Source: Rhodanobacter glycinis (GTDB taxonomy: Bacteria > Pseudomonadota > Gammaproteobacteria > Xanthomonadales > Rhodanobacteraceae). Taken from it: a stretch of DNA of 64,000 nt. The notes beneath the pieces are model-generated. The model was not told the DNA's origin, ran no database searches, and saw only the letters and a program-made list of their open reading frames with translations. Within the stretch, counting starts at the first letter, position 1. Each line of letters starts with the position of its first letter. The position numbers and the translations under genes were made by a program. This document shows, piece by piece, positions 1 through 64,000 of this stretch. The stretch spans positions 186,001 to 250,000 of the forward strand of contig NZ_RCZB01000002.1 of assembly GCF_006438785.1 (NCBI RefSeq), read 5' to 3'.

Positions 1-2424
1 TTCGTCAAGCTGAAGAAGAACGACAGCGAGCTGATGTGGGGCGACTTCCTCACCGCCTGGACCGGCAGCGAACTGGTGCAGTACTCGCGCGGCCTGTATG
101 GCGCGAACCTGTTGTGGAAGTCGCAGGACAGCACCAGCCTGGGCGAACGGCGCAGCAGCCTCAACGCGTTCGCCGCCGACCCCGGCACGATCGCCTCGCG
201 CGAGGAATTCCGCGGCACGGGCGGCTCGCTGTATTACCTGCACCAGCAGGACGTCACGGTGGGTTCGGAGCGCCTATGGGTCGAAATCCGCGACCGCGAC
301 TCGGGACTGGTGCTTCAGCGCACGCTGCTGGTGCCCGGTTCCGACTACGACCTGAGCTACCTGCAGGGCCGCATCCTGCTGCGCGAGCCGTTGTCCTCGG
401 TCGCCGACGGCAGCGGCCTGGTGCAGACCGGAAGCCTCTCGGGCAACCCGGTCTACCTGGTGGCGAACTACGAGTTCGTGCCGGGCATCACCGCCATCGA
501 CCAGCTCGCCACCGGCGCGCGCGGCGAGCACTGGTTCAACGACCACTTCCGCCTGGGCGCCACCAGCTATCGCCAGGCCGGTGACGGCACCGACCAGAGC
601 CTGGGCGGGCTGGACGCCACGCTGCGCTACAAGCCTGGCACGTTCCTGCGCGCCGAATCCGCACGTTCGAAGGGCGACGGTCTGGGCAGTTACAGTTCGA
701 TCGACGGCGGCTTCGGCTTCCAGCCGCAGGCGCCAGGCAGCACCGGCGGCATCGCCTGGGCACAGCGCATCGACGGCGCGTTGTCGCTGGCCGACTTCAT
801 CGAGAACTCGCGTGGGCAGATCAACGCCTACTGGCAGGATCGCGATGCGGGCTTCTCGGCACCCGGGCAGATCACTCTGGGCGGCGAAGCCACCCGCCAG
901 GCCGGCGTGCGCGCCGACGTACCGCTGGGCGAGCGTACCGATGTGTCGCTCAAGGTCGACCGCCGCGATGCGCCCAGCCAGGACACCCGCGTCGGCGAAG
1001 CCTCGGTGCGCCGGCGGCTGGCGACGCACTGGACCGGCAGCCTTGGCATGCGTTCGGAGAACCGCGGCATTGCCGACACCACGTTGATCCGCAGCGACAT
1101 CCTGGCCGAGAACGGCACCCGCACCGACGCCATCGCGCGGTTCGATTACGCTTCCGAGGCGCTCGATACCCACGCGCCGACGACCAAGCTCGCCGCCGTC
1201 AATGCGTGGAACGGCTACGGCTTCGTGCAGCAGACTCTCGTGCGCACGGGCACCCGCAGCGACAACGATCGCGTGGGCCTGGGCGGCGGCTGGCAGGCCA
1301 CCGACCGCGTGCACTTGGACGCCGAGGTTTCCGACGGCGACGGCGGCACCGGCGGCAAGCTGGGCACCGACTACCGCATCAACGATCGCAGTAACGCCTA
1401 CGCGCAGTACCTGATGGAAACCGAGCGCCCGGATCTCGCCTACCGCGGCCGCTTCGGCACCTTGCTCGGCGGCGTGCGCAGCAAGCTCAACGACCGTGTC
1501 AGCGTCTATCAGGAATCCCGCCAGACCACCGGCAGCGGCCAGGACAGCCTGGTGAACGCCTTCGGCATCGACCTGGCCGCCAGCGACCGCTGGACCACCG
1601 GCCTCAAGCTGGAGCAGGGCACGGTCAGCGACCCGTTGTCGGGCGACATGCGCCGCCAGGCCGCCGGCGTCTCGCTGGCGTACAAGGATGACTTCACCAA
1701 GCTGGCTTCCAGCCTGGAGTACCGCTACGAGGACGGCAACCTGTCCGGCCGGCGCACCTCCTGGCTCACCCGCAACACGCTCGGCAATCAGCTCTCGCCG
1801 GCCTGGCGTTTGCTGGGCAAGCTGGACATGGCGCGCAGCAGCTCCAGCCAGGGCGTGTTCTTCGATGGCGACTACACCGAGGGCGTGCTGGGCGCGGCTT
1901 ACCGTCCGGTCGACAACGACCGCTGGAACACGCTGGTCAAGTACACCTACATGTACGACCTGCCGTCGCCTGGCCAACTGTCGCCTTCGTCCGGCTACGA
2001 CCAGGGCTCCGGCCTGTACGCCAGCACCGTGGCCGACTACAGCCAGAAGAGCCAAGTGTTCTCGATCGACACCATCTGGGACGTCAACCCGTGGTTGTCG
2101 CTGGGCGCCAAGTACGGCTACCGCTGGGGCAGCTTGAAACCCACGCGCACGGCGGGCGACTGGTTCGACAGCACCGCCGACCTGATGGTGCTGCGCGGCG
2201 AGTGGCATTTCGTGCGCAAATGGAGCGGCCTGGTAGAAGTGCGCCGCCTGCATGCACGCGAAGCAGGCGATACCAAGAAGGGCATCCTGGTCGGCGTGTA
2301 CCGCCAGTTGGCCAAGCACGTGAAGCTCGGCGTGGGCTACAACTTCACCGACTTCTCCGACAGCCTCACCGATCTGTCCTACGACCACCGCGGCGTCTTC
2401 GTGAACGTGCTCTCCACGTTCTGA
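1..2424 (+). CDS. Large outer-membrane beta-barrel surface protein, C-terminal part (5' truncated)
   Basis: The reading frame is open from base 1, so the true start lies outside the window; at least 807 residues are present. No catalytic motif is visible. The sequence is an alternation of short polar turns and amphipathic strands rich in Y, G, S and D, such as AAYRPVDNDRWNTLVKYTYM, and ends in FVNVLSTF. A terminal phenylalanine is the usual outer-membrane barrel insertion signal. The N-terminal part present here (SLGERRSSLNAFAADPGT, then VPGSDYDLSYLQGRILL) resembles the region before the barrel in very large proteobacterial surface proteins with repeat domains. I infer an outer-membrane location; function is unknown. 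It is followed by a strong terminator at 2576-2606. Confidence 0.7.
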   Translation, partial: FVKLKKNDSELMWGDFLTAWTGSELVQYSRGLYGANLLWKSQDSTSLGERRSSLNAFAADPGTIASREEFRGTGGSLYYLHQQDVTVGSERLWVEIRDRDSGLVLQRTLLVPGSDYDLSYLQGRILLREPLSSVADGSGLVQTGSLSGNPVYLVANYEFVPGITAIDQLATGARGEHWFNDHFRLGATSYRQAGDGTDQSLGGLDATLRYKPGTFLRAESARSKGDGLGSYSSIDGGFGFQPQAPGSTGGIAWAQRIDGALSLADFIENSRGQINAYWQDRDAGFSAPGQITLGGEATRQAGVRADVPLGERTDVSLKVDRRDAPSQDTRVGEASVRRRLATHWTGSLGMRSENRGIADTTLIRSDILAENGTRTDAIARFDYASEALDTHAPTTKLAAVNAWNGYGFVQQTLVRTGTRSDNDRVGLGGGWQATDRVHLDAEVSDGDGGTGGKLGTDYRINDRSNAYAQYLMETERPDLAYRGRFGTLLGGVRSKLNDRVSVYQESRQTTGSGQDSLVNAFGIDLAASDRWTTGLKLEQGTVSDPLSGDMRRQAAGVSLAYKDDFTKLASSLEYRYEDGNLSGRRTSWLTRNTLGNQLSPAWRLLGKLDMARSSSSQGVFFDGDYTEGVLGAAYRPVDNDRWNTLVKYTYMYDLPSPGQLSPSSGYDQGSGLYASTVADYSQKSQVFSIDTIWDVNPWLSLGAKYGYRWGSLKPTRTAGDWFDSTADLMVLRGEWHFVRKWSGLVEVRRLHAREAGDTKKGILVGVYRQLAKHVKLGVGYNFTDFSDSLTDLSYDHRGVFVNVLSTF

Positions 2425-2470
2425 CGGCCAAACGCCGTTTGGTCGAGGTGACGGCCGTTGCTTCTAGGTC

Positions 2471-2521
2471 TGGGGGCAATTTTGGGGGCAACATAAACAT
2501 GCGATTTGGCATGAATCGCAT
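2471..2521. repeat. Short direct repeats plus inverted repeat, possible old attachment-site remnant
   Basis: TGGGGGCAA occurs twice in eleven-to-twelve-base phase (2471-2479 and 2483-2491). It is followed by an 8-base inverted repeat ATGCGATT/AATCGCAT (2499-2506 and 2514-2521) around a 7-base loop. Tandem GGGGGCA motifs of this kind are often seen at tyrosine-recombinase integration modules, but no integrase gene is present, so the interpretation is weak. Confidence 0.3.
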
Positions 2522-2575
2522 GGGATAAGGGCCTGATACGCATCATGTGGTGCTGGTGCCGCACCATGAAATCAG

Positions 2576-2606
2576 GGGTTCGCAGCAGTGCGAACCCTTT
2601 TTCTTT
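2576..2606 (+). terminator. Rho-independent terminator
   Basis: A 9-bp perfect stem GGGTTCGCA/TGCGAACCC with a GCAG tetraloop is followed by TTTTTCTTT. It points rightwards and is the likely end of the transcript of the outer-membrane protein that stops at 2424. Confidence 0.8.
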
Positions 2607-2734
2607 GCCCAGAATCCGGATTTTGGTGCCCGCCTTGGGAAGGATTCGCGGTGGTCGCCCATGAATCCACGGGCGGTTTCTTTCTTGCGGCCATCAGTGT
2701 CCCTGCTACCGCGTGGATTGCCTGTCATCGGCGT

Positions 2735-2758
2735 AAAAAAGCCCGCCGAAGCGGGCTT
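2735..2758 (-). terminator. Rho-independent terminator of the leftward catabolic operon
   Basis: Read on the minus strand this is AAGCCCGC-TTCG-GCGGGCTT followed by TTTT, a textbook stem with a UUCG loop. It lies about 240 bases beyond the stop of the flavoprotein at 2998 and probably ends the permease-flavoprotein transcript. Bases 2607-2734 and 2759-2997 hold no gene that I can support. Confidence 0.85.
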
Positions 2759-2997
2759 GTCCATCTATGCCGGGGGAGGCTTGGGATTGCACGCCTCACG
2801 GCGAAATAGCTACAGAGGTGATGCGGTTCACATTTACTCATGTTCATCGATGTCGATCCGTGACTTGAGTCACAAATGAAACCCGTACGACACATTCATC
2901 CCTCGATGGAAGCCTCACGAAGGGCCGGCGAAAGCACCGCGTTGCTCCGACAGTCGGTCGCTTGCGGCCACTCCCGATTTTCGGCCGCGCGACGTCC

Positions 2998-5085
2998 CTA
3001 CGCCGCTGGATCGCGCAGCAGGTCGGTAGCGTGTGCCGTGTGGAAATGCCGCTTGAACGGCACGTCGCCGGACTCGGGCTCCTCCAGTTCACGTGCGTAG
3101 CGGTGGCCGGCGTAGACCGCGTGGGCGATCAGCCCCGGCGCCTCGGCATCGCCGATGCAGCGCAGCGAGCGGATGCCGGCCTCGCTCCATGCCGCTTCGC
3201 GTTGCCGCAGCTCCTGATGCAACGCATCGTCGGGCACGCGCGCGGTGACGGTGACCAGCGCGTCGCACGCGAGTTCGCGGCGCCGACCGCTCCAGACGTC
3301 TTCCAGGGTCAGCGTCGAACCGTCGAAGCCGATGATGTTGTGCGACACCACCGGCTCGATCCCGAGCTTGGCCATGCGCTTGCGGATATGCCGGTAGTCC
3401 AGCGTGTTCAGGCTCCACGGGGCGATGCTGTCGTCGGGGGTCATGTAGGTCACGTCGCAGCCGCGCGCGCGCAGCATCTCGGCCGCGACGCTGGCGTAGT
3501 AGAAGCCGTCGTCGTCGAAGACCACCACGCGGCCTTCCGGCAGGCGGCCGTCCATCAGGTCGTCGGGCGTATAGACCCGCGCGCCGTCGGCGAAGCCGGC
3601 AATGGCAAAGCCGTTGCTGCGGCCGTAGCCGTCGCGGCGCCAGTGGCAGCCGGTGGCCAGCACCACGTGTTCCGCGCCGAAGTCGAGCACGTCCTGCGCG
3701 GTCAAGGCTGAATCGAGATAGACGGCTATATTCGCAAGCTTGTCGATCTGGCCGACGCGCCAGTCGCGCACGCGCGCCCATTCGGCCAGGCCGGGCAGGC
3801 GCGCCTCGCGGGTGACGCGGCCGCCGAGCTCCTTGCGTCCTTCGGCCAGGCTCACTTCGTAGCCGCGCTGGCCGAGCGCACGCGCAGCCTCCAGCCCGGC
3901 CGGGCCGGCACCGACCACCAGCACGCGGCTGGCCGAGCGCTTCGGCGCGATGCGTTCCGGGTGCCAGCCCTTGCGCCACTCCTCGCCCATGGTCGGGTTC
4001 TGCGTGCAGCGGATCGGCGAGATGGTCATGTCGCCTGAGACGCAGATGTTGCAGCCGATGCATTCGCGGATGTCATCGATGCGGCCTTCCTCGATCTTGC
4101 GCGGCAGGAACGGGTCGGCGATCGACGGGCGCGCGCAACCGATCATGTCCAGCACGCCGCGCTTGAGCTGCGACACCATGGTGTCGGGCGAGGTGAAGCG
4201 GCCCACGCCGACCACCGGCTTGCTGGTGGTCTGCTTGACGAAGTCGATGAACGGTTCCTGCGCGCCCTCGCTGGCGAAGCGCGAGGGCACCGAATCGTTG
4301 TACCAGGCGGCAAGGTTCACGTCCCACAGGTCGGGCAGCTCGGCCAGCATGCCGACGATCTCCTTCGCCTCGGCCAGCTCCACGCCGCCGGGGCCGAGCA
4401 GTTCCTCGGTGGCGAAGCGCAGCGCCACCGCGCAGGTGTCGCCGACGGCATCCTTCGTGTCCTGCAGGACTTCGCGCAGCAGGCGCACGCGGTTCTCCAG
4501 CGAGCCGCCGTACTCGTCGCTGCGCTGGTTGCGCCGGCGCTGCAGGAAGTGCATCGCCAGCGACAGGTCGTGTGCGGCGTAGACGTAGATGATGTCCATG
4601 CCCGCGCGCTTGCCGCGGATCGCCGCCTCGCGATGCCAGCGGCGGTACTCACGGATGTCGTGCAGGGTCATCGCGCGCGCCTGCGAGGGATAGCCGTACT
4701 TCGATGGCTGATGCGAGGGCGCCAGCAGCACCTCGCGCGAATACAGGTTCGACGCGGTGGGGCCGTTGTGCGAAAGCTCCAGCGCGGCCAGCACGCCGTG
4801 CGCGTGCACCTTGTCGCACATCAGCGCCAGCGCGGGGATGTCGCGGTCGTCCCACAGCCGCGCCTCCACGTAAGGCGTGAGGTCGCCGCTGGGATGGATC
4901 TCGCATTCCTCGGTGGAGACCACCGCCCAGCCGCCCTCGGCCTTGATCTCGCGCATTGCCGCATGCGCCAGCGGCATCGCGTGGCCCATGCCGTTGCAGT
5001 GCGGCACCTGGAAGAAGCGGTTCTTCGCCGTCACCGGGCCGATTTGTATCGGAGTGAACAGGATGTCGTAGCGTGGATCTCTCAT
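2998..5085 (-). CDS. TMADH/histamine dehydrogenase-family iron-sulphur flavoprotein
   Basis: This 695-residue protein aligns over its full length with trimethylamine dehydrogenase: an FMN TIM barrel (about 1-380), a 4Fe-4S site and an ADP/FAD-type domain (GAGPAGLEAA). Cys30 (VPHC) matches the 6-S-cysteinyl-FMN residue. Tyr169 and His172 (YVYAAH) keep the catalytic positions. The cluster cysteines are 342, 345, 348 and 360. The substrate cage differs: TMADH Tyr60 is Glu60 here, Trp264 is kept as Trp261, and Trp355 is Asp352. As I recall, histamine dehydrogenase has Gln/Trp/Asp at these places, so a cationic primary amine is likelier than trimethylamine. Its ATG overlaps the permease stop (ATGA), which indicates translational coupling. 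The exact substrate is unknown. Confidence 0.88.
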   Translation of the reverse strand: MRDPRYDILFTPIQIGPVTAKNRFFQVPHCNGMGHAMPLAHAAMREIKAEGGWAVVSTEECEIHPSGDLTPYVEARLWDDRDIPALALMCDKVHAHGVLAALELSHNGPTASNLYSREVLLAPSHQPSKYGYPSQARAMTLHDIREYRRWHREAAIRGKRAGMDIIYVYAAHDLSLAMHFLQRRRNQRSDEYGGSLENRVRLLREVLQDTKDAVGDTCAVALRFATEELLGPGGVELAEAKEIVGMLAELPDLWDVNLAAWYNDSVPSRFASEGAQEPFIDFVKQTTSKPVVGVGRFTSPDTMVSQLKRGVLDMIGCARPSIADPFLPRKIEEGRIDDIRECIGCNICVSGDMTISPIRCTQNPTMGEEWRKGWHPERIAPKRSASRVLVVGAGPAGLEAARALGQRGYEVSLAEGRKELGGRVTREARLPGLAEWARVRDWRVGQIDKLANIAVYLDSALTAQDVLDFGAEHVVLATGCHWRRDGYGRSNGFAIAGFADGARVYTPDDLMDGRLPEGRVVVFDDDGFYYASVAAEMLRARGCDVTYMTPDDSIAPWSLNTLDYRHIRKRMAKLGIEPVVSHNIIGFDGSTLTLEDVWSGRRRELACDALVTVTARVPDDALHQELRQREAAWSEAGIRSLRCIGDAEAPGLIAHAVYAGHRYARELEEPESGDVPFKRHFHTAHATDLLRDPAA

Positions 5086-6404
5086 TCGGTGATGGCCTTG
5101 ACGGGTGGCGCCGGCTTGCGCCGCAGGCGCATGAACGCATACAGCGGCAGGCCCGCCGCGCCCAGGCCCAGCGCGAACAGGAACGGCTCGCGGCCGATGC
5201 CGATGAAGGCGAAGACCACGAAGACCGCCCCCGCGATGGCAACCAGCAGCACCTTGCGCGCCGTGCAGCTGGCGGCGCCGCGCCGCCACAGCACCGCCAG
5301 GGCCAGTGCGCAGCAGAAATAAAGCGGCAGGTTGGCCGCGGTCACCACCCGGGTGAGGAAGGTGAAGGCCGATACCAGCGACTTGCTGTAGCTCATCCAG
5401 ATCATCGCCGAGCCCAGCAGGCCGGTGACCAGCAGCGCCACCACCGGCGCGCCATGACGGTTGTTGCGCGCAAGCACTGCCGGCAGCACGCCATTGCTGG
5501 CCATCGTGCGGGTCAGCTCGCCGACCAGCAAGGTCCAGCCGTTGAGTGCACCGAGTCCGCTGATCACCACGAACAGCGCCAGCCAGCGGCCGGAGCCTGC
5601 GGCGCCGAAGCGCTCCATCAGTAGCGCGAACGGCGCGCTCGCATTGGCCAGTTCCTGTTGCCGGATCAGCAGCAGGGGCACGGCCGAGACGATGATGTAG
5701 ACGATCGCGGTCAGCACGGTGCCGGTCATCGTGGCGCGTGGAATCGTGCGCCCCGGGTTGTCGACCCGCGCCGCCGGCACGCTGGCCGATTCGATGCCGA
5801 GCATCGCGAACAGCGCGATGGTCGAGGCCGCCATCACGTCGCCCAGGGTGATCGGCGTGGTCGGCGGATGCGCGACGTAGCTCGCCGGCGAGGTGAGCAG
5901 CACCCAGCCGCCGAGCAGCGCGATCGCCAGCATCGGCAACAGCTTCAGCGCGGTGGTCACGATCTGCACCCGGCCGCCGGTGCGCACGCCGAACAGGTTG
6001 ACGATCACCATCGACCACAGCAGCAGCAGGGCGAACAGCGCCGGCTGGATCGCGCCCAGCATCGGGAACACCACGGTGATGTAGCCGACCACGCCGGTCG
6101 CCAGCGCGGCATTGGTGAGCCACAGCGACACCCAGTACGCCCACAGCGCCATGTACGCCGGCAGCTCGCCGAGCGTGCTGCGGATATAGCCGTACGGTCC
6201 ATCCGCGTCCGGCAATGCATGCGCGAGATGCGAGAACACGCGGGCCAGCACCAGGCAGCCGAGCAGGACGATGGTCCAGCCGATCAGCGCATTGAACCCG
6301 AACGGCGCCAGCGACGCCGGCAGCAGGAAGATGCCCATGCCGATGACATTGCCCACAACCAGCGCGGTACAGGTCCAGAAGCCGATCTTGTTGCCGTCGC
6401 TCAT
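5082..6404 (-). CDS. APC-family amino acid/amine permease (AdiC/PotE-like)
   Basis: This 440-residue integral membrane protein has about twelve hydrophobic helices. The first helix carries GNVIGMGIFLLPASLAPFG, the unwound substrate-binding segment (G-x-G-I-F) of the amino acid-polyamine-organocation superfamily. The nearest families I recognise are cationic antiporters and permeases such as AdiC and PotE. It lies between a periplasmic amidohydrolase (18-base gap) and a flavin amine dehydrogenase (4-base overlap). The context suggests import of the amine or amino acid released in the periplasm; transport direction and substrate are inferred. A complete N-terminus starts at an ATG 18 bases after the previous stop. 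Confidence 0.85.
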   Translation of the reverse strand: MSDGNKIGFWTCTALVVGNVIGMGIFLLPASLAPFGFNALIGWTIVLLGCLVLARVFSHLAHALPDADGPYGYIRSTLGELPAYMALWAYWVSLWLTNAALATGVVGYITVVFPMLGAIQPALFALLLLWSMVIVNLFGVRTGGRVQIVTTALKLLPMLAIALLGGWVLLTSPASYVAHPPTTPITLGDVMAASTIALFAMLGIESASVPAARVDNPGRTIPRATMTGTVLTAIVYIIVSAVPLLLIRQQELANASAPFALLMERFGAAGSGRWLALFVVISGLGALNGWTLLVGELTRTMASNGVLPAVLARNNRHGAPVVALLVTGLLGSAMIWMSYSKSLVSAFTFLTRVVTAANLPLYFCCALALAVLWRRGAASCTARKVLLVAIAGAVFVVFAFIGIGREPFLFALGLGAAGLPLYAFMRLRRKPAPPVKAITE

Positions 6405-6422
6405 GTCAGCACTCGTTGGTGT

Positions 6423-7721
6423 TCAGTCGAGGGAAACCGGCTGGCCGGCCTTGATCACGCCGCGCACCTGGCGCAGGCATTCGATGTCGTGCAGCGGATC
6501 GCAAGCTACCGCGACCAGGTCGGCGGCCTTGCCGGGCGCGATCGAGCCGAGCTCGCGTTCCTTGCCGAGCAGGCGCGCGGCGTCGATGGTGGCCGAACGA
6601 ATCGCCTGCAGCGGAGTCATCCCGTAGCGCACCATGTAGGCGAACTGGCGCGCATCGTCGCCGTACGGGTAAACGCCGGCATCGGTGCCGAACGCCAGAT
6701 GCACGCCGGCCTTGACCGCCTTGCGGAAACCCTCGCGCTGCGCGTCGGTGGTCTCGATGTTCTTGCGCAGGATTTCCGGCGACCAGCCCGCCGTGCGGCC
6801 GACGCTGTCGATGTAGTCGCCGTTGTAGATGTCCATCACCAGCCAGGTGCCATGCTGTTTCGCCAGCGCGATGCCTTCGTCGTCGATCAGCGAGGCGTGC
6901 TCGACCGAGCGCACGCCCGCGCGTATCGCGCGCTTGATGCCCTCGGCGCCATGTGCGTGCGCAGCGACGAAGGCGCCGCGCTTCGCAGCTTCCGCCACGG
7001 CGGCATGGATCTCGGCTTCGCTGTATTCGGATTCCCCCGGTTCGGTGCCGGCGGTGAGCACCGCGCCGGTGGCGATGACCTTGATCAGGTCGGCGCCGCC
7101 ATCGAGCACGATGTCGACATGTCGGCGCACGTCATCCACTCCCTTGGAGACGCCTCGGCGGAATACTTCCGGCACCACGGTGCCTTGTGGCAGGCCGGTG
7201 ATCTCGCCGCCGCCGCCGGGCACGGTGATGTAGGCGCCGGCGACGAACATGCGCGGGCCCGGCACGTAGCCGGCGTTGATCGCATCGCGCAGGGCGACAT
7301 CGGCGAAGCTGCGATAGACGCCCACATCGCGCACGGTGGTGAAGCCGGCGCGCACGGTGTCGCGCGCGTTTTTCGCGCCGATGAAGGCGTCGCGTGCCGC
7401 GCTGCTCTTCAGCGGCGCGCCGGGGTCGGCCATCTGGCCTTCGTCGGCGAGATGGGTGTGCATGTCCATCAGGCCTGGCACCACGGTCCAGGCCGACCAG
7501 TCGAGCACGCGCGCGCCCGCGGCGGCAGGCGTCCACGGCGCGACCGCGACGACGCGGCCGTGCTCGATCGTCACCGCCTGGTCGGCGAGCATGCGGCCGC
7601 TGTCGACGTCGAGCAGGTGGCCGGCGTGCACCACGGTTCGTTGCGCGTCCTGGGCGTGGGCGAGCGGCGCAGCTGCGAGCGCCGCGAGCGCGAAGCACAG
7701 GCTGTACAGTCTCGTGGTCAT
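6423..7721 (-). CDS. Secreted amidohydrolase, Xaa-Lys/Arg or Xaa-Pro carboxypeptidase-like
   Basis: This 432-residue protein has a signal peptide (LYSLCFALAALAAAPLAHAQ) and is presumably periplasmic. The amidohydrolase binuclear metal set is visible: H88xH90 (DMHTH), Lys214 (LIKVIATG, the carboxylated lysine), His255/His257 (AHAHG), His275 (SVEHAS) and a late Asp in FGTDAG. It belongs to the group often labelled Xaa-Pro dipeptidase or imidazolonepropionase-like. From memory, characterised Caulobacter members of this group release C-terminal Arg or Lys from dipeptides. Its start overlaps the Rieske gene stop by four bases, in one operon with the permease and flavoprotein. A cationic C-terminal residue is therefore a reasonable but untested substrate. 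Confidence 0.85.
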   Translation of the reverse strand: MTTRLYSLCFALAALAAAPLAHAQDAQRTVVHAGHLLDVDSGRMLADQAVTIEHGRVVAVAPWTPAAAGARVLDWSAWTVVPGLMDMHTHLADEGQMADPGAPLKSSAARDAFIGAKNARDTVRAGFTTVRDVGVYRSFADVALRDAINAGYVPGPRMFVAGAYITVPGGGGEITGLPQGTVVPEVFRRGVSKGVDDVRRHVDIVLDGGADLIKVIATGAVLTAGTEPGESEYSEAEIHAAVAEAAKRGAFVAAHAHGAEGIKRAIRAGVRSVEHASLIDDEGIALAKQHGTWLVMDIYNGDYIDSVGRTAGWSPEILRKNIETTDAQREGFRKAVKAGVHLAFGTDAGVYPYGDDARQFAYMVRYGMTPLQAIRSATIDAARLLGKERELGSIAPGKAADLVAVACDPLHDIECLRQVRGVIKAGQPVSLD

Positions 7722-8791
7722 GCGGATTCCCCGGCGTCATGGGCATAGGCGGCGCGCAGCAGGTTCTGGAAATGCCAGACGCCACCTTCGCGCTTCGGGC
7801 ACAGCCGCCCGGCGGTGTAGAAGCCGGACGCCAGGCCCTTCTGCACGGCTTCGCAGATCGTGATGTCCTCGCTCTGCACCTCGTCGCTGAACGACCGGTC
7901 GGCGGCGATGCGCGCCTGCGCCTGCTCGTCCTGTGCGTAGTAGTAGTCGAACTCGACCCGGCAGCGGCCAGGCCCGAGCGGCAGGATGCGGTTGGTCTGC
8001 ATCCGCCCAGGCATGATGTTGAGCATCACGTTGGGGTAGATGAAGTAGTAGAACGCCTGGCCGTCGCCGTAGATGTCGCCGCTGTTGCGCAGCGGCGAGG
8101 ACTGCAGCGAATGCCACGGGAACAGCTCGGTGTCGTAGGCACGATAGTCGAGCACGCGGGACAGGCCCGGATGCACGTGCGGCAGGTGGTAGCCCTCGAG
8201 GAAGTTGTCGATGTAGACCTTCCAGTTGCACGCGAGCTCATAGCTGTCGCGGCGCAGGTAGCGCATCGCGAACAGGTCGATCGGCGCGATGCGTTCGGCG
8301 ATGCCGGCGTAGACCTCGCCGAACGCCGGCACGTCGTCGCTCAGTGCCACGAACACCAGGCCCTGCCATTCGTGCACGCGCAGCGGCGGCAGGCTGATGT
8401 CCTCGACCTTGAAGTCGCAGGCGTCCTGCATCTCCGGCGCGCTGCGCAGCTGGCCGGCGAGGGTGTAGGTCCAGCCGTGGTACTTGCAGTGCAGTGCCTT
8501 GGCGCCCTTGCCGTTGCACAGCGCCAGCGGCCCCGCGCGGTGGCGGCAGACATTCGGGAATGCGCGCAGCGTGCCGTCCTGGCCGCGCACCAGCAGCACC
8601 GGCACGCCGGCGATCTGCTCGACCACGTGGTCGCCCGGCTCGGCCAGCAGGCCCTGGTGCGCCACCAGCTGCCAGCTGCGCGCGAGCACCGCACGCTGTT
8701 CCATCGCCAGCATGGCGTCGCCGAAGTAGTAACGGGCCGGCAGGGCACGGGCGTGGTCGAGATCTTCAATCGTCGTGTCAGGCTGCTGCAT
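7718..8791 (-). CDS. Rieske non-haem iron oxygenase, choline monooxygenase/betaine demethylase type
   Basis: This 357-residue alpha subunit is of the ring-hydroxylating type. The N-terminal Rieske 2Fe-2S ligands are CRH...CKYH (C-x-H, C-x2-H). The mononuclear iron site is in NWKVYIDNFLEGYHLPHVH, with the bridging Asp, Glu and two His. This spacing matches choline monooxygenase, GbcA and CntA-type enzymes, which attack quaternary ammonium compounds rather than aromatic rings. No ferredoxin or reductase gene is nearby. It is the first gene of a leftward operon with the amidohydrolase, permease and amine dehydrogenase, and diverges from the DmpA-like peptidase over only 58 bases. A role in N-demethylation or C-N cleavage is inferred. 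Confidence 0.85.
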   Translation of the reverse strand: MQQPDTTIEDLDHARALPARYYFGDAMLAMEQRAVLARSWQLVAHQGLLAEPGDHVVEQIAGVPVLLVRGQDGTLRAFPNVCRHRAGPLALCNGKGAKALHCKYHGWTYTLAGQLRSAPEMQDACDFKVEDISLPPLRVHEWQGLVFVALSDDVPAFGEVYAGIAERIAPIDLFAMRYLRRDSYELACNWKVYIDNFLEGYHLPHVHPGLSRVLDYRAYDTELFPWHSLQSSPLRNSGDIYGDGQAFYYFIYPNVMLNIMPGRMQTNRILPLGPGRCRVEFDYYYAQDEQAQARIAADRSFSDEVQSEDITICEAVQKGLASGFYTAGRLCPKREGGVWHFQNLLRAAYAHDAGESA

Positions 8792-8849
8792 GGATGACTC
8801 CACTCCCGGGATAGACTGGTGCGACGAACGGCCGCCTACCGGAGTATCC

Positions 8850-10007
8850 ATGCCCCGCTTCCGTCTCGCACTCGCATTGTGTGTCGTGTGTGGCCTGGCG
8901 TCTGCCGCCGAGCCGCGTGCACGTGACCTTGGCGTACCGTTCGACGGAACGCCGGGGCCGTTGAACGCGATCACCGACGTCGCCGGGGTCGCGGTCGGCC
9001 AGGTCACCCTGATCGAGGATCTCGCCAACGGCCACAAGGTGCGCACCGGCGTCACCGCGATCCTGCCGCGCGGGCACGCCAGCTACGAACTGCCGGCGTT
9101 CGGTGCGTGGTTCGCGCTCAACGGCAACGGCGAGATGACCGGCACCGCGTGGCTGGAGGAATCCGGCCAGCTCGAAGGCCCGGTGATGCTGACCAACACG
9201 CACAGCGTGGGCGTGGTGCGCGACGCGGTGATCGCCGAGCGGGTGCGCGCGGGCGGCGCCGACGCGTCGGGCTACTGGTGGTCGCTGCCGGTGGTGGCCG
9301 AGACCTGGGACGGCGAGCTCAACGACATCAACGGCTTCCACGTGCATCCCGAGGATGCCGCGCGGGCCTTGCACGAGGCGAAGGGCGGGCCGGTCGCCGA
9401 GGGCAACGTCGGCGGCGGCACCGGCATGATCTGCCACGAGTTCAAGTGTGGCATCGGCACCGCCTCGCGGCGCGTGCGCGTCGGCGCGCGCGACTACACG
9501 ATCGGCGTGCTGGTGCAGGCCAACTACGGCCTGCGCGACAGCCTGCGCATCGCCGGCGTGCCGGTGGGCCAGTACCTGCGCGACGACCGCATCTACAGCG
9601 CGTCGAACCCCGCCGCGGGCGATACCGGCTCGATCATCATCGTGGTCGCCACCGACGCGCCGCTGCTGCCGCAGCAGCTGAAGCGCATCGCCAAGCGCGC
9701 CGGCATGGGCCTGGCGCGGATGGGCAGCTACGCCGGCAACGGTTCCGGCGACATCTTCGTGGCGTTCTCCACCGCCAATGCCGACGCGCTGCGCGACCAG
9801 CCGCTGCAACAGGCCAGCTTCATCGGCAACGACCATCTCGACGGCCTGTTTGAGGCGACGGCGCAGGCGGCCGAGGAAGCGATCGTCAATGCGATGATCG
9901 CCGCGCGCGACATGCAGGGCGACGGTGGACACTACGCCAGGGCGATCCCGCATGCGGCGCTGGTCAAGCTGCTCAAGCGCTTCAACCGCTACCGTCCGCC
10001 GCACTGA
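8850..10007 (+). CDS. P1-family (DmpA/BapA) N-terminal nucleophile peptidase, exported
   Basis: This 385-residue precursor has a signal peptide (RLALALCVVCGLASAA). DmpA-family peptidases self-cleave before a serine; here the candidate is Gly260-Ser261 in AAGDTGSIIIVVATDAPL. The family motifs NVGGGTGM, FKCGIGTASR and VLVQANYG (oxyanion Asn) are present. Relatives are D-stereospecific aminopeptidase DmpA and beta-peptidyl aminopeptidases, which release N-terminal beta-amino acids. It is the only rightward gene in this part of the island, divergent from the Rieske operon and convergent with the S9 peptidase (11-base gap). The ATG at 8850 was chosen because the signal peptide follows it directly and GGAG lies upstream. 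Beta-amino acid specificity is possible, not shown. Confidence 0.9.
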   Translation: MPRFRLALALCVVCGLASAAEPRARDLGVPFDGTPGPLNAITDVAGVAVGQVTLIEDLANGHKVRTGVTAILPRGHASYELPAFGAWFALNGNGEMTGTAWLEESGQLEGPVMLTNTHSVGVVRDAVIAERVRAGGADASGYWWSLPVVAETWDGELNDINGFHVHPEDAARALHEAKGGPVAEGNVGGGTGMICHEFKCGIGTASRRVRVGARDYTIGVLVQANYGLRDSLRIAGVPVGQYLRDDRIYSASNPAAGDTGSIIIVVATDAPLLPQQLKRIAKRAGMGLARMGSYAGNGSGDIFVAFSTANADALRDQPLQQASFIGNDHLDGLFEATAQAAEEAIVNAMIAARDMQGDGGHYARAIPHAALVKLLKRFNRYRPPH

Positions 10008-10018
10008 CGCCGTGCGGT

Positions 10019-12052
10019 TCACGGACCGCTGCCTGCAGGCTTCAGGAAGCGGTCGTACCAGGCCAGGTTGCGCTGCATTCGGTCACGCAGGTAGCTCGGC
10101 ACCGTGATGCCGTGGTGCTGGCCGGGATAGACCACCAGCTCGGTCGGCACCTTCAGCGAGCGCAGTGCCTGGTACATCTGCTCGGCGCCGATGCAGGGCA
10201 CGTTGAAGTCGCGTTCGCCGCACTGGAACAGGGTCGGCGTGGTGATGCGGTCGGCATGCAGGAACGGGTAGCTCGCGCGGTCCCAGGCCTCGCGGTTGCC
10301 CCACGGCGTGCCCAGCTCCAACTCGTACTCGCGCGCGTATTCGTCGTCGCCGTACATGCCGTACATGTTGCCGCTGCCGGCACCGCTGATCGCCGCCTTG
10401 AAGCGCGTGTCGCGGGCGATGATCGCGTCGGTGAGGATCGCGCCGTAGCTCCAGCCGCCGATGCCGAGGCGTGCGGGATCGGCCAGCCCCTTCGCGACAA
10501 CGTGATCGACGCCGGCGAGCACGTCCTGCATGTCCTTGTGGCCCCAGTCGGCATAGATCGCCCGCGCGAAATCGAAGCCGCGGCCGGAACTGCCGCGCGG
10601 ATTCACCGCCAGCACCGCGTAGCCATGGGCGGCATAGACCTGCCAGTCGGGCATGAATTCGTGGCTGAACTGATAGACCGGACCGCCGTGGACGCGCACG
10701 ATGGTCGGGTAGCGCTGGCCCGGCACGTAGTCGAGCGGCTTGACCAGCAGCGCGTCGATCGCCGTGCCATCCGGGTTGACGAAGTGCAGGGTCTCGCTCG
10801 CAGCCAGGCGCTTGTCGCGCAGCCAGGCGTTGTGATTGCCGAGCGGGCGCAGGCGATCGGGCTCGACCGCAGCCAGCGCGTAGGGATGGGTGTCGTCGCC
10901 GCCGAGCACGACGATGCGGCCATTCGCCGAGACGTCGAGGTCGACATCGAAACGATCGCCGTGCGTGAGCTCGCTGACCTTGCCGCTGCGCAGGTCGATA
11001 CGCGACAGCAGCGTGACCTGGCGCTGTTCGACCAGTGCATAGACGCTGCGGCCGTCCGGCGACCAGTGCACCTTGGTCAAGCAGCGGTCGATCGGCGCCG
11101 GAAGCGTGGCATTGCCGCTGGCGACGTCGATCACCGCCAACTGCCACGGCGCGTAATAGATCCACTTGTCCTCGCCGCCTTGCAGATAGGCGATGCGCGT
11201 GCTGTCCGGCGACCAGGCCGGGCGCGTCTCCCAGTACGGATCGAGATCGGAACCGGGGAAGCGGGTGAGCTGGCGCTCACTTGCGCCAGCGTGGGGCGCG
11301 ATCACGTAGATGTCGTAGTTGAGGTGGCGATCGGGATCGGCGCCGCGCTTGGTGACATAGGCGATCCACTTGCCGTCGGGCGACCACGCCGGCAGCTGCT
11401 CATCGTGCACGCCAGGTGTGAGCAAGGTGGCCTTGCCGCTGGCGATGTCGACGATGTGCAGGTGCTTGTGGCGGCGACCGAGCCAGCCGCTGTCGTCGTC
11501 CTTGAACTGGAAACGGTCGGTGACGATCGGTGGCGAATTCTTCGGCTTCTTCGCGCCGGGCGGCTGCTCCGGATCGAAGGCGATCACGGCGAGCTGCGTG
11601 CCGTCCGGTGACCACACAAAATCCTCGACGCCGCTCGGGAGGTCGGTGACCTGGCGTGCCTCGCCACCATCGGCGGGCATCAGCCAGACCTGGGTCTTCG
11701 TCTCGTCGTCGGCCTGTTCGGCATCGTGCTTGCGATCGGACAGGAACGCGATGGACCTGCCGTCGGCCGACCACTGCGGGTGCGACTCGTCGCTGTCCGC
11801 GGTATGCGTGAGCTGCGTGCGTTCGCCGCCGTCGTAGCGCACGCGCCACAGGTCCGACTGCGGCTGATCGCGATCGGGGTTGGCCGTGGTCACGGTATAG
11901 GCCACGAACACGCCGTCCCTCGACAGCGCCGGCTCGCTGACGTCGGCCAGGCGGCCGAGGTCGGCGGCGCTGAAGCGCGCGTCGTCCGCCTGCGCCAGCG
12001 CGGACCCTGCAGCCAGCAGCGCCAGCAGGCCCAGGCTCAGGGTTCGCTTCAT
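10019..12052 (-). CDS. S9 prolyl oligopeptidase-family peptidase (acylaminoacyl/dipeptidyl type), secreted
   Basis: This 677-residue protein has a signal peptide (MKRTLSLGLLALLAAGSALA), an N-terminal seven-bladed propeller with PD40/TolB-like repeats (WSADGRSIAFLSDR, WSPDGTQLAVIAF, WSPDGKWIAYVTKR) and a C-terminal alpha/beta hydrolase. The nucleophile is Ser535 in GGWSYG, the acid is Asp in GERDFNVP, and the histidine is His647 in GQHHG. The length and order are typical of bacterial S9B/C peptidases. It would cleave short peptides in the periplasm. Its ATG overlaps the stop of the upstream CehA-type gene (ATGA), and it is the last gene of the long leftward operon. Confidence 0.93.
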   Translation of the reverse strand: MKRTLSLGLLALLAAGSALAQADDARFSAADLGRLADVSEPALSRDGVFVAYTVTTANPDRDQPQSDLWRVRYDGGERTQLTHTADSDESHPQWSADGRSIAFLSDRKHDAEQADDETKTQVWLMPADGGEARQVTDLPSGVEDFVWSPDGTQLAVIAFDPEQPPGAKKPKNSPPIVTDRFQFKDDDSGWLGRRHKHLHIVDIASGKATLLTPGVHDEQLPAWSPDGKWIAYVTKRGADPDRHLNYDIYVIAPHAGASERQLTRFPGSDLDPYWETRPAWSPDSTRIAYLQGGEDKWIYYAPWQLAVIDVASGNATLPAPIDRCLTKVHWSPDGRSVYALVEQRQVTLLSRIDLRSGKVSELTHGDRFDVDLDVSANGRIVVLGGDDTHPYALAAVEPDRLRPLGNHNAWLRDKRLAASETLHFVNPDGTAIDALLVKPLDYVPGQRYPTIVRVHGGPVYQFSHEFMPDWQVYAAHGYAVLAVNPRGSSGRGFDFARAIYADWGHKDMQDVLAGVDHVVAKGLADPARLGIGGWSYGAILTDAIIARDTRFKAAISGAGSGNMYGMYGDDEYAREYELELGTPWGNREAWDRASYPFLHADRITTPTLFQCGERDFNVPCIGAEQMYQALRSLKVPTELVVYPGQHHGITVPSYLRDRMQRNLAWYDRFLKPAGSGP

Positions 12053-14598
12053 CGGCCACCTCGCGTCATTGGTCTGGACGGCTGCGCGCCGGCGGCCAAC
12101 GCCAAGTAGGCGTTGCGCGCGCGGCCGAGGTAGTCGAGCGTGGCGCGTTTTTCCGCGGCGGTGTTGTAGTCGTCGCGGGCGGAAGCCGCTTCGATCACCC
12201 GCGTGAGCCAGGCGGCGAACCAGGCCGCATCGTCCCGCGCGCTCGGTGCCAGCAGCTTGTCGCTCAGCCACACCGGATTGGTGGTGGCGTAGGGATACAG
12301 GTCCAGCACCTGCGGATCGGCGCTGTCGTTCCAGGCGCGCAGCAGCACCCAGCCCGCGGCCAGGTCGATCTCGCCGGCGCCGTCGAATCGTTGATGGTTG
12401 CCGCCGAGTGTGAATGTCTCGACCACCTTGCCGTTCTGCACCAGTTCCAGGTGGTCGACCGCCACCGGCGAGCGCAGCGACACGCGGTAGCGGTGTCGAC
12501 CGGTTGCGGCGAGCGTGTCGCCGGGCTTCGCGTCGTCCAGCAGCAGCCCGAGCAAGGGGCCGTTGCTGGCGAAGCCGTGACCGGCCTTCAGCGCGGCCAT
12601 CGCCGCGGCGCCATCGCGCTTGCCGTCGGTGTCGAGGAACACGCGGTTGAGCCCGACCGGGCCGCGCAGCGAGGCGTAGTTGGCCATCGCATCGGTACCC
12701 GCGCCGGTGGGCAGGTGGAAGCCGAGATTGAGCAACCGGTACCACACCGTGGCCGTGGCCTTGTGATCGGAGAAGCCCATCACCTCGATGTAGTCGACCT
12801 TGCCTTCGATGACGTCCGCGGGCAATTCGTTGCTGAGCACCGCATCGTGCGCGGGATCGGGCAGGGTATCGAACGGGTGCACGTAGCCGACCACGCCGCC
12901 CTGCGCATGCGCGAGGTCGGCGATCACGCCATTGTGCGGATACGGGCTGGCCAGCGCGGTGTGCCGGTAGGCGGCGAAGCCCGGCGTCAGATAGTGGTCG
13001 CCGAGGTTGAGCAGACCCAGGTGGCCCCAGAAACTGGTGTGGTATTCCTGGGCATGCAGCACCAGCGTGCGCGACGTGCTGGCCGGATCGGGGTCGGTGC
13101 GGAACGCGGCGATGTCGGGCACGCGTTCCTCCTTGTTGACGACCAGGTCGTAGGCCAGGTCGAGGTCTTCCGCGCGCGCCTGTGTGGCGAGGTGCGTCGG
13201 CGTGTTGCGGTAGTGGCCACCGTAGTTCATGTGAATGTGCAGGTCGGCGCTGATGAAATCGCCGAACGCAGCGGGCAGTCGCTGTGGCTGCAGCGCAACC
13301 CTGATCGGCGTGTCCTGGCCCGCCACCGCGGCGATGCTCTTTCGCCACGGCGCATAGGCGAAACCGTGTTGCACCCACACCGTCACCGGTCCCGCGGGCA
13401 CGTCCATAGCGCACGGCGACGTGCAGTGGAAGTAGTGCGTCTCGGTGGCCTGCAACGTGCGGTCGAAGCCGTCGTCGCCGTACATCCAGGCATCGTCCGG
13501 CGCATGGGCGCGACCGTCGCTGGCAAGCACGGCCACGCGTGCCGGCGTGCGTTCGCCGTGCTCGTCGACGATGTCCAGCACGAGATGCGCCTGCGCGAAG
13601 CGGGGCTGGCGATGCGTCGGCGCGACCGTGCGGGTGGCGCCGCCGAGCGCCTCGACCACGCGCAGCGCGGTGTTGCCGTCGCGGTTGTCGATATAGGCGA
13701 TGCGGCTGCCGTCGGGCGACCAGCGCGCGTTGCGACGGTCGAACTCGCCGAAGCTCAGCGGCAGCGGCGCGGCGCCGTCGGGCGTGGTCAGCCACAGCTG
13801 CTGCCACTGGCGGCCGTGGTAGCTGGCGTAGAGCAGGCGCTTGCCGTCCGGCGCGAGTTCGGGGCGCGCGCTCCAGCTGGTTTCCTCGCTGAGCACCTTG
13901 CGGCGCTGCGCCGGATCGGCCACCGGCACCGACCAGATGTCACCGGTACCCCAGCCGATCTCCGGATTGCTGACGTAGTAGAGCGTCTTGCCGTCCGGCG
14001 ACCACGACGGGTTGATCGCATGGTCGAACGCGGAATAGTAGTAGCGGTCGAGCTTGCTCTTGCGCTCGCCGAGCAGCAGCCGCACGTGATGGAGGCCGCC
14101 GGCGTCGAGGTCGGCGACGAACAGGTTGAAGTGGCCGCTGCCTTGCGTCGAGACCCAGGCGATCTGCCGACCGTCCGGCGACAGTCGTGGCTCCACGTTG
14201 ACCGCGCCGTCCGTGGTCAGCGCCTGCTCGCGGCCGCTGGCCAGATCCAGCCGCCACAGCTCGATCGCGTTGCCGTCGTAGCGGGCGAACACCACGCTGC
14301 GGCCGTCGCGCGCCACGTCGGGCTGGTAGTCGTAGGCACGTGCGGCGTGGGTGAGTTCGGTGGCCGTGTCGCCGTCGATGCGCTGGCGCCACAGCGAGCC
14401 GGCCATGCTGTAGACCAGCGTGGCGCTGTCGGGCAGAAAGCTTGCCGACGACGGCCCGGTGGTCAGCTGCGGCAGATACAGCTCGCGCCAGTAGTAGCTG
14501 TGCGGCAGGTCGACCTGCTTCAGCACGGGCTCGCGCGCGGCCTGCACTGCACCCGCGCACAACAAGAGGGTGAACAGGACGATCAGCTGGCGCGGCAT
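12049..14598 (-). CDS. Secreted TolB-like beta-propeller fused to CehA/McbA-type metallohydrolase
   Basis: This 849-residue protein has a signal peptide ending near VQAA. Residues about 40-330 are PD40/TolB propeller blades (LSPDGRQIAWVSTQ, WSPDGKTLYYVSNP, WSPDGSRIAYIDNR). Residues about 445-760 form a PHP-like metallohydrolase: H454-x-H456 in SADLHIHMNYGG, then VGYVHPFD, YIEVMGFSDH and GAGTDAM. This second part resembles the CehA/McbA family, whose founding members hydrolyse the carbamate carbaryl. The propeller probably gates or positions the substrate, as in S9 peptidases. It lies 3 bases after the aminotransferase and overlaps the S9 peptidase gene. The reaction is unknown; amide, ester or carbamate hydrolysis is the family expectation. 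Confidence 0.82.
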   Translation of the reverse strand: MPRQLIVLFTLLLCAGAVQAAREPVLKQVDLPHSYYWRELYLPQLTTGPSSASFLPDSATLVYSMAGSLWRQRIDGDTATELTHAARAYDYQPDVARDGRSVVFARYDGNAIELWRLDLASGREQALTTDGAVNVEPRLSPDGRQIAWVSTQGSGHFNLFVADLDAGGLHHVRLLLGERKSKLDRYYYSAFDHAINPSWSPDGKTLYYVSNPEIGWGTGDIWSVPVADPAQRRKVLSEETSWSARPELAPDGKRLLYASYHGRQWQQLWLTTPDGAAPLPLSFGEFDRRNARWSPDGSRIAYIDNRDGNTALRVVEALGGATRTVAPTHRQPRFAQAHLVLDIVDEHGERTPARVAVLASDGRAHAPDDAWMYGDDGFDRTLQATETHYFHCTSPCAMDVPAGPVTVWVQHGFAYAPWRKSIAAVAGQDTPIRVALQPQRLPAAFGDFISADLHIHMNYGGHYRNTPTHLATQARAEDLDLAYDLVVNKEERVPDIAAFRTDPDPASTSRTLVLHAQEYHTSFWGHLGLLNLGDHYLTPGFAAYRHTALASPYPHNGVIADLAHAQGGVVGYVHPFDTLPDPAHDAVLSNELPADVIEGKVDYIEVMGFSDHKATATVWYRLLNLGFHLPTGAGTDAMANYASLRGPVGLNRVFLDTDGKRDGAAAMAALKAGHGFASNGPLLGLLLDDAKPGDTLAATGRHRYRVSLRSPVAVDHLELVQNGKVVETFTLGGNHQRFDGAGEIDLAAGWVLLRAWNDSADPQVLDLYPYATTNPVWLSDKLLAPSARDDAAWFAAWLTRVIEAASARDDYNTAAEKRATLDYLGRARNAYLALAAGAQPSRPMTRGGR

Positions 14599-14601
14599 GG
14601 C

Positions 14602-15939
14602 TCAGCTCCCCGTCAGTGCTTGATCGAGGCTGCTGCGCAGCAGCGTCATCGCCTCGTCGATCTCGTCGGTACTCACGCTCAACGGCGGCATGAAGCGCAC
14701 CGTGCTGGTGCCGCATGAAAGCAGCAGGAGGCCGTTGTGGAAGGCGCGGGTGACCACCTTGTCGCACAGCGCGCGCGCCGGCGTGTGCCCGGCATCGGTC
14801 TCGACCAGCTCCATGCCGATCATCAGGCCGCGGCCGCGCACCTCGCCGATGCACGGATAGTCGCGCGCCAGCTCGTGCAGGCACGCCATGAAATGCGCGC
14901 CCACCTTCCCGGCGTTGTCGGCGTAGCCGCCGGCGACCAGATCGATCGTGGCATTGGCCGCGGCGCAGGCGATCGGATTGCCGCCGTAGGTGTTGCCGTG
15001 CGCGCCGCGTTTCCACTGCGACATCAGCGACTTCCTCGCCACCACTGCGCCGATCGGCAGGCCCGAACCCAGCCCCTTCGCCGAGGTGACGATGTCCGGC
15101 GCCACGCCCCAGTGCTCGCAGGCGAACATCTTGCCGGTGCGGCCGATGCCCGACTGCACCTCGTCGAAGATCAGCAGGATGCCGTGCTGGTCGCACAGTG
15201 CGCGCAGGCCGGCGAGGAAACCCTCCGGCGGTACCACGTAGCCGCCCTCGCCCTGGATCGGCTCGACCAGGATCGCCGCCACTTCGGACGGCGGCACGTT
15301 GCGTTCGAACAGCATGCGGATGTAGTCGAGCACGGCCCGGCCCTGGTCGGCGCCGGCGAACAGCGGCCGGTACGGATTCGGATACGGCACGTGGGTGACG
15401 CCCGACATGGGCGGCGCGAAGCCGAGCTGCTGCGTGTACTTGCTTGAGGTGAACGACAGCGAGCCCATCGTGCGGCCGTGAAAACCGCCGAGGAAGCCGA
15501 TGAAGCGTGGCCGCCCGGTGACGTAGCGCGCCAGTTTCAGTGCGCCTTCCACCGCCTCCGTGCCGGACTGGCACAGGAAACTCATCGCCGGTTCGCCGGC
15601 CAGTGTCTGCATCGGTGCGATCCGCGCCAGACGCTCGCCGAGGCTCACCATCTGCTCGTGCCAGTAGTCGCTGGAGATGTGCAGGAAATCATCCGCCGCC
15701 GCCTTCACCGCGGCGACCACCTGCGGGTGCGCATGGCCGGTGGCGCATACCGCGATGCCGGCAGCGAAGTCGAGGAAGCGGTTGCCGTCGACATCCCATA
15801 CCTCGGTGCCGCGGCCGTGCGACATCACGAACGGGTAGTCGCGCGGGTACGAGGGCGAGATCACCTCGGCATCGCGCGCGATCATCGCCCGGGCCTTCGG
15901 GCCAGGCAGGGCAGTCTTGATGTGGGCGGGGCTCGGCAT
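14602..15939 (-). CDS. PLP class III aminotransferase, GabT/acetylornithine-type omega-aminotransferase
   Basis: A protein of about 445 residues. PLP-binding features are SGTEAVEGALKLAR, FLGGFHGRT, the cofactor Asp in LLIFDEVQSGIGRTG, and the Schiff-base lysine in VTSAKGLGSGLPIGAV. This is the 4-aminobutyrate/acetylornithine subgroup, which transfers terminal amino groups to 2-oxoglutarate. An in-frame GTG at 15960 overlaps the CoA-transferase B stop, but ATG 15939 has GGAAG upstream and is preferred. It sits between the CoA-transferase genes and a periplasmic hydrolase in the leftward operon. A role in removing an omega- or beta-amino group before CoA activation is inferred. Confidence 0.88.
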   Translation of the reverse strand: MPSPAHIKTALPGPKARAMIARDAEVISPSYPRDYPFVMSHGRGTEVWDVDGNRFLDFAAGIAVCATGHAHPQVVAAVKAAADDFLHISSDYWHEQMVSLGERLARIAPMQTLAGEPAMSFLCQSGTEAVEGALKLARYVTGRPRFIGFLGGFHGRTMGSLSFTSSKYTQQLGFAPPMSGVTHVPYPNPYRPLFAGADQGRAVLDYIRMLFERNVPPSEVAAILVEPIQGEGGYVVPPEGFLAGLRALCDQHGILLIFDEVQSGIGRTGKMFACEHWGVAPDIVTSAKGLGSGLPIGAVVARKSLMSQWKRGAHGNTYGGNPIACAAANATIDLVAGGYADNAGKVGAHFMACLHELARDYPCIGEVRGRGLMIGMELVETDAGHTPARALCDKVVTRAFHNGLLLLSCGTSTVRFMPPLSVSTDEIDEAMTLLRSSLDQALTGS

Positions 15940-15956
15940 GGCGGCAGTCTTCCGGT

Positions 15957-16742
15957 TCACAGAGGGATGCGTACGGGGCGCGCATGCGCCTCGCGGGTGC
16001 GGGTGTTGAGCGCGCGCAAGGTGGCGTGTTCGTGCGCGCTGGGCGGGGCGATCGTGTCGATGCGGTCGGCGACCAGCAGTGGCCAGCCGACCGCGGCGCG
16101 GGCCTCGTCGACGCTGGCGTCGGCGAACAGTGCAGTGAGCTGCAGCTCCTCGCTTTGCGGGTGCGGCGTGAGCATGCCGAAGTCGGTGATCACCGCGCGC
16201 GGGCCGCCGCCGGGAGCGCCGCTGCGTGCACGCGCGCCATGGCCATCGAGGTAGCCGGCGCTGGTGCGGAAGTCGAGGCGTTCGACGAAGCTGCGTCTGG
16301 ACGCCTTGAGCATCACGAATACCTGCCGCGCGTGCAGGGCGATTTCCGGTGCGCCGCCGGCGCCGGGCAGGCGCGTCTGCGGCGCGTCATAGGGACCGAT
16401 CACGGTGCTGTTGAGGTTGCCATGGCGGTCGATCTGGGCCGCACCGAGGAAGCCGATGTCGACGCGCCCGGCCTGCAGGTAGCAGCTGAAGATCTCCGGC
16501 AGCGTCACCACGCAGGCTGCGGTCTCGGCCAGTTCGCTGTCGCCGATCGACAGCGGCAGCACGTCCGGGCGCGTGCCGATGGTGCCGGATTCGTAAATCA
16601 GCACAATCTCCGGCGCATGCGTGAGCCGCGCCAGGTTGCAGGCCGCGCTGGGCAGGCCGATGCCGACGAAGCAGACGCTGTGGTCGTGCAGCAACCGCGC
16701 CGCGGCGACCGTCATCCACTCGTCGCGCGTACAGGTGCTCAT
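15957..16742 (-). CDS. catJ: 3-oxoadipate CoA-transferase subunit B (CatJ-like)
   Basis: This 261-residue protein is similar along its whole length to CatJ/PcaJ of the glutaconate CoA-transferase family: TVAAARLL, CFVGIGLPSAACNLARLTHA, IYESGTIGTRP, LPLSIGDSELAETA, VDIGFLGAAQID, LPGAGGAPEIA. With subunit A it would move CoA from succinyl-CoA to 3-oxoadipate in the cytoplasm. Its ATG overlaps the subunit A stop by four bases. The stretch HGARARSGAPGGGP differs from the usual linker but keeps length. No catechol or protocatechuate ring-cleavage gene is present, which is odd for this enzyme pair. Confidence 0.9.
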   Translation of the reverse strand: MSTCTRDEWMTVAAARLLHDHSVCFVGIGLPSAACNLARLTHAPEIVLIYESGTIGTRPDVLPLSIGDSELAETAACVVTLPEIFSCYLQAGRVDIGFLGAAQIDRHGNLNSTVIGPYDAPQTRLPGAGGAPEIALHARQVFVMLKASRRSFVERLDFRTSAGYLDGHGARARSGAPGGGPRAVITDFGMLTPHPQSEELQLTALFADASVDEARAAVGWPLLVADRIDTIAPPSAHEHATLRALNTRTREAHARPVRIPL

Positions 16743-17584
16743 GCAACATCCTGTTGCAGACCCGTGAGGAACGCGTGGTGGTCGGTGTTGCCGAGCACGT
16801 GTTCATCCATCCAGGCGAGAAAGTCCGTCCGCTCGCGCGCGAGCGAATCCCACTGCCGGTAGAACGCGTTGTCACGCGCGTAGCAACCCTGCGCGTAGGA
16901 CGGATACGCGCCGCCGCGGCATTCCACCACGGCACTGACCACCCAGTGCGGCAGCATGATGGCGTTCATCGCCGGCGGCAGCGTGTCGACAATTTCCTCG
17001 ACGGTCACGATCAATGTCTTCGCTGCCAGTGCAGCTTCACGCGCGGCGCCGACGATGCCGTGGATGGCGACGTTGCCGGCGCGATCGGCGCGCTGCGCGT
17101 GCAGGATGGTCACGTCCGGATTCAGCGCGGGCACCGCTGCCAGCATCTCGCCGGTGAACGGGCATGCCACGCGGCGGATGTTCGGGTTGTGCGCGGGCAG
17201 GTCGGTGCCCAGGTAGCCGCGCAGCGCGCCGAACGGCAGCCGCGCCGCACCTGCGCAGAATGCGGCGGCCATGCCGGCGTGGCTGTGCTCGTCGAGTTCG
17301 AGCGGGCGCGGCCACTGGTGTTCCACCGCGTCGCGCAGCCGGTGCAGCGAGCCGACGCCGGGGTTGCCGCCCCAGGAGAACGTGAGCTTGCGTGCGCAGC
17401 CCATGCCGATCATCTGGTCATAGATGATGTCCGGCGTCATCCGGATCAGGTGCAGCTCGCGCCGCCGCTGACGGATGATCTCATGCCCGGCCGCGAACGG
17501 AATGAGATGGGTGAAGCCTTCCAGCGCGACGCTGGCGCCATCGGTGACGAAGCGTTCGATCGCGTCGGCGAGCGGCAGGAGCAT
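16739..17584 (-). CDS. catI: 3-oxoadipate CoA-transferase subunit A (CatI-like)
   Basis: This 281-residue protein matches CatI closely: LADAIERFVTDGASVALEGFTHLIPFAAGHE, LIRMTPDIIYDQMIGMGCARKLTFSWGGNPGVGSLHRLRDAVE, NPNIRRVACPFTGE, and AALAAKTLIVTVEEIVD (segments quoted from my reading). It forms the alpha chain of the CoA-transferase heterodimer with the downstream catJ-like gene. The ATG at 17584 lies 2 bases after the aldehyde dehydrogenase stop. Together with the thiolase at 21415 it completes the last two steps of the beta-ketoadipate pathway. Substrate could also be a related dicarboxylic 3-oxoacid. Confidence 0.9.
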   Translation of the reverse strand: MLLPLADAIERFVTDGASVALEGFTHLIPFAAGHEIIRQRRRELHLIRMTPDIIYDQMIGMGCARKLTFSWGGNPGVGSLHRLRDAVEHQWPRPLELDEHSHAGMAAAFCAGAARLPFGALRGYLGTDLPAHNPNIRRVACPFTGEMLAAVPALNPDVTILHAQRADRAGNVAIHGIVGAAREAALAAKTLIVTVEEIVDTLPPAMNAIMLPHWVVSAVVECRGGAYPSYAQGCYARDNAFYRQWDSLARERTDFLAWMDEHVLGNTDHHAFLTGLQQDVA

Positions 17585-17586
17585 GC

Positions 17587-19170
17587 TCACTCCACCACCG
17601 TGCGCGACTGCTCGCGCAGGTATTGCGCGAGGTAATAGAACGAGGCGATTGCCTTGCCGGTGGAACCCGAACCCTTCCAGCCGCCGAATGGCTGATAGCC
17701 GGGCCACGCGCCGGTGGTCGCGCCCTGCGGACGGTTGGCGTAGGTCACGCCGGCCTCGATGTGATCGTGGAACCAGCTCACCTCGTCGGCGCCGCCGAAG
17801 AAGCCCGCGGTCAGGCCCATCACCGAGTCGTTCGCCAGCCGCATCGCCTCGTCGCGTTCGCGGTAGCGGTGCACGGTGAGGATCGGCAGGAACATCTCGT
17901 GCTGCCACAGCGGATGCTCCAGCGACAGCTCGGCCAGCAGCGGGTCGACGTAGTAGCCACGCGCGAGCGCCGTCCTGCCTGCGCTACCCAGCCCGAGCCT
18001 CGCGCCGCCGCAAAGCATGCTGGCGCCAGCGACGCGCAGTGCCTCCGCATGACGCTGGTAGTTGTCGTAGGCCGTGGCGTTGACGACCGGCCCCAGCCAG
18101 TTCTCGCGCCGGCGCGGATCGCCGATGCGGATCGCGGCGATCTGCGCCTGCAGGCGTCCGATCAGCGCATCGGCGACGCGCTCATGCACGTACAGTCGCG
18201 ACAGCGCCGAGCACTTCTGTCCACCCATGCCGTAGGCGGAACGCACGATGCCCGCGGCGGCGCGATCAAGATCGGCGTGCTCGGTGACGATGCATGGATT
18301 CTTGCCGCCCATCTCGGCGATGCACGGTCGCGGATACGCACCGCCGGCCATCTGCTGCATCAGTTGCCGGCCCACCGGCACCGAGCCGGTGAAGGTGATG
18401 CCGGCGGTGAGCGGGTGCTGCACCAGCGCCTCGCCGATATCGCGTCCGGCGCCGGACAGGTAGTTGAACACGCCAGGCGGCAATCCCGCGTCGCGCACGC
18501 AATCGGCAAGCATGCGGCCGGCCCACGGCGTGTCGCTGGCGCCCTTGAGCACCACGGTGTTGCCGGTGACCAGCGCCGCCGCCACCGGGCCACCGGCCAG
18601 TGCCAGCGGGAAGTTGAACGGCGCGATCACCACCCACACGCCATGGGGCCGCATCACGCTGGCGTTGTGCGAGGCGAAGCCGGCGATCGGATCGTCCGGC
18701 AGCACGTGCGTGTAGCCGGCGTGGCGCTCGAAATCGTCGGCGTAGTGGTGGAAGAAATCCACCGTCTCCTGCACCTCGCCCAGCGCCTCCATGCGGTTCT
18801 TGCCGACCTCCAGCACCATCGCGGCGGCGATCTCGTAGACGCGTTCCTCGATGATCTCGCCAACGCGATGCAACAGGCGTGCGCGTTCGGCCACCGGCGT
18901 CGCGTGCCAACCCGGATAGGCCGCCCGCGCGGCGCTCATCGCGGCCTCGACATCGGCGGTGTCGGCCAGCGCGAACTCGCCCAGCCGCAATTCGTGGTCG
19001 ATCGGGCTGTAGCGCGCGACGTGTCGCGCCGAGTCCCGGTCGGCGCCGTCGATGAACAGCCGGTGATGCGCGCCGAGCCCGGCCTCGACATGCGCCAGCG
19101 CCGCCTCGAAGCGTTCGTGCATGGCGTCCGGCGGGTTGTACATGGTGGCGTAGGTAAGGCGGAAACTCAT
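17587..19170 (-). CDS. Aldehyde dehydrogenase, P5C dehydrogenase-like (semialdehyde-oxidising)
   Basis: This 527-residue ALDH-superfamily enzyme uses NAD(P)+. The cofactor region is VIAPFNFPLALAGGPVAAAL and FTGSVPVG, the general base Glu is in EMGGKNP, and the catalytic Cys is in YGMGGQKCSAL. The family signature fits delta-1-pyrroline-5-carboxylate dehydrogenase rather than betaine aldehyde dehydrogenase, so an amino-acid semialdehyde is the expected substrate. ATG 19170 is preferred over an in-frame TTG at 19188 because GAGG is correctly spaced. In the operon it lies between an aminotransferase (10-base gap) and catI (2-base gap). This placement fits oxidation of a C5-C6 semialdehyde to the dicarboxylic acid handled by the CoA-transferase. 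Confidence 0.9.
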   Translation of the reverse strand: MSFRLTYATMYNPPDAMHERFEAALAHVEAGLGAHHRLFIDGADRDSARHVARYSPIDHELRLGEFALADTADVEAAMSAARAAYPGWHATPVAERARLLHRVGEIIEERVYEIAAAMVLEVGKNRMEALGEVQETVDFFHHYADDFERHAGYTHVLPDDPIAGFASHNASVMRPHGVWVVIAPFNFPLALAGGPVAAALVTGNTVVLKGASDTPWAGRMLADCVRDAGLPPGVFNYLSGAGRDIGEALVQHPLTAGITFTGSVPVGRQLMQQMAGGAYPRPCIAEMGGKNPCIVTEHADLDRAAAGIVRSAYGMGGQKCSALSRLYVHERVADALIGRLQAQIAAIRIGDPRRRENWLGPVVNATAYDNYQRHAEALRVAGASMLCGGARLGLGSAGRTALARGYYVDPLLAELSLEHPLWQHEMFLPILTVHRYRERDEAMRLANDSVMGLTAGFFGGADEVSWFHDHIEAGVTYANRPQGATTGAWPGYQPFGGWKGSGSTGKAIASFYYLAQYLREQSRTVVE

Positions 19171-19180
19171 CGACGAATCC

Positions 19181-20500
19181 TCAGGCAACAGCAGGGAAGA
19201 AGCGCGCCAGCAGGCGGTCGAGCAGCGTCAGCGCATCGGCCAGCGCATGGCTTTCGATCACCAGCGGCGGCGCCAGCAGCAACAGGTTGCCGCGGCAGGC
19301 GAACGACACGCCTTCGGCCATCGCCGCGTCGACCAGTGCGTTCAATGCGGGTGGCGTCCGCGGCCATGGTGCCAGCGGCTCGCGGGTGACGCGGTCGGCG
19401 ACCAGTTCGACCACCGCGAACAGACCGTGGCCGCCGCGTACATCGCCGATCACCGCATGGCGCGACTGCAGGCTGTGCAACTCGGCGCGCATCCATCCGC
19501 CCAGGATGCGCGAGCGGGCGATCAGGCCTTCGTCCTGGTACGCACGCAGCGCCGCCAGCCCGGCCGCGCAGGACAGCGGATGGCCGCAGTAGGTCAGGCC
19601 GGTGTAGAGCATCTGATGTTGCAGGCGCGCAGCGATCTGCGCCGACATCACCACCGCGCCGAGCGGCAGGTGCGCGCCGGTCAGGCCCTTCGCCAGCGTC
19701 ATCAGGTCGGGCTTGCCGGCGGCGCCGTGGCGCTGCCACGCAAACCATTCGCCGCAGCGGCCGAAGCCGCTCATCACTTCATCGGCAATCAGATAGACAT
19801 CGCGCGCGCGGGTCGCTTCACGCAAGCCGGGCCAGTAGTTGTCCGGCGCCACGATGCCGTTGGTGCCGGCGTTGGGTTCCATCAATACCGCGGCGATCGT
19901 CGCCGCGCCGTGCTGATCGATCGTCTCCGCCACTGCCGCGACCGCGTGCTCGCCGCAGGCTTGCGCGTCCTCGCTGCCGAACGGGCAGCGATAAGTATCC
20001 GGCGGTGGTACATGCAGCACGCCGAACGGTTCCGGATCGACCTGGGAGCGGGTGCGCGCATCGCCGGACAGCGCCATGCAGGCGTAGCTGGCACCGTGGT
20101 AGGAGCGATCGCGCGTGACGATATGCCCGCGCGGCTTGCCACTGGCCTGGCGCGCGAACTTGACCGCGTTCTCGTTGGCATCCGCGCCGGCGAGGGTGAA
20201 GAACACCCGCCCGCCGTCGAAGCCGGCCTTCTCCAGCAGCGTCTCGGCCAGTTCCGCGCGTGGCTGCGCGCCCCACGCCGAGGTGACGAAGCACAGCTGC
20301 TGTGCCTGCCGGCGGATCGCCTCGACCACGGCCGGGTGCTGGTGGCCGAGGTTGCTGCATTCGGCCAGGCTGCTCATGTCGAGGATGCGCCGGCCATCCT
20401 CGAGTTCGAGGTATGCACCGCTGCCGCCGACCACGGTCGGCGCCTGCCATGTCGACTGCATGCACCAGCTGTGCAGGACGCTGTCGCGTTCATTCGCCAC
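19181..20500 (-). CDS. PLP class III aminotransferase, taurine/beta-amino acid type; first gene of leftward operon
   Basis: A protein of about 439 residues, starting at GTG 20500 (VANERDSVLHSW), which has GAGGT seven bases upstream; a GTG at 20536 lies in the operator and is less likely. PLP features are FTLAGADANENAVKFAR, RDRSYHGAS, YLIADEVMSGFGRCGEWFAW, and the lysine in MTLAKGLTGAHLPLGA. It resembles taurine-2-oxoglutarate and beta-alanine aminotransferases, which act on amino groups not alpha to a carboxylate. It leads the operon with ALDH, CoA-transferase, second aminotransferase and two hydrolases, and diverges from the IclR regulator over 103 bases holding an operator. Confidence 0.88.
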   Translation of the reverse strand: MANERDSVLHSWCMQSTWQAPTVVGGSGAYLELEDGRRILDMSSLAECSNLGHQHPAVVEAIRRQAQQLCFVTSAWGAQPRAELAETLLEKAGFDGGRVFFTLAGADANENAVKFARQASGKPRGHIVTRDRSYHGASYACMALSGDARTRSQVDPEPFGVLHVPPPDTYRCPFGSEDAQACGEHAVAAVAETIDQHGAATIAAVLMEPNAGTNGIVAPDNYWPGLREATRARDVYLIADEVMSGFGRCGEWFAWQRHGAAGKPDLMTLAKGLTGAHLPLGAVVMSAQIAARLQHQMLYTGLTYCGHPLSCAAGLAALRAYQDEGLIARSRILGGWMRAELHSLQSRHAVIGDVRGGHGLFAVVELVADRVTREPLAPWPRTPPALNALVDAAMAEGVSFACRGNLLLLAPPLVIESHALADALTLLDRLLARFFPAVA

Positions 20501-20521
20501 GCGTATACCTCGAATCCGTTT

Positions 20522-20554
20522 GTTCGGTAATCGCACAACAATTCGTATTGCGAA
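20522..20554. promoter_or_regulatory. PcaR/IclR-type operator between aminotransferase and iclR
   Basis: GTTCGGTAATCGCAC (20522-20536) differs at one base from the P. putida PcaR-protected sequence GTTCGATAATCGCAC as I remember it. A GTATTGCGAAC element (20544-20554) supplies an inverted partner. The site lies in the only intergenic space between the leftward operon and the regulator-thiolase-peptidase genes. On the minus strand GATTAC can serve as a -10 with TTCGCA about 16 bases upstream. Confidence 0.7.
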
Positions 20555-20603
20555 CCCATTTGAAAGCTTCTACGCTCGGGCTGTCAATGGGAATCCGTGG
20601 CGT

Positions 20604-21422
20604 ATGGCATCGACACCCTTCGAACAGAGTGCGGACTACGTGCAATCGCTGGCGCGCGGCCTGCGTGTACTGCGCGCTTTCGACCGCGAGCTGTCCAGCC
20701 CAAGCCTGTCCGAGGTCGCCGAGCGCACCGGGCTGTCGCGCGCGGTGGCGCGCCGCTCGCTGCTGACCCTGCAGCACCTGGGTTATGTCGGCAGTCGCGG
20801 CCGGAATTTCTTCCTGACCCCGCGCGTGCTGGAGCTTGGCTACAGCTACCTCAGTTCGCTGGATTTGACCGAGCTGGCGCAGCAAAGCCTGGAACAGCTG
20901 TCGCAGCGCGTGGGCGAGTCGTGCTCGATGGCGGTGCTGGATGGCAACGAGATCGTCTACGTGCTGCGCGTGCCGGTGCGCCGGGTGATGAGCGTGGCCC
21001 TGGGAGTGGGCGCGCGCCTGCCCGCGTTCGCCACCTCGCTGGGGCGGGTGATCCTGGCGGATCTGCCTGCCGCCGAGCTGGCCGCCTGGCTGCGTGGTCA
21101 GAAGTTTCGTGCCTACACGCCGCAGACGATCCGTACTGCCAGCGCGCTGAAGGCGGAGCTGCTGCGCGTGCGCGAGCTGGGTTACGCACTGGCCTCGCGT
21201 GAGCTCGAGCCCGGACTTTGCTCGATCGCGGTGCCGATCCGCGCTGGCGATGGCCGCGTCGTGGCCGCGCTGAACATCGGCATGCCGTACAGCGACGAAG
21301 CTCCTGCGCGTGCGGTGAAGCAGATGCTGCCGGCCCTGCGCGAGGCGCAGCACGCGATCGAGCAGGCGATTCGCCGCGGTGGCTGGCTGCCGCACATGGC
21401 GATGAAGAGCGCGTATGACTAG
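20604..21422 (+). CDS. IclR-family regulator, PcaR/PcaU/PobR type
   Basis: This 272-residue protein has an N-terminal winged helix (about 18-80: LARGLRVLRAFDREL, LSEVAERTGLSRAVARRSLLTLQHLGYV) and a C-terminal IclR effector domain (QRVGESCSMAVLDGNEIVYV, LPAFATSLGRVILA, AVPIRAGDGRVVAALNI). The subfamily is that of the beta-ketoadipate pathway regulators, which sense beta-ketoadipate or protocatechuate. The ATG at 20604 gives the usual length; longer upstream reading is non-homologous. It overlaps the thiolase by 8 bases. Presence of a PcaR-like operator next to it supports control of both divergent units. Confidence 0.93.
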   Translation: MASTPFEQSADYVQSLARGLRVLRAFDRELSSPSLSEVAERTGLSRAVARRSLLTLQHLGYVGSRGRNFFLTPRVLELGYSYLSSLDLTELAQQSLEQLSQRVGESCSMAVLDGNEIVYVLRVPVRRVMSVALGVGARLPAFATSLGRVILADLPAAELAAWLRGQKFRAYTPQTIRTASALKAELLRVRELGYALASRELEPGLCSIAVPIRAGDGRVVAALNIGMPYSDEAPARAVKQMLPALREAQHAIEQAIRRGGWLPHMAMKSAYD

Positions 21423-22617
21423 CGCCTGGCTGCTCGACGCGACGCGCACTCCGTTCGGCCGCCTTGGCGGCGCGCTGGCCGGCGTGCGCACCGACGATCT
21501 CGCGGCACTGCCGATCGCTGCATTGATGGCGCGCCACCCGGCGCTGGACTGGGCGGCGCTGGACGAAGTGATCCTGGGTTGCGCCAACCAGTCCGGCGAG
21601 GACAACCGCAACGTGGCACGCATGGCCGTGCTGCTGTCCGGATTGCCCGAAAGCATTCCCGCGGTCACCGTGAACCGCTTGTGCGCGTCCGGCCTGGAAG
21701 CGATCGGCCAGGCGGCGCGCGCGATTGCCTGCGGCGAGGCTGAGCTGATCGTCGCCGGCGGTGTCGAAAGCATGAGCCGTGCGCCCTACGTGATGGCCAA
21801 GGCCGGCGGCGCGCTGGCCCGCGACCAGCAGCTCGAGGACACCACGCTGGGCTGGCGCCTGATCAACCCGCGGATGCAGGCGATGCACGGCACCGACTCG
21901 ATGACGCAGACCGCCGAGAACCTCGCGCGCGAACACGGCATCGACCGCGACAGCCAGGACGCCTATGCCCTGCGCAGCCAGCAGCGCGCTGCGAACGCGC
22001 AGCGGCGAGGCTGGCTGGCGGAGGAAATCACCGCCGTGCATGCACCGCGCGACGGGGAATCGGTCGTCGAGCGGGTCGACGAGCATCCGCGCCCGGAGAC
22101 CACGGCGGCACAACTCGCGGCGTTGAAGCCGCTGCTCGGGACCGGCACCAGCATCACCGCGGGCAATGCGTCAGGTCTGAACGATGGCGCTGCCGCTGTG
22201 TTGCTGGCCTCGGAATCGGCACTCAAGCGATACGATCTGCGGCCGCTCGCGCGCATCGTCGGCATGGCCTCGGCTGGCGTCGCGCCGCGGGTGATGGGTA
22301 TCGGCCCGGTGCCGGCCATTCGCAAGCTGCTCGCACGCACCGGCCTGCGCCTGTCCGACTTCGACCGCATCGAGATCAACGAAGCCTTCGCCGCGCAGGT
22401 GCTGGCCTGCACGCGCGCACTCGACCTGCCCGATGATGCCGCCCACGTCAACGCCAATGGCGGCGCGATTGCGCTGGGCCACCCGCTCGGCGCCAGCGGC
22501 ACGCGGCTGGCGATGACGGCGGCGTTCGCACTGCGTCGTCATCAACAACGCCGCGCGCTGGTCAGTCTGTGCGTGGGTGTCGGCCAGGGCCTGGCCCTGG
22601 CCATGGAGCGAGCATGA
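21415..22617 (+). CDS. pcaF: Beta-ketoadipyl-CoA thiolase
   Basis: This 400-residue thiolase is very similar to PcaF/Cat[41 protein letters not shown], the active Cys in [43 protein letters not shown], the His in [17 protein letters not shown], and the second Cys in LCVGVGQG. It splits 3-oxoadipyl-CoA into succinyl-CoA and acetyl-CoA. It overlaps the iclR stop by 8 bases and the M20 peptidase start by four, so all three are one transcript. It partners the CoA-transferase genes on the divergent operon. Confidence 0.93.
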
Positions 22618-24008
22618 AGCGCGTGATGACCGTCTGCCTGCTTGTTGCGCTGTTGCTGCTGCCGCTGGGCACGAAGGCGACAGAACCCACTCCCGCTGGC
22701 GAACGTGCGCTCGGCCGCGAGCTGCTGAGCGAATTGATCGCCATCGACACCACCTCCGAACACGGCAGCACCACGGTGGCGGCGGACAAGCTGGCGCAGC
22801 GCTTCCTCAAGGCGGGCGTCGCGCCGGCGGACGTGCAGGTGGTCGGCGACGACGCGCACCGGCGCAACCTGGTGGTGCGCCTGCGCGGTCGTGGCGAACG
22901 CGAACCGATCCTGCTGCTGGCGCATCTCGATGTCGTCGAAGCTCGCCGCGAGGACTGGCACGTCGATCCGTTCGCCCTGACCGAGCGCGACGGCTACTTC
23001 TACGGCCGCGGCAGCATGGACATCAAGGGTGGCGCCGCGGGGCTGGTCAGTGCGCTGCTGCGCCTACATCGCGAAGGCAGCGTGCCGAAGGGCGACTACA
23101 TCCTCGCACTCACCGCCGGTGAGGAAGATGGCGTATCCAACGGCGTGCAATGGCTGCTGGCGCACCGGCCCGAGCTGATCCATGCCATGTACGCGATCAA
23201 TGTCGACGGCGGCGGCCCGGAGATCCGCGGCGGCAAGCCGGCGCTGCTGTCGGTGGAAACCGCGGAAAAGGTCTACCTGAGCTACACCCTCACCGTGCAC
23301 AATCCCGGCGGGCACAGCTCGCTGCCGACCCCCGACAACGCGATCTACCGGCTGGCGCAGGGACTGGATCGGCTGTCGTCGCTGCAGTTCCCGCTGCGCA
23401 GCAACTCGGCCACGCGCGGTTACTACGGCGGGCTCGCCACGCTCTACGCCGGACGGACCGCAGACGACATGCGCGCCGTCGCGCGTGAGCCATCCGATCC
23501 CACCGCACTGCAGCGGCTGGCGGCGTCCTCCGTCTACAACAACGCGCAGCTGCGCAGCACCTGCGTTCCCACCTTGCTGCAGGGTGGGGCAGCCGAGAAC
23601 GCGCTGCCGCAGATGGCGCGCGCCACGATCAACTGCCGTCTGCTGCCGGACGAGGATCCGGATCAGGTGGATGCCATGCTGAAAAAGGCGGTGGCCGATC
23701 CCGCCATCGCGATTGCCCGTGTCGCCGCACCGCAACCGAGTCCGCCCAGTCCGGTGGACCAGGCGCTGTTCGCGCAGATCGCCCAGGTCGCGAACAGTCT
23801 GTGGGGACCGATTCCGGTGGCGCCTTACATGTCCGCCGGCGCCTCCGACAGCGTATTCCTGCGCGGCGTCGGCATGCCGTCCTATGTCTTCAACGGCATC
23901 GCCTATGACGTCGACGACGACCGCTCGCACGGTCAGGACGAACGCATCCTGGTCGACTCCTACTACCAGTCGCTGGATTTCAGCTATAGATTGCTGAAAG
24001 CTCTCTGA
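22614..24008 (+). CDS. Exported M20-family metallopeptidase
   Basis: This 464-residue protein has a signal peptide (VCLLVALLLLPLGTKA). Dinuclear zinc ligands and catalytic residues are visible: LLLAHLDVVEA (His, Asp), GRGSMDIKGG (Asp), ALTAGEEDG (Glu pair) and NVDGGG. A dimerisation domain with HNPGGHSS lies between. M20 members are carboxypeptidases, dipeptidases or N-acyl amino acid deacylases. Its ATG overlaps the thiolase stop (ATGA), which ties peptide hydrolysis to the beta-ketoadipate genes. It is the fifth extracytoplasmic hydrolase of the island. Confidence 0.9.
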   Translation: MKRVMTVCLLVALLLLPLGTKATEPTPAGERALGRELLSELIAIDTTSEHGSTTVAADKLAQRFLKAGVAPADVQVVGDDAHRRNLVVRLRGRGEREPILLLAHLDVVEARREDWHVDPFALTERDGYFYGRGSMDIKGGAAGLVSALLRLHREGSVPKGDYILALTAGEEDGVSNGVQWLLAHRPELIHAMYAINVDGGGPEIRGGKPALLSVETAEKVYLSYTLTVHNPGGHSSLPTPDNAIYRLAQGLDRLSSLQFPLRSNSATRGYYGGLATLYAGRTADDMRAVAREPSDPTALQRLAASSVYNNAQLRSTCVPTLLQGGAAENALPQMARATINCRLLPDEDPDQVDAMLKKAVADPAIAIARVAAPQPSPPSPVDQALFAQIAQVANSLWGPIPVAPYMSAGASDSVFLRGVGMPSYVFNGIAYDVDDDRSHGQDERILVDSYYQSLDFSYRLLKAL

Positions 24009-24114
24009 GGGTTGCCGCCGCCCATGCATCGCACCAAGCCCTGTTGCCCCGCCCGACACGCCAGGTTTCCATCGGTGCGTCACCCTGCGTTGCATTGCTG
24101 CGGATGTGCGAGCC

Positions 24115-26139
24115 ATGACTGATACGAGCGCTACCGGCACGCTGGAACAGGCGCTGGCCCATGCCGAACGCCTGCTCGATAGCGACCCGGTGCTGGCTGG
24201 TGTGCAGGCGACCGAGATCCTCAAGGTGGCCGGGGGCCACCCGGTCGCGCTGCGGCTGCTGGCAGCGGCACAGGCGGCGCAGGGCGATTCCGCGGGCGCG
24301 ATCGAGACCCTCGTGTCGTTGGCCGGAACCCAGCCGAACTGGGCGCTTGCCCATCTCGATCTCGGCCTGGCGCTGGGCGGCCGCGGCCGCGGCCAGGAAG
24401 CGATCGACGCGCTGCGCCGGGCGGTGACGCTGAAACCGGAGTTGCCGCAGGCATGGCGCGCGCTGGGCGACCACCTGATGGCGGCCGGCGACTTTGCTGC
24501 TGCCGATGTCGCCTATGCCAACCACGTGCGCCATTCCACCAGCGACCCGGGTTTGCTCAGCGCTGCCATCGCGCTGGTGGAGAACCGCATCCCCGAGGCC
24601 GAGGCCCTGCTGCGCCAGCACCTGAAACAGGCGCCGACCGATGTCGCCGCGATTCGCATGTTCGCCGAGGTGGCTGTTCGCGTGGGCCGCAACGAGGACG
24701 CCCAGCATCTGTTGGCGCGCTGCCTGGAGCTGGCGCCCAGCTTTCATGCCGCGCGGCAGAACTACGCTCTGGTCCTGCACCGGAGCAACCAGCCCGAGCA
24801 GGCGCTGGCCGAGATCGAGCGCCTGCTGGTGGCGGATCCGGTCCATCCGGGTTACCGCAACCTGAAGGCGGTGGTGCTGTGCCGGATCGGCGACTACGAG
24901 CCGGCCATCGCCATCTACGCCGACCTGCTTGAACACTATCCAGGCAACCCGAAGGTCTGGATGAGCTATGGCCACGCACTCAAGACGTCCGGCCACGGCG
25001 ATCGCGCCATCGCCGCCTATCGGCGCAGCCTGGAGCTCGAGCCGTCTTTCGGCGAGGTCTGGTGGAGCCTGGCCAACCTCAAGACCTTCCGCTTCAGCGC
25101 CGACGATCTCGCCACGATGCGCCGGGAGCTGGCGCGTACCGGGCTGGGCGACGACGATCGGTTGCACCTGGAGTTTGCGATCGGCAAGGCGCTCGAGGAC
25201 GAGGGCGCGTACGAGTCATCCTTCCACCACTACGCGCAAGGCAACGCGCTGCGTCGCTCGCAACTGCATTACAGCGCCGACGACACCAGCGCGCGCGTGC
25301 AGCACATCCGCGACAACTACACACAGGACTTTTTTGCCGCGCGCGCGGGCGCCGGCTGCCAGGCGCGCGATCCGATCTTCATCGTCGGCCTGCCGCGCGC
25401 CGGCTCCACCCTGATCGAGCAGATCCTGTCCAGCCACAGCCAGGTGGAAGGCACGATGGAGTTGCCTGAAGTCACCTCGATCACCCGCATGCTGCGCGGG
25501 CAGGGCGACGCCGACAGTGCCATGCCCTACCACGGCGCGCTCGCCGCGCTCGATGCCGACGCCTTGCGCGCGCTGGGCGAGCGCTACCTCGCCCACACCC
25601 GGATCCAGCGCAAGACCGCGGCGCCGTTGTTCATCGACAAGATGCCCAATAACTTCATGCACGTCGGCCTGATTCATCTGATGCTGCCGAACGCGAGGAT
25701 CATCGATGCGCGCCGGCATCCGCTGGCCTGCTGTTTTTCCGGCTTCAAGCAGCATTTCGCGCGTGGACAGAGCTTCAGCTACAGCCTGGACGACATGGGT
25801 CACTACTATCGGGACTATGTCGCGTTGATGGCGCATTTCGACAAGGTCTTGCCGGGGCGCATCTATCGCGTCATCTACGAGCGGATGGTCGAGGACACCG
25901 AAGGGGAGGTTCGGCGCCTGCTCGACCATTGCGGCCTTCCGTTCGAGGAATCGTGTCTGCGCTTCTTCCAGAACGCGCGGCCGGTACGCACCGCCAGTTC
26001 GGAACAGGTGCGCCAGCCGATCTACCGTGAAGGCATGGATCACTGGAAGCACTTCGCGCCATGGCTGGCGCCACTGGAGCAGGCGTTGGGGGCGGTGCTA
26101 GGGCGATATCCCGACGTACCGGAATCTGAAGCGATGTAG
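24115..26139 (+). CDS. TPR-repeat sulfotransferase
   Basis: This 674-residue protein has about eight tetratricopeptide repeats in residues 1-340 (for example ALAHLDLGLALGGRGRGQEA and PKVWMSYGHALKTSGHGDRA), then a sulfotransferase domain. The PAPS 5'-phosphate loop is in FIVGLPRAGSTLIEQILSSH, and the 3'-phosphate region is around DARRHPLACCFSGF. No signal peptide is seen, so it is probably cytoplasmic. The acceptor is unknown; tyrosylprotein or small-molecule sulfation are both possible. It lies 106 bases after the peptidase and 35 bases before the TonB receptor. Such TPR-sulfotransferase/TonB-receptor pairs recur in Xanthomonadales and Sphingomonadales as I recall. ATG 24115 was preferred over GTG 24106. 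Confidence 0.9.
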   Translation: MTDTSATGTLEQALAHAERLLDSDPVLAGVQATEILKVAGGHPVALRLLAAAQAAQGDSAGAIETLVSLAGTQPNWALAHLDLGLALGGRGRGQEAIDALRRAVTLKPELPQAWRALGDHLMAAGDFAAADVAYANHVRHSTSDPGLLSAAIALVENRIPEAEALLRQHLKQAPTDVAAIRMFAEVAVRVGRNEDAQHLLARCLELAPSFHAARQNYALVLHRSNQPEQALAEIERLLVADPVHPGYRNLKAVVLCRIGDYEPAIAIYADLLEHYPGNPKVWMSYGHALKTSGHGDRAIAAYRRSLELEPSFGEVWWSLANLKTFRFSADDLATMRRELARTGLGDDDRLHLEFAIGKALEDEGAYESSFHHYAQGNALRRSQLHYSADDTSARVQHIRDNYTQDFFAARAGAGCQARDPIFIVGLPRAGSTLIEQILSSHSQVEGTMELPEVTSITRMLRGQGDADSAMPYHGALAALDADALRALGERYLAHTRIQRKTAAPLFIDKMPNNFMHVGLIHLMLPNARIIDARRHPLACCFSGFKQHFARGQSFSYSLDDMGHYYRDYVALMAHFDKVLPGRIYRVIYERMVEDTEGEVRRLLDHCGLPFEESCLRFFQNARPVRTASSEQVRQPIYREGMDHWKHFAPWLAPLEQALGAVLGRYPDVPESEAM

Positions 26140-26174
26140 CACGTTCGATTGTCGTCACTTTGAGGGAGGGGCAA

Positions 26175-28661
26175 ATGATGCAAAGGCACACGTCCATACA
26201 GAGAAACACGCCACGAGCGAGATTGCACCGATTGCCGCTGGCCGCGGCGATCTGTTTCGCCATGAGCATGCCGGCGTTCGCGCAGGATGCCGGCCAGACC
26301 CAGCCGCCGGACACGACACAGACCAAGCCGAGGGTTGCGACCCTGGGTGCGGTGACCGTGACCGCACAGAAACGTACCGAAAACCTGCAGAAGGTGCCGA
26401 TCAGCATCCAGGTGCTGGGCACGGAAAAAATCGAGCAGCTTCACATATCCAACTTCGACGACTATGTGAAGTACCTGCCCAGCGTGGCCTACCAGAGTGC
26501 CGGCCCCGGCTTCTCCGAGATCTACATGCGCGGCGTGGCCAGCGGCGGCGACGGCAATCATTCCGGTTCGCGGCCGAGCGTTGGCGTGTATCTCGATGAG
26601 CAGCCGGTCACCACCGTCACCGGCCCGCTCGACATCCACATGTACGACATCGCCCGCGTCGAGGTCCTGGTCGGCCCGCAGGGCACCCTGTACGGCGCCA
26701 GCGCGGAATCCGGTGCGTTGCGCATCATCACCAACAAACCCGATGCCAGCGGTTTTGCCGCCAATTACAGTGTCGGCATCGACTCGGTGGCCCACGGCGG
26801 CATCGGGCATGTGGTCGAAGGGATGGTCAATATCCCGATCTCGAAAAGTGCGGCGATCCGTCTCGTCGGCTGGCATGAACACGACGCCGGCTATATCGAC
26901 AACAAGGAAGGCACGCGCTCGTACCCGAGTTGGGGTGGCACCGTCAGCAACGCCAGGAACTGCACGTCGGCGAGTCTGCTGGTCTGCATGCCCGCGGCCA
27001 AGAAGAACTACAACACCAACGACATCGACGGCGCGCGCGCGGCGCTGAAGGTCGATCTCAACGACGACTGGTCGATCAACGGCACGGTGATGGGGCAGAA
27101 CGTGGTTGCCAACGGCAACATCGCCACCGATCCGGCGATCGGCGATCTGGCCGTGACTCACTTCTATCCCGAACGTACCTCCGACCGCTGGTGGCAGGCG
27201 GCGCTGACGGTGCAGGGCAAGATCGGCAATTTCGACCTGACCTATGCCTACGCGCATCTCAAGCGGAATCAGGTGGAGCACAACGACTACAGCGACTATT
27301 CGTTCTGGTATGACCAGCTTCCCTATTCCTACGGCACCTACATCTACGACAACAGCGGCGCACTGATCAATCCGTCCCAGTACATCATTGGCAAAGACAA
27401 GTACGCCATGAACAGCCACGAATTGCGCCTGGCCTCGCCGAAGGAAGATCGCCTGCGCGTGGTCGGCGGCCTGTTCTGGGAAAAGTCGGTGCATGACATC
27501 GAACAGCGCTACATGATCAACGGCATCGCCGATTCCATTTCGGTGACCGGCTGGCCGAGCACGCTCTGGCTGACCGAGCAGGTTCGAACCGATCGCGATG
27601 AAGCCGTGTTCGGCGAGCTGTCCTACGACTTCATCCCCGACACGCTCACAGCCACGGTTGGCGGGCGCTACTTCCGTGCCGACAACAGCCTGGGCGGCTT
27701 CTACGGCTTCAGCTCGGGCTATTCGCCCAGTTCCACCTATGGCGAGGCGGGCTGCATTTCGCCGCAGCCGTTCCATGGCGCACCTTGCCTGGACTTCAAC
27801 AAGAACGTGAAGGAAACCGGCTCGCTCGGCAAGGCCAACCTGACCTGGAATATCACGCCGACCAAGATGCTCTACCTCACCCGATCCGAAGGCTATCGCC
27901 CCGGCGGCATCAACCGTCGCGGTTCGCTGCCGCCATACAAATCGGATTACCTGACCAGCTACGAATTCGGCTGGAAAACCACCTGGTTCGGCAACCGGCT
28001 GTCGCTCAACGGTTCGGTGTTCCAGCAGGACTGGAAGGATTTCCAGTTCAGCATCCTGGGTGCCAACGGCCTGACCGAGATCAAGAACGCCAACCAGGCA
28101 CGTATCAGGGGCCTGGAGACCGAGTTGAACTGGGCCGCCACCTACAATCTGGAACTCAGTGGTGGGGTAGCCTTCTACGATGCCAAGCTGACCGCGAACT
28201 ATTGCGGATTCACCGACGCCAGCGGTACGCCGGTCACCAACTGTCCCGGCGCGGAGTTGGCACCGACGGGCACCCAGTTGCCGGTGACGCCCAAGTTCAA
28301 GGGCAACTTCATCGCCCGCTACACCTTCGATGTTGGTGAAAACGAAGTGTTCATCCAGGGTGCGATGGTGCATGTGGGTGAACGCAGGTCCGACCTGCGG
28401 AAGCTTGAAAACAGCCTGACCGGCAATCTCGCTGCCTACACGACCATGGACGTCTCCGCGGGCTTCCACAAGAACGGCTGGTCGGTGGACGCGTACGTCA
28501 ACAACCTGTTCGACAAACGCGGGCAACTCTACAAATATGCCGAATGCGCGGAGGCAGTTTGCGCGGCCCACGGCGTGGTGCCGCAATATCCCAACGGACA
28601 GGTCTACACGGTCACCAACCAGCCACGTACTTTCGGCGTTCGTTTCAAGCAGGACTTCTAG
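26175..28661 (+). CDS. TonB-dependent outer-membrane receptor
   Basis: This 828-residue protein has a signal peptide ending at MPAFAQ, a TonB-box-like segment (GAVTVTAQKR), a plug domain (about 60-200: LQKVPISIQVLG, IYMRGVASGG, VGPQGTLYGASAESGALRII) and a 22-strand barrel ending in FGVRFKQDF. The ATG follows a strong GAGGGAGGGG ribosome site. There is no N-terminal signalling extension and no adjacent anti-sigma gene, so no surface signalling is predicted. It follows the sulfotransferase in one transcript that ends at the terminator at 28702. In the island context it is the likely outer-membrane entry for the nutrient, but siderophore or sugar uptake cannot be excluded. Confidence 0.93.
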   Translation: MMQRHTSIQRNTPRARLHRLPLAAAICFAMSMPAFAQDAGQTQPPDTTQTKPRVATLGAVTVTAQKRTENLQKVPISIQVLGTEKIEQLHISNFDDYVKYLPSVAYQSAGPGFSEIYMRGVASGGDGNHSGSRPSVGVYLDEQPVTTVTGPLDIHMYDIARVEVLVGPQGTLYGASAESGALRIITNKPDASGFAANYSVGIDSVAHGGIGHVVEGMVNIPISKSAAIRLVGWHEHDAGYIDNKEGTRSYPSWGGTVSNARNCTSASLLVCMPAAKKNYNTNDIDGARAALKVDLNDDWSINGTVMGQNVVANGNIATDPAIGDLAVTHFYPERTSDRWWQAALTVQGKIGNFDLTYAYAHLKRNQVEHNDYSDYSFWYDQLPYSYGTYIYDNSGALINPSQYIIGKDKYAMNSHELRLASPKEDRLRVVGGLFWEKSVHDIEQRYMINGIADSISVTGWPSTLWLTEQVRTDRDEAVFGELSYDFIPDTLTATVGGRYFRADNSLGGFYGFSSGYSPSSTYGEAGCISPQPFHGAPCLDFNKNVKETGSLGKANLTWNITPTKMLYLTRSEGYRPGGINRRGSLPPYKSDYLTSYEFGWKTTWFGNRLSLNGSVFQQDWKDFQFSILGANGLTEIKNANQARIRGLETELNWAATYNLELSGGVAFYDAKLTANYCGFTDASGTPVTNCPGAELAPTGTQLPVTPKFKGNFIARYTFDVGENEVFIQGAMVHVGERRSDLRKLENSLTGNLAAYTTMDVSAGFHKNGWSVDAYVNNLFDKRGQLYKYAECAEAVCAAHGVVPQYPNGQVYTVTNQPRTFGVRFKQDF

Positions 28662-28701
28662 CCACGGCGACCTGACACGCGGGACCAGAAGGCTCTTCAA
28701 G

Positions 28702-28728
28702 AACCGCCAGGGATGGCGGTTTTTTTTC
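28702..28728 (+). terminator. Rho-independent terminator after the TonB receptor
   Basis: AACCGCCA-GGGA-TGGCGGTT followed by eight T residues, 40 bases after the receptor stop. The rest of 28662-28965 holds a short run of GATGTC-type repeats near 28782-28805 but no gene that I can support. Confidence 0.9.
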
Positions 28729-28965
28729 ATGGCGATGGTCGCGCCGGGCAATGATCACAGGCCATTTGCCTGATCGTCTTGATGCCGATGTCGATGTCGA
28801 TGCCTTCGACCAGCCTGAAAGCTGGCCGTCCCTGCCGTTTATCGCGGGGTCGGCTGACAAACCTGTACCAGGGTTAAGCCTCCACGGATGCTTAACGTTG
28901 CTATCGCGATCCGTGCACTTCAAACGCCTCAGTCTCCAGCGATTAACGGGCGTGAGGACACATCC

Positions 28966-29217
28966 ATGGGTACGCTATACGTGGTGCAGGGCTTTTACGA
29001 AGTGGATGGTGATGTTGTCGCCGACAAGCCGATTCTTCACGGCATGGAACAACTGGCGCGCACGCGGGGCGAGATGCTGGCGGGCCAGCGGGATGGGGTG
29101 CTGGTGTACGCGCAGGCTGCGAACATCGACCGTGACGAGTATTCGCAACCGGTCATCCTGGCGAAGTACGGCCACGTACCTCATCCGGAGCAACAGAGTC
29201 TTCGCCAGGCGGGGTAG
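28966..29217 (+). CDS. Small hypothetical protein
   Basis: An 83-residue frame starting at ATG 28966 with GAGG nine bases upstream. The sequence (MGTLYVVQGFYEVDG, HGMEQLARTRGEMLAGQ, ANIDRDEYSQPVILAKYG) is soluble, acidic-neutral, without signal peptide or membrane helix, and has balanced composition unlike a shadow frame. I do not recognise the family. It stands alone between the receptor terminator and another small frame. Confidence 0.55.
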   Translation: MGTLYVVQGFYEVDGDVVADKPILHGMEQLARTRGEMLAGQRDGVLVYAQAANIDRDEYSQPVILAKYGHVPHPEQQSLRQAG

Positions 29218-29386
29218 GCGTCGCACGATCGATGAGGGTTCGAACGAACCCGCATTCAGTTGGAAGTGCCATGTTCAGGATGCGGGACGGGTTTCCCCTG
29301 GCATCAGGCAGCTTTCATGCCAGCTGCCCGGTCGAATTTCAATCGATTTTTATATGCAAAGTTCATGTGCAGGTGCTGTGAAAGCT

Positions 29387-29395
29387 TGCTACGAT
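29387..29395 (+). promoter_or_regulatory. Possible extended -10 promoter for the small gene at 29436
   Basis: TGCTACGAT is an extended -10 (TG-n-TACGAT) about 40 bases before the ATG at 29436, inside the AT-richest stretch of this region (29341-29365). No convincing -35 is visible, as expected for extended -10 promoters. Confidence 0.35.
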
Positions 29396-29435
29396 CAGTA
29401 CAACGGTTGCACGGGGGCAGCCGGGAGTAACTGAC

Positions 29436-29633
29436 ATGCAAACGCTTCTTGCACATTCCGCCTTCTGGCGTGGAGTGTCGCTGTTTGCAGGGATGCTGTT
29501 AGGAAAAGCCATCAGGGATACAAGGTCCGTGACCACGCTGGTTCGCGACGACGAACTGGTATCGTGGTGCGCGGGTGCGCGTTCGCGTCGTGAGGACGAA
29601 CTGGCGCGAAGCCGCCGGACGGAATTGCACTGA
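29436..29633 (+). CDS. Small hypothetical protein
   Basis: A 65-residue frame with GGGAG nine bases before its ATG. The N-terminal half (LLAHSAFWRGVSLFAGMLLGKAI) could be one membrane or amphipathic helix; the C-terminal half is arginine-rich and charged (RSRREDELARSRRTELH). Family unknown. Support comes only from the ribosome site and the upstream extended -10, so it may not be a real gene. Confidence 0.35.
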   Translation: MQTLLAHSAFWRGVSLFAGMLLGKAIRDTRSVTTLVRDDELVSWCAGARSRREDELARSRRTELH

Positions 29634-30106
29634 GCGAATACGCGGGTACCGACGCGCGGATGCATCGCCACGGACCGCAACCAGTGGATTCCAGAGACTC
29701 GATCCGGGGATGCCATCCCTGGACGATCCGACTGGCGGAGCATCAGCCAGCTTCTGCCGTGGCAGGCATTCACGAGTACCCAGACCGCAACCCCGCCACA
29801 TTATCCGCGGACGGCGCTTTGTCCGGTTGCCGGGATATCGGTTGCGCGTCGGACGTCCGGCCTCGCCGGTTCGATCATTCTCCGGGCGAGAGGTGTTGTG
29901 CAGAGAGACGCCTGCCGGCGCGGGCAGGACCATTCCGGTAAACTTCATCGGACTGGCGATGAATCATGTCGCGAATGTCATTCCTACATGAGCGACGGTG
30001 ATCGCGCGGTCGCGCTGGCATGCCGCTGCACTTCGCCGGCCGACATGGCGATGCGCGACGCGTCTGGACTGTGTCGTCTGCATGCCGCAGGCAGGTAAAA
30101 GAGGTT
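29634..30106. other. Gene-free interval before arginase
   Basis: About 470 bases without a supported coding frame. The overlapping frames here are arginine- and proline-rich, as expected from noncoding GC-rich DNA. I see no tRNA, riboswitch-like fold or clear promoter, apart from AAAAGAGG directly before the arginase start. Confidence 0.5.
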
Positions 30107-31021
30107 ATGAGCAAACAGACCGTTTCACTGATCGGCGTGCCGACCGATATCGGAGCCGGCCATCGCGGCGCAGCGATGGGGCCGGAGGCATTGCGGGTGG
30201 CCAATCTGGCCGCGCGGCTGGAACGTCGCGGGTTGCAGGTTGTCGACCGCGGCAACCTGCAGGGGCCGCTCAATCCGTGGCTGCCACCCGAGCAGGGCTA
30301 TCGCCACCTGAAAGAAGTGGTGGCCTGGAATACGGCCGTCTATACGGCTGTCCGCCAGGAGCTTCAGGCGGGTTGTCTGCCGATCATGCTTGGCGGCGAT
30401 CACTGTCTGGCCATCGGGTCGATCTCGGCGGTAGCCCGTCATTGCCACGATCAAGGCAGGAAGCTGCGGGTGTTATGGCTGGATGCACACACCGATTTCA
30501 ACACGGCGCAGGCCACGCCCTCGGGGAATATCCACGGCATGCCCGTGGCCTGCCTGTGCGGCAATGGTCCGGATGAGCTCACCGGGATCGGCGGACATGC
30601 GCCGGCAACCACGCCGGACGTGTTCCGCTACATCGGCATCCGGTCGGTCGACGAAGGCGAGAAGCGACTGGTGCGTGGGGCGAACATGCAGGTTCACGAC
30701 ATGCGCCATATCGACGAGGTCGGCATGAAGCGTGTGATGGAGGAGGCGCTGGCAGGTATCGACGACAACACCCACTTGCACGTGAGCTTCGATGTCGATT
30801 TCCTCGACCCCAGCATCGCGCCCGGTGTCGGTACCACCGTGCGCGGCGGACCGAACTATCGCGAGGCGCAGCTGTGCATGGAGATGATCGCCGATACCGG
30901 GCGGATGGCCTCGCTGGACATCGTCGAACTGAACCCGGCATTCGACAAGCGCAACCAGACCGCGAAGCTGGCGGTGGATCTGGTCGAGTCGCTGTTCGGC
31001 AAGTCCACGCTGATCCGCTGA
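30107..31021 (+). CDS. rocF: Arginase
   Basis: This 304-residue ureohydrolase converts arginine to ornithine and urea. The Mn2+ ligands are in GGDH (96-99), DAHTD (126-130) and SFDVDFLDP; N-terminal VPTDIGAGHRGA is arginase-like rather than agmatinase-like. The length is typical. The AGAGG ribosome site ends only two bases before the ATG, unusually close. It is followed by trpS after 34 bases, without an evident functional link. Ornithine and urea use elsewhere is not visible in the window. Confidence 0.95.
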   Translation: MSKQTVSLIGVPTDIGAGHRGAAMGPEALRVANLAARLERRGLQVVDRGNLQGPLNPWLPPEQGYRHLKEVVAWNTAVYTAVRQELQAGCLPIMLGGDHCLAIGSISAVARHCHDQGRKLRVLWLDAHTDFNTAQATPSGNIHGMPVACLCGNGPDELTGIGGHAPATTPDVFRYIGIRSVDEGEKRLVRGANMQVHDMRHIDEVGMKRVMEEALAGIDDNTHLHVSFDVDFLDPSIAPGVGTTVRGGPNYREAQLCMEMIADTGRMASLDIVELNPAFDKRNQTAKLAVDLVESLFGKSTLIR

Positions 31022-31055
31022 TTGCCCTCACCCGAAGACACCCCAAGCAAACACC

Positions 31056-32420
31056 ATGCAGACTCGTGTACTGACCGGCATCACCACCACCGGCACCCCG
31101 CATCTTGGCAACTACGTGGGCGCGATCCGCCCCGCCGTCGAGGCCAGTCGTCGCGACGACGTCGATGCGTTCTATTTCATGGCCGACTACCACGCGCTGA
31201 TCAAGAGCGATGATGCGGCGCGGATCGAACGTTCGCGACTGGAGATCGCCGCCACGTGGCTGGCGGCCGGCCTCGATCCGGCACGGGTCACGTTCTACCG
31301 CCAGTCGGACATTCCGGAAATTCCCGAGCTGACCTGGTTCCTCACCTGCGTCGCTTCCAAGGGCATGCTCAATCGCGCGCATGCGTACAAGGCGGCGGTG
31401 GACCGAAACACGGAGACCGGCGAGGACGCCGATGCCGGCATCACTGCCGGCCTGTACATGTACCCGGTGCTGATGGCCGCCGACATCCTCGCGTTCGACG
31501 CGCACAAGGTGCCGGTGGGGCGCGACCAGATCCAGCACATCGAGATGGCGCGTGATCTCGGCCAGCGCTTCAACCACATCCATGGCCGCGAGTTCTTCGT
31601 GTTGCCCGAGGCGCTGATCGAGGAGCAGGTGGCGACACTGCCCGGCCTCGACGGGCGCAAGATGTCGAAGAGCTACGACAACACCATCCCGCTGTTTGCC
31701 GGCGGCAAGAAGCAATTGCGCGAGACGATCATGCGCATCGTGACCGACTCGCGCCTGCCGGGCGAGCCGAAGGATCCGGATAGCGCTGCGTTGTTCACGA
31801 TCTTCCGTGCGTTCGCCAGCGAGATTGAAACGGCCGCATTCCGTCAGGCGTTGCTTGGTGGCCTCGGCTGGGGAGAGGCGAAGCAGGTGCTGTACGAACG
31901 GATCGAGTCCGACGTGGCGCCGATGCGCGAACGCTACGAAGCGTTCATGGCCGATCCGGTGGCGATCGAAGCGATCCTGCAGCAGGGTGCGCAGAAGGCA
32001 CGTGCGATCGCCACACCAAAAATCGCCGCCTTGCGCGAAGCACTGGGGCTGCGTTCGGCCAGGTCGGTAGCCACGACGGCGGGCCAGCCAAAGCCGGTGC
32101 CGAAGCAGGGCAAAATGCCGCGCTTCGCCAGTTTCCGCGACGCCGATGGTAACTTCCGTTTTCGCCTGTTCTCCGCGGATGGCGAGGAGTTGCTGCTGTC
32201 GATGCCGTTCGCCGATCCGAAGGCGGCCGGTGCGTTGCAGAAACGTCTCCGGGCGTTGGGCGCAGCGGCTGCCGTGTTGCAGGTTCAGTCGTCAGGCATG
32301 AGCCTGGTGCTGGACGGTGAGCCGGTTGCAAGTACACCGGATTACCGCGATGAATCGGAACGCAACGACGCCCTCGCGCAACTGCACGAGGCACTGGATC
32401 AACTCGCCGCGCACGAATGA
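31056..32420 (+). CDS. trpS: Tryptophanyl-tRNA synthetase with C-terminal extension
   Basis: This 454-residue class I synthetase charges tRNA-Trp. Residues 1-335 are the catalytic core with the HIGH-type motif TPHLGNYVG, the tryptophan-site VGRDQIQHIEMARD and the KMSKS loop GRKMSKSYDN. Beyond about residue 345 a basic linker leads to a roughly 90-residue extra domain (FASFRDADGNFRFRLFSADGEE, then VLQVQSSGMSLVLDG) that resembles small YegP/DUF1508-like modules. Standard bacterial TrpS is about 330-340 residues, so the extension is notable; related Xanthomonadales carry it too as I recall. Confidence 0.95.
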   Translation: MQTRVLTGITTTGTPHLGNYVGAIRPAVEASRRDDVDAFYFMADYHALIKSDDAARIERSRLEIAATWLAAGLDPARVTFYRQSDIPEIPELTWFLTCVASKGMLNRAHAYKAAVDRNTETGEDADAGITAGLYMYPVLMAADILAFDAHKVPVGRDQIQHIEMARDLGQRFNHIHGREFFVLPEALIEEQVATLPGLDGRKMSKSYDNTIPLFAGGKKQLRETIMRIVTDSRLPGEPKDPDSAALFTIFRAFASEIETAAFRQALLGGLGWGEAKQVLYERIESDVAPMRERYEAFMADPVAIEAILQQGAQKARAIATPKIAALREALGLRSARSVATTAGQPKPVPKQGKMPRFASFRDADGNFRFRLFSADGEELLLSMPFADPKAAGALQKRLRALGAAAAVLQVQSSGMSLVLDGEPVASTPDYRDESERNDALAQLHEALDQLAAHE

Positions 32421-32448
32421 TGCGCCGCGATTCATGAGTGATTGACCG

Positions 32449-32772
32449 ATGCGTTACCTCGCCATCCTGCTGCTTGCGCCGTGGCTGCTGATCCTGTGCT
32501 GGGCCTATTGGGCCTATCCGAAGAGTCTGCCGCGCACGTCGCCCCGACGCGTCCTGGATGTTGCAGCCCTGCTGCTGGCGCTGATCGCCGCTGCGCAGTG
32601 CGCGGTGATCGGCTTCGATCAGGTCGAGTTGCCCGTGGTCGACGGCTTCGGGCGTGCCAGCGGCGCGATCTGGCAACAGGTGCTGCCTGCGTTGTACGGC
32701 TACGGCGCGTTCACCGCCGTACTGGTGCTGGCGATGCTGTTGCGCCATGTGATCTGGGGCCGTCGCCGCTGA
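32449..32772 (+). CDS. Small integral membrane protein, unknown function
   Basis: A 107-residue protein with three predicted membrane helices: about 3-23 (YLAILLLAPWLLILCWAYWA), 38-58 (VLDVAALLLALIAAAQCAVI) and 82-102 (LYGYGAFTAVLVLAMLLRHVI), ending in a basic tail (WGRRR). It starts 28 bases after trpS and may be co-transcribed. I do not recognise the family. Confidence 0.7.
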   Translation: MRYLAILLLAPWLLILCWAYWAYPKSLPRTSPRRVLDVAALLLALIAAAQCAVIGFDQVELPVVDGFGRASGAIWQQVLPALYGYGAFTAVLVLAMLLRHVIWGRRR

Positions 32773-32860
32773 CCCTGCCCGATGGCAGTTGCACCGCGCC
32801 GATGAATTTGTCGCGCGCATAACAGTAAGCCGTCCATCACGGCGGGCAACTGCCTGCCAC

Positions 32861-32876
32861 AAGTCATGCGTGACTT
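32861..32876. repeat. Inverted repeat upstream of the DUF5916 gene
   Basis: AAGTCA-TGCG-TGACTT is a perfect 6-bp inverted repeat about 115 bases before the ATG at 32990. It could be a regulator site. The remainder of 32773-32989 shows nothing else I can name. Confidence 0.3.
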
Positions 32877-32989
32877 ATGGCTGTCGATTCCAGCTAAACG
32901 CAAAGTGCATTCTGCGCATCTATCCGACGCGGCGAATTCATCGCGGCGTGGCGCAATCGGGCGCGACCTCATCTGGAAATCCCCACGAC

Positions 32990-35218
32990 ATGCGCATGGC
33001 ATGCCTGCTGTTTGTGACCCTTGCCGCGCTGTCGGCACCCGCACTGGCTGTCCACATCGACGGCCACATCAAGCCCGATGAATGGAGGGGTGCGCGCCAC
33101 ATCACCGATTTTCGCCAGACCCAGCCGCTCAGCGGCAAGCCTGGCTCGCTGCATACCGAGGCCTGGATTCTGGCTACGCCGAAAGGTCTGGCGGTGGCAT
33201 TCCGCTGCGATCAGCCGGCGGATGTTCCGCGCACGCACCAGCGCGTGCAGCGCGATTTCGAGGACCAGGTCGACCGGGTCAACCTGATGGTCGATTTCGA
33301 CGGCGACGGACGTACCGGCTACGACTTCGTGGTCAGCTCGACCGGCGGCGTCAACGATGCCGTCATCACCAACGAAATCACTTTCAACAAGGATTGGGAC
33401 GGCAACTGGCAGCACGCGGTCAGCGAGGACGCCAGCGGCTGGACCGTGGAAATGCTGATTCCCTGGTACATCGCGCCGATGCACACGGCCCACAACGGCA
33501 AGCGCACGCTCGGCGTCTATCTTGACCGGGTGACCGGTTCCACCGGCGAGCGCGATTCGTGGCCGGCGGCCAGCTTCATGCGCTCGCGTTTCCTGTCCGA
33601 CTTCAGCCCGGTGGTCGTGCCGCAGTACAGCCAGTCGCTGCTGGCCGTCACGCCGTACATGTCCGGCCTCTACGACAACGTGCACGGGCGCAGCCATTTC
33701 CAGGAAGGCGCCGACCTGCTGTGGAAGCCGAACGGCCAGTTCCAGCTGACCGCCGCGCTGCATCCGGATTTCGGGCAGGTCGAGAGCGATGACCTGGTGG
33801 TGAATTTCGGTGCCACCGAAACCTATGTGAGCGACAAGCGCCCGTTCTTCACCGAGAACCAGGGCATCTTCGATTTCAGCCTGCTCGACGACAACAGCCA
33901 GCTCATCTACACCCGCCGCGTTGGCGGGCCTTCCGATGACGGCCAAGGTGCCGCTGACATCAACGCTGCAGTGAAGCTAAACGGCAGTGTCGGCACCACC
34001 AGTTACGGCGTGCTGGCAGCGGACGAGGATGGCCCGGCGGGTCGCTTCTTCGGCGCGGCGCGGCTGACCCACGATTTTGGCGACCAGAGCCTGGGCATGA
34101 TGCTGACCCGCGTCGACCGGCCGTGGCTGGATCGCGAGGCGACCGTGCTCGGTGTCGACCATCACTGGCGACCGACTCCGAAATTGACGATAGCAACCAA
34201 CGTGGTCGCCAGCGACATCCTGCAATCCGGCACGCATACGCGCGACAGTGGCGGCACCATCCTGGCCGACTACGAGATGGGCGACGGCTGGCGCCAGCAA
34301 TGGCTGGGCATGCATTTCGGCAAGCAACTGCAGGTCAATGACTTCGGCTACCTGGAGCGCAACAACTTCAACTACGGTCACTGGGAAGTGCGCAAGCGCT
34401 ACACCGCGCTGCCCGCCGATTCGGCCTACAGCTCGCACGACTGGCGCTTTCGCATCGACGCGCTGGACAACGATCAGGGGCTGCGCCTTCGTCGCCAGCT
34501 GCGCATCGCCCGCAACAGCACCCTGCGCAACGGCGCCACCGAAGTGGTGCAGCTCAATGTCAACAGTGCCGGCTGGGACGACTTGCTGACTCGCGGCCAC
34601 GGCGCCGTGTTCCTGCCGCCGTCGGTGGACCTGGTTTACGAGCGCATCAGCCCGCGCCACGGCGACTGGGCGTTCAAGCTGGATGCGGAGCTCATCAGCG
34701 GCGGACTCGGTGGCAACCGGCAGCTCGGCTACGACGTCAAGTTCATTCCGACCTATTTCGTCAGCGACGCGTTCAGCATCTACGCCGGCCCGTACTACGA
34801 ACACCTGCCCGATTGGCTGGTATGGCAGCACGATACCTTGATCGGTCGCTACAACGAGCACACCGTGCAGCTGGATGCCGGTTTCGACTGGACCATCGAC
34901 GGGCGTCAGGAACTGCGCGTGAAGCTGCAGGCGATTGGCCTGAACGCGCGCGTGCGTGGCGGCTACCGTGTCGATGGCAGCGGTCGCGCCGTTGCCAGTG
35001 CCGACCCGGTCGATGACTTCAGCCTGCGCAATCTCGGCCTGCAGATCCGCTATCGCTACGAGCTGGCCCCGCTGTCGTACCTCTACGTGGTGTACGGCCG
35101 CGGCGGTTACGCACTGGACGGTTACGCGCGCAACGCCAGCGACGTATTCGGCAACAGTTTTGCGCTGCGCGACGACGAGCAGCTGCTGGTCAAGCTGAGC
35201 TACCGCTTCGACATCTAG
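32990..35218 (+). CDS. DUF5916 protein: CBM9-like domain plus outer-membrane barrel
   Basis: This 742-residue protein has a signal peptide (MRMACLLFVTLAALSAPALA). Residues about 22-190 form a carbohydrate-binding family 9-like sandwich (IDGHIKPDEW, VNLMVDFDGDGRTGYDFVV, EMLIPW). The rest is a DUF5916 barrel with the family marker VSDKRPFFTENQGIFDF and a terminal SYRFDI. Members are outer-membrane proteins of unknown role, often suspected in polymer or peptide handling. The ATG at 32990 was chosen for the signal peptide. It is a single gene with its own leader region. Confidence 0.85.
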   Translation: MRMACLLFVTLAALSAPALAVHIDGHIKPDEWRGARHITDFRQTQPLSGKPGSLHTEAWILATPKGLAVAFRCDQPADVPRTHQRVQRDFEDQVDRVNLMVDFDGDGRTGYDFVVSSTGGVNDAVITNEITFNKDWDGNWQHAVSEDASGWTVEMLIPWYIAPMHTAHNGKRTLGVYLDRVTGSTGERDSWPAASFMRSRFLSDFSPVVVPQYSQSLLAVTPYMSGLYDNVHGRSHFQEGADLLWKPNGQFQLTAALHPDFGQVESDDLVVNFGATETYVSDKRPFFTENQGIFDFSLLDDNSQLIYTRRVGGPSDDGQGAADINAAVKLNGSVGTTSYGVLAADEDGPAGRFFGAARLTHDFGDQSLGMMLTRVDRPWLDREATVLGVDHHWRPTPKLTIATNVVASDILQSGTHTRDSGGTILADYEMGDGWRQQWLGMHFGKQLQVNDFGYLERNNFNYGHWEVRKRYTALPADSAYSSHDWRFRIDALDNDQGLRLRRQLRIARNSTLRNGATEVVQLNVNSAGWDDLLTRGHGAVFLPPSVDLVYERISPRHGDWAFKLDAELISGGLGGNRQLGYDVKFIPTYFVSDAFSIYAGPYYEHLPDWLVWQHDTLIGRYNEHTVQLDAGFDWTIDGRQELRVKLQAIGLNARVRGGYRVDGSGRAVASADPVDDFSLRNLGLQIRYRYELAPLSYLYVVYGRGGYALDGYARNASDVFGNSFALRDDEQLLVKLSYRFDI

Positions 35219-35365
35219 CAGCGACGCCATCGCGGGCGGACGCGCCTGGTTGTTCGCGCAGGGGATGCGCAACCACCGGATTGCCGGCACGACTTTCGGC
35301 CGGCGCTGCGGCATGATCGTGCCTTGGCCGGGACGCGGCTTCTGATCCGGCGCGGGAGTGGCTAC

Positions 35366-36598
35366 ATGGGTGTCGTTTTCTCCTGGACCGGTTTTGCGAT
35401 CGCACTGGCCCTCGGCCTGCTGATCGGGGCCGAGCGCGAGCGCCGCAAGGGTGGTGGCGGCAGTGCGGTGGCGGGCATCCGCACGTTCGCCCTGGTGGCG
35501 CTGCTGGGAGCGATCAGCGCGAGCTTCGGCGTCGCGATGCTGCTGCTGGCGCTGGCTGCGCTGGCGACGTTGCTGGCAATCGCCTATGCGCGCGATACCG
35601 ACAGCGATCGCGGCCTCACCACCGAAGTCAGCCTGCTGCTTTGCCTGGTGCTGGGCGCTTTGGCCACGCGCCAACCCACGCTGGCTGCGGCACTGGCGGT
35701 GGCGGTGACGATCCTGCTGGCGGCACGCGAGCCCATGCACCATTTCGTCCGCGGTGTGCTGACGGCAGACGAACTGAACAATCTGCTGGTGCTGGCCGCC
35801 GCCACGCTGTTGATACTTCCGCTGCTGCCGGATCGACAGCTCGGGCCGTTCGACGCAATCAACCCGCGCGCACTCTGGCTGATCGTGATCCTGATCATGT
35901 CGATCGGGGCGGCTGCCCACGCGCTGCTGCGGATCGTGGGCAGCCGCATCGGCTTGCCGCTGGCCGGGTTGCTCTCCGGCTTCGTCTCCAGCTTGGCCAC
36001 CATCGGCGTGATGGGCGCCAAGGCGCGCGAGCTGCCGGCATGGCGAGGTGCGGCCATCGCGGCGGCAGTGTTGTCCACCGTGGCCACCTTTGTGCAAATG
36101 GCCGCCGTGCTCGCGGTAACCGACGTGGCGACGCTTCGCGCGCTGGCGGTGCCACTGATCTGCGGCGGTGCCGCCGCGGCGATCTACGGCGCGCTGTGGA
36201 CATGGAAGGGCCTGCGCCTGCACTCGGCCGATCCGGTCCAGGGCAGTGTCGTCTTCAGCGTCAAGGCGTCGCTGTTGCTGGGGCTGACGATCGCCGTGGT
36301 GCTGCTGGTGTCCGCCGCGATGCGCGTGTGGCTGGGCGGGCGCGGCTTGGCCATCGCCGTGGGCATCGCCGGCTTGGCCGATACGCATGCGCCCGCGGTG
36401 TCGGTGGCGACGCTGGCTGCCGCGGGCAGGATCGAGACGGCGGCCACCGCCGTGCCGATCCTGATCGCGCTGACCAGCAATACCGTGTCCAAGGCCGTGG
36501 TCGCGTGGGTCAGCGGCCAGCGCGAATATGCGCGTCCGGTGCTGGCTGGCCTGGCGGTGGTGCTCGCGGCGACCTGGCTGGGCTGGTGGCTGGGCTGA
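35366..36598 (+). CDS. MgtC/DUF4010-family membrane protein
   Basis: A 410-residue integral membrane protein with about twelve helices. The N-terminus (FAIALALGLLIGAERERRKG, then AGIRTFALVALLGA) is the MgtC/SapB signature; the C-terminal half (LRIVGSRIGLPLAGLLSGFVSS to SNTVSKAVVAWVSG) is DUF4010. The ATG 35366 follows GGGAG. Function is unknown; a link to Mg2+ or ion homeostasis is only suggested by the MgtC part. It stands alone between the DUF5916 gene and the YgjP-like gene. Confidence 0.88.
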   Translation: MGVVFSWTGFAIALALGLLIGAERERRKGGGGSAVAGIRTFALVALLGAISASFGVAMLLLALAALATLLAIAYARDTDSDRGLTTEVSLLLCLVLGALATRQPTLAAALAVAVTILLAAREPMHHFVRGVLTADELNNLLVLAAATLLILPLLPDRQLGPFDAINPRALWLIVILIMSIGAAAHALLRIVGSRIGLPLAGLLSGFVSSLATIGVMGAKARELPAWRGAAIAAAVLSTVATFVQMAAVLAVTDVATLRALAVPLICGGAAAAIYGALWTWKGLRLHSADPVQGSVVFSVKASLLLGLTIAVVLLVSAAMRVWLGGRGLAIAVGIAGLADTHAPAVSVATLAAAGRIETAATAVPILIALTSNTVSKAVVAWVSGQREYARPVLAGLAVVLAATWLGWWLG

Positions 36599-36705
36599 GC
36601 TGAGCCGTCAACCAACGGGCGCACCGTTGCCGTCCGCGGGAAGTGGAGTGGGTGCAGCTGGCCGCGCCAATGCGCGTGAGTCGGCGCAATGCGAGAATGT
36701 GCGGC

Positions 36706-37224
36706 ATGACCGCGCTGAAATATCTCCAGGCGTACCCCGCCGCGCTGCAGGACAGGGTGCGCGACCTGATCGCGCAGCAACGCCTGGGCGAGCACCTGGC
36801 ACAGCGCTATCCGGCACGCCATGACGTGCAGAGCGACCGCGCGCTGTACGGCTACACGATGGACCTCAAGCAGCGGCATCTGAAGAATGCGCCGGGCATC
36901 GACAAGGTGCTGTACGACAGCAAGCTCGACGTGGTGCGCAACGCGCTGGGCCTGCACACGGCAATCTCGCGCGTGCAGGGCAGCAAGCTCAAGGCGAAGA
37001 AGGAGATCCGGGTGGCCGCGCTGTTCAAGGCGGCGCCGCCGGAATTCCTGCAGATGATCGTGGTGCACGAACTGGCGCACCTGAAGGAATACGAACACAA
37101 CAAGGCGTTCTACCAGCTGTGCACGTACATGCTGCCGGACTATCACCAGTTGGAGTTCGACCTGCGCGTATATCTGACCTGGCGCGAGCTGCCGTCAATG
37201 ACCAACACACACAAGCAGGAATGA
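36706..37224 (+). CDS. YgjP-like M48-type metallopeptidase
   Basis: This roughly 172-residue protein has the zinc motif HELAHLKEYEHNKAFYQLC (HExxH plus a downstream His) and the YgjP/WLM ending YHQLEFDLRVYLTWRE. YgjP is a conserved protein of unknown physiological substrate. A start at 36697 (MCGM) is also possible. Its stop overlaps the next gene's ATG (ATGA), so the two are coupled. Confidence 0.8.
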   Translation: MTALKYLQAYPAALQDRVRDLIAQQRLGEHLAQRYPARHDVQSDRALYGYTMDLKQRHLKNAPGIDKVLYDSKLDVVRNALGLHTAISRVQGSKLKAKKEIRVAALFKAAPPEFLQMIVVHELAHLKEYEHNKAFYQLCTYMLPDYHQLEFDLRVYLTWRELPSMTNTHKQE

Positions 37225-37868
37225 CGATGGACAGTGCGGCGCTGCAGAAATACCTGCTGCGGTTGTTCGAGCGGCACGATGTCGAGCTGGAGCCGGACGA
37301 AGACGGCTGGCTGGTCACCGATGACGACTTTCCGGCGATCCGCGCCAGCTGGCACGAAGGCGTCGCGGGTGAGCCGGGCCGGCTGGACGTCGACGTCGTG
37401 TTGAGCGAGGAGCGGCGCATCGAGGAAAGTTTCGTGGGCTTCGGCGGTGCGGATGCCGGTTGCCGCGATGCGCTGCAGACCTTCGAGCACAACGCGTTCC
37501 ACCCGCTGCTGGCCGCCTGCTGGTATGTCACCGACGACCGCCGGATGCGCATCACGGCGTGGGATATCGGCGTGCGCACCTGGGACGTCTTCATCGGCCC
37601 GTTCAACGTGCGCGGTAATGGTGAGCTGACCGTTCCCGCGGAAGTGATGGATTCGATCGAGATCGCGTTGAAGCGCGAAGCGCTCACGCCCGAACTTCAC
37701 TGGCTGCGACTGACCCATCGCCATACCGGCGACGACGCGCGCTGCGAAGCCCTGCTCGACAATGAGCCGTGGACGGCGGGAACGCTGGCGCTCGACGCGG
37801 TCGCGTGGCCGGATGGCGCCGACTACAGCGCGAGCTGCTTCGTCTTGCTGGACGTGCGCGACTACTGA
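37221..37868 (+). CDS. Conserved hypothetical protein, DUF6348-like
   Basis: A 215-residue soluble protein without signal peptide or membrane helix. It has a short helical N-terminus (LQKYLLRLFERHDVELEPDEDGWLV) and alternating strands with many tryptophans (ACWYVTDDRRMRITAWDIGVRTWDVFIGPFNVRG). It resembles the uncharacterised DUF6348 family; the assignment is from memory and uncertain. It is translationally coupled to the YgjP-like gene and ends before the terminator at 37884. Confidence 0.65.
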   Translation: MTMDSAALQKYLLRLFERHDVELEPDEDGWLVTDDDFPAIRASWHEGVAGEPGRLDVDVVLSEERRIEESFVGFGGADAGCRDALQTFEHNAFHPLLAACWYVTDDRRMRITAWDIGVRTWDVFIGPFNVRGNGELTVPAEVMDSIEIALKREALTPELHWLRLTHRHTGDDARCEALLDNEPWTAGTLALDAVAWPDGADYSASCFVLLDVRDY

Positions 37869-37883
37869 TCGCCGCCGGAAACG

Positions 37884-37912
37884 GACAGGGCGCCCGCAGG
37901 CGCCCTGTCTTT
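37884..37912. terminator. Strong hairpin between convergent genes
   Basis: An 11-bp stem GACAGGGCGCC/GGCGCCCTGTC with a CGCA loop is followed by TTTC on the plus strand. It lies between the stop at 37868 and the convergent E2 stop at 37932, and may serve both directions. Confidence 0.75.
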
Positions 37913-37931
37913 CATTGCGTCGAATGCCGGA

Positions 37932-39311
37932 TCAGTTCGGCAGCGCCAGATCGTCCAGCATCGCCTTGAGGAACCTTGCGGCTTCACCGCCGGTGGCGGC
38001 GCGGTGGTCGAAGGTCAGTGACAGCGGCATGCGGCGATGCACTTCGATGCCGCCAATCACCGCGACCACGTCGTGGCTGAGCTTGCCGGCACCGACGATG
38101 GCGACGGTCGGCGGCACCACCACCGGCGTGGCGTAGCGGCCGGCGAACATGCCGAAGTTCGACAGGCTGATGGTGTGGCCGGACAACTCCGAGGCCGGGA
38201 TCGTGCGGTCCTCGACCTGCGTGCGCAGGCGCTTGATCGCGGCACGTACGCCGGCCGCGTCGAGCACGTCGGCGTTGCGCAGTGCCGGCACGAACAGGCC
38301 GTCGTCGGTGTCCACCGCGATGCCGATGTCGACCTGTGGGTGCAGGGTGCGGCTGAGGTTCTTGCCGTCGAACCAGGCGTTCAGTGCCGGCACCGTCTTG
38401 CAGGCGAACACGATGGCGCGGATCAGCCGCGCGGTGATGTCCTGCTTGCCGATCCACGCATGCAGGTCGGCGTCGTCGACCAGGGTGGTCGGCACGACCT
38501 GGGCGTGGGCATCAGCCATCACGCGGGCCATGTTGCGGCGTACACCCTTGAGCTGCTCGGGCTGGCCGCTGGCGGTCTGCGACGGCGGCGCGGTGCGCAC
38601 CGGCTTGCCGGCCAGTGACACCGGTGTACGCGTGGCGTCGGGCTGCGGCAGTTCGGGTGCCAGATGGCGACCGGCGGAGGCGGGAACAGCACGCGCCGGA
38701 GCAGCGCCGAGCGCGGCCGAACCGTTCGCGGCAGCATCCTTCACGTCCTTCATCGTCACCACGCCGTCGGCACCGCTCGGGCGCACGCGGGAGAGGTCGA
38801 CCTTGAGCTTCTTCGCCAGCGCGCGCACGGCGGGCACGGCCTTCACGCCGCCGATGTTGGCGGCCTGCTCGACGTGCACGTGGCTGCCGCTGACCATCGC
38901 GCCGACCACGGTGCCTTCGTCTTCGCGTGCCGCGGTCTCTTCGACTTCGCCGCCTTCATCCGAAGCGACCACCTTGCGGCTGTCGTCCGCGGCCGGGCTG
39001 CCGACGCTCTTCTTCGGACCGTGATGATGACCGGTGGATTCGGCCTCGGCGCGCTGCTTGGCGTTCGGGTCCGGCTCGAACTCGGCCAGTGCAGCGCCGG
39101 TCTCGATGATGTCGCCAGCGGCACCATGCAGCTTGGTGACCTTGCCGGTGTACGGCGAGGGCACGTCGACCACCGCCTTGGCGGTTTCCATCGAGCACAG
39201 CGGCGCGTCGAGCTTGATGCTGTCGCCCACCTTCACGTGCCACTCGACGATGGTGGCGTCGGGCAGGCCTTCGCCGAGGTCGGGCAGGTAGAACGTCTTG
39301 ATATCAGCCAT
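37932..39311 (-). CDS. Dihydrolipoamide acyltransferase (E2) of a 2-oxoacid dehydrogenase complex
   Basis: This 459-residue protein has one N-terminal lipoyl domain (lipoyl Lys45 in CSMETAKAVVD), an acidic and His-rich linker, a peripheral subunit-binding domain (about 160-200: VPAVRALAKKLKVDLSRVRPSG) and a C-terminal catalytic domain with SLTFDHRAATGG. The order is typical for E2 of branched-chain or pyruvate/acetoin complexes. It is the third gene of an E1alpha-E1beta-E2 operon; no E3 (lipoamide dehydrogenase) gene is in the window. The branched-chain type is favoured by the separate alpha and beta E1 chains. Confidence 0.93.
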   Translation of the reverse strand: MADIKTFYLPDLGEGLPDATIVEWHVKVGDSIKLDAPLCSMETAKAVVDVPSPYTGKVTKLHGAAGDIIETGAALAEFEPDPNAKQRAEAESTGHHHGPKKSVGSPAADDSRKVVASDEGGEVEETAAREDEGTVVGAMVSGSHVHVEQAANIGGVKAVPAVRALAKKLKVDLSRVRPSGADGVVTMKDVKDAAANGSAALGAAPARAVPASAGRHLAPELPQPDATRTPVSLAGKPVRTAPPSQTASGQPEQLKGVRRNMARVMADAHAQVVPTTLVDDADLHAWIGKQDITARLIRAIVFACKTVPALNAWFDGKNLSRTLHPQVDIGIAVDTDDGLFVPALRNADVLDAAGVRAAIKRLRTQVEDRTIPASELSGHTISLSNFGMFAGRYATPVVVPPTVAIVGAGKLSHDVVAVIGGIEVHRRMPLSLTFDHRAATGGEAARFLKAMLDDLALPN

Positions 39312-39331
39312 GGGATCGGGTCCGTTGAAGG

Positions 39332-40312
39332 TTAGCTGGCGGCCAGTGTGCGCTTGGCGGCGTCGACGACGCGCTCCACGCTCGGCAGGTATTTCATTTC
39401 CAGGCGGAACAGCGGGATGTGCGTGTCGAAACCGGTGACGCGCTCGACCGGCGCGAGCAGGTCGTACATGCACTCCTCGGCCAGGCGCGCGGCGATCTCG
39501 GCGCCGAAACCGGCGGTCTTCGGTGCTTCGTGCACGATCACGCAGCGGCCGGTCTTCTGCACGGACTCCGCGATGGTGTCGAAGTCCAGCGGGGTCAGCG
39601 TGGCGACGTCGATCACCTCGGCGCTGATGCCCTGCGCGGCCAGTTCATCGGCCGCTTCCAGCGCTTCCTTAACCTGCGCGCCCCAGGTCACCAGGGTCAC
39701 GTCGGTGCCGTCGCGCAGCACGAAGCACACGTCGAGCGGCAGCGCCTCGCCGTCGTCCGGCACCTCCTCCTTGTACTGGCGATAGATGCGCTTCGGCTCG
39801 AAGAACATCACCGGATCGGGATCGCGGATCGCGGCAAGCAGCAGGCCATAGGCACGCGCCGGCGACGACGGCATCACCACGCGCAGGCCGGGGATGTTGG
39901 TGAACAGGTGCTCGTTCGCCTCGGAGTGATGCTCCGGTGCGCGGATGCCGCCGCCCCACGGCGCACGGAACACCGCCGGCACGGTCAGGCGGCCGCGGGT
40001 GCGGTTGCGCATGCGGGCGGCGTGGCAGGCGATCTGCTCCATCATCGGGTAGATGAAGCCTTCGAACTGCGCTTCGGCGACCGGCTTCATGCCCTGCACG
40101 GCGAGACCGACGGTGACGCCGGCAATCGTGGTTTCGTCCAGCGGCGTGTCGAGCACGCGCAGCTCGCCGAATTTTTCCTGCAGGCCCTGGGTGGCGCGGA
40201 ACACGCCGCCGTTGAGGCCGACGTCCTCGCCCAGCACCATGACGCTGTCGTCGTGGGCCATCTCATAGGCAAGTGCCTGGGTGACGGCTTCGATAAGAGT
40301 GATTTGTGCCAT
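39332..40312 (-). CDS. 2-oxoacid dehydrogenase E1 beta subunit
   Basis: A 326-residue transketolase-like beta chain: MAQITLIEAVTQALAYEMAHD, VLGEDVGLNGGVFRAT, FDTPLDE-type segment LDTPLDETTIAGV, and PWGGGIRAPEHHSE. With the alpha chain it decarboxylates a 2-oxoacid with thiamine diphosphate and passes the acyl group to E2. It lies 3 bases after E1 alpha and 20 bases before E2. Substrate (branched-chain versus pyruvate) cannot be fixed from the sequence alone. Confidence 0.93.
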   Translation of the reverse strand: MAQITLIEAVTQALAYEMAHDDSVMVLGEDVGLNGGVFRATQGLQEKFGELRVLDTPLDETTIAGVTVGLAVQGMKPVAEAQFEGFIYPMMEQIACHAARMRNRTRGRLTVPAVFRAPWGGGIRAPEHHSEANEHLFTNIPGLRVVMPSSPARAYGLLLAAIRDPDPVMFFEPKRIYRQYKEEVPDDGEALPLDVCFVLRDGTDVTLVTWGAQVKEALEAADELAAQGISAEVIDVATLTPLDFDTIAESVQKTGRCVIVHEAPKTAGFGAEIAARLAEECMYDLLAPVERVTGFDTHIPLFRLEMKYLPSVERVVDAAKRTLAAS

Positions 40313-40315
40313 GAC

Positions 40316-41401
40316 TCAATGACCCTTGTTTTCAAGCGAGAGGACGTAATCGCGCTGCTTGGCGAGATCGGCGGGGACTTCGGCGAAGATGTAGTCGAAC
40401 ATCGCCGAGACCGGCTGGGTCTTGGTCTCGAGATAGGCATTCACCTCGTTGTCCATCCACTCGTCGCACTCGGCCTTCCAGGCTTCTTCCTTGGCGTCGT
40501 CCCACACGCCCTTGGCCACCAGCCAGTTGCGCAGGCGCTTCATCGGCTCCTTTTCCCAACCGTCCTTCACTTCCTGCTCGCCGCGGTAGCGGCGCGCATC
40601 GTCGGCGGTGGTGTGGTCGCCGAGGCGATAGGTCACCGCCTCGATCACGCTGCCGCCCTTGCCGCTGCGGGCGCGTTCCAGCGCATCTTCCATTGCCTTG
40701 CGCACGGCGATGATGTCGTTGCCGTCCACCTGGATCGAGAACAGGCCGGCAGCGATGCCTTTCTGCGCCAGCGTCGGCGCGCCGGATTGGATCTTGCGCG
40801 GTACCGAGATCGCCCACTGGTTGTTGACGATCACGCAGACCAGCGGCAGGTTCTGCGCGCCGGCGATGTTGATGGCGCCGTAGAAGTCGCCCTTGGACGA
40901 ACCGCCGTCGCCGATCGTGCAGACCGCCACGCGCTTCTCGCCGCGGATCTTGAACGCCAGCGCGCTGCCGGCCGCATGCAGGCACTGCGTGGCGATCGGC
41001 ACCGACCAGGCGAAGTCGTGCCGCGCCGGTTCCTTCTGGTAGTCGTTGCCGCGCTCGTCGCCGCCCCAGTACATGTACACCTCGCGCGGCTGCACGCCGC
41101 GATAGAGCTGCGCGCCGTATTCGCGGTAGCTCGGTGCATACACGTCTTCCGGTTTCATCGCGCTGCCGATACCGACATGCGCCGCTTCGTGGCCGAGGCA
41201 ACTGGCGTAAGTACCGAGCTTGCCGGTGCGCTGCAGCGCGATCGACTTGGCGTCGAATACACGGGTCGACAGCATCAGCTTGTACAGCTCGACCATGTGG
41301 TCGAGGTCCTTCGCGAATTCTGGCAGATCGTCACGGACCTGCTTGCCCTCGGCATCGAGGTATTGCAGGTATTCGATTTCAAACTTGGCGGCGATGGTCA
41401 C
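40316..41401 (-). CDS. 2-oxoacid dehydrogenase E1 alpha subunit
   Basis: A 361-residue alpha chain with the thiamine diphosphate/Mg motif GDGGSSKGDFYGAINIAG...NN and the regulatory-loop type sequence YRLGDHTTADDARRYR. It probably starts at GTG 41401 (VTIAAKFEIEYLQYLD), preceded by GGAG at six bases; the longer upstream frame is not homologous. It leads the operon and diverges from tryptophan 2,3-dioxygenase over 207 bases. The long form with an N-terminal extension is typical of branched-chain E1 alpha. Confidence 0.92.
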   Translation of the reverse strand: MTIAAKFEIEYLQYLDAEGKQVRDDLPEFAKDLDHMVELYKLMLSTRVFDAKSIALQRTGKLGTYASCLGHEAAHVGIGSAMKPEDVYAPSYREYGAQLYRGVQPREVYMYWGGDERGNDYQKEPARHDFAWSVPIATQCLHAAGSALAFKIRGEKRVAVCTIGDGGSSKGDFYGAINIAGAQNLPLVCVIVNNQWAISVPRKIQSGAPTLAQKGIAAGLFSIQVDGNDIIAVRKAMEDALERARSGKGGSVIEAVTYRLGDHTTADDARRYRGEQEVKDGWEKEPMKRLRNWLVAKGVWDDAKEEAWKAECDEWMDNEVNAYLETKTQPVSAMFDYIFAEVPADLAKQRDYVLSLENKGH

Positions 41402-41608
41402 GACTCGCTCCGGGGTGAGGAAGAGAGGGGAAAGGCATGGAACGCGGCATTTTACCGAGGGTCGGCGATGGCCGTATGTCCGGATAAGACCGCACTTGAT
41501 AACAGGCCGGCATGTTGCACTGCAAGGTACGGCGCAGCATTCGTGTGCGTACGGCACGACCCGCAGCAACCGCTAAAATGATCGATCTTTGCAGGACGAC
41601 GAAGCCGC

Positions 41609-42457
41609 ATGAGCGACAACCAGCGTGATATCGAGGCAGGCATCCAGACCGATCTGAATGGCCAGATGACCTACGGCGGTTACTTGCATCTGGACACGTT
41701 GCTGTCCGCGCAGCAGCCGCTGAGCCAGCCACCGCATCACGACGAGATGCTGTTCATCGTGCAGCACCATGTGTCCGAGTTGTGGATGAAGCTGCTGATC
41801 CACGAGCTGAAGGCCGCGGTGACGCATCTGCAGGCAGACGACATCGACGCCTGCCTGAAGATCCTGGCACGGGTGAAGCAGGTGCAGCGCCAGCTGTTCG
41901 AGCAATGGGCGGTGCTGGAGACGCTGACGCCGTCGGAATACCTGGAGTTTCGCGGCGTGCTCGGGCCCTCGTCCGGCTTCCAGTCGCTGCAGTATCGTCA
42001 GATCGAATTCCTGCTCGGCAACAAGAACGCCGACATGCTCAAGGTGTTCGCGCATGATCCGGCTGCACAGGCCCAGCTGCGCGCGGTGCTTGAGGCGCCC
42101 AGCCTGTACGACGAATTCCTGCGTTATCTGGCGCGCCGCGGTCATGCGGTGCCGGCCGAACTGTTGCAGCGCGACTGGACCCGGGCCTATCGGCGCAATG
42201 AGGCCTTGCTGCCGGTGCTCAAGCGCATCTACGAAGGCCGTGCGGATTTCTGGCCGGAATACCACATGTGCGAGCAACTGGTGGACGTGGAAGAGAGCTT
42301 CCAGCTGTGGCGCTTCCGCCACATGAAGACGGTGGAGCGGATCATCGGCCATCGCCGCGGTACCGGTGGTTCGTCCGGCGTGAGCTTCCTGAAGAAGGCG
42401 CTGGACCTGGAATTCTTCCCCGAGCTGCTGGACGTGCGCACCCTGCTCGGCAGCTGA
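41609..42457 (+). CDS. kynA: Tryptophan 2,3-dioxygenase
   Basis: This 282-residue haem dioxygenase opens tryptophan to N-formylkynurenine, the first step of the kynurenine route. Visible features are LTYGGYL-type [32 protein letters not shown] with the distal His, and the proximal haem His in [15 protein letters not shown] followed by [13 protein letters not shown]. The length is normal. TAAAAT at 41574-41579 may be its -10. No kynureninase or formamidase gene is in the window. The following peptide transporter has its own promoter. Confidence 0.96.
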
Positions 42458-42472
42458 CGCGGTTGCGCTGCA

Positions 42473-42501
42473 TTGACGGCACCGGTGCGCCGCGGTTACA
42501 C
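42473..42501 (+). promoter_or_regulatory. Sigma70-type promoter of the first POT transporter
   Basis: TTGACG (42473-42478), 17-base spacer, TTACAC (42496-42501), about 65 bases before the ATG at 42567. The same hexamers with the same spacing and the flanking GCGGTTACACCT occur before the second transporter, which supports both calls. Confidence 0.65.
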
Positions 42502-42566
42502 CTGTGCGATTGATTCGCCATCTACCGATCGCCGCACGATCCGCGGTGACAAGACCCAGGGACAGC

Positions 42567-44072
42567 ATGAACCAGAACATCGACGCCGTCGGCGACGCAC
42601 CCGACTACCCGCAACTGCTTGGCCATCCGCGCCCGCTGTGGATGCTGTTCATGACCGAGTTCTGGGAGCGCTTCGCGTTCTATAGCTTGAGCTGGGCGCT
42701 GGCGCTATACGTGGTGGCGCAGTTCTATCACGGCGATCCGGCGGGGCAGGGCTGGGCCAGCGGCATCTACGGTGCATGGGTGGCGCTGATCTACGCGATG
42801 GGCATCTTCGGCGGTTACATCGCGGACAAGGTGATCGGCTACCAGCGTTCCATCCTCATTGGCGCAGCGGTGATGGCGCTGGGGCTGTTCGCGATCATGC
42901 TGCCGGACAAACAGTTGTTCATGGTCGGCCTTTCGCTGGTGATCGTGGGCAATGGCCTGTTCAAGCCCAACATCTCCTCGATGGTCGGGCAGCTCTACGC
43001 ACGCGATGACGAGCGCCGCGATCGCGGCTTCACCCTGTTCTACATGGGCATCAATGGCGGCGCGCTGGTGGCGCCGCTGCTCACCGGCTGGCTGGCCAGC
43101 TATTTCACCGACACGCCGCTGGAACAGAACTACAAGGCGGTGTTCGGCGCGGCCGGAGTGGGCATGCTGCTGAGCCTGCTGTGGTTCTGGATCGGCCGTC
43201 GCCAGCTCAAGAACGTGGGCCGTCCGCTCGCGGACCAGGCCAGCCGCATGCGCGTGGTGTGGGTGCTGCTCGGCGTGGTGGTGGCGGTGCCGCTGGTCTA
43301 CCTGATGCTGGCGTATGTGGGCGCCGCCTACCTATCGTGGCTGCTGGGGGTGCTGTTCATCGGCGTGGCGGTGATGTTGCTGGTGGAAGGGCAGCGCCAC
43401 GATCGCGTGCAGGTGCACCGGGTGATCGCGATGCTGATCATTTTCGCGTTCAACATGCTGTTCTGGATGTTCTACTTTCAGCTGGGCACGTCGTTCAACT
43501 TCCTGGCGCAGAACCTGGTCGATCGACAGATGTTCGGTGGCTGGGAGTTTCCGGTGGGCTGGTTCCAGTCGGTCAGTCCGCTGGCGATCATCCTGCTGGC
43601 GCCGCTGGTGTCCCTGGTGTGGGCGCTGCTCGCCGCTCGCCGGCGCGAGCCATCCATTCCGCGCAAGTTCGGCCTGGGCCTGGTCTTCAACGGGCTGGGT
43701 TTTGCGGTACTGATGTATGCGTTGTCGCAACTGCTCAATGGCCATGGCCTGATTCCGTTCTGGCCGCTGGTGCTGTGCTACGTACTGCAAACGGTGGGTG
43801 AGCTGTGCCTGTCGCCGATCGGCCTGTCGATGGTGACCAAGCTGGCGCCGCCGCGGCTGGTCGGCCTGGCGATGGGTGGCTGGTTTCTTTCGCTGGCGGT
43901 GGGCGGCAACCTGTCGGGCCTGCTGGCTGGACACATCAGCGGCGACAATGGCATGACCGCGGCGTCGGCGTTGAGCGGTTTCACTTTCAGCTTCTGGTTG
44001 CTGGTCGGCGCCGGCGTGCTGTTGCTGCTGATCTCGCCGTTGATCAACAAGCTGATGCACGGCGTGCGCTGA
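42567..44072 (+). CDS. POT/PTR2-family proton-coupled peptide transporter (first copy)
   Basis: A 501-residue inner-membrane transporter with about fourteen helices. POT signatures are FWERFAFYSLSWALALY (the ExxER-like region of helix 1), GGYIADKVIGYQRSI, GLFKPNISSMVGQLY and FTLFYMGINGGALVAPLL, with the conserved FQLGTSFNFLAQ region. It imports di- and tripeptides with protons. The protein at 46036 is a close paralogue. It follows kynA but has its own promoter. Its last 57 coding/stop bases are repeated as a scar at 45790-45845. Confidence 0.94.
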   Translation: MNQNIDAVGDAPDYPQLLGHPRPLWMLFMTEFWERFAFYSLSWALALYVVAQFYHGDPAGQGWASGIYGAWVALIYAMGIFGGYIADKVIGYQRSILIGAAVMALGLFAIMLPDKQLFMVGLSLVIVGNGLFKPNISSMVGQLYARDDERRDRGFTLFYMGINGGALVAPLLTGWLASYFTDTPLEQNYKAVFGAAGVGMLLSLLWFWIGRRQLKNVGRPLADQASRMRVVWVLLGVVVAVPLVYLMLAYVGAAYLSWLLGVLFIGVAVMLLVEGQRHDRVQVHRVIAMLIIFAFNMLFWMFYFQLGTSFNFLAQNLVDRQMFGGWEFPVGWFQSVSPLAIILLAPLVSLVWALLAARRREPSIPRKFGLGLVFNGLGFAVLMYALSQLLNGHGLIPFWPLVLCYVLQTVGELCLSPIGLSMVTKLAPPRLVGLAMGGWFLSLAVGGNLSGLLAGHISGDNGMTAASALSGFTFSFWLLVGAGVLLLLISPLINKLMHGVR

Positions 44073-44074
44073 TC
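44018..44074 (+). repeat. Parent copy of the duplicated POT 3' end
   Basis: The last codons of the first transporter, from GCTGTTGCTGCTGATC to TGCACGGCGTGCGCTGATC, recur with a few changes and one deleted base at 45790-45845. The TIR/sensor gene pair lies between the two copies. Confidence 0.75.
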
Positions 44075-44111
44075 GGCACGGGGAACCGGGCATGCACGAT
44101 GGCGCCGTCCG

Positions 44112-44792
44112 CTATGTGCCCTTGCCGATTCGCCAGCAGGCTTCAAGAAATAGCCGTCGTTCCGATTTGCCATCAATTTCCGTTGCGAGGCGCTGCGCGA
44201 TGACATCCAGATCGCCGCCGCTCTGCGCGGCCCGACGTACCAGGTGCCCGGCCACGGGCCCGATGCGCCTGGCGAGTTCGACCTCCAGCAGGCGCAAGTG
44301 CGCGGCATCGACGCCAGTCGGGTGGGTGATATCGGCTGGTCCGGTGTCCCGCGATGGCCGGTGTCCGGTCGGGAGATCGTGCGCGGCGTGTCCGCCCATG
44401 GTGGTATCGAGGTAGTCGCACAGGCGATCGATGTGCGGCTGGAGTGGCGGGGGGAACGCATCCATCCAGTGCTGTGCGCTGAGGAAGTACTCCAGGCTCC
44501 TTGATGGCAACACATCCTCGATCCGGAACGGAAGAATCGGTAGTTGCTTGTGCACGGCCCGCTCGACCTCGCGCCGCACCTGGCCCGAGTCGTTGCTGCT
44601 GCCGGAGAAAACCAGAACCATGAGCCGCGCACTGGAAATCGCATCGATGATTTCGGCGGCCCAGTCGGCCGCTGGAGACACGTCGCGCGGTGCGATCCAT
44701 ACGCTGATGCCGCGCGCCTCCAGGCGTTGCACGAGAGTGAACGCGGCTTCCCGATCCGGTTGCGAATAGCTGACGAACAGGTCGTGGGCCAC
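44112..44792 (-). CDS. TIR-domain protein with C-terminal helical domain
   Basis: A 226-residue cytoplasmic protein. Residues 1-130 are a TIR_2-type domain: HDLFVSYSQPDREAA, LEARGISVWIAPRDVSPAADWAAEIIDAISSARLMVLVFS, then QVRREVERAVHKQLPILPFR. Glu75 in the RREVERA helix is at the place of the NADase catalytic glutamate in many bacterial TIRs. After a Pro/His-rich linker, residues about 165-222 (LLEVELARRIGPVAGHLVRRAAQ, LATEIDGKSERRLFLEACW) resemble a helical module seen at the end of some bacterial kinases and cyclases. It starts at GTG 44792, three bases after the sensor gene. A signalling or defence output role is inferred. Confidence 0.85.
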   Translation of the reverse strand: MAHDLFVSYSQPDREAAFTLVQRLEARGISVWIAPRDVSPAADWAAEIIDAISSARLMVLVFSGSSNDSGQVRREVERAVHKQLPILPFRIEDVLPSRSLEYFLSAQHWMDAFPPPLQPHIDRLCDYLDTTMGGHAAHDLPTGHRPSRDTGPADITHPTGVDAAHLRLLEVELARRIGPVAGHLVRRAAQSGGDLDVIAQRLATEIDGKSERRLFLEACWRIGKGT

Positions 44793-44795
44793 GGC

Positions 44796-45659
44796 TCAGC
44801 CACCCAGCATCCGCAGCGCCTTGTCCAGGCTCTTGCGCATGCGGTCGAAGGCGGCCGACAGTGCGGCCACCTCAGGCCCGCCACCACGCGGAAATTCCGC
44901 CGCCGAGGTATCGCCGAGGCTTACCTGGTCGGCTATCCGTGCGATCCGGCGCACCGGGCGGATGACCAGCACATAGAGCGAGGCGTTGACGACCAGCAGT
45001 ACGCTGACGAGCATGGCGGCGATGGCGGTCAGCACGTCGCGGCGGACGCGTCCGGCGCTCGACTCGGCGCTGGCGAATGGCTCCGAGACGATTTGTGCGC
45101 CGACGATCTCGTTGGGCTGCCAGCCGAATCCGTTGTCGCTGCCATAGCGTGCGAGCATCGTTGGCGGTGCCATCGAAGGCAGGCTGTGACAGCTCAGGCA
45201 CCCGGGCTCGACGCGAATCGGGCGCGCCAGGTAAAGGACCCTGCCCAGTGGGGTGTCGCGCGTCCCGCTCACTTGCCTGGTGCTGGTGTCGTTGCGGAAG
45301 CGCTGCACGATGTCCGCTTCCCAGTCGGTTGCGCGGTCACGTGGATTGGTCGGGTTGAGCGTCGCTTCCTTGTAGGAGTAGTCGGGGTGTTCCTTGTGCA
45401 GCGTGAGGAAGTTCTGCGTCGCGGCATAGAACGGCACGCTCTGCGGACGGAACGCGCTGACCATCTTCTCGTCGAGCAGCGGCCCGATCTCGGTTTCCGT
45501 GTAGGAGCGGATCGCCTTGGCGCTGTCCAGCATCAAACCGGCCTGGGCGAGCACCTCGCGCGTTGCGTTTTGCTGCAACGTCGAGGTCACGATCAGGGAG
45601 ATCGCGAACATGCCGAGCGCGAATGCGACTAGCAGTATCAGGTTGATTCGCAGCAGCAC
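44796..45659 (-). CDS. Membrane sensor: Tll0287-like (DUF3365) haem c domain plus HAMP
   Basis: A 287-residue protein with an N-terminal helix (8-28, LILLVAFALGMFAISLIVTS), an extracytoplasmic domain of the DUF3365/Tll0287 type with the haem c motif C154LSCH158, a second helix (about 208-232, VLTAIAAMLVSVLLVVNASLYVLVI) and a cytoplasmic HAMP segment (RPVRRIARIADQVSLGDTSAAEFP) to the end. There is no kinase, cyclase or methyl-accepting domain. The output is probably in trans, and the TIR gene begins three bases later. It starts at GTG 45659 with GGGAG six bases upstream. Redox or gas sensing is inferred from the haem site. Confidence 0.85.
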   Translation of the reverse strand: MLLRINLILLVAFALGMFAISLIVTSTLQQNATREVLAQAGLMLDSAKAIRSYTETEIGPLLDEKMVSAFRPQSVPFYAATQNFLTLHKEHPDYSYKEATLNPTNPRDRATDWEADIVQRFRNDTSTRQVSGTRDTPLGRVLYLARPIRVEPGCLSCHSLPSMAPPTMLARYGSDNGFGWQPNEIVGAQIVSEPFASAESSAGRVRRDVLTAIAAMLVSVLLVVNASLYVLVIRPVRRIARIADQVSLGDTSAAEFPRGGGPEVAALSAAFDRMRKSLDKALRMLGG

Positions 45660-45789
45660 AACAGGCTCCCATTGCCGGAGCGCAGGTCCACGGGCTCCGA
45701 TCCGACCGTGTTCATTGTCGCTGGAACTTCAGTGACGCCCGCAGGGCGCCGCGCGTGCCATTTTTGCGATTATGCTCCCAACGCATCTG

Positions 45790-45845
45790 GCTGTTGCTGC
45801 TGATCCGCCGTTGATCGACAAGCGGATGCACGGCGTGCGCTGATC
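45790..45845 (+). pseudogene. Scar of a POT transporter 3' end
   Basis: A 56-base degenerate copy of 44018-44074 includes the stop codon and following bases, with one base deleted and a few substitutions, standing outside any gene. It marks an earlier duplication or insertion event: the sensor/TIR pair is bracketed by this scar and the parent sequence. The rest of 45660-45947 holds no gene. Confidence 0.75.
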
Positions 45846-45947
45846 CGGGCGCGGGGCGTCAAGATGAAGGGCGACCCCTGGGTCGCTCTTCTGCATGTAT
45901 GTCGTGCAAATGTCGATGCCGGATCGATGCGTCGTGCTGCAGTGCAT

Positions 45948-45976
45948 TTGACGCAGCGTGCGACCAGCGGTTACAC
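45948..45976 (+). promoter_or_regulatory. Sigma70-type promoter of the second POT transporter
   Basis: TTGACG (45948-45953), 17 bases, TTACAC (45971-45976), 60 bases before the ATG. It duplicates the promoter at 42473-42501, including the context GCGGTTACACCT. Confidence 0.65.
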
Positions 45977-46035
45977 CTTCCCGCAAGAAATTACTGGTCC
46001 GCACGTGAAGTGCCGATCCATCAACGGGGAAATCC

Positions 46036-47544
46036 ATGAACCAAGCCACCGACACGACGCCGGGCGCCGCGCCCGACTATCCACAGATGCTCGGCCATCC
46101 GCGGCCGTTGTGGATGCTGTTCATGACCGAGTTCTGGGAGCGCTTCGCGTTCTACGGCATGCGCTGGGCGCTGACGCTGTACATCGTGGCGGAGTTCTTC
46201 GGCGGCGATCCCGCCGGCCAGGCCTATGCCAGCCGCACCTACGGCGCCTATCTGGCGCTGGTGTACGCGGCGGCGGTGTTCGGTGGCTATGTGGCAGACA
46301 AGGTGCTGGGCTACCAGCGTTCGATCCTGGTCGGCGCCGTGGTGATGGCGGCCGGCCTGTTCATGATCATGCTGCCGAATCAGCAGATCTTCCTGCTCGG
46401 GCTGTCCACGGTGATCGTCGGCAACGGCCTGTTCAAGCCGAACATCTCCTCGATGGTGGGACGTCTGTACGGCCAGGGCGATCCGCGCCGTGACCGCGGC
46501 TTCACGCTGTTCTACATGGGCATCAATGGCGGTGCGCTGGTGGCACCGCTGCTCACGGGCTGGCTGGCCAGCCATTTCACCGACACGCCGATGCAGCAGA
46601 ACTACAAGCTGGTGTTCCTGGCCTCGGGCATCGGCATGCTGATCAGCCTGGCGTGGTTCCTGATCGGCCGACACCAGCTCAAGGGCGTCGGCCGGCCGGC
46701 GCCGGAACAGGCCAGCCGCATGCGCATGGTCTATGTGCTGATCGGTTGCGCGCTGTCGATTCCGCTGGTCTACCTGCTGATGGCGCAGGCCGGTGCGGTG
46801 GTGCTGCAGTGGTTGCTGAGCGCGCTGTTCGTCGGGCTGTCGGTGATGCTGCTGGTCGAGGGCGTGCGCGAGGGCAAGGTACAACGCGATCGGGTGATCG
46901 CGATGTTGCTGATCTTCGCGTTCAACGTGCTGTTCTGGATGTTCTACGAACAGGCCGGCAGTTCGTTCAACTTCCTTGCGCAGAACATCGTCGACCGCAG
47001 GATGTTCGATGGCTGGGTGTTCCCGGTGGGTTGGTTCCAGTCGATCGCGCCATTGTCGATCGTGTTGCTGGCGCCGCTGGTGTCGCTGGCCTGGGCGTGG
47101 CTGGATCGACGCAGGGCCGAGCCGTCGATCCCGCGCAAGTTCGGCCTCGGCCTGCTGTTCAATGCGCTGGCATTCACGGTGCTGATGTATGCACTGTCGC
47201 GGCTGGTGGACGGCAGCGGCCACATTCCGTTCTGGCCGCTGGTGCTGGTTTATGTGATGCAGGTGATCGGCGAGCTCTGCCTGTCGCCGATCGGCCTGTC
47301 GATGACCACCAAGCTCGCACCGGTGCGCATGGTCGGCTTCGCCATGGGTGGCTGGTTCCTGTCCACCGGCATCGGCAACAACCTGTCGGGCATCTTCGCC
47401 GGACACGTCAGCGGCGAGACCGGCATGACGGTGGCCTCGGCGCTCGGCGGCTTCACTTTCAGCTTCTGGCTGCTGGTGATCCCCGGTGCGCTGCTGTTTC
47501 TGGCCGCGCCGCTGATCAACAAGCTGATGCACGGGGTGCGCTGA
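46036..47544 (+). CDS. POT/PTR2-family proton-coupled peptide transporter (second copy)
   Basis: This 502-residue paralogue of the first POT protein has the same signatures: FWERFAFYGMRWALTLY, GYVADKVLGYQRSI, GLFKPNISSMVGRLY, YMGINGGALVAPLL, EQAGSSFNFLAQ. The E-Q in this last motif (first copy has F-Q) is the more usual POT form, so the two may differ in peptide choice. It ends in LINKLMHGVR as the first copy does. The ATG follows GGGGA. It converges with the MarR gene without a visible terminator. Confidence 0.94.
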   Translation: MNQATDTTPGAAPDYPQMLGHPRPLWMLFMTEFWERFAFYGMRWALTLYIVAEFFGGDPAGQAYASRTYGAYLALVYAAAVFGGYVADKVLGYQRSILVGAVVMAAGLFMIMLPNQQIFLLGLSTVIVGNGLFKPNISSMVGRLYGQGDPRRDRGFTLFYMGINGGALVAPLLTGWLASHFTDTPMQQNYKLVFLASGIGMLISLAWFLIGRHQLKGVGRPAPEQASRMRMVYVLIGCALSIPLVYLLMAQAGAVVLQWLLSALFVGLSVMLLVEGVREGKVQRDRVIAMLLIFAFNVLFWMFYEQAGSSFNFLAQNIVDRRMFDGWVFPVGWFQSIAPLSIVLLAPLVSLAWAWLDRRRAEPSIPRKFGLGLLFNALAFTVLMYALSRLVDGSGHIPFWPLVLVYVMQVIGELCLSPIGLSMTTKLAPVRMVGFAMGGWFLSTGIGNNLSGIFAGHVSGETGMTVASALGGFTFSFWLLVIPGALLFLAAPLINKLMHGVR

Positions 47545-47596
47545 AATCGGCAAGTCGGGGGTAGCGGCGCGGTGACGGGCAGCGCAAGCGCAGGCC

Positions 47597-48091
47597 TCAG
47601 CGATTCGCTGCTTCCGGGTTTCCGTTTCCGTCGGAAAGCAGCTTGTCCAGGATGCGCGTGAGCCACGCGCGTTCCTCGGCATCGAGCCTGGCCAGCAGCT
47701 CGCGCTCGCGCGCACGGGCCATCGGGGCGACTTCATCGTGCATGCGCCAGCCGGCTTCGGTCAGGCCCAGCACCGAGCGGCGCTTGTCGTCGTCGTGAGT
47801 CACCCGGCTGACCCGCCCGGCGCCGACCAGCCGCGCCAGCGCACGGCTCACTGCGACCTTGTCCATCGCCGTGCGCTCGGCCACCTCGCGCGCCGACAGG
47901 CCCTCGAAGCGTGCCAGCACCGCCATCACCCGCCACTCGGTCACCGAGATGTCGTAGCGACGCTGGTAGTCGTCGGCAATCGCCTGGCTGACCGTGTTGG
48001 ACAGGATGGAAAGCCGGTACGGCAGGAAATGCTCCAGTTGCAGCGGGGCGTGTTCGGCCGTGGCCGAGGCTGACTTGCGTTTGGCGGGCAT
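47597..48091 (-). CDS. MarR-family regulator of the homogentisate operon
   Basis: A 164-residue winged-helix protein: YRLSILSNTVSQAIADDYQ, VTEWRVMAVLARFEGLSAREVAERTAMDKVAVSRALARLV, then the wing RVTHDDDKRRSVLGLTEAG. ATG 48091 is preferred because AAGGA lies nine bases upstream; an in-frame ATG at 48121 lies in the operator. It diverges from hppD, and the palindrome at 48115-48128 lies in the hppD promoter and directly before its own start. Autoregulation and repression of tyrosine catabolism, as for HpdR/HmgR-type MarR proteins, are inferred. Confidence 0.9.
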   Translation of the reverse strand: MPAKRKSASATAEHAPLQLEHFLPYRLSILSNTVSQAIADDYQRRYDISVTEWRVMAVLARFEGLSAREVAERTAMDKVAVSRALARLVGAGRVSRVTHDDDKRRSVLGLTEAGWRMHDEVAPMARARERELLARLDAEERAWLTRILDKLLSDGNGNPEAANR

Positions 48092-48105
48092 TGCGGCGGT
48101 GTTCC

Positions 48106-48134
48106 TTGCAAATGGTTTCATATGAAACTATAAC
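48106..48134 (+). promoter_or_regulatory. hppD promoter with MarR operator in the spacer
   Basis: TTGCAA (48106-48111) and TATAAC (48129-48134) are separated by exactly 17 bases. The perfect palindrome GTTTCATATGAAAC (48115-48128) fills the spacer. Binding there would block polymerase at hppD and overlaps the leader of the divergent marR gene. The first gene starts at 48202. Confidence 0.8.
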
Positions 48135-48201
48135 GTGGGAATTACTCCGATGGTGGCAGGCTCACCCGTCGTCATCGTGCACCGACAATCAGGAGAGCGC
48201 C

Positions 48202-49296
48202 ATGAACGCCCAGCCGAATCTTGGCATGCAGGTCACCACGTTCGACAACCCGATGGGTATCGATGGTTTCGAGTTCGTCGAGTTTGCCGCGCCGGCCGGT
48301 CGCGTCAGCGAGCTGCACGATCAGTTCAAGCGCATGGGCTTCGCCGCCGTGCTGAAGCACAAGACGCGGCCGATCACCGTATACCGGCAGAACGGCGTGA
48401 ACTTCCTGGTCAACGAGGATCCGGATTCCTTCGCGGCGGATTTTGCCAAGGCGCACGGCCCCAGTGCCTGCGGTTTCGCGATCCGATTCCGCAAGCCCGG
48501 CGTGCAGGTACTGCAGACCGTCCTCGACAACGGTGGCGAGAAGATCGACCACAAGGAAACCAGCAAGGCGGTGAATGCGGCCGTGGTCAAGGGCATCGGC
48601 GACTGCATGCTGTACCTGGTCGATCGCTACGGCGACCTGGGCAGCATCTACGACGCCGACTACGAGGCGATCGAAGGTGCCGATCAGCATCCGAAAGGCT
48701 TCGGCCTCACCTTCATCGACCACCTGACTCACAACCTGTATTTCGGCAACATGCAGAAGTGGTCGGACTACTACGAGCGGCTGTTCAACTTCCGCGAGAT
48801 TCGCTACTTCGACATCAAGGGTGCCAAGACCGGTCTCGTCTCCAAGGCGATGACCGCGCCGGACGGTATCGTGCGCATCCCGCTCAACGAGTCGAACGAT
48901 CCGAAGAGCCAGATCAACGAATACCTCGACGCGTATCACGGCGAGGGCATCCAGCATATCGCCTGCTTCACCGACGACATCTACACGACAGTGGAGAAGA
49001 TGCGCGCCGCCGGCGTGGAATTCCTCGATACACCGGATGCGTACTTCGAGGTGATCGACGAGCGCGTGCCGAACCATGGCGAGGACGTTGCGCGGCTGGC
49101 GAAGAACAAGATCCTGATCGATGCCGACCTGGAGACCAGGCAGCGCAAGCTGCTGCAGATCTTCACCCAGAACGCGATCGGCCCGATCTTCTTCGAGATC
49201 ATCCAGCGCAAGGGCAACGAGGGTTTCGGCGAGGGCAATTTCCAGGCGCTGTTCGAGTCGATCGAGCGCGACCAGATGAAGCGCGGTTTTCTGTAA
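48202..49296 (+). CDS. hppD: 4-hydroxyphenylpyruvate dioxygenase
   Basis: This 364-residue Fe(II) enzyme converts 4-hydroxyphenylpyruvate to homogentisate. The iron ligands are the His in FIDHLTHNLYFG, the His in GIQHIACFTDD and the Glu in GPIFFEIIQRKG. The N-terminal MGIDGFEFVEFA and C-terminal GFGEGNFQALFESIERDQ are family marks. AGGAGA precedes the ATG. It is first in the tyrosine operon, 12 bases before hmgA. Confidence 0.96.
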   Translation: MNAQPNLGMQVTTFDNPMGIDGFEFVEFAAPAGRVSELHDQFKRMGFAAVLKHKTRPITVYRQNGVNFLVNEDPDSFAADFAKAHGPSACGFAIRFRKPGVQVLQTVLDNGGEKIDHKETSKAVNAAVVKGIGDCMLYLVDRYGDLGSIYDADYEAIEGADQHPKGFGLTFIDHLTHNLYFGNMQKWSDYYERLFNFREIRYFDIKGAKTGLVSKAMTAPDGIVRIPLNESNDPKSQINEYLDAYHGEGIQHIACFTDDIYTTVEKMRAAGVEFLDTPDAYFEVIDERVPNHGEDVARLAKNKILIDADLETRQRKLLQIFTQNAIGPIFFEIIQRKGNEGFGEGNFQALFESIERDQMKRGFL

Positions 49297-49308
49297 GGAG
49301 CTGCCCTC

Positions 49309-50619
49309 ATGGCGACGATCGTCAGCAACGGTTACCAATCCGGCTTCGGCAACGAATTCGCCAGCGAGGCGATCGAGGGCGTGCTGCCTGTCGGGCAGAA
49401 CTCGCCCCAGCGCGTGGCGCATGGTTTGTATGCCGAGCAACTCTCCGGCACCGCGTTCACCGCTCCGCGCCACAGCAATCGGCGTAGCTGGCTATACCGG
49501 ATCCGGCCGGCGGCGGTGCACCAGCCATTCCAGCCGCTGGCGCACGCCACCTTCCACAACCGCTTCGACGAAGCGCCAGCCACGCCGAACCAGCTGCGCT
49601 GGGATCCGCCGCCGTTGGCGGGCGCGCCGACCGATTTCGTCGACGGCCTGGTGACCCTGGCCGGCAACGGCGGCCCGGCCGAGCAGGCCGGTATCGGTGT
49701 CCATGTCTATACGGCCAATCGATCGATGCAGGGCCGCTTCTTCTACGATGCCGACGGCGAGCTGTTGATCGTGCCGCAGCTGGGCCGCTTGCGGCTGGCC
49801 ACCGAGCTGGGCGTGCTGGAGATCGAGCCGCAGGAGATCGCGGTGATTCCGCGCGGCGTACGTTTCCGCGTCGAGCTACTCGACGATGAGGCTCGCGGCT
49901 ATGTCTGCGAGAACTTCGGCGCGCTGCTGCGACTGCCGGATCTGGGCCCGATCGGTTCGAACTGTCTGGCCAATGCGCGCGACTTCCTCACTCCGCATGC
50001 AGCGTATGAAGATGTCGACGGCGCGTTCGAGCTGATCGCGAAATTCCAGGGTGCGCTGTGGTCGGCGAAGATCGATCACTCGCCGCTGGACGTGGTCGGC
50101 TGGCACGGCAACTACGCACCGTACAAGTACGACCTGCGCCGTTTCAACACGATCGGCTCGATCAGCTTCGATCATCCCGACCCGTCGATCTTCACGGTAC
50201 TGACCTCACCCAGCGACACCGCGGGCACGGCGAATGTCGACTTCGCGATCTTCCCGCCACGCTGGCTGGTGGCGCAGCACACGTTCCGGCCACCGTGGTT
50301 CCATCGCAACGTGGCCAGCGAGTTCATGGGCCTGATCACCGGCGTGTACGACGCCAAGGCCGAGGGCTTCGTGCCCGGCGGCGCGTCATTGCACAACTGC
50401 ATGAGCGGGCACGGCCCGGACGCGGCCACGTTCGAGAAGGCCTCAAACGCCGACCTGTCGAAAGCGGACGTGATCGGCGGCACGATGGCCTTCATGTTCG
50501 AGACGCGCAAGGTGATCCGCCCCACCCGGCAGGCGCTGGCTTCGCCGCAATTGCAAGCGAACTATCACGAATGCTGGCAGGGCATCGCGAAGCATTTCGA
50601 CGCCGGTCGCAAGTCATGA
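49309..50619 (+). CDS. hmgA: Homogentisate 1,2-dioxygenase
   Basis: This 436-residue iron enzyme opens homogentisate to maleylacetoacetate. The N-terminus [13 protein letters not shown] and the C-terminal metal-site region ([33 protein letters not shown]) are diagnostic. AAGGAG precedes the ATG. Its stop overlaps the ATG of the lipoprotein gene (ATGA). Length is normal for the family. Confidence 0.97.
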
Positions 50620-51212
50620 TGCGCGTCGGCCTTGCCCTGGCATGTGCGACGGTGCTGGCGGCTTGCAGCAGTCCCGATCATCCGGCTGCGCCGACGGCGG
50701 CACCCGCGGCGATGGCCAGCTCGGCTGTCGCTTCCGCGGTACCCGCCGCGCCGGTGCAGCCCGCTGCGCTGGCGCGCTACGACGGTTATGGCGATATGCA
50801 TTTCGGCATGGACGAAGCGACGTTCGACCGGGCGTGGGCCGGCGAGTTGAAAGTGACCACGCCTGCGGCGGGTTCGAGTTGCATCAGCAAACGGCCTCAA
50901 TGGGTGAAGGCGCCGACGGATTTCGCGTTCATGTTCGAAGGCGGTCATTTCGTGCGTTACGACGTCGGCACAGCGAAGGAGATCGCGCCGGGCGGCGGCA
51001 AGGTCGGCATGAGCGAGGCGCAGATCGGCAGCCTGTACGGCGATCGCGTCGTCGAGCAGCCGCACAAATATGTGGCTGGCGCAAAATACCTGCGCATCGC
51101 GGCAGCGCAGGGCAACGCCGCGCTGCTGTTCGAAACCGATGCGACGGGCAAGGTGACGCAGTGGCGCGTGGGTGTGCCGCCGCAGGTCGATTACGTGGAA
51201 GGTTGCGGTTGA
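50616..51212 (+). CDS. Lipoprotein of unknown function in the tyrosine operon
   Basis: A 198-residue protein with a lipoprotein signal (LAAC, modified Cys17), a Pro/Ala-rich linker ([20 protein letters not shown]) and a small globular domain (about 55-198: [34 protein letters not shown], then [15 protein letters not shown]). This looks like proteins with an SmpA/DUF-type fold, but no family is certain. It is translationally coupled to hmgA, which is unusual for this pathway. The stop lies inside a repeated element. Confidence 0.8.
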
Positions 51213-51327
51213 TGGATGCCGTCCCCCCTGACTGCAGAACAAACCGCCATCCATGGCGGACTTTGGGTTGATGAGTGCCGTCCTCCCTGACGGCGAAGAA
51301 TAAAACCGCCATCCTTGGCGGACTTTT
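51208..51327. repeat. Two imperfect tandem units with CCGCCATCC palindromes
   Basis: Units of about 60 bases (51208-51265 and 51267-51327) both begin GTTGATG and share TGCCGTCC. Each ends in a hairpin CCGCCATCC(A/T)TGGCGG followed by ACTTT. On the minus strand the second hairpin is followed by TTTTATTC and could terminate transcription leftwards. They separate the lipoprotein from the last gene of the operon. Confidence 0.75.
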
Positions 51328-51362
51328 CAGAAAGCCTGTAGATCTGCCAATCCGGAGTCGCA

Positions 51363-52349
51363 ATGAAACTCGCAAGTCTCAAGGAAGGCGGCCGCGATGG
51401 CACGCTGATCGTGGTCAGTCGCGACCTCACCCACGCGACGCGTGCCACCGCGATCGCGCCGACGTTGCAGGCGGCGCTGGATGACTGGTCGAACGCGGCG
51501 CCGCGACTCAATGCACTGTCGGACGAATTGAACGAAGGCCGTGCCGCTGGCGCATTTGCGCTGGAGATGACAGCGCTCGCCTCGCCGCTGCCGCGCGCCT
51601 ACGAGTTCGTCGACGGGAGCGCCTACCTGCCGCATGTCGAGCGCGTGCGCCGCGCGCGCGGCGCCGAGGTGCCGAAGTCGTTCTACACCGACCCGCTGAT
51701 GTACCAGGCGACCAGCGCCGGTTTCCTCGGCCCGCGCGATCCGGTGGTGGTGCCGAGCGAGGATTACGGCATCGATCTGGAGGCCGAAGTCATCGTGGTC
51801 ACCGACGACGTGCCGATGGGTGCCACGTCCGCGCAGGCGTCCGAACACATCCAGCTGATCGGCCTGATCAATGACGTGAGCCTACGTGGTCTGATCCCCG
51901 GCGAACTGGCCAAGGGCTTCGGCTTCCTGCAGAGCAAGCCGCGCTCGGCGCTGTCGCCGGTGCTGGTGACGCCGGACGAACTCGGCGACGCCTGGCAGGG
52001 CGACAAGCTGCACCTGCCGATGCGCACCTGGTTGAACGGTGCGTGGTTCGGCGAGGCCGAGTGCGGCGTCGACATGCAGTTCAGCTTCGCCGAGCTGGTC
52101 GCGCACGTGGCGAAGACCCGCCCACTGACCGCCGGCACCATCGTCGGCTCCGGCACCATCGCCAACGAGGATACCGGCAAGGGCGCCTCCTGCCTGGCCG
52201 AACAGCGCACGGTGGAAACGCTGCGCGACGGCAAGCCCAGCACGCCGTTCATGAAGTTCGGCGACCGCCTGAAGATCGACATCACCGATACGGTCGGCGC
52301 CTCGATCTTTGGTTCGATCGAACAGCAGATCGAACCGCTGAAGCGCTGA
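51363..52349 (+). CDS. fahA: Fumarylacetoacetate hydrolase
   Basis: A 328-residue FAH-family protein (MKLASLKEGGRDGTLIVVSRD at the N-terminus). The metal site is in DYGIDLEAEVIVVTDDVP, with NDVSLRGL and the ending KFGDRLKIDITD. It yields fumarate and acetoacetate. It is last in the operon after a 150-base gap containing repeats. The maleylacetoacetate isomerase (maiA) normally found beside it is absent from the window. Confidence 0.92.
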   Translation: MKLASLKEGGRDGTLIVVSRDLTHATRATAIAPTLQAALDDWSNAAPRLNALSDELNEGRAAGAFALEMTALASPLPRAYEFVDGSAYLPHVERVRRARGAEVPKSFYTDPLMYQATSAGFLGPRDPVVVPSEDYGIDLEAEVIVVTDDVPMGATSAQASEHIQLIGLINDVSLRGLIPGELAKGFGFLQSKPRSALSPVLVTPDELGDAWQGDKLHLPMRTWLNGAWFGEAECGVDMQFSFAELVAHVAKTRPLTAGTIVGSGTIANEDTGKGASCLAEQRTVETLRDGKPSTPFMKFGDRLKIDITDTVGASIFGSIEQQIEPLKR

Positions 52350-52368
52350 GCGGCTGGGCGGGTTCTGT

Positions 52369-52440
52369 GGGAGCGACTTCAGTCGCGATGTTCTTGCTTT
52401 GAAGCTCCAGGGCAAAAGCATCGCGACTGAAGTCGCTCCC
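52369..52440. repeat. REP/BIME-like inverted repeat
   Basis: Two perfect 22-base arms (52369-52390 and 52419-52440), beginning GGGAGCGACTTCAGTCGCGA and its complement, surround a 28-base middle. This palindrome family is widespread between genes in Xanthomonadales and pseudomonads and is thought to be mobilised by REP-associated transposases. It lies between fahA and hemN. Confidence 0.9.
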
Positions 52441-52494
52441 GCAAAGTGCTGTCCCTGGTGCATCTGCGGCACGTCGTCGCGGCAGCCGCGCCAG

Positions 52495-52508
52495 TTGATC
52501 CTGATCAA
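52495..52508 (+). promoter_or_regulatory. Anr/Fnr box before hemN
   Basis: TTGATCCTGATCAA is a perfect match to the Fnr/Anr consensus TTGAT-N4-ATCAA. Its centre is 41.5 bases before the hemN ATG, so a class II promoter there would give a very short or absent leader. Confidence 0.88.
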
Positions 52509-52542
52509 GGCGCGCAGCCGGCCACCTCGACAGACTCCATCC

Positions 52543-53943
52543 ATGGCCAGTCCTGTCTCCATTCCCGAATTCGATCCCGCGCTGATTGCCCGCTACGACG
52601 TGGCCGGCCCGCGCTACACCAGCTATCCGACGGCGCCGCAATTCACCGCCGATTTCGACGAGACGGCCTTGCGTGAGGCGATACGAGCTTCCAACGAGGA
52701 GCCGATTCCGCGGCCGTTGTCGCTGTACGTGCATGTGCCGTTCTGCATGAGTCCGTGCTTTTACTGCGGCTGCAACCGGGTGATCACCCGCGACGTGGGC
52801 CAGGCCGATCGCTATCTCGAGCGGCTGTACCGCGAGATCGAACTGATCGCGCCGCTGTTCGACCGCGACCGGCCGGTGCGCCAGCTTCACTTCGGTGGCG
52901 GCACGCCCAATTTTCTGGACGCCCCGCGCATGCGCGAGTTGATGGAGTCGCTCGCGCGCCATTTCAGTTTCAGCCACGAGACGGATCGCGAGTACGGCAT
53001 CGAGATCGACCCGCGCTTTGCCGATGGCGACTATGTGCGCGGCCTGGGCGAGCTGGGTTTCAACCGCATCTCGGTCGGCATCCAGGATTTCGATCCGGCG
53101 GTGCAGCAGGCGGTCAACCGGATCCAGAGTTTCGAGCAGACCCGCGAGGTGATCGAGGCGGCCCGCGTTGCGCACTTCCGTTCGGCCAGCGTCGACCTGA
53201 TCTACGGCCTGCCGCTGCAGACGATCGACGGTTTCAGCCGCACGCTGGACCAGGTGGTGGCGCTGGGGCCCGATCGTGTCGCCGTCTACGGCTACGCGCA
53301 CCTGCCGGAGATGTTCAAGGCGCAGCGGCAGATCGACGCGGCCGAGTTACCCGATGCGGCCACCCGGCTGGCGCTGTTCGGTTGCGCGCTGGAGAAGCTG
53401 AGCGCGGCCGGCTACGTCTACATCGGCATGGATCACTTTGCCCGCTTCGATGACGAGCTGGCGCGGGCGCAGCGCGCCGGCACGCTGCAGCGCAATTTCC
53501 AGGGCTATTCCACGCATGGCGATTGCGACATCGTCGGGCTGGGCGTCAGCGCGATCGGTCGCGTCGGTGACAGCTACAGCCAGAACGCGCGCGACCTGAT
53601 CGGCTACTACGCGGCGCTGGACGCCGGCCGCCTGCCGGTGGCGCGTGGCCTGCAACTGGACGAGGACGACCTGATCCGGCGCGAGCTGATCGGCGAGCTG
53701 ATGTGCCATGGCATGCTGGACAAACTCGCCTTCGGCGCGCGCCACCGGCTGCTGTTCGATGAGTACTTCCTGCGCGAACGGCAGCATCTGGCGCCCTTGC
53801 TGGCCGATGGTCTGCTCGAGGAAGATGCACGCATGCTGCGGGTGACCTCGCGGGGGCGGTTGCTGTTGCGTATCATCGCCATGTGCTTCGACGCCTATCT
53901 GGACGACGCGGCACAGACTTCGCGATATTCGCGCGTGATGTGA
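52543..53943 (+). CDS. hemN: Oxygen-independent coproporphyrinogen III dehydrogenase
   Basis: This 466-residue radical SAM enzyme makes protoporphyrinogen IX precursors without oxygen. The cluster motif is CMSPCFYCGC (C-x3-C-x2-C), followed by FGGGTPNFL, ISVGIQDFDPAVQQAVNR, DLIYGLPLQT and the C-terminal HemN domain ending near RLLLRIIAMCFDAYL. ATG 52543 gives the usual N-terminus (ARYDVAGPRYTSYPTAPQF). A perfect Anr box is upstream and an Fnr-type regulator follows 59 bases after the stop, as in pseudomonads. Confidence 0.97.
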   Translation: MASPVSIPEFDPALIARYDVAGPRYTSYPTAPQFTADFDETALREAIRASNEEPIPRPLSLYVHVPFCMSPCFYCGCNRVITRDVGQADRYLERLYREIELIAPLFDRDRPVRQLHFGGGTPNFLDAPRMRELMESLARHFSFSHETDREYGIEIDPRFADGDYVRGLGELGFNRISVGIQDFDPAVQQAVNRIQSFEQTREVIEAARVAHFRSASVDLIYGLPLQTIDGFSRTLDQVVALGPDRVAVYGYAHLPEMFKAQRQIDAAELPDAATRLALFGCALEKLSAAGYVYIGMDHFARFDDELARAQRAGTLQRNFQGYSTHGDCDIVGLGVSAIGRVGDSYSQNARDLIGYYAALDAGRLPVARGLQLDEDDLIRRELIGELMCHGMLDKLAFGARHRLLFDEYFLRERQHLAPLLADGLLEEDARMLRVTSRGRLLLRIIAMCFDAYLDDAAQTSRYSRVM

Positions 53944-54002
53944 TCGAGTCTGATCAGATCGAGCGGATCCACGCAGCCCCAACCCGGCATCCCATCACCA
54001 TC

Positions 54003-54764
54003 ATGCAATCCAAGCACCCGGCAGGCCGCCTGCCCGATCCGCCCAACCCGATCGCCGACGATGGCGACGAGACGCGTTTCTGCGGTACCTGTGCGTTCTC
54101 CAGTGCCTGCATTGCGGCCGGTTACCACAAGCCGGAGCTGGCCGAGCTGCAGTGTCTGGTGGAGCATGTCGGGCCGTTTCGCGCAGGCGAACACATCTTT
54201 CGCACCGGCGATCCGTTCCGCGCGATCTTCGCCGTGCGTGGCGGCACCGTGAAAACCCGCATGGTCGACAAGGAGGGCCGCGAGCAGGTGCTCGGCTTCT
54301 ACCTGCCCGGCGAGGTGGTCGGCCTCAACGCGATCTACCCGGAACATTTTCCGTGCGACGCGGTGGCGCTGGACACCACGTTCTTCTGCCGCTTCTCGTT
54401 CCCGGCGATGAGCGCGCTGGCTTCGCGCATTCCGGCCGTGCAGCAGCATCTGTTCCGCATGCTCAGCAAGGAGCTGGGCACCGCCAGCCTGCTGGCCGGT
54501 GATCACAGTGCCGACGAACGGGTGGCCGCGTTCCTGATGGATCTGGCCAGCCGCTACGCCGCGCGCGGCTTTTCCGCCACCCGTTTCCACCTCAGCATGT
54601 CACGCGGCGACATCGCCAATTACCTGCGCCTGGCCGCCGAAACGGTCAGCCGCGTGCTCAGCCGCTTCCGCATCCAGAAGCTGATCCAGATCGAAGGGCG
54701 CGAACTGCAGGTGCTGGATCCGATAGGCCTGCGCGCAATCGGGCAGGCGCTGCTGCCGGAGTGA
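54003..54764 (+). CDS. Fnr/Anr-type oxygen-sensing transcription regulator (first)
   Basis: A 253-residue Crp/Fnr protein. The 4Fe-4S cysteines are C27, C30 and C36 (FCGTCAFSSAC), with C129 at the position of E. coli Cys122. The cyclic-nucleotide-like barrel (GEHIFRTGDPFRAIFAVRGGTVKT) and helix-turn-helix with recognition helix AAETVSRVLSRF (E-x2-S-R, the Fnr type) follow. It lies after hemN and is the likely Anr acting on the boxes found in this region. It converges with the Usp gene. Confidence 0.92.
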   Translation: MQSKHPAGRLPDPPNPIADDGDETRFCGTCAFSSACIAAGYHKPELAELQCLVEHVGPFRAGEHIFRTGDPFRAIFAVRGGTVKTRMVDKEGREQVLGFYLPGEVVGLNAIYPEHFPCDAVALDTTFFCRFSFPAMSALASRIPAVQQHLFRMLSKELGTASLLAGDHSADERVAAFLMDLASRYAARGFSATRFHLSMSRGDIANYLRLAAETVSRVLSRFRIQKLIQIEGRELQVLDPIGLRAIGQALLPE

Positions 54765-54773
54765 GGTGCCGGC

Positions 54774-55661
54774 CTAGTGCTGCATCAGCACCGGGATATG
54801 CGCCTCCTCCAGCACGCGCCGGGTGGCGCCGCCAAACACACGCTCGCGCATCGGCGAGTGGCCGTAGGCGCCCATCACCAGCAGGTCGACCTGCGCATTG
54901 CGTGCTTCCTTCAGCAGGATGTCGCCGGCCAGGTCGGACGAGGCGCGGATGTATCGCGGCCTGGCGGTGACGTGGTGGCGCAGCAGATAGATGAACGGAT
55001 CGAAGTGCGGCAGGCGGCCGTCGGCGTCGTGGGCGCTGCGCACGTCGCCATCGATCAGGGTGACCTGTTTGGCCATCTGCAGGAACGGCAGGGCGGCGTG
55101 GATCGCGCGGATCGATTCGATGCTGCCGTTGCAGCCGATCACCACGTGCTCGAAGCTGGGCTCGCCGCTCCAGTGCGGCGGCAGGATCAGGCACGGCAGC
55201 TGGCTGCCGAGAATCGCCTCGCCGAGAATGTCGAGCAGCCCGGATGCGTCCACCATGTCCCGTTCGATCACCGCCAGGTCATGCCAGGCGCCAACATGCC
55301 GCAGGGTCTGCGCCACCCCGGTGCTGCTGACCGCCCAGGTGGCCTCGTGCACCCCCGAATGTCGCGCCAGCTCGCCAAACGCGGCGTGCGCGTCGGCGTC
55401 GTCGATGCGCGGCGCCATCAGCAGTCCGAGTACGGTGGGGTCGCCATCGGCGTCGCGCAGCATGCGGGTCGACGGATCCACGAAGCAGCCGGTCAGGTTG
55501 CTGCCCCAGCGCGCGGCGAGCGCCACACCCGCCACCGCAGCGGTGCTCCACGGGCTGGTGGAGGTCACCAACGCCAGTATGTCGCCGGGGCCGGCGACCT
55601 TCGCGGTATCCGCGACGACATCGACAGGGGCGGCTGCGGTTCGTTCCGAGTGCATGGACAT
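54774..55661 (-). CDS. Universal stress protein with two Usp domains
   Basis: A protein of about 295 residues with tandem Usp domains. The second ends in the ATP-binding type motif LLVMGAYGHSPMRERVFGGATRRVLEEAHIPVLM. A GTG at 55694 overlapping the GNAT stop is an alternative start; ATG 55661 was chosen because GGGAT lies upstream. Usp genes under Anr control are known in Pseudomonas. Here the gene lies downstream of GNAT, in a unit with an Anr-like box at 56379. Confidence 0.88.
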   Translation of the reverse strand: MSMHSERTAAAPVDVVADTAKVAGPGDILALVTSTSPWSTAAVAGVALAARWGSNLTGCFVDPSTRMLRDADGDPTVLGLLMAPRIDDADAHAAFGELARHSGVHEATWAVSSTGVAQTLRHVGAWHDLAVIERDMVDASGLLDILGEAILGSQLPCLILPPHWSGEPSFEHVVIGCNGSIESIRAIHAALPFLQMAKQVTLIDGDVRSAHDADGRLPHFDPFIYLLRHHVTARPRYIRASSDLAGDILLKEARNAQVDLLVMGAYGHSPMRERVFGGATRRVLEEAHIPVLMQH

Positions 55662-55690
55662 GGGCGGTATCCCGGCAGGCAGGGCGGTGG

Positions 55691-56269
55691 TCACAGATCC
55701 AGGATGTGGATGACCTGGCTCGAATCGTCCGGATCAAGTCGGCGATGGAAGCCCAGGTAGCTGGCGAGATCGCGCATCGCCTCGTTGTCGGCGGCGTCGA
55801 TCGAGATCATCTGCTTGAAGCCGTTCCTGCGGGCGAGGTCGATCAGGTGCCGCATCAACAGCACGCCAAGGCCGCGCTGGCGCCAATCGTCGGCCACGGT
55901 CACCGCGCATTCGCAGTGGCCTGACTCGTCGGTGGCGCTGTAGCGGCTCACGCCCACTTCGCGCAGCTTGCCGTTGTCGTGGGCCAGCGCAACGAATGCC
56001 ATCCGCTGGTCGTAGTCGACATCCATCAACTGGTTGATCAACTGCGGGCTGGCCTCCTTGAATCCGCCCAAAAACCGGAACCGGCGCGAATCGGGTGACA
56101 GGCGATGGATGAAATCTTCCTCGCGCTCGCGATCCTCTTCCCGCAGCGGTCGGATCAGCACTCGCGTGCCATCGGCCAGGGATTCGATCCAGTGCGAGCC
56201 ACCCAGTTTTTCGAAGTGGATGGCGGAGGCGTCGTCAGTGAGGGCTTGGGGGTGGGCGATATCGGACAT
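55691..56269 (-). CDS. GNAT-family N-acetyltransferase
   Basis: A 192-residue protein with one acetyltransferase domain: LADGTRVLIRPLREEDREREEDFIHRLS at the start of the fold, the acetyl-CoA loop in DDWRQRGLGVLLMRHLIDLAR, and the ending MRDLASYLGFHRRLDPDD. This group includes domains attached to acyl-CoA synthetases that acetylate enzymes, but no partner domain is present. It starts at ATG 56269. It is the first gene of an Anr-boxed unit with the Usp gene. Confidence 0.85.
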   Translation of the reverse strand: MSDIAHPQALTDDASAIHFEKLGGSHWIESLADGTRVLIRPLREEDREREEDFIHRLSPDSRRFRFLGGFKEASPQLINQLMDVDYDQRMAFVALAHDNGKLREVGVSRYSATDESGHCECAVTVADDWRQRGLGVLLMRHLIDLARRNGFKQMISIDAADNEAMRDLASYLGFHRRLDPDDSSQVIHILDL

Positions 56270-56350
56270 GGCATGGTTCTCGATGCGGGTGATCGTGCGG
56301 CTCCGATGCCCGGCGATCGGGCATGGCGGCTTGGCTTCCTGCACGATCGA

Positions 56351-56392
56351 TTTGTACGCCGGCGCCGGCCGATGCCAGTTGATCTCCGTCAA
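56351..56392 (-). promoter_or_regulatory. Anr-dependent promoter of the GNAT-Usp unit
   Basis: TTGATCTCCGTCAA (56379-56392) fits the Anr form TTGAT-N4-GTCAA. On the minus strand TACAAA (56356-56351) lies exactly where a -10 belongs if the box is centred at -41.5. The predicted transcript start is near 56344, 75 bases before the GNAT ATG. Confidence 0.75.
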
Positions 56393-56458
56393 CTGGTCGC
56401 CGGGTGCGCGTCATGCGCAGGCAAAAGGGGCGGACGACGGCGTATGGCGCGAAGAAGC

Positions 56459-57217
56459 TCAGCCGCTGCTCTTCTGCTTCGATGCGGCGTCGGTGCGGCA
56501 GAGACTGGCCAGCAGGTCGGGACGCAGGATGCGCACGGATTTGCGATTGACCTCCAGTACGCCCATTTCCTCCATGCGCGAAAACAGCCGGCTCACCGTC
56601 TCCACCACCAGGCCGAGATAGTTGGCGATGTCGTAGCGCGACATCGACAGGTTGAGTGCGTTGCCGTCGCGCTGCAGGCGCTGGTAGCGGTCGGACAGGC
56701 TGCGCAGGAAGGTGGCCAGCTGCTCCTGCGCCTGCTGCCGGCCCATCATCATCAGATGACGGTGTTCCTCCACCACTTCGCGGCTGATCACCCGCATCAG
56801 CTGCCGATGCAACGCAGGCACATCGCTGGTGACCTGCTGCAGCTGGACGTAGGGCAGTTCGCAGATGCTGGAACGCTCCAACGCCTCGGCCTGGCTGACA
56901 TGCTGGTTCGATGCCAGCGCGTCGAAGCCGATGATCTCGCCGGGCAGGTGGAACGCGAGTATCTGCATGTCGCCGGCCTCGTTCTGCACGAAGGTCTTCA
57001 GCGAACCGGAACGCACCACGTAGAGCGCATCGAACTTGTCGCCGTCGCGGTACAGCACGGCGCCGCGGTCCAGCATGCGCTTGTCCTTCACCGTGGCATC
57101 CAGCCGGTTCAGGTCGTCAACGCCGATGCCGGCCGGCAGACACAGCTCGTGCAGTGCGCAGGTGCTGCAACTGCGGCGCAACTGATTGAGATCGAGCACA
57201 GTGGCGGTGGGTTCCAT
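56459..57217 (-). CDS. Fnr-type oxygen-sensing transcription regulator (second)
   Basis: A 252-residue Crp/Fnr protein with all four cluster cysteines (C17, C20, C26 in CSTCALHELC, and C119 in SSICELPY) and an Fnr recognition helix VVETVSRLFSRMEE. It is closer to classical Fnr than the regulator at 54003. The two are separated only by the Usp and GNAT genes. Distinct target sets or redox set points are possible; the sequence does not decide this. Confidence 0.93.
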   Translation of the reverse strand: MEPTATVLDLNQLRRSCSTCALHELCLPAGIGVDDLNRLDATVKDKRMLDRGAVLYRDGDKFDALYVVRSGSLKTFVQNEAGDMQILAFHLPGEIIGFDALASNQHVSQAEALERSSICELPYVQLQQVTSDVPALHRQLMRVISREVVEEHRHLMMMGRQQAQEQLATFLRSLSDRYQRLQRDGNALNLSMSRYDIANYLGLVVETVSRLFSRMEEMGVLEVNRKSVRILRPDLLASLCRTDAASKQKSSG

Positions 57218-57358
57218 TAACGCCTCGCGCGCGGGCGGAAATCATCAATCATGAAGTTTCCTGTCTTCGGAACTTAGCACACGACTGCCGCAAGGCAGTG
57301 AAAGGGGGCGGGTGCGGCGAAACAACGCAAGCGGCTGCGTCGCCTGTCACCCGCGAAC

Positions 57359-57372
57359 TTGACCGCGCTCAA
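57359..57372. promoter_or_regulatory. Fnr-like palindrome before cytochrome b561
   Basis: TTGACCGCGCTCAA lies in a longer perfect palindrome ACTTGA-N6-TCAAGT. It keeps the TTGA-N6-TCAA core but not the full consensus. It lies about 108 bases before the ATG at 57474 and 150 bases from the divergent fnr gene. The flanking sequence in 57218-57473 shows no gene. Confidence 0.5.
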
Positions 57373-57473
57373 GTCGGCCCGCCGCCTTTGGGAGCACGCT
57401 GCTGGCGCATGAACCGGCCGGGATGGCTGATGCATCGACCGAACGTGACCGAAACCCATTGTTGAGGATTGCC

Positions 57474-58031
57474 ATGAACTGGAAAAACACCACCGATCGC
57501 TACGGCTCGCTGTCGATCGCCATGCACTGGCTGATGCTGCTGTTGCTGGTTGGCGTATACGCGTGTATCAACCTGCGCGAGTTGTTTCCCCGTGGCAGCG
57601 ATCTGCGCGAGGGCCTGAAGACCTGGCATGTCATGCTGGGGCTGGCGGTCCTTGCGCTGGTATTCGTGCGCCTGGCGATCCGCTGGCTGGGCGCCCCGCC
57701 GCGCATCCAGCCGCAGCCCGCGCTGTGGCAGCGGCGCCTGGCCGGCCTGATGCACCTGGCGCTGTACGTCTTCATGATCGCGATGCCGCTGCTGGGCTGG
57801 CTCACGCTCAGCGCTGCGGGCAAGTCGATCCCGTTCTTCGGTCTGTCGTTGCCGGCCCTGATGGGTGCCGACAAGGCGCTTGCCGATTCATTCAAGGAGC
57901 TCCACGAAACCATCGGCACGATCGGCTACTACCTGATCGGCCTGCATGCGGCGGCGGCGTTGTTTCACCACTACATGGCGCGCGACAACACCTTGCTGCG
58001 CATGCTGCCGCGGAGGAACCGGCCGGCGTGA
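57474..58031 (+). CDS. Cytochrome b561
   Basis: A 185-residue di-haem membrane cytochrome of the CybB type with four helices. Haem-ligand histidines are expected in SLSIAMHWLMLLLL, KTWHVMLGLAVL, LHETIGTIGYYL and LHAAAALFHHYM. It passes electrons between the quinone pool and periplasmic acceptors. The ATG follows GAGGAT. It is convergent with the MBL-fold gene (10-base gap). Confidence 0.92.
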   Translation: MNWKNTTDRYGSLSIAMHWLMLLLLVGVYACINLRELFPRGSDLREGLKTWHVMLGLAVLALVFVRLAIRWLGAPPRIQPQPALWQRRLAGLMHLALYVFMIAMPLLGWLTLSAAGKSIPFFGLSLPALMGADKALADSFKELHETIGTIGYYLIGLHAAAALFHHYMARDNTLLRMLPRRNRPA

Positions 58032-58041
58032 CCGGCGGTGC

Positions 58042-59433
58042 TCAGTCGATCTTGATCGGCTCGTGCAGGCCCGGCAGCTGGCAGCTCACACCGCGGCCGG
58101 TCAGGCAATCGCGCATCGCCTGCATGCCGCGTTCGTACTCGCCGTGCACCAGCAGTACCTTGCGGCGGGGTGCATTGCCCAGCCAGGCCAGCAACGCCGG
58201 TTGATCGGCATGTGCGGAGAAGCCGTTGATCGTCCACACCTGCGCGCGTACCGCAATCTCCTCGTTGAAGATGCGCACCGTCGCGGCGCCGTCGACGATC
58301 CGGCGCGCCAGCGTGCCCTGCGCGGCATAGCCGACAAACACCACGCTGCTGCGCTCGCGCCACAGGTTGTGCTTCAGATGGTGGCGCACACGGCCGCCAT
58401 TGCACATGCCGGAGCCGGCCAGGATCACCGCGCCGTCCTCGATGCTGTTGATCGCCATCGACTCGCTGGTGTCGCGGGTGAAGTGCAGGCCGGGCATGGC
58501 GAACGGATCGCTATGCTGCAACTCGGCGAGAAAGTCGTCGTCGAAGCACTCGGAGTGGCGGCGGAAGATCTCGGTGGCGGAGATCGCCATCGGCGAATCC
58601 AGAAACACCCGCACGTGGGCCGGAATCGCCCCGCCGAGGATGCCGCGATGCAGGTAGTAGAGGATCTCCTGCGTGCGCTCCAGTGCGAAGGTGGGAATCA
58701 CCACGTTGCCACGGCGCGCCAGCGTGTCGCGTATCGCCTGGTACATCTCCTCGATGGAATCCGGCACCGAGCGGTGCGGGCGGTCGCCATAGGTGGTTTC
58801 CATCACCACGTAGTCGGCGGCCGGCGCGGGCACCGGATCGCGCAGGATCGGCCGACCCGGATTGCCCAGGTCGCCGGAGAACAGCAGGCTGCGGCGCAGC
58901 GTGCCGTCGTCGACGTCCAGCAGGATCGAGGCCGAGCCGAGGATATGGCCGGCGTCGAGGAAGCGCGCGCTGATGCCGTCAACGACGGGTACAGTGTCGT
59001 TGTAGCCGACATCCGGGCCGAAGAAATCCAGTGCGTGCAGGGCGTCATCCAGCGTGTACAGCGGCGTCGTCGCCGTTTCGCCGCGGCGATTGGTGCGTTG
59101 CGCCCGGCGCGCATCCTCCTCCTGCAGGCCGGCCGCATCGAGCATCACCACGCGGGCCAGTTCGCGGGTGGCCGCGGTGGCGAGGATGCGGCCACGGAAG
59201 CCGCGTCGCACCAGCAACGGAATCCGTCCGCAGTGATCAAGGTGCGCGTGGGTCAGCAGCAGCACGTCGATGCTGGCCGGATCGAAGCCGAATGGCTCGG
59301 CATTGCCGCGCTCCACCTCCGCACCGCCCTGGAACATGCCGCAGTCAATCAGTACCCGCCGCTCGTTGCAGGTGATCAGGTGGCAGGAACCGGTGACCTG
59401 CCTGGCGGCACCGTGGCAGCTGTAGATGATCAT
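58042..59433 (-). CDS. MBL-fold/beta-CASP exonuclease-like protein
   Basis: This 463-residue protein has a metallo-beta-lactamase core (THAHLDHCG, DAGHILGSAS, FSGDLG), an inserted beta-CASP domain (IPTFALERTQEIL, SPMAISATEIF, GSGMCNGGRVRHH) and the RMMBL ending with FSAHAD and LVHGE. It is of the CPSF73/YsgA type, acting on RNA or nucleic acid ends. In denitrifying and facultative proteobacteria such genes often lie in Anr regulons with Usp genes. A predicted Anr box is 75 bases upstream. Confidence 0.9.
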   Translation of the reverse strand: MIIYSCHGAARQVTGSCHLITCNERRVLIDCGMFQGGAEVERGNAEPFGFDPASIDVLLLTHAHLDHCGRIPLLVRRGFRGRILATAATRELARVVMLDAAGLQEEDARRAQRTNRRGETATTPLYTLDDALHALDFFGPDVGYNDTVPVVDGISARFLDAGHILGSASILLDVDDGTLRRSLLFSGDLGNPGRPILRDPVPAPAADYVVMETTYGDRPHRSVPDSIEEMYQAIRDTLARRGNVVIPTFALERTQEILYYLHRGILGGAIPAHVRVFLDSPMAISATEIFRRHSECFDDDFLAELQHSDPFAMPGLHFTRDTSESMAINSIEDGAVILAGSGMCNGGRVRHHLKHNLWRERSSVVFVGYAAQGTLARRIVDGAATVRIFNEEIAVRAQVWTINGFSAHADQPALLAWLGNAPRRKVLLVHGEYERGMQAMRDCLTGRGVSCQLPGLHEPIKID

Positions 59434-59507
59434 GTTCGTTTTGCCCGTGGTTGCAGACGTTCGGCCAGTTTATGTCGGGACTGTGGCAGGGTGGCGCGGG
59501 AGGCGGA

Positions 59508-59521
59508 TTGATCGGCGTCAA
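59508..59521. promoter_or_regulatory. Anr box between the MBL-nuclease and diguanylate cyclase genes
   Basis: TTGATCGGCGTCAA matches TTGAT-N4-GTCAA. It lies 75 bases before the leftward MBL-nuclease ATG and 99 bases before the rightward cyclase ATG, and could serve either. Confidence 0.75.
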
Positions 59522-59619
59522 CCGTAGCGCCGCCGCCGATCGGTGGTGCACCGTTTGGTTGCGTGCCATCGTCCGGTCGCGGATTGACAGTTGCGGACTT
59601 ACCCGTCAGCGAGGTGACC

Positions 59620-61026
59620 ATGATTGAAGTGCCGTTCCATCAGGATTCGCAGGTCGTTCGGGGCTTCATCCGCTTTTCGCGCACCATCGCCGTGCTGATG
59701 ATCGCGGTTGCATCGATCGTGCTGGTGGCCTGGTGGTGGGACGCGCGACTGCCGACCGCGGTGGTGCCGGGGCAGCGTTCCATGAAGGTCAATGCGGCGA
59801 TCGGCTTCGCCCTGTCCGGCAGTGCGTTGCTGCTCAGTCAGGGCTCCGGGCGCGTGCGATCGCGCCTCGGCCCCTGGTTGTCACTGGCCGTGATGGGCAT
59901 CGGCCTGGCCACGCTCGCCGAGTATGTCTGGTCGCTGGATATCGGCATCGACCGGTTGCTGGATGATTCGTTCGCGCGCCAGCCAGATCCATTGTCCGGG
60001 CGCATGGCGGAGCTGGTCGCCACGGCGTTCGTGCTGCTCGGCGGTCTGGGTGTCATGGTATCCACGCGGCGCTGGCTGTACTTGCGCGAAGGACTCGCGG
60101 TCGTCCTGCTGGCCATCGCAATGACCGGCCTGGCCTCGTACGGATTTGCACTGGCGGGCAGGGACAGCGGGCCGTTCAATCGGGTGCCGATCTACACGAC
60201 ACTCCTGCTGCTGCTGGCGACGCTGGGCTGGATAGCCTCCACACCCACCATCGGCCTCACCCGGGTGACCACCGCCGACACGCTGGGGGGCGCGTTTGCG
60301 CGCCGTTTGCTGTTGCCGGCGTTGTTGATGCCGGTGATCGTCGCCTTTGTCTTCGAGATGTTGCAATCCCGGCTTGGCTTGTCGGAAGCGTTGGCTTTTT
60401 CATTCGTGGCCTTGTTCAGCGGCGGCGCGGTGGCCTGGCTCGTGTGGTGGGTGGCGACCTTGCTGGATAAACTGGAACGCCAGCGCCGGAAATCCCTGTT
60501 GCTGCGCAACGATGCCGACACCGACACTTTGACGGGACTGGCCAACCGGCGCGCGTTCGACGATGCGCTGGCCAACCTGTTGCGCGGGCAACGCGAGCAT
60601 GACATGAGGTTCTCGCTGTTGATGCTCGACCTGGACAGGTTCAAGAGCTACAACGACGATTTCGGCCACCTCGCCGGCGACGAGGTCTTGCGCATCACCG
60701 GGCATCTTCTGGGGGCCGCGCTGCGCCCGTCGGATCTGGCCGCGCGCTACGGCGGCGAGGAGTTCGCGTTGCTGCTGCCCGATACCGATGTGACCCGTGC
60801 CGGCGAGGTGGCAGCGCGCATCCTCGATGCGTTCCGCGGTTTTGCATGGCCGCAGCGCGCGGTCACCATCAGCATTGGCGTGGCGCAGTCCGCCCCCAGC
60901 GATGGCAGCACGGATCTGATCCAGCGTGCCGACGCTATGTTGTATGACGCCAAGCACGCGGGGCGGGACAGGGTGATGGTGGCAACAGCGGTCGTGTCTC
61001 CTGGGGCGGTCCGATCGGGGACCTGA
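59620..61026 (+). CDS. Membrane-bound diguanylate cyclase
   Basis: A 468-residue protein. Residues about 15-305 contain eight or so hydrophobic helices (VLMIAVASIVLVAWWW through VALFSGGAVAWLVWWVATLL), an integral membrane sensor of no named type. A GGDEF domain follows: DTLTGLANRRAFDDAL, LLMLDLDRFKSYND, active site GGEEF at 378-382. The product-inhibition site RxxD (R369-D372) lies five residues before it. The enzyme should make cyclic di-GMP from GTP and be feedback-controlled. GAGG precedes ATG 59620. Confidence 0.94.
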   Translation: MIEVPFHQDSQVVRGFIRFSRTIAVLMIAVASIVLVAWWWDARLPTAVVPGQRSMKVNAAIGFALSGSALLLSQGSGRVRSRLGPWLSLAVMGIGLATLAEYVWSLDIGIDRLLDDSFARQPDPLSGRMAELVATAFVLLGGLGVMVSTRRWLYLREGLAVVLLAIAMTGLASYGFALAGRDSGPFNRVPIYTTLLLLLATLGWIASTPTIGLTRVTTADTLGGAFARRLLLPALLMPVIVAFVFEMLQSRLGLSEALAFSFVALFSGGAVAWLVWWVATLLDKLERQRRKSLLLRNDADTDTLTGLANRRAFDDALANLLRGQREHDMRFSLLMLDLDRFKSYNDDFGHLAGDEVLRITGHLLGAALRPSDLAARYGGEEFALLLPDTDVTRAGEVAARILDAFRGFAWPQRAVTISIGVAQSAPSDGSTDLIQRADAMLYDAKHAGRDRVMVATAVVSPGAVRSGT

Positions 61027-61354
61027 CGCGCACTTCGCACCGGCATTTCCGCAGCTGGCGTTGCCGGCCGCACCGGGCCGGTGCGGGCGTGCAGTAACGC
61101 GGTACCGCCGGTCATCCCGCGGGATCGCTCGCGCGGTTAGAGCTGCGCCGTGCGGCACTGTGCGCGAGACCTTTGCCCGGCCACCCGTTTCGACGCGCCC
61201 CGGAGCGCCGCATCGCCTGTCTCGTGCCGACGGATGGCACTCACATCCGGCCCGCCCGAGGGCATGTGTGCAACGGGCCGCGCCTTAAGACCCACGTAAG
61301 CCACCCCGGTTGCAATGCCACCCAAGGCAATCATGCCGAAACCGGAGACGCATC
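61027..61354. other. Gene-free interval after the diguanylate cyclase
   Basis: About 330 GC-rich bases without a supported coding frame, RNA gene or clear terminator. CGGAGACG before the PepSY ATG at 61355 is the only signal I can name. Confidence 0.5.
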
Positions 61355-61627
61355 ATGAAACGCATCGTCATCGCACCCCTGTTCCTTGCCGCCGCCGCGC
61401 TGTCGGCGTCCGCCTTCGCCGCACCGCAATGCACCAGTGCACCGCGTGCGCAGTGGCTGACCGAAGCGGCGATGAAGCAGAAGGTGCTCGACCAGGGCTA
61501 CACCATCAAGGTGTTCCAGGTCTCGGGTAACTGCTACGAAATCTACGGCAAGGACAAGGCCGGCAAGAACGTCGAGATCTACTTCGATCCCACCGACGGC
61601 CGCATCGTCAAGAAGAAGGGCGGCTGA
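61355..61627 (+). CDS. Small secreted PepSY-domain protein
   Basis: A 90-residue protein with a signal peptide (APLFLAAAALSASAFA) and a single PepSY-like domain (WLTEAAMKQKVLDQGY, FQVSGNCYEIYGKDKAGKNVEIYFDPTDGRIV). It is periplasmic. Two cysteines (CTSAP and GNCYE) may form a disulphide. It lies 26 bases before a b-type cytochrome and upstream of a two-component pair, a common set in proteobacteria. Confidence 0.9.
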   Translation: MKRIVIAPLFLAAAALSASAFAAPQCTSAPRAQWLTEAAMKQKVLDQGYTIKVFQVSGNCYEIYGKDKAGKNVEIYFDPTDGRIVKKKGG

Positions 61628-61653
61628 TCAACCACTGACGCGAGGACAAGCCC

Positions 61654-62250
61654 ATGAATGCCATGGTCAAGGTGTGGGATCCGCTGATACGCGTATTTCA
61701 CTGGTCGCTGGCGGGCTTGTTCCTCGCCAATTTCTTCACCGAGGACGGCGAGCTGGCCCATCGCGGGATCGGCTACGCCATCCTGGCCCTGCTCGCCGTG
61801 CGTTTCGCGTGGGGCTGGATTGGCACGCGGCACGCGCGCTTCGGCGACTGGGTGGCCGGCCCACGCCGCGTGCGCGGCTATCTGCGCGATCGCCTGGCCG
61901 GCCGTTCGCGGCGGCAGCTGGGGCACAACCCGGGCGCGGCGGTGATGATCCTGGCCCTGCTCGCCGGCGTGCTGCTGGTGGGCGCCACCGGCTGGCTGCA
62001 GACCACCGACGCGTTCTTCGGCACGCCCTGGCTGGAGGAACTGCACGAGCTGCTGGCCTACGGCGTGCTGGGGCTGGTCGTCGTGCACGTGCTGGCGGCG
62101 GTGGGCGAGAGCGTCCACTACCGCGAGAACCTGGTCGCTGCGATGATCCACGGCCGCAAGCGCGCGCTGGGGCAGGATGCCGCAGCCGGCGGAAAATCAC
62201 CGCGACTTGCGGCAAGTCAAGTGAGCCGTCCAATCACGCGACAAGAATGA
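61654..62250 (+). CDS. Cytochrome b/b561-type membrane protein
   Basis: A 198-residue protein with four helices and haem-ligand histidines in IRVFHWSLAGLFLANF, AHRGIGYAIL, LHELLAYGVLGLVVVHVLAAVGESVHYREN. It resembles the Ni/Fe-hydrogenase b-type cytochrome group without any hydrogenase gene nearby. With the PepSY protein it may carry electrons to a periplasmic acceptor. The stop is 4 bases before the response regulator. Confidence 0.88.
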   Translation: MNAMVKVWDPLIRVFHWSLAGLFLANFFTEDGELAHRGIGYAILALLAVRFAWGWIGTRHARFGDWVAGPRRVRGYLRDRLAGRSRRQLGHNPGAAVMILALLAGVLLVGATGWLQTTDAFFGTPWLEELHELLAYGVLGLVVVHVLAAVGESVHYRENLVAAMIHGRKRALGQDAAAGGKSPRLAASQVSRPITRQE

Positions 62251-62254
62251 GGCC

Positions 62255-62929
62255 ATGCGCATCCTGCTAGCCGAAGACGATCGGGCACTGGGGCAGGCGC
62301 TGGCCGACGGCCTGCGCCAGCTCGGCTATGCGGTGGACTGGATCACCGACGGCAGCCAGGCCGCCGCCGCGCTGGCCGACACCAGCTACGCCGCCGCCGT
62401 GCTGGATTGGAATCTGCCGCGCAGCAGCGGGCCGGCGATCATCGCCGGCATGCGCCGGCGCCGCGACGCCACCCCGGTGTTGCTGCTGACCGCCCGCGAC
62501 GAGCTCGCCGACCGGGTCGCCGGGCTGGATGCCGGCGCCGACGATTACGTGGTCAAGCCGGTGCATCTGGACGAACTGGCCGCCCGCCTGCGCGCGCTGC
62601 TGCGCCGCGCCGCCGGCCAGATCGAGCCGGCGATCCGCGTGGCTGGACTCGAAGTCACCCCGGCCGCGCGTGTGGCTACGCTGGAGGGCACCGCGCTGGA
62701 CCTCACCGCGCGCGAGTACCAGTTGCTTGAAACCCTGGTGCGCCATCCCGGGCGTGCCTACTCGCGCGACCAGCTGGAAGAAGCCCTGTACGGGTGGGAT
62801 CAGGAAGTGGCCAGCAACGCGGTGGAAGTGCACATCCACCACCTGCGCCACAAGCTCGGGCCGGGCTGGATCCGCACCTTGCGCGGCATCGGCTACGCGA
62901 TCAACCGGTCCGGCGGGCCGGCCGCATGA
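62255..62929 (+). CDS. OmpR-family response regulator (QseB-like)
   Basis: A 224-residue protein with a receiver domain (LLAEDDR acidic pocket, phospho-acceptor Asp51 in VLDWNLPRSSGP, Thr in LLLTARDE, Lys in YVVKPVHLDEL) and a winged-helix DNA-binding domain (LTAREYQLLETLVRHPGRAYSRDQLEEALYG, then VHIHHLRHKLGPGWIRTLRGIGY). It resembles QseB/PmrA regulators. Its stop overlaps the kinase ATG (ATGA). Confidence 0.95.
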   Translation: MRILLAEDDRALGQALADGLRQLGYAVDWITDGSQAAAALADTSYAAAVLDWNLPRSSGPAIIAGMRRRRDATPVLLLTARDELADRVAGLDAGADDYVVKPVHLDELAARLRALLRRAAGQIEPAIRVAGLEVTPAARVATLEGTALDLTAREYQLLETLVRHPGRAYSRDQLEEALYGWDQEVASNAVEVHIHHLRHKLGPGWIRTLRGIGYAINRSGGPAA

Positions 62930-64000
62930 TCCGCCCCTCGCTTAACCGGCGGCTGGTGCTGCGGCTGGTGGCCGGCATCGTGCTGGTGTGGTGTGCCGCC
63001 GGCGGCTGGCTGGCCTGGCGCAGCCTGCACGAGGTCGACGAGATCTTCGACCAGATGCTCGTGCGCACCGCCGCCAGCGTGTTCGCGGTGATGCCGGACA
63101 CGGCGGCACGCGTCGGTGCGGTACGCCTGCCGGACAAGAAGCTGGTCGGCTCGGACGCCACCGCCCAGCGACCGGCCATCGTGCTGCGCGATGCCCGCGG
63201 CGAACTGCTGGTCGAAAGCGCCGAGTTGCCAGTGCTGCGCTTCGATCCGGGCGACGCGCACTTCCATTCGGTCACCCACGAAGGACGGCGCTGGCGGGTA
63301 TTCCAGCGCTGGGACGCGCGGCACCAGTACTGGATCCAGGTCGGCGCGCCGCTGGACGAGCGCGACGAGTTGATGCGCAAGCTGCTGGCGCCGGCGCTGC
63401 TGGCCCTGCTGGCGCTGCTGGTGCTGGTGCCGCCGACGGTGTTCGCCGGCTTGCGCAGCGGTTTGAAGCCGCTGCGCCGGCTGACCCGCAGCCTGTCCGC
63501 CGGCGCCAGCCCGATGGCCGCCTCGCTCAACGACGAACGCGTGCCGGTCGAGCTGGCGCCGTTCACCGAAGCGATCGACCGGCTGGTCGATCGCCTCAAG
63601 CTCAGCCTGGAGCATGAGCGCCGCTTCACCGCCGACGCTGCCCACGAACTGCGCCATCCGCTGGCGGCGCTGCGGCTGGAGCTGGACCTTGCCGGGCGCG
63701 GGGACGATGCGGCCGCCCGCGCGCTGCATCTGCAGCGATCGCAGGAGGCGCTCGACCGCATGCAGCGACTGGTGACCCAGTTGCTGCTGCTGGCGCGCGT
63801 CGAGAAACTGACTGAGCTTGACGACGCTGGTCCGTTGCGCCTGGCGAGCGTGGCCGAAGCCGCGCTGCGCGACGCCAGCGAGCATGCGGCGGCGCGCTCC
63901 ATCGAGCTGTCGCTGGACCACGACGGCAACGACTTCGTGCTGGGCAGCCGCGGCCTGCTCGGCATCCTGGTGCAGAACCTGCTCGACAACGCCTTGCGTC
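62926..64000 (+). CDS. Sensor histidine kinase (QseC-like), 3' truncated by window end
   Basis: At least 358 residues are present. There are two membrane helices (about 9-30, and 148-172 MRKLLAPALLALLALLVLVPP) around a short periplasmic domain, then a HAMP-like linker and the dimerisation domain with the phospho-acceptor His in ADAAHELRHPLAALRLELD, and the N-box QNLLDNALR at the window edge. The residue after ELR is His instead of the usual Thr or Asn. The ATP-binding G boxes lie outside the window. It partners the regulator at 62255. Confidence 0.93.
   Translation, partial: MIRPSLNRRLVLRLVAGIVLVWCAAGGWLAWRSLHEVDEIFDQMLVRTAASVFAVMPDTAARVGAVRLPDKKLVGSDATAQRPAIVLRDARGELLVESAELPVLRFDPGDAHFHSVTHEGRRWRVFQRWDARHQYWIQVGAPLDERDELMRKLLAPALLALLALLVLVPPTVFAGLRSGLKPLRRLTRSLSAGASPMAASLNDERVPVELAPFTEAIDRLVDRLKLSLEHERRFTADAAHELRHPLAALRLELDLAGRGDDAAARALHLQRSQEALDRMQRLVTQLLLLARVEKLTELDDAGPLRLASVAEAALRDASEHAAARSIELSLDHDGNDFVLGSRGLLGILVQNLLDNALR

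Follow-up and report, generated by a model that had tools for sequence, protein, structure and literature searches.

How a membrane receptor that ends in a HAMP domain passes its signal on has been puzzling since Af1503, a model HAMP protein without a recognizable effector, and a two-gene locus of Rhodanobacter glycinis raises the same question. The locus lies in a stretch of 64,000 nucleotides (contig NZ_RCZB01000002.1, positions 186,001 to 250,000 of the forward strand), here called the window, to which all coordinates refer. A first-pass annotation of the window had proposed that a haem sensor without an output domain and a neighbouring TIR protein form a split receptor with a role in signalling or defence.

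The receptor gene (44796..45659, minus strand, as are all features of the pair given below) has a GTG start and encodes 287 amino acids. Its product comprises a first transmembrane helix (45579..45647, about residues 5–27, with a hydropathy window of about 1–29), a periplasmic Tll0287-like domain (DUF3365, sCache_heme; 45078..45575, residues 29–194, 130.6 bits to PF11845), a second transmembrane helix (44964..45041, about residues 207–232, hydropathy window of about 207–236) and, as the last domain, HAMP (44826..44966, residues 232–278, 29.7 bits). The chain stops nine residues past HAMP and carries no output domain, in agreement with the annotated Tll0287-like haem c/HAMP membrane sensor. The only cysteines are the two of the haem c attachment motif CLSCH (45186..45200, residues 154–158), so that an axial cysteine is lacking. 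With a PF11845 domain bearing CXXCH the receptor belongs to the sCache_heme proteins, and its transmembrane helices, HAMP domain and lack of an axial cysteine give it the layout of the NO-sensor class. It is the sole PF11845 match in the genome (4.28 Mb, 17 contigs), its closest named relatives are from Rhodanobacter and Dyella, and its HAMP domain matched an Af1503 HAMP construct at E 0.0059 (phmmer).

The TIR gene (44112..44792; 226 amino acids, GTG start) begins at 44792, three bases (44793..44795) past the receptor stop at 44796, as annotated, and the spacing is comparably short at the TIR loci among the 47 loci described below. The TIR domain (44388..44786, about residues 3–135) scored 75.8 bits against TIR_2 over residues 6–113, and the model of the protein matched solved TIR domains (Foldseek, best E 3.7e-5; mean pLDDT of the model 65.5), which together identify a TIR fold. 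The protein continues for about 90 residues beyond this domain, through a variable linker (44325..44387, about residues 136–156) into a putative docking domain of four predicted helices (44121..44324, residues 157–224).

The annotation had called for a search for conserved adjacency of DUF3365-HAMP and TIR genes, and the family provides it. When 60 genomes were searched, a close receptor was found in 4 of the 36 genomes of the genus (the own genome included), and a close TIR gene in the same four. Among 233 genomes of the family, 19 matched the receptor at E 1e-20 or better; 17 of these matches are receptor orthologues (100% identical in the own genome, 82–92% in the others), and a gene for a TIR protein with the same C-terminal domain adjoins every one of them. 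The other two family receptors are 38% identical and lie in longer frames, with no TIR gene or gene for this C-terminal domain in the stretch fetched. The distribution is patchy, with the pair in 17 of 233 family genomes, and among plasmids and phages nothing matched the TIR protein over 80% of its length. Pooled over 13 sequences and uncorrected, pN/pS was 0.18 for the receptor, 0.14 for the TIR domain and 0.21 for the C-terminal domain, as against 0.69 for the linker; judged by these values, the TIR domain, the C-terminal domain and the receptor are under purifying selection. The receptor and the TIR gene are a maintained unit, though a patchy one. The receptor on one contig labelled Candidatus Eremiobacteraeota (L040) is identical to one in a genome of the own family (G884), and the contig label therefore looks wrong.

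Outside the TIR loci, the C-terminal domain recurs on other enzymes. When 84,980 species genomes were scanned for six exact 8-residue receptor peptides, which is not a census, 47 loci were obtained. Unexpectedly, the last ~60 residues of the TIR protein matched the end of the receptor-adjacent gene in most of the non-TIR loci, where these partner genes encode Ser/Thr kinases, class III cyclases, or both. A profile built from 14 copies of the domain without TIR rows recovered the C-terminus of the TIR protein at E 9.7e-13, with the next match at 0.37 among all candidates of the own genome, which makes this protein the genome's sole confident match. In Pfam, NCBIfam and PDB sequence searches nothing reached the cut-off over this stretch, so that assignment to a named family of these collections by sequence alone was rejected; matches below threshold were scattered (E 0.048 for one protein, 0.078–0.16, and 0.12 and up). 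Modelled alone (AlphaFold2, 72 residues, 53 copies), the domain was predicted with a mean pLDDT of 91.2 to form four helices (9–23, 27–36, 41–49 and 55–70), which accords with the extra C-terminal helical domain of the annotation and, as a predicted model and not a solved structure, with a four-helix bundle of 60–90 residues. Between helices 9–23 and 27–36, the first and second, falls the IGPVA motif of the TIR protein (44250..44264, residues 177–181), which corresponds to the STAC signature LGPx(x)A; across 53 copies of the domain G24 and P25 are invariant and A27 is kept in at least 90%.

Both structure and profile searches gave as best match Af1502, although neither score is significant alone (Foldseek E 0.76, TM 0.51/0.53, 350,542 PDB chains; profile E 0.17 over the IGPIAK of Af1502, 177,635 PDB sequences). 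In VIA-align, Af1502 ranked fourth with a Z of 5.9 over 62 residues, within the range of chance helical bundles, and the other neighbours were AAA+ and HAD proteins, apparently common helical arrangements. A paper on STAC domains, in its accessible parts, places the gene for Af1502 next to that for Af1503, a receptor with nothing but HAMP in the cytosol (PMC4834066). Its authors state that BLAST, HMMER and HHblits fail to link Af1502 to its own kind, and they base STAC homology on where the genes lie, on secondary structure and the pattern of hydrophobic residues, and on an LGPx(x)A motif that joins helices 1 and 2 (PMC4834066). Because Foldseek and the profile search both give Af1502 and the genomic context fits, we call the domain STAC-like, on its motif, predicted helices and genomic setting, the sequence and fold scores alone not being significant.

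With HMMs made here, a STAC gene adjoins the receptor in 45 of the 47 loci, encoding a TIR protein in 14, a kinase in 15, a kinase plus cyclase in 14 and a cyclase in 2; at the two other loci the contig reaches no further than the sensor or just beyond it. TIR proteins carry one STAC copy each, and most kinases and cyclases two. The CXXCH motif is kept in 46 of the 47 sensors, the sole exception being the receptor of Dyella dinghuensis (L043), in which CXXCR replaces it and the TIR partner is retained. Since Ser/Thr kinases and class III cyclases serve as outputs of the same receptor-STAC chassis in other bacteria, the best reading is that TIR is one of several interchangeable outputs. Counting against the best reading are the patchy distribution of the pair, the CXXCR of the L043 receptor and, in 6 of the 45 loci, a STAC gene that, though adjacent, is convergent and shares no operon with the receptor. 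At three loci (L144, L145 and L074) one receptor lies between a STAC kinase and a STAC cyclase, apparently with two outputs per sensor.

Scans that started from the STAC domain scored at most 16 candidates per genome in the class and 15 in the phylum, so that their counts are lower bounds: at least 32 of 369 class genomes and at least 5 of 398 genomes of the phylum sample (own included) gave a match. Like the TIR-STAC gene, the STAC gene is coupled to an adjacent HAMP-terminated receptor in 29 of the 32 class genomes, 25 with the haem type and 4 with the dCache type. CXXCH was seen in 23 of the 25 haem-type genomes, the exceptions being a receptor cut down to its HAMP end at a contig start (G145) and a sensor in two frames with no CXXCH seen (G321), and the four double-Cache receptors also end after HAMP according to Pfam (L133 through a related sensor model, not dCache_1). 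One of the 32 matches (G220) failed confirmation by a second model. In two class genomes (G341 and G346) no receptor was present in the DNA seen; that STAC kinases at two loci (L139 and L143) lack one in the DNA seen counts against the best reading. A haem receptor was adjacent in four of the five phylum matches and a related receptor without CXXCH in the fifth (G750). Divergent STAC domains were also observed on DUF4388-like or roadblock-like proteins (Pfam matches weak or absent) beside output-less double-Cache HAMP receptors (L132–L135, with a small GTPase-like gene besides in L135), and a further STAC protein, ACT-like by a weak Pfam match, lies beside a receptor gene interrupted by a stop (L102:1-1029). 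A HAMP-bearing sensor relative without CXXCH stands beside a STAC kinase at L137:5656-6498.

The reciprocal count classified 77 receptors among the PF11845 matches listed for 276 class genomes. A STAC gene was adjacent to 18 of the 20 HAMP-terminated DUF3365 receptors among the matches listed, as against none of the 20 output-fused receptors and none of the 37 stand-alone DUF3365 proteins of the class sample, again among the matches listed (Fisher p 1.2e-15, ignoring relatedness). The STAC-first scan had already found all 18 positives, and some flanks were short. For one of the two HAMP-terminated receptors with no STAC seen (L216) the contig breaks off after a further 592 bases, in which a kinase begins; the other (L215) has no STAC within 2.4 kb, which counts against the best reading. 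One receptor whose tail reads GGDEF and stops early (L221) was counted as fused, a 3,012-base contig (G290, the same region as L206) was left out, and frames below 240 or above 400 amino acids were partly left out of the classes among the matches listed.

Of five plasmid receptors, drawn from 11 matching records, four adjoin a gene for a kinase that bears two STAC copies; the fifth, on a cyanobacterial plasmid, has no STAC gene adjacent, and it too counts against the best reading. On plasmids of Skermanella (L180:3492-5732), Caballeronia (L182:3483-6614) and Paraburkholderia (L184:3483-5824), the receptor and STAC kinase lie beside type VI secretion (T6SS) genes, in one case together with FecR-domain and PP2C genes. 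The plasmid loci suggest haem-receptor control of T6SS phosphorylation.

That two unrelated genes merely adjoin in R. glycinis might be suspected from their position between two oligopeptide symporter paralogues, which are 73% identical and lie on the opposite strand (42504-44072 and 46036-47544). Such a transporter context is, however, found in just 4 of 14 TIR loci (5 kb flanks), and adjacency of receptor and STAC gene spans Pseudomonadota and Acidobacteriota. The pair is not attributed to chance because the receptor is the sole PF11845 match of the genome, the TIR protein the sole confident match to the C-terminal profile, and the arrangement recurs in 17 of 17 family orthologues. Incidental adjacency was rejected on this family pairing together with 45 of 47 loci and 18 of 20 HAMP-terminated receptors (among the matches listed), and we regard it as extremely improbable.

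The distribution of outputs over the receptors bears on the origin of the TIR member. In a quick, unrooted tree of 64 receptors made with no bootstrap, from which sensors with stops or N or of less than 700 bases were left out, a single branch (SH-aLRT 99) separates the 18 TIR-partnered receptors from the rest, and all outputs together need 6 changes compared with 32.8 in shuffles (64 receptors, long branches). TIR was apparently acquired once, by a chassis that more commonly serves kinases and cyclases.

The claim that the locus is a split receptor, with sensing outside and TIR output inside, is strongly supported by the 17 of 17 adjacency and by the occurrence of the STAC-like domain on kinases and cyclases. 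We consider it fairly probable that the two genes make one such receptor, with HAMP-STAC docking as the route by which a haem signal from the periplasm, probably NO, would reach the TIR enzyme. The receptor would act as a periplasmic haem c (sCache_heme) sensor, probably as a dimer to judge from its family, whose signal would pass through the second transmembrane helix into HAMP and stop there. The STAC-like domain of the TIR enzyme would dock on this cytosolic end, as the genomic pairing, the domain held in common and the precedent of Af1502/Af1503 suggest. In the periplasm, NO binding or a change of haem state may then alter HAMP packing, upon which the docked STAC domains would bring the TIR domains into another spacing or contact; these could assemble and cleave NAD+ via E75, producing a nucleotide signal or a drop in NAD+. 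A comparable relay has been proposed for CbrA, in which, in the parts of the report accessible, STAC packs under the membrane domain and would transmit its motions (PMC13022988).

For the enzymatic step, the annotation had pointed to E75 (44568..44570) as a candidate NADase glutamate, and this residue is indeed kept: it sits in RREVERA, and both E75 and the flanking QVRREVERAV are identical in 15 of 15 aligned TIR orthologues. In phmmer alignments E75 was paired with a glutamate of TIR-STING and not with the catalytic glutamate of SARM1; its catalytic assignment therefore leans on the V-x-K-E motif (here VRREV), by which it may correspond to SARM1 E642. Many TIR domains only bind, and the present one could accordingly be a non-catalytic scaffold that recruits another protein once the receptor fires. 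The alignment leaves SARM1-type catalysis unproven, and the full-length model is weak, with a mean pLDDT of 65.5 and values below 50 at residues 90–111, and was kept out of the judgement of the active site. Against a scaffold stand the invariance of E75 and its surroundings and the kinase or cyclase domain borne by the partner in the other 31 STAC-gene loci of the 47, so that we think a binding-only role unlikely. NAD+ cleavage by the TIR protein through E75 is what the conserved motif leads us to infer.

As to the signal, the annotated redox or gas sensing fits the receptor, and NO is the best-supported ligand by analogy with a HAMP-bearing protein of P. azotoformans. According to the parts of a preprint accessible, this protein, Target 2, is an sCache_heme sensor with two transmembrane helices, HAMP and no axial cysteine that releases NO slowly (PMC12889525). 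NO is favoured because the receptor shares this layout and has no cysteine outside CLSCH, and it is probably the ligand, an assignment drawn from one relative in that preprint (PMC12889525). The same split receptor could instead use its haem to report redox state (quinone, oxygen or superoxide), which is possible but in our judgement rather doubtful: haem c is redox active, and stand-alone members of the family are given redox-related roles in the preprint as far as accessible, but it is Target 2, with the same transmembrane/HAMP architecture and no axial cysteine, that releases NO slowly (PMC12889525).

TIR NADases are common defence effectors, and the pair might be an anti-phage unit in which infection or membrane stress is sensed by the receptor and answered by NAD+ depletion through the TIR enzyme, leading to abortive infection. 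In keeping with this, the TIR domain matches PADLOC and Thoeris models weakly and in part, and the pair occurs patchily, in 17 of 233 family genomes, but the defence models match nothing beyond the TIR stretch. Against the curated full-length NCBIfam TIR defence models the protein reached 27.7 of 220 and 13.8 of 600 bits, and PADLOC matches were partial; the known TIR defence systems (Thoeris, TIR-SAVED, TIR-pAgo and retron-TIR) were rejected, since their matches were partial, confined to the TIR stretch and far below the cut-offs. The neighbours in the window are, moreover, peptide symporters, genes of tryptophan and tyrosine catabolism (4-hydroxyphenylpyruvate and homogentisate dioxygenases, and a tryptophan 2,3-dioxygenase 0.8 bits under its cut-off) and PDH genes, among them a PDH subunit. 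Ten neighbour frames from six other loci gave no PADLOC match, and the five that Pfam could name encode an esterase, a desaturase, a LysR protein, a methionine synthase and a RibD_C protein, while the rest may be spurious. With ordinary nameable neighbours, no PADLOC match among the ten neighbour frames elsewhere and a receptor class that otherwise drives kinases and cyclases, the defence part of the annotation found no support; we judge an anti-phage unit quite improbable and prefer regulation over defence, a role in signalling being supported.

Several parts of the proposed receptor have described counterparts. The closest, as far as the accessible text goes, is the Af1503/Af1502 pair of Archaeoglobus fulgidus, with HAMP as the sole cytosolic part of the receptor and an adjacent, translationally coupled four-helix STAC protein with a GP-A motif (PMC4834066). 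Af1502 differs in being archaeal, in consisting of STAC alone without an enzyme and in its transporter-rich neighbourhood, whereas the Rhodanobacter pair has a TIR-STAC fusion and a haem c Cache sensor. P. azotoformans Target 2 resembles the receptor in its periplasmic haem c Cache, two transmembrane helices, HAMP and lack of an axial cysteine in the parts of the preprint accessible, in the main text of which the term TIR is absent; those parts name no partner gene either (PMC12889525). The SLC5-STAC histidine kinase CbrA likewise couples a membrane part to a cytosolic enzyme through STAC, but is a single polypeptide of transporter and histidine kinase with STAC internal, again in the accessible parts of the two papers (PMC4834066, PMC13022988). 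In the sample searched for CbrA-type SLC5-STAC kinases no frame exceeded 670 amino acids outside the own genome, and SSF frames of Rhodanobacteraceae have 829–1031 residues. SARM1, AbTir and Thoeris ThsB share with the TIR-STAC protein the TIR fold and, presumably, the motif that contains the glutamate, but gave no significant full-length match, and here the partner is a membrane haem receptor.

The annotation had also stated that no system with this pairing was described. For TIR this stands, as the literature searched, with few subscription papers in it, did not yield a paper that links TIR to STAC, to HAMP receptors or to DUF3365; it does not stand for STAC itself, which has been described beside an output-less HAMP receptor in archaea, as the accessible part of that paper shows (PMC4834066). 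Archaeal HAMP-STAC coupling, TIR enzymes and haem Cache domains are already known; their combination, and the use of STAC as a common plug for trans enzymes on haem receptors, appear to be new.

More broadly, and with somewhat less than even confidence, we propose that STAC is a general plug for output-less bacterial Cache-HAMP receptors and that Rhodanobacter and its relatives have a prokaryotic counterpart of Toll-like receptors in split form, whose periplasmic haem sensor of NO would switch on NAD+ cleavage by TIR. If this is true, any STAC-bearing enzyme beside such a receptor, be it kinase, cyclase, kinase-cyclase or TIR, would be its trans output, perhaps also ACT-, DUF4388- or roadblock-like modules, and the plug idea would suggest partners for orphan HAMP receptors of the Af1503 type. 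The common STAC-like domain would give a testable answer to the puzzle of HAMP-ending receptors, together with a rule that predicts pairs of receptor and output across phyla, and its TIR member would place NAD+-cleaving chemistry of the immune type under the control of a gas or redox signal from outside the cytoplasm, in a setting other than phage defence.
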